The position numbers and the translations under genes were made by a program. A DNA stretch of 11,484 nucleotides. Source: Candidatus Desantisiibacteriota bacterium (lineage in GTDB: Bacteria > JACRDZ01). Where the stretch lies: the NCBI GenBank assembly GCA_016209155.1, contig JACQWU010000173.1, positions 1 to 11,484 of the forward strand. The letters run 5' to 3'. Of this stretch, positions 1 through 11,484 are shown one piece after another (the first letter of the stretch is position 1; the number at the start of each line of letters is the position of its first letter). The notes beneath the pieces are model-generated. The model did not search any database. It was given only the letters and a program-made list of their open reading frames with translations, and was not told the origin of the DNA.

Positions 1-1
1 A

Positions 2-397
2 ACGGTAAATGTAGAGACGCAAGTGACATTGAATGGATCAGGGAGCAGTGATCCCGATAGCGATGTTATAACTTATTCATGGACGCAGGAAAGAGGAGAT
101 AATATAACATTATAAAATCCGAATTCTGCCGCTCCGACCTTTATTCCAAATGCAACAGGTGTATATGAATTTAAATTAATAGTGAATGATGGAAAAGCAA
201 ATAGCACTCCTGATATAGTTAAAATAATAGTTAATAAAAATAATAATAAAACATCATGTTTTATTACAAATATAATAAGAAATAAAAAAACTATTAATTT
301 AATAAATAAAATAAAAGATAAATACTTATTTCAGAATAAATCAGGTAAAGAAATGATAGATTTATATTATCATATAACCACGGATATAAGTCCTTGA
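2..397 (+). pseudogene. 3' end of a PKD-type surface protein with decayed CFI-box C-terminus (in-frame stop)
   Basis: The frame starting at base 2 reads TVNVETQVTLNGSGSSDPDS and then ITYSWTQ, a typical PKD/cadherin-like repeat of secreted proteins. It hits TAA at 113-115 and continues in the same frame as NPNSAAPTFIPN...VYEFKLIVNDGKA, the second half of the same repeat. In relatives the stop position is usually Ser (LSNPNSA), and TCA to TAA is one base. After an Asn/Lys linker comes CFITNII...KDKYLFQNKSGKEMIDLYYH, which I read as a diverged CFI-box C-terminal domain (family pattern CFIATAAYGS...RDxYLLTNxxGxxFVxLYY). The ATAAYGS part is lost and the frame ends at 395-397, earlier than usual. 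The N-terminus lies outside the window. A nonsense mutation plus motif erosion indicates a pseudogene. A truncated but working protein ending at 115, or a sequencing error, remains possible. Confidence 0.72.
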
Positions 398-423
398 CAT
401 ATAAAAAGTAATGTGATTAGATT
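394..423 (+). promoter_or_regulatory. Candidate sigma70-type promoter for the caspase gene
   Basis: A perfect -35 hexamer TTGACA (394-399) is followed 18 bp later by TAGATT (418-423, 4 of 6 to TATAAT). Transcription would begin near 430, only about 13 bases before the first ATG at 443, so the leader would be very short. An alternative -10 is TTAGAT (417-422) with 17 bp spacing. Predicted by eye only. Confidence 0.4.
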
Positions 424-435
424 TGATTAATCACA
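412..435. repeat. 8-bp inverted repeat overlapping the caspase promoter
   Basis: TGTGATTA (412-419) and TAATCACA (428-435) are exact reverse complements with an 8-base centre. The palindrome covers the proposed -10 and start point of the caspase gene, so it could be an operator. It could also be a short hairpin closing the upstream surface-protein transcript, but no T-tract follows it. Confidence 0.45.
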
Positions 436-442
436 ATTATAA

Positions 443-2095
443 ATGGATAGTAAAATGGTAAAAAAACTATTTCCAATATTATTTATTAATTTAATATTTA
501 TTTTAAATAATTCCTATGCTCTGGAAAATTCCAAAGATGTAGTTATTGTACATGATAATGAATTTCAAACATGGGAAAATGGGAGAAAATATGCTCTGAT
601 TATCGGCATTTCGAAATACGCATTGAAAAATATTCCTGATTTAAAATATGCAGTGAATGATGCTAAAGCTGTTGCCGAGTTTCTCGGAAAAGAAAGTATT
701 CTTAAATATGACGAAGTTACACTTCTCTCGGATGAAAATGCAACCCGCATAAATATTTTACGCTCGCTTACAGATATATCGAAAAAAATCGGTCCGAAGG
801 ATACATTTTTTATGTATTATTCCGGACATGGAATGGAAGAATATTTAATCCCTTTCGATGGCAATAAAGAATACCTTGAAGATACAAGTGTCAGGTGGAG
901 TGTTGATATATATAAAAAAATTAACAAAATGGAAGCAAAACAAAAAATACTCATTATTGATTCCTGCCATTCCGGTTCACTTACAGAGAGTAATACGATT
1001 GCAATGAAAGGCGCAGCGGAAGAGCAAAATATTGATGAAAAATTATTAGCGCAAATGGGACAGGGGCTATTTGTTATTACCTCCAGCCGTGTTGATGAGA
1101 TTTCATGGGAAAATGATAAGAATAAACACGGGTATTTTACATACTATTTATTAGAAGGATTAAAGGGATTCGCTGATAAAAGAGGACAGCAGCTTTCTGG
1201 AAATGAAGACGGCTATGTTACGGCAGAAGAACTTTATGATTATGTAAGCTATAAAACTAATGAGAATGTAATGCTTGATTACAATAAATTCCAGCATCCC
1301 AGGAAAAGCTTTAACGGGGAAGGAATGATTTTTTTAAGCAAAAGTGCGCAGCCTCAAAAAAATTATTTGCCGGTTAATCCGGTGATTGATAATAGAGAAG
1401 GGTATAAAGGAATTCAAGAAGAAACTAATAGTAAAAAAAGCAATGATAATTCATCAGCTCCGCCTGCAAAAAATTATTTTACTTCTTTACCTGATAAAAA
1501 ATCTTCAATCAGCATGGAATATCTGAATTTATATAGAGATATAAGTTATAAAAACTCCGGCGAAAAAATTTCATCTAATTATAAAATAAAATTTTTAAAA
1601 TTTGAATATGGATTTGCTAAATTATTTTCTATATATTTAAAAACAGGTGCAGTACAGCTTACGTTATATGAAAAATACGGAGAGGCGTCTTTCGCGTATG
1701 AAGGTGGAGCGAAAATTGATTTATTGTCTTCGAATATTGTTAATTTTGATATTAGAACAGAATATCTTAATTTTGAAAATACCTTAAATGAGATTAAAAG
1801 AAAAACAATTTGGCGGGAATTCCGCACCGGTACAGCAATAACTTTTAATAAATATAAAGAGTTTTCCCCATATATAAGTATTTATAAATTAAATATTAGT
1901 GGTAAAGTAAATTCAAAAAATGAACAAACTGAAAATTCAATTGGTAATTCAAAAGAAGGGAATTTTAAACAGGATTTTTTTATTGGGATTAAGTCTATTA
2001 TAGGAAAATCATTATTTATTGAAGCAGAATTACGTTCACCGGAAAATTTAAAAAAAACTAATGGGGTTAGCATCGGGATAGGGCAGATGTTTTAA
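443..2095 (+). CDS. Secreted caspase-like peptidase (C14 family) with C-terminal predicted beta-barrel
   Basis: A 550-residue protein. Residues 5-26 form a signal peptide (basic MVKK, hydrophobic core, cleavage likely after NNSYA). Residues 49-300 are a caspase/metacaspase-like p20 domain with the catalytic dyad visible: His129 in YSGHG and Cys175 in DSCHSG. The usual KYALIIGIxxY and AVNDAKAVAEFL motifs precede them. Residues 301-355 are a polar Ser/Asn/Pro linker. Residues 356-550 are rich in alternating amphipathic strands, roughly 8 to 10, and end GVSIGIGQMF, a terminal-Phe strand typical of outer-membrane beta-barrels. Caspase-like enzymes cut after Arg/Lys or Asp; the specificity here is unknown. 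No good ribosome site precedes the ATG at 443. The ATG at 455 (MVKKLF) gives a cleaner signal peptide and may be the real start. The peptidase call is firm; the barrel is inferred from strand pattern alone. Confidence 0.93.
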   Translation: MDSKMVKKLFPILFINLIFILNNSYALENSKDVVIVHDNEFQTWENGRKYALIIGISKYALKNIPDLKYAVNDAKAVAEFLGKESILKYDEVTLLSDENATRINILRSLTDISKKIGPKDTFFMYYSGHGMEEYLIPFDGNKEYLEDTSVRWSVDIYKKINKMEAKQKILIIDSCHSGSLTESNTIAMKGAAEEQNIDEKLLAQMGQGLFVITSSRVDEISWENDKNKHGYFTYYLLEGLKGFADKRGQQLSGNEDGYVTAEELYDYVSYKTNENVMLDYNKFQHPRKSFNGEGMIFLSKSAQPQKNYLPVNPVIDNREGYKGIQEETNSKKSNDNSSAPPAKNYFTSLPDKKSSISMEYLNLYRDISYKNSGEKISSNYKIKFLKFEYGFAKLFSIYLKTGAVQLTLYEKYGEASFAYEGGAKIDLLSSNIVNFDIRTEYLNFENTLNEIKRKTIWREFRTGTAITFNKYKEFSPYISIYKLNISGKVNSKNEQTENSIGNSKEGNFKQDFFIGIKSIIGKSLFIEAELRSPENLKKTNGVSIGIGQMF

Positions 2096-2105
2096 TTATA
2101 GCACT

Positions 2106-2233
2106 GAGCAATGAGTGATGAGCAATGAGTGATGAGCAATGAGTGATGAGCAATGAGTGATGAGCAATGAGCAATGAGGAACGAGGTAAAAAATATTTTA
2201 AACTCATCACTCATTGCTCATTGCTCATTGCTT
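2106..2233. repeat. Heptamer-based tandem array with inverted arm
   Basis: Four exact 14-bp units GAGCAATGAGTGAT (2106-2161) are followed by two GAGCAAT heptamers (2162-2175). After a 31-base loop region the reverse complement returns at 2203-2231 (CTCATCAC, then CTCATTG repeats). GAGCAATGAGCAATGAG (2162-2178) pairs perfectly with 2210-2226. The stem extends with wobble pairs to about 24 bp, reaching 2155 and 2233. The array fills the gap between the caspase and DUF4384 genes. There are no spacers, so it is not a CRISPR array. Confidence 0.9.
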
Positions 2234-2240
2234 CTTTTTA
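2155..2240 (+). terminator. Possible intrinsic terminator or attenuator before the DUF4384 gene
   Basis: The long stem made by the heptamer array (left arm 2155-2178, right arm 2210-2233) is followed directly by CTTTTTA (2234-2240), the stem plus U-tract layout of a rho-independent terminator. The AGGAG of the next gene begins two bases later, at 2242. A transcript from the caspase gene would have to pass this structure, so it could attenuate DUF4384 expression. The loop is long (31 bases), which lowers confidence. Confidence 0.4.
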
Positions 2241-2254
2241 TAGGAGATAAAAAA

Positions 2255-2998
2255 ATGTTAATTTTTCAAAATAAATTCCGGCTTATCATAATATTATCTT
2301 TTATTTTAGGAGGGTGTACATGTAAACAACTAAAAAAAGAAATTCAAAATCCTATAGATATGATGGAATATGCAGAATGGATGAAATTGCGACCGTCTTT
2401 ACATCTTGTAGAACCGGTTAATAAAATATTTGATTTACATAACCCTAATCCTGAATTTGAGGTTAAAATATGGACAAATAAACCAAATTATGCAATTGGA
2501 GAATTTATTAATTTTTATTTTAAAGCCAGCCGGAATTGCTATGTTACATTAATTCATTGCACAACAAGTGGAGAGGTGTATGTCCTATTTCCAAATCAGT
2601 ATTCCAGAAATAATTTTATTCAGGCTGATAAAATATACAAAATTCCGGGAGATAATTATGACTTTAAGATGAAGTCAGTCGCTCCTTACGGGACTGAGCT
2701 AATAAAAGCCATTGCCTCAATTGATCCTGTTTCTTTATTTGATATGAATTTTGATAAAACATTTTATGCAATAGATACCGGAGATATTAACATAGCAAAA
2801 AAAATTGAAACTCTTTCCGGAAAATTTAATCAAGTTACATGGGCAGATATTATTTACAAATTTCAAATATATACAAATGAAAAGCAAAATGAAGGAAAAG
2901 GCTTAAAAGAAGAAGAAGGCAAATTCATACCAAAACCTATCCGTTCCGGAGGTAGTATTGAACTGTCAGATACCACCAGCCAAAATAAAAAAAAATAA
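2255..2998 (+). CDS. DUF4384-domain lipoprotein
   Basis: A 247-residue protein starting at the ATG at 2255, which has AGGAG (2242-2246) eight bases upstream. The longer reading from 2174 begins inside the heptamer repeat and has no ribosome site, so I rejected it. MLIFQNKFRLIIILSFILGGC is a classic type II signal peptide with lipobox LGGC and lipidated Cys21. Residues of about 70-157 match DUF4384: KIWTNKPNYAIGEFINFYF, CYVTLIH, LFPNQYSRNN and PYGTELIKAIAS are its characteristic blocks. The function of the domain is not established; it is often found beside or fused to caspase-type peptidases and kinases. The C-terminus is Lys/Glu/Ser-rich and polar. Its place directly after a secreted caspase suggests an envelope partner, such as a substrate, inhibitor or sensor (inference). 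Confidence 0.85.
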   Translation: MLIFQNKFRLIIILSFILGGCTCKQLKKEIQNPIDMMEYAEWMKLRPSLHLVEPVNKIFDLHNPNPEFEVKIWTNKPNYAIGEFINFYFKASRNCYVTLIHCTTSGEVYVLFPNQYSRNNFIQADKIYKIPGDNYDFKMKSVAPYGTELIKAIASIDPVSLFDMNFDKTFYAIDTGDINIAKKIETLSGKFNQVTWADIIYKFQIYTNEKQNEGKGLKEEEGKFIPKPIRSGGSIELSDTTSQNKKK

Positions 2999-3138
2999 AG
3001 AACCTCTTTTCATCCAATTACCATCCAATTAGCAAATTTATTTATTTTTTATTGAAATTATGTTAAAATGCAACCACAATATGACAAATATTAGGAAGAA
3101 CCCAGCGGTAGGGACCGTACATCCGGATAAAGATAAAT
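2999..3138. other. Intergenic gap with a possible promoter and a GC-rich island
   Basis: It holds a 10-bp direct repeat CATCCAATTA (3011-3020 and 3022-3031). There is a weak promoter-like pair, TTGAAA (3052-3057) and CACAAT (3075-3080), 17 bp apart. A locally GC-rich stretch at about 3100-3128 contains the small hairpin CGGT-AGGG-ACCG (3106-3117) and the 8-bp palindrome ATCCGGAT (3121-3128). The stretch resembles the end of a small palindromic element. No RNA family is recognised. Confidence 0.3.
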
Positions 3139-3363
3139 ATGGCTAAATTAAAATTTTTAGGAATACTGTTTCAATTTATAGGGATTATCCTCATTTTATT
3201 TTTTCAACAGTTTATGCAGGAAGTATATACCCGAAAGGTTACTATCTCCGGTGAAAAAATGATTTTAATGATTATGCCGGAAAATAGAATGGTGCTATGG
3301 ATAGGACTTTTTTTACTTATCATTGGATTTATTCTAATTCTTATAAAAGAATTCGGAAAATAA
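3139..3363 (+). CDS. Small two-helix membrane protein of unknown function
   Basis: A 74-residue protein with two hydrophobic segments, about residues 5-24 (FLGILFQFIGIILILFF) and 51-70 (MVLWIGLFLLIIGFILILI). They are separated by a polar loop of about 25 residues containing TRKVTISGEKM, and the tail is short and basic (KEFGK). No enzymatic motif is visible. The ribosome site is weak: the nearest purine run, GGA in CCGGATAAAG, is rather far from the ATG. The next gene follows after 18 bases, which suggests one transcript. Small size and lack of homology recognition limit confidence, but the clean helix-loop-helix layout supports a real gene. Confidence 0.65.
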   Translation: MAKLKFLGILFQFIGIILILFFQQFMQEVYTRKVTISGEKMILMIMPENRMVLWIGLFLLIIGFILILIKEFGK

Positions 3364-3381
3364 CAATATGGAGCTATAACT

Positions 3382-4164
3382 TTGGAAGAAGCCAAAACCA
3401 TCCAGATAGTAATTAATGAACTGAAAGATAATATTAAATATAATGATACGGTTTTGAATATTTTTTCACATAGTAATATTTTTGCCGGAAAGCATGATGC
3501 CTATCGCGAAACGTTTACCAAAACGAGCAGAGTAAAAATTTTTGCTGTAAGACTGGTTAAAGTGAAAAAATATGAACCTGTTCAGAGTTTTATGGATGAT
3601 GTAGGCAGATATTATTTTTTTCATGATTCTGATATTTCCAGTTCAATACAGGATTTTACGTTTAATGACTTTAGCAGAGAATTGACCGCCCGTATTGAAT
3701 TGAGTTTTTTTAAAATTTTTAAATATTTGATCCCATTTGACTATAGTTTCTATATGGGCCTGAATAAAAGCGATATTGAAAATAATTTCGGGAAAATAGT
3801 TAAGGACTATATCAATTCCCATGAAGAAGTGTTTCATTCTGATATGCCGGAGGGAGAAATTATTTTTGAATGCAGAGATGAGGATCTAAGCATATTATAT
3901 TCTGATATATGGACAAAGATAAAATATGCAAAAGGATTTATTTTAAAAAAAAACAGCTTATATTATCTGCGAACATTTTATGAAGAAAATAAGGATGAAA
4001 CATCTGTTAGAGATTTTTTAAACAATACTTATGCTATATTTGAGTCTCTGCCTGAGCACAGAGGAATTGTACTTTTTTCCAATAAAATTAATCATGTTGA
4101 TTTTTTTCAGGATTTGGTGCATCTGTATGAAATTAATAGAGATTTGGCGAAATATTCTGTTTGA
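3382..4164 (+). CDS. Hypothetical soluble protein, not recognised
   Basis: A 260-residue protein that starts with TTG at 3382, preceded by GGAG (3370-3373) at an eight-base spacing, the best start available in this frame. It has no signal peptide or membrane helix. The composition is rich in Phe, Tyr, Asp, Lys and Ile, with no metal-binding, nucleotide-binding or DNA-binding motif I can name. Segments such as FMDDVGRYYFFHDSD and the FKIFKYLIPFDYSFYMG block look like a folded alpha/beta protein rather than low-complexity sequence. It lies 18 bases after the small membrane protein, so the two are probably co-transcribed and may form a membrane-tethered pair (inference). Function unknown. Confidence 0.72.
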   Translation: MEEAKTIQIVINELKDNIKYNDTVLNIFSHSNIFAGKHDAYRETFTKTSRVKIFAVRLVKVKKYEPVQSFMDDVGRYYFFHDSDISSSIQDFTFNDFSRELTARIELSFFKIFKYLIPFDYSFYMGLNKSDIENNFGKIVKDYINSHEEVFHSDMPEGEIIFECRDEDLSILYSDIWTKIKYAKGFILKKNSLYYLRTFYEENKDETSVRDFLNNTYAIFESLPEHRGIVLFSNKINHVDFFQDLVHLYEINRDLAKYSV

Positions 4165-4181
4165 ATAAATTCAGGCTAATA

Positions 4182-4228
4182 GACTGAAGGCTGAAGGCTT
4201 TTAGGTATATCATTCAGTCTTCAGCCTT
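4182..4228. repeat. Heptamer-based palindromic repeat
   Basis: GACTGAA-GGCTGAA-GGC (4182-4198) returns as the reverse complement at 4213-4228: AAGGCTGAAG (4187-4196) pairs with CTTCAGCCTT (4219-4228). GACTGAA (4182-4188) can pair alternatively with TTCAGTC (4213-4219). A nested AGGTAT and ATACCT pair flanks the right arm. It has the same 7-bp period and inverted layout as the array at 2106, with unrelated sequence. No T-tract follows. Confidence 0.75.
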
Positions 4229-4253
4229 AATACCTGTTTAATTTTGAGGTTTT

Positions 4254-4719
4254 ATGCTGGAAAATATCTCTGTGATAGTTCCTGTTTACAACGAAGAAAA
4301 AACACTGCCGGAAGTTTTAGCCGAAATCTATGCAGTATTAAAAAAAGATTTTGAAAATTTTGAAATTATAATAGTCGATGATCATAGCTTTGACAATTCA
4401 TTAAAGTTAGCAGTGCAATTTGCCTCCGGATTGGACCATAAAACAAGGGTTATAAGACTGGAAAAGAATTATGGTTCTGGATATTAACTGGATAAACCTG
4501 TGGAAAAAAGAAGTTTTTAATAAAATTCAGGTAAAATCCGAAGGTGTGTTTTTTTTAGGTGAAATTGTTGACAGGGCTAAATATAGCGGATATAAAATAA
4601 TTGAAATCCCGTCTCTTTATCTTCCAAGAAAAAGCGGTCAAGCCAAAGGCGGAAAATTATCTTCAATTTTTAAAGCTGTAGTTGAAATGATTCGCTACTT
4701 TTTTGTCCGTAAGTTCTAG
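4254..4719 (+). pseudogene. GT2-family glycosyltransferase, central domain deleted and frame shifted
   Basis: The first part (4254-4487) reads MLENISVIVPVYNEEKTLPE...IIIVDDHSFDNS...VIRLEKNYGSGY. This is the N-terminal nucleotide-sugar-binding half of a GT-A family 2 glycosyltransferase (dolichyl-phosphate-mannose synthase-like). It then stops. The C-terminal part continues in another frame from about 4474 to 4719: LDINWINLWKKEVFNKI, EIVDRAKYSGYKIIEIPSLY and LPRKSGQAKGGKLSS, matching the family's DINCGFKLFKREVF...GYKIxEVPV...PRKxGxSK end. The catalytic middle with its Asp-x-Asp metal motif is missing, an estimated 80-100 residues. The ribosome site (GAGG, 4246-4249) is intact. This is a deletion pseudogene, not two genes. 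The intact enzyme would have glycosylated an envelope lipid or polysaccharide. Confidence 0.9.
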
Positions 4720-4969
4720 GGAATTTATTTATTAAGCTATATAACTGCACCTAATTAAATATATATATATCAGAAATATCATAAAAATTGTGTTAAAAAA
4801 TTCACCCATGCTATGTAGGGCAAGGCTTTAGCCTTGCTAATCTGGTAAATAAAGCAAGCCTGAAGGCTTGCCCTACATAAACATTAAACATATTTAAAAA
4901 GTTTTTATAATCACAATGTCTATTTAATTATGCGCAAAATTTTTCATCAGACAAATTTAAAATAACCTC
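4720..4969. other. Intergenic gap between convergent genes
   Basis: The 250 bases between the GT2 remnant (plus) and the M16 peptidase (minus) contain the REP-like pair at 4812-4879 and an AT-alternating run near 4759-4770. I see no coding sequence and no RNA gene in the remainder. Confidence 0.6.
4812..4879. repeat. REP/BIME-like inverted pair
   Basis: Two 26-bp arms (4812-4837 and 4854-4879) are inverted copies with three differences, separated by 16 bases. Each arm starts or ends with the shared TATGTAGGGCAAG edge and carries its own hairpin: GCAAGGC-TTTA-GCCTTGC on the left, GCAAGCC-TGAA-GGCTTGC on the right. Two of the three differences are a compensated G-C to C-G swap that keeps the inner hairpin paired. 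The position between convergent genes is typical of such elements, which may also act as bidirectional terminators. Confidence 0.88.
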
Positions 4970-6241
4970 CTAACTTAGCTTATCTTCTATCATTTTTTTT
5001 ATGCGTTCATCAAATTTTTCTTTTGCTTTGCCTATTACTACCATATTCATATTTTCAGGTTTAAACAGTTCTTGTGCAAAATTTATTATGTCAATTATTT
5101 TTACATTATCAATATTTTTGAAAATATCTTCAATGGTAATATATTCTTGAAAATATATTTCTGATTTGGCAAGATGCCCCATACGGCTTTCTGTATTTTC
5201 AAGATTAAGAGTTATCCCGCCTTTCAACTGTTCTTTATTATTAGAAAGTTCTTTTTCGCTGATCAGTTCTTTTTTTAATTTATTTAACTCATCCAGTACA
5301 ACTTCTACTACTTTTTCAAAATTATTTTCAGCTGACCCCGCATAAACAGCAAATAAACCTGAAGGTTTGTAAGATGCCTGATATGAATATACACTATAAA
5401 CCAGACCATGCTTTTCCCTTACAGCTTGAAACAGACGCGAACTCATACTTCCGCCAAGCAGGGAATTCAGTAAATATAATGAATATCGTTTTGGGTGAGT
5501 AAAACTAAGACCTCTTGTACCCAGACAGAAATGTACTTGTTCCAGGTCCTTTTTTTTCAGATAAATATCTGTATGCATTTTTGGAATTTTACTGTCGGAA
5601 TAAATCTTTCCGCTAAATAGTGAGCTGAAAAGATTTTCAACTTCCAGAAAAAAATTTGCAGCTTTTAAATTTCCCGCCGCTGTTATAACTATATTATTCG
5701 CGCAATAATGCTTTTTATAATATTCCATAATAGTTTCTCTGGTAAAATTTTTCACATTTTTTTCTGTGCCAAGAATTGACGAACCCAAAGGATGATCTTT
5801 CCATATTGTACTGGCGAATAAATCATGTATTTGTTCCTGAGGAGTGTCTTCATGCATATAAATTTCTTCCTGAACAACACCTTTTTCTTTTCTCATTTCT
5901 TCATTCGGGAAAATTGAATTAACTACCATATCATGCAGAACATCAAGTGCAATGGAGACATGGTTATCAAGAACCTTTGCTGTGTAGCAGGTAAATTCGC
6001 GGCTGGTAAATGCCTCAAGCTGTCCGCCGACACTGTCAAGCTCCTCAACAATCTCCTTTGCGCTACGCTGTTCAGTACCTTTAAAAAGCATATGTTCAAG
6101 AAAATGAGATATCCCGTTATTTGATATATCTTCGCTGGAAGAGCCGGTAAGTATCCAGATACCTATACTTACAGAGCGCAAATAAGGCAGTTCCTCCGCT
6201 ACTATCAGTATTCCATTTGATAGAATTTTTTTTTCGATCAT
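4970..6241 (-). CDS. M16 family zinc metallopeptidase (insulinase/processing-peptidase type)
   Basis: A 423-residue protein from the ATG at 6241, chosen because GGAGG lies five bases upstream; a longer reading from 6292 adds 17 unrelated residues and crosses a hairpin. The inverted zinc motif is complete: HFLEH (His46, Glu49, His50) in NNGISHFLEHMLFKGTEQRS, with the third zinc ligand Glu about 76 residues later in GVVQEEIYMHED. The N-terminal half is the catalytic M16 domain. The C-terminal half carries the family's second-domain sequence GLSFTHPKRYSLYLLNSLLG, followed by GGSMSSRLFQAVREKHGLVY, which includes the conserved RLFQ-REKxGLxY block. Length fits bacterial YmxG/PqqL-like single-chain peptidases. 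There is no signal peptide, so it is probably cytoplasmic, degrading peptides or processing a partner. It appears monocistronic and intact. Confidence 0.96.
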   Translation of the reverse strand: MIEKKILSNGILIVAEELPYLRSVSIGIWILTGSSSEDISNNGISHFLEHMLFKGTEQRSAKEIVEELDSVGGQLEAFTSREFTCYTAKVLDNHVSIALDVLHDMVVNSIFPNEEMRKEKGVVQEEIYMHEDTPQEQIHDLFASTIWKDHPLGSSILGTEKNVKNFTRETIMEYYKKHYCANNIVITAAGNLKAANFFLEVENLFSSLFSGKIYSDSKIPKMHTDIYLKKKDLEQVHFCLGTRGLSFTHPKRYSLYLLNSLLGGSMSSRLFQAVREKHGLVYSVYSYQASYKPSGLFAVYAGSAENNFEKVVEVVLDELNKLKKELISEKELSNNKEQLKGGITLNLENTESRMGHLAKSEIYFQEYITIEDIFKNIDNVKIIDIINFAQELFKPENMNMVVIGKAKEKFDERIKKMIEDKLS

Positions 6242-6271
6242 AGAATCCTCCGCACAATAAATTTTAGTTAT

Positions 6272-6302
6272 TACCTGAATCTTGCATAGCAAGATTTAGG
6301 TA
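6272..6302. promoter_or_regulatory. Palindrome in the M16 promoter/leader, possible operator
   Basis: TACCT-g-AATCTTGC (6272-6285) and GCAAGATT-t-AGGTA (6289-6302) are inverted copies around a 3-base centre, giving 13 matched pairs and one mismatch. Read on the minus strand it lies just downstream of TATAAT (plus-strand ATTATA, 6302-6307), so it would cover the transcription start of the M16 gene. No convincing -35 box is seen. It could be a repressor site or a 5' leader hairpin. Confidence 0.5.
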
Positions 6303-6600
6303 TTATATTTACATCTAAATATACTATAGCTAAGACCTTTAGGCAAGATAAATTCAGTTTATAAAAATAAAAAAATTAATAGTTTTTTGAATTTTGCAGC
6401 AAGCCCCTTTAGGGAAGCAAATTTACAGGGCATAAGCCCCTTTACTGCATTATTCAGAAATAGCCTATTTTTAAATATTACAACTAAAAACTAAAAAAGT
6501 TTCTTGACTTTTTCACGATTTTTGTGGTTTAATAAGCTATAAGCTCATCCTTCTTAAAAACCTAAAAAGGAGAATAAAATTTCCAGTATAAGCAGATGAG
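6303..6600. other. Divergent intergenic region with repeat remnants
   Basis: This gap separates the minus-strand M16 gene from the plus-strand toxin remnant. At 6396-6448 there is a degenerate repeat: AAGCCCCTTTA occurs twice (6401-6411, 6434-6444), with mini-hairpins CCC-CTTTA-GGG and GGGC-ATAA-GCCC, bounded by GCAG and CTGC. A promoter-like pair and a strong ribosome site lie at its right end (listed separately). No further gene is visible. Confidence 0.45.
6504..6572 (+). promoter_or_regulatory. Promoter and ribosome site left upstream of a headless toxin gene
   Basis: TTGACT (6504-6509, 5 of 6) and TTTAAT (6528-6533, 5 of 6) are spaced by 18 bp. AAGGAG follows at 6567-6572. A start codon would be expected near 6579, but the sequence there is AAAATTTCC with no ATG, GTG or TTG. 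The signals look like those of a gene whose 5' coding end has been deleted. Confidence 0.45.
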
Positions 6601-7209
6601 TTGAATGGTTTTGGATTTCCCGTAACAGTTGAAAAAAAAGAAAAAAAGCCCGAAACAAATATTGCATCTGCCTTTATCAAGGCTGGGACATTGAAGAATA
6701 TGATTGTTATTGATATTCCTCAATCTTTAAAAAATAAAATACATCGGGAAAAAACTATAAAGGTAAACCTGGAGGTTGATAAAGAACCTCCTGGTGATTT
6801 TTGTATTGAAGCAAAGTACCTTTTCCAGCCTTTGCCTTTTTCTGTTAACACCTATACTTTACCATATCTTTTTGCAGGGAAAATGCATGCGATATTATGC
6901 AGGCCATGGGTAAATAGAGTGAAAGGCCGCGATTGGTATGATCTGGTGTGGTATGCGGGAAGGGATATATCTGTCAATTTGAAACATCTGGAAAATAGGA
7001 TGAAACAGACAGGACATCTTAAAGCGAGTGAATCACTGACGGAAAAAGTTTTAAAACAAAAGCTTCAGGAAAGAATTGAATCCATAGATTTTGAAGATGC
7101 CAAAAAGGATGTTGAAAATCTGCTGAAAGACCCGTCATCACTCGAGGTCTGGTCCGGAGAATTTTTCAAGGTTATTTGCGGGAAAGTTAAGGTTGAAGGG
7201 GATATTTAA
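6601..7209 (+). pseudogene. AbiEii/AbiGii-type nucleotidyltransferase toxin, N-terminus missing
   Basis: The frame encodes about 202 residues from a TTG at 6601 (in-frame stop TAA at 6589-6591). It opens in mid-domain with ELNGFGFPVTVEKKEK and carries the C-terminal signature of the AbiEii (DUF1814) family: LPYLFAGKMHAILCRPW and then RVKGRDWYDLVWYAGR. Family members are usually about 270-300 residues, with an N-terminal nucleotidyltransferase core (GGTAL...RFSxDxDF). That part, including the catalytic Gly-Ser/Asp residues, is absent. Intact members are toxins of abortive-infection toxin-antitoxin pairs, normally beside an AbiEi antitoxin; none is seen here. The long undamaged C-terminal frame suggests recent truncation, or a retained noncatalytic fragment. 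Confidence 0.78.
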
Positions 7210-7505
7210 TTGGGAGAGTGAAATAATGTTCGCCAATTAAAACACAAATTTTGCAGGAATATTTCAAATTAATATTTTATAAAGATTTAGTTGAAAGGTA
7301 TAAAATACAAAATTTTTATCTAATGAAGGAATTGATGAAATATTTACTTGCAAATTTTTCCGCATTATTTTCAATGACCGGTTATTATAATCTTTTAAAA
7401 TCAATCAATCAAAAAATAGGGAAAGATACCCTTTTTGAATATTTATTTTATTTATAAGAAATAAATTTTGTTAAATCGAAATATTCCTCGGGGTTACTTA
7501 TTTTA

Positions 7506-7565
7506 GATTGCTTCGCCTTCGGCTCGCAATGATGTTATTGCGAGGAGTTTTATCCCGAAGCAATC
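7506..7565. mobile_element. MITE-like palindromic element (GATTGCTTCG family)
   Basis: The ends GATTGCTTCG (7506-7515) and CGAAGCAATC (7556-7565) are perfect inverted repeats. An inner pair CTCGCAAT (7523-7530) and ATTGCGAG (7537-7544) is also perfect. The element lies inside the remains of the DUF4143 ATPase gene. Sequences of this GATTGCTTCG...CTCGCAATGA type are familiar dispersed repeats in many bacterial genomes. A second, incomplete copy lies at 8783-8815. Confidence 0.85.
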
Positions 7566-7583
7566 CCGTTTTTTCGATACCTC

Positions 7584-7601
7584 GAGGCTCTTTTGTGCCT
7601 C
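7584..7601. repeat. Short hairpin next to the MITE-like element
   Basis: GAGGC (7584-7588) and GCCTC (7597-7601) are perfect inverted repeats; one more C-G pair inside leaves a TTTT loop. It lies in non-homologous sequence between the two blocks of the ATPase remnant and may be part of a second small insertion (about 7566-7617). Confidence 0.5.
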
Positions 7602-7710
7602 ACTGGAAAATTTTTAAGTAGAAGATAGAGAAATTACACCTTTATGTCAATGGTTGTTAGAAAAATATAAATACATTGCACAGAAATTCCCCATCTTGAA
7701 TTTTTGGTAG

Positions 7711-7740
7711 GGGTTCGAGCCAAGAAAAGGGCACGAACCC
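7711..7740. repeat. Inverted pair interrupting the ATPase C-terminal block
   Basis: GGGTTCG (7711-7717) and CGAACCC (7734-7740) are exact reverse complements around 16 bases. The pair sits exactly between NFW and PVEAK of the ATPase frame, where relatives have a short conserved stretch (WR...EVDF), so it looks inserted or substituted there. It brings an in-frame TAG at 7708-7710. Confidence 0.6.
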
Positions 7741-7918
7741 ATTCCGGTAGAAGCTAAGTTATCTCAAACTGGTATGGATTATGCTCCTATTAATTATTTT
7801 AAAAGTAAATATAAATTGAGTAAAGCATATTTTATTTTTTTTAATATAATAGAAGTAAAAACCATGAAAGATATTGAATGTTGTTATCCACGGGAAATTA
7901 GTAAAGAGATATATAATC

Positions 7919-8773
7919 ATGAATAAAAAAAATTTATTAATCATATTAATTTTATCAATATTTTTACCGCGATTTATTTATTCATATGAAGAAAAATATA
8001 CTAAAATAGACGGGCAAAAAATATTTTTTATTACAGCCGGAGAAGATGACAAAACTCCTTTGCTTATAATCCACGGGCTTGGGATGTCATCAGGTTTCTG
8101 GATAAATAATATTGATATTCTTGCCGGAAAACGCAGGGTGTATGCTCTTGATTTGCCGGGTTTTGGACATTCGGAAAAAAATAAAAAAAGTTACTCGGTA
8201 AAAAGTTATACTGTATTAATAAATAAATTCTTAGCACAGCAAAAAATATCAAAAGTCATACTCCTTGGACATTCAATCGGAGGCGCTGTAAGTGTTTTAT
8301 ATACTGCTGCATATCCGGAGCAGGTTGAAAAACTTATTTTAGCAGATAGTGAAGGGGTTAAAAATGTAAAAAATGATTCCTTCCTCAATCTCGTTAAAAT
8401 ACCGATTATCGGGGATATTCTTTTTATAATGAGGGATAGAGATATGATAAGAAAAAGCCTTCAAACAGATATTTTTTATAATCCGCATTTTGTGACTGAA
8501 CTTTTTGTACAGGAGGTTAGTCATGGCTCCAGAGATGCTTTTTTATCTCTTCTCAGGAATTCAATTGATTTAACTGATGAACTAAAAAAAATACAATGTC
8601 AAACGCTGCTTATCTGGGGAGAAAATGATAAGCTTTATCCCGTGGGGAATGCTCATGTTTTTAATGAAAAAATTAAAAATACATATCTTATAGTTTTTTC
8701 TGAAAGCGGAACATGTTCAAATATTGAAAAATTTGATGCATTTAATGAAGCAGTGATTAAATTTATGGAATAA
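7919..8773 (+). CDS. Secreted/anchored alpha/beta-hydrolase-fold protein lacking the catalytic His
   Basis: A 284-residue protein from the ATG at 7919; the frame runs 15 codons further upstream, but MNKKNLLIILILSIFLPRFI is a natural signal peptide or anchor start, with AAAGAG ten bases before. The alpha/beta hydrolase fold is clear: oxyanion-hole HGLGMSSGFW (residues 52-61), DLPGFGHSEK, nucleophile elbow GHSIGG with Ser119, and the acid Asp237 in WGENDKLYPVG. The catalytic His should follow as SGH...NIEKP near residue 265, but the sequence is SGTCSNIEKFDAFNEA, with Thr265 instead. The start overlaps the last bases of the ATPase remnant. Relatives are esterases or C-C bond hydrolases acting on small substrates. 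Without the His, normal hydrolysis should be severely weakened, unless another residue substitutes or the bases are miscalled. Confidence 0.92.
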   Translation: MNKKNLLIILILSIFLPRFIYSYEEKYTKIDGQKIFFITAGEDDKTPLLIIHGLGMSSGFWINNIDILAGKRRVYALDLPGFGHSEKNKKSYSVKSYTVLINKFLAQQKISKVILLGHSIGGAVSVLYTAAYPEQVEKLILADSEGVKNVKNDSFLNLVKIPIIGDILFIMRDRDMIRKSLQTDIFYNPHFVTELFVQEVSHGSRDAFLSLLRNSIDLTDELKKIQCQTLLIWGENDKLYPVGNAHVFNEKIKNTYLIVFSESGTCSNIEKFDAFNEAVIKFME

Positions 8774-8782
8774 CCTTAGAAA

Positions 8783-8815
8783 GATTGCTTCGCCGCTAAC
8801 GCTCCCCGCAATGGC
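8783..8815. mobile_element. Incomplete copy of the GATTGCTTCG MITE-like element
   Basis: GATTGCTTCGCCGCTAACGC followed by TCCCCGCAATGG matches the left half of the element at 7506 (GATTGCTTCGCC...CGCAATG), but the inverted right arm is absent. It lies in the 51-base gap between the convergent hydrolase and mreB genes, where it may also serve as a transcription boundary. Confidence 0.65.
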
Positions 8816-8824
8816 ATCATTTTA

Positions 8825-9889
<1,065 letters not shown>

Positions 9890-9920
9890 TTAGCTCCATT
9901 TTAAATTTGTTATCAATATA

Positions 9921-9963
9921 TTGGCGGATTACCATCCTGCCAAATGGCGAATTGTAATTCACC
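9921..9963. repeat. Two small hairpins between rpe and mreB
   Basis: GGCGAATT-GT-AATTCACC (9946-9963) forms an 8-bp stem whose only mismatch becomes a G-U wobble in the minus-strand RNA. Beside it TTGGCGGAT...ATCCTGCCAA (9921-9943) forms a second stem with a one-base bulge. Both lie in the rpe-mreB spacer. Without a T-tract they are more likely an RNA-processing hairpin or a repeat remnant than a terminator. Confidence 0.45.
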
Positions 9964-9977
9964 CGCTACCGGTGCGA

Positions 9978-10634
9978 TTATTTTGTAATTTCTGCGTATA
10001 GCGCTTGAATAGCTTTTTGGGGATCACCATTTTGGAATGCCGCTGCACCGGCAACCATAAGATCAGCTCCCGCACCAACCACACTCTTAATTGTTTCTAA
10101 ATTTATTCCACCGTCAACTTCGATTTTAATGTTTAATTTTTTTCTGTTGATTAATGTTTTTAATGCTCTGATTTTAACAAGAGCCGTATGGATAAATTTC
10201 TGACCGCCAAAACCGGGATTCACACTCATTACCAGAATAAGGTCAATTTCAGGCAAAATATATTCCAATAATTCAATGGAAGTGGCAGGATTAATTGCCA
10301 CACCCGCAATAGCTTTTGTGTTTTTTATTAACTGTATTGTGCGATGCAGATGAACACACGCTTCCTGGTGTACAGTGATAATATCAGCTCCCGCATCTTT
10401 GAATATTTCAATATAATTATCCGGATTTTCTATCATTAAATGCACATCAAATATAGCCGAACTTTTTTTACGTAAAGATTTAACAACCATTGCCCCAATT
10501 GTCAGATTAGGTACAAAATGCCCATCCATTATATCAAAATGCAGATATTTTATACCGGCTGATTCAACTTTTTTCACTTCTTCATACAAGGATGAAAAGT
10601 CCGCCGACAGTAAAGATGGGGCAATTTCCGCCAT
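9978..10634 (-). CDS. rpe: Ribulose-phosphate 3-epimerase
   Basis: A 218-residue TIM-barrel enzyme, normal family length, with AAAGGAG seven to eight bases before the ATG at 10634. It interconverts D-ribulose 5-phosphate and D-xylulose 5-phosphate in the cytoplasmic pentose phosphate pathway. Signature motifs are all visible: APSLLSADF (5-13), LHFDIMDGHFVPN (31-43) with metal/catalytic His32 and Asp34, FDVHLMI with His65, the phosphate-loop strand VMSVNPGFGGQKFI (135-148) and EVDGGI with the second catalytic Asp174. It begins 17 bases after the stop codon of the PASTA protein, and its ribosome site lies in that gap, so the two are co-transcribed. Intact. Confidence 0.98.
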   Translation of the reverse strand: MAEIAPSLLSADFSSLYEEVKKVESAGIKYLHFDIMDGHFVPNLTIGAMVVKSLRKKSSAIFDVHLMIENPDNYIEIFKDAGADIITVHQEACVHLHRTIQLIKNTKAIAGVAINPATSIELLEYILPEIDLILVMSVNPGFGGQKFIHTALVKIRALKTLINRKKLNIKIEVDGGINLETIKSVVGAGADLMVAGAAAFQNGDPQKAIQALYAEITK

Positions 10635-10651
10635 GATAATGCTCCTTTATG

Positions 10652-11484
10652 CTAAAAAGTTTTTTCTTCTACCAGTTCATCATCAAGATAAATCCTGGCA
10701 ATATCATTTTCAGCTATACCGATAACAATCTGAATTTTTTCTCCCGGACTTGCTTTTTGTTCGGAAAAAACTTCTTCTTTTGTATGTTCATGAATATCTT
10801 CTATTACAACTCTTACATTTTTTTTGATTACACCTATTGGAGGAATATAATATAATACCGCATACCTTGTCAATTTGTTTTTATCTGAAAATACTTCCTC
10901 CCTTGTAATTTTAAATTTGATCTTTTCTCCTGCTTCTATAGGCATCCCGAATATTGGATTTTGAGTGATAATAGTCCCATCCTGAAAACCCGGGGAATAT
11001 TCATATGTAACTTCTCCTATCATAAGTCCGGCATCATTTATGCCTTTTTCTAAATAAGGAAGTCTTTGGCCGATAAAGTCAGGCATTAAATATTTTTTTT
11101 TCTTCGGACCGAGACTAATTAGAAAATTAACTTTAATACCCCTTTTAACAAGCATCCCGGGAGGAGGCCCCTGAGATAATATTCTATTTTGAGGGAACAT
11201 CCCGGAATTTATATATGCTTCATCACCTTTATTTAAACCTACCTGTTGAAGAAGCACTTTCGCATGTCTTGCCGGAAGACCGGTTAAATTCGGGACAGGC
11301 ACCATTTCTGTCCCCTTGCTTATTATTATTTTAAGATCTCTGTTTTTCCGTATTTTTTCGCCCTTTTCCGGGTCCTGTGACACTATGAAACCTTTGGGAT
11401 ATTTACTATTATAAACCTGCCCTTCTATTTTTAGCCCGAGTTTATAAGGAGTTAATACTTGCAGAGCAGATATTGTATCAAGTC
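10652..11484 (-). CDS. PASTA-domain protein (N-terminus outside window)
   Basis: The frame is open to the window edge, giving 276 visible residues. A GTG at 11383 could be mistaken for the start, but the upstream frame reads DTISALQVLTPYKLGLKI, a normal PASTA beginning, so the gene is cut by the window edge. Three PASTA repeats are seen: residues about 1-57 (partial), 60-125 (VPVPNLTGLPARHAKVLLQQ to VNFLISLG) and 131-195 (LMPDFIGQRLPYLEKGI to IKFKITRE). An unassigned beta-rich C-terminus of about 80 residues ends DDELVEEKTF. PASTA repeats bind muropeptides or peptidoglycan and are extracytoplasmic. An N-terminal signal or membrane segment, or a Ser/Thr kinase domain, may lie beyond the window. 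The 17-base gap to rpe indicates an operon, and such PASTA-rpe linkage recalls the prkC-rsgA-rpe order of Firmicutes. Confidence 0.92.
   Translation of the reverse strand, partial: LDTISALQVLTPYKLGLKIEGQVYNSKYPKGFIVSQDPEKGEKIRKNRDLKIIISKGTEMVPVPNLTGLPARHAKVLLQQVGLNKGDEAYINSGMFPQNRILSQGPPPGMLVKRGIKVNFLISLGPKKKKYLMPDFIGQRLPYLEKGINDAGLMIGEVTYEYSPGFQDGTIITQNPIFGMPIEAGEKIKFKITREEVFSDKNKLTRYAVLYYIPPIGVIKKNVRVVIEDIHEHTKEEVFSEQKASPGEKIQIVIGIAENDIARIYLDDELVEEKTF

Follow-up and report, generated by a model that had tools for sequence, protein, structure and literature searches.

Most discussion of bacterial caspase homologues treats them as cytoplasmic proteases of stress, death or defence. The locus considered here lies in the window, by which we mean the whole stretch of 11,484 nucleotides that was analysed, from a draft genome of 3.08 Mb (79% complete) assigned to Candidatus Desantisiibacteriota. 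It raises the question of where in the cell a caspase acts when it carries both an apparent export signal and a C-terminal domain that an earlier note, made from the DNA letters alone, had read as an outer-membrane beta-barrel. We consider it probable that the gene encodes a caspase-type cysteine peptidase that is anchored in the outer membrane and faces the periplasm.

The gene (443–2095, + strand) is a complete open reading frame (ORF) of 550 amino acids that begins with ATG, although a second in-frame ATG at 455 is a more usual kind of start than the first. In its product a signal peptide precedes the caspase domain, and a polar linker joins the latter to a C-terminal domain of about 200 residues. 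The signal peptide (MVKKLFPILFINLIFILNNSYA, with LEN following the cleavage site) was recognised by eye, in agreement with the earlier note, from a KK pair, a hydrophobic stretch and S-Y-A; counted from the alternative start Met5 it runs to residue 26 (455–520, + strand), with cleavage proposed after SYA. Export is also favoured by caspases of G003, a genome of the same phylum, whose N-termini likewise resemble signal peptides.

The identity of the enzymatic part is clear. Pfam family PF00656 matches residues 48–244 (E = 1.8e-25, model positions 1–195 of 233) with 90.5 bits against a curated cut-off of 21.4, which places the protein in Peptidase C14, and an alignment of caspase relatives carries the domain to about residue 272 (584–1258, +). 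Both members of the catalytic dyad named in the earlier note were confirmed by position, His129 in a GHG motif (827–829, +) and Cys175 in DSCHSG (965–967, +). Metacaspase-1 entries are its nearest relatives of known structure in sequence (E = 7e-10), an NCBIfam scan of the protein returned one caspase model, below its cut-off, and no other PF00656 gene was found in the 3.08-Mb genome, which is 79% complete. Residues 254–263 form an EF-hand-like loop, NEDGYVTAEE (1202–1231, +), which recurs in many relatives as D/N-x-x-GDG-x-[VI]-T-x-x-E and is a possible Ca2+ site. By extrapolation from metacaspases and orthocaspases, the domain would be proteolytic, would prefer basic residues and may depend on calcium.

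A polar linker rich in proline, asparagine and serine (residues about 299–352; 1337–1495, +) leads to the C-terminal domain, which spans about 199 residues (about 351–550, mapped as residues 352–550 to 1496–2092, +) and terminates in NGVSIGIGQMF. The end is an imperfect C-terminal signal, with Gln at −3 where an aromatic residue is usual. Direct searches gave little: residues 330–550 and 356–550 searched alone matched no Pfam family even at E 10, and the C-terminal domain alone matched no PDB chain. A search of about 190 genomes with the domain returned a 261-aa signal-peptide protein at a marginal E of 1.3e-3 per genome, and the reciprocal search returned the window domain (E = 8.8e-4 per genome) together with a family of similar proteins. 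Because such pairwise values are marginal on their own over so many genomes (about 200–290), a profile that left the window sequence out, A13, was built as a test from 11 independent, mostly free-standing signal-peptide proteins. Searched against the 3.08-Mb genome, A13 matched the C-terminal domain of the window protein at E = 8.5e-14 and nothing else up to E 10. The domain scored 56 bits (E about 1e-15 at Z = 10,000), the best of 300 shuffled versions reached 4.6 bits and the reversed domain gave no match, so that chance does not account for the region. A 29-member barrel profile scored the domain at 51 bits, against 8 for a shuffled control; the profile used to collect its members had contained the window sequence among its 12 rows.

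What the domain is follows from its relatives, since it is their profile that matches known barrels. The best PDB matches of A13 are OmpX (E = 2.2e-5) and a major outer-membrane porin (E = 7.4e-5), with VDAC and OmpA following below significance, all of them transmembrane barrels. PF13505 is matched by 5 of the 12 rows of the barrel-family alignment A2 (best E = 1.2e-9), although the window domain's own sequence falls short of the curated PF13505 score; the NCBIfam search gave no model that matched the barrel family. A scan of contigs with a 4-row barrel alignment found two loci. The machinery that a barrel would need appears to be present, with an Omp85/BamA fragment at a contig end in the genome itself and whole genes in three relatives of the same phylum (G001–G003). 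We conclude, from these relatives rather than from its own Pfam score, that the C-terminal domain is predicted to be an outer-membrane barrel of the OMP_b-brl kind, presumably closed. The central claim of the earlier note, a caspase fused to an outer-membrane barrel and hence located in the envelope, is thus borne out by PF00656 and by the window-free profile. The same note had regarded homologues on cytoplasmic proteins as evidence against a barrel; the relatives sit on signal-peptide proteins and none on cytoplasmic ones.

The side of the membrane on which the caspase lies is a separate matter, on which the earlier note had left both periplasm and surface open and had suggested an autotransporter-like layout. 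The order of signal peptide, enzyme and C-terminal barrel is indeed that of classical autotransporters, and the barrel might take the caspase through or beside itself to the outside as a surface-exposed passenger. We regard this as unlikely. Autotransporter barrel families gave no match to the C-terminal domain even at E 10, and members of the barrel family are mostly free-standing small barrels of 216–288 aa that follow a signal peptide and carry no passenger. The linker is polar and contains proline, with no evident helix of the pore-spanning autotransporter type. As read from sequence, one same-family barrel carries a lipobox and TPR repeats on its N-terminal side (L116) and two others carry TPR-like repeats on their C-terminal side (L117, L118), an arrangement that suggests use of the barrel as a modular outer-membrane anchor. 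An even strand number leaves both ends of a small barrel in the periplasm, as established for OmpA and OmpX. Free-standing small barrels, with TPRs at either terminus, argue that both termini of the domain would be periplasmic; the same side is indicated by a barrel too small for a passenger, a linker without an evident helix and the lack of a match to any autotransporter family. The caspase domain therefore most likely faces the periplasm; the autotransporter-like layout is not supported, and of the two locations first envisaged the periplasm is much the likelier.

A protein with a soluble, beta-rich C-terminal domain, which would make it a free periplasmic or secreted caspase, is in our judgement distinctly improbable, although several observations are compatible with it. 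The AlphaFold models were uninformative and showed no other fold: the full protein, run without an alignment, reached a pLDDT of 29.6, and the C-terminal domain, with three sequences, 29.7. The earlier note had relied on alternating strands that end in phenylalanine, of which the Phe-terminal domain stands by virtue of the profile and alternation by itself does not, since 231 of 2000 shuffles reach its value in a residue-alternation (beta-moment) test. The same-phylum caspases in G003 end in soluble-looking domains, for example LamG-like or ricin-like repeats (identified by eye). Against this stand the solved structures that best match the family, all transmembrane barrels, and the PF13505 matches of some of its members. 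Finally, a caspase effector of an anti-phage defence system is very improbable: the PADLOC caspase model PDLC02987 matches the protein (E = 7.4e-22) and an AbiEii-like gene lies 4.5 kb away, but PDLC02987 is a caspase-domain profile and not a system, and defence caspases work in the cytoplasm together with sensors, unlike this exported protein. The AbiEii-like ORF, though on the same strand, is separated by other genes, including an opposite-strand M16 peptidase gene, and the PADLOC scan of the window proteins found no sensor or effector partner genes of a known system, the neighbouring DUF4384 lipoprotein and the 3382–4164 ORF matching nothing and the third other protein scanned being the AbiEii-like one.

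The outer-membrane-anchored, periplasm-facing caspase has a neighbour that may bear on its function. A gene for a 247-aa DUF4384 lipoprotein (2255–2998, +; PF14326, E = 3.4e-23; lipobox LGGC; RBS-like AGGAGA at 2242–2247) starts 159 bp downstream, across a tandem-repeat spacer that leaves co-transcription of the two genes uncertain. Of 66 genomes selected because they contain a caspase, 32 also have DUF4384; in 19 of these, same-phylum G003 among them, a copy lies no more than 5 kb from a caspase match or shares a protein with one. Counted by copies, the figure was 28 of 64. Published work also describes DUF4384 in fusion with caspase homologues of cyanobacteria and alphaproteobacteria (PMC7475262, PMC6426788). 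The recurrent neighbourhood and the published fusions together make a functional link between the DUF4384 lipoprotein and the caspase likely.

Several other features were observed in the window. Between the caspase and DUF4384 genes, a tandem 14-bp unit (TGAGCAATGAGTGA, about five copies) at 2100–2185 is followed by an inverted copy at 2203–2232, and the transcript of this array could form long alternative hairpins. Upstream, positions 2–300 (+) hold a remnant of a PKD-like domain with an in-frame TAA at 113–115, either a decayed gene or a sequence error. The AbiEii-like nucleotidyltransferase ORF (6601–7209) covers only the C-terminal part of its PADLOC model (88–269 of 270, E = 7.2e-64); the N-terminal portion appears to be absent or to lie in a different frame. 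A short ORF at 4471–4719 resembles, by eye, the C-terminal end of a glycosyltransferase, with no Pfam match.

The earlier note had presented the architecture as unusual, which holds for this particular barrel but not for exported caspases with a probable C-terminal barrel in general. The barrel profile was found in 41 of 386 genomes searched; no second caspase fused to the same barrel family was seen among the ORFs of the fetched loci, a subset of the matches in those 41 genomes, and searches of the phylum's four genomes (the source genome and three others) and of the other genomes covered gave no close full-length orthologue. A different probable barrel occurs in the phylum of G031, where L019, L122, L131 and their relatives have a signal peptide or lipobox followed by a caspase, then a linker domain and finally a tail of about 170 aa. 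Near end-to-end matches to L019 were counted by hand, from a table, in roughly 50 of 117 genomes of that phylum. Phe ends 27 of 36 L019-type tails, many of which are close relatives. We call these tails only probable barrels because the matches of their profile, A15, are weak, the sole PDB hits with E below 1 being NspA (0.2) and Opa60 (about 0.3); PF13505 is weakly matched by 4 of 14 members (best E = 0.0094). Compared with each other, the barrel family of the window protein and the L019-type tails gave a profile–profile probability of only 40. Loci L143–L172, of the same phylum, likewise encode conserved proteins of caspase, linker domain and probable barrel. A further exported caspase, L010, matches PF13505 at 2.9e-4, below the curated score. 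In another, L007, only the caspase domain matches Pfam, and its C-terminal LGLxNxA-type repeats are possibly a surface or barrel domain of another type.

For the window protein we propose the following course of events. The precursor would be exported through Sec and its signal peptide then removed, after which the BAM machinery would insert the C-terminal domain of about 200 residues as a small up-and-down barrel, so that the His/Cys caspase domain would be held in the periplasm on a flexible tether of about 50 residues. The adjoining DUF4384 lipoprotein would be its most likely partner, as a regulator or a substrate adaptor. Activated by calcium, envelope damage or a similar trigger, the enzyme would most likely cleave envelope proteins after basic residues. 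Its role, in this proposal, would lie in envelope stress or regulated death, as a protease held at the envelope.

Some elements of this picture have precedents. In a survey of prokaryotic caspase homologues, 46 had an N-terminal helix, possibly a signal peptide, an extracellular or fratricidal role was proposed for some, and OmpA featured only as a gene, present within 14 caspase operons (PMC3501461). Possible signal peptides and extracellular action are thus already published, and the fused outer-membrane barrel is apparently what is new: our literature search, from which most subscription journals were out of reach, found no description of a caspase–outer-membrane-barrel fusion. Such fusions recur, and this use of a caspase at the cell envelope has apparently gone unreported. 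More tentatively, and as a possibility rather than an expectation, outer-membrane-anchored caspases may be a class of their own, not yet recognised, with at least two origins through fusion to different small barrels. They would place a latent caspase-type protease on the periplasmic face of the outer membrane, in some lineages together with partner lipoproteins of the DUF4384 kind, and would serve killing or remodelling triggered at the envelope. A caspase fixed to a barrel would depend on the periplasm for both substrates and trigger, so that the function of exported bacterial caspases becomes accessible to direct tests; the L019-type lineage, with many finished genomes of 9–13 Mb, probably includes culturable species.

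Among known systems, orthocaspases and metacaspases (Peptidase C14, PF00656) share the caspase domain and the His/Cys dyad with the 550-aa protein, but the published domain architectures that we found lack its fused outer-membrane barrel. Type Va autotransporters have in common with it the order of an N-terminal enzyme and a C-terminal barrel; the window protein differs in its smaller barrel (about 200 aa), which matches none of their families, and in the absence of an evident linker helix. Closer in its membrane part are the small barrels of the OMP_b-brl/OmpA/OmpX group (PF13505), with which it shares a size of about 200 aa, a C-terminal Phe and, at the level of the family, matches to PF13505 and OmpX, whereas the window barrel bears an N-terminal enzyme and its own sequence stays below the Pfam thresholds. 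The L019-type exported caspases resemble it in overall plan, with a signal peptide or lipobox, a caspase and a probable C-terminal barrel mostly ending in Phe, and are set apart by a barrel of another subfamily and by an extra domain between caspase and barrel.
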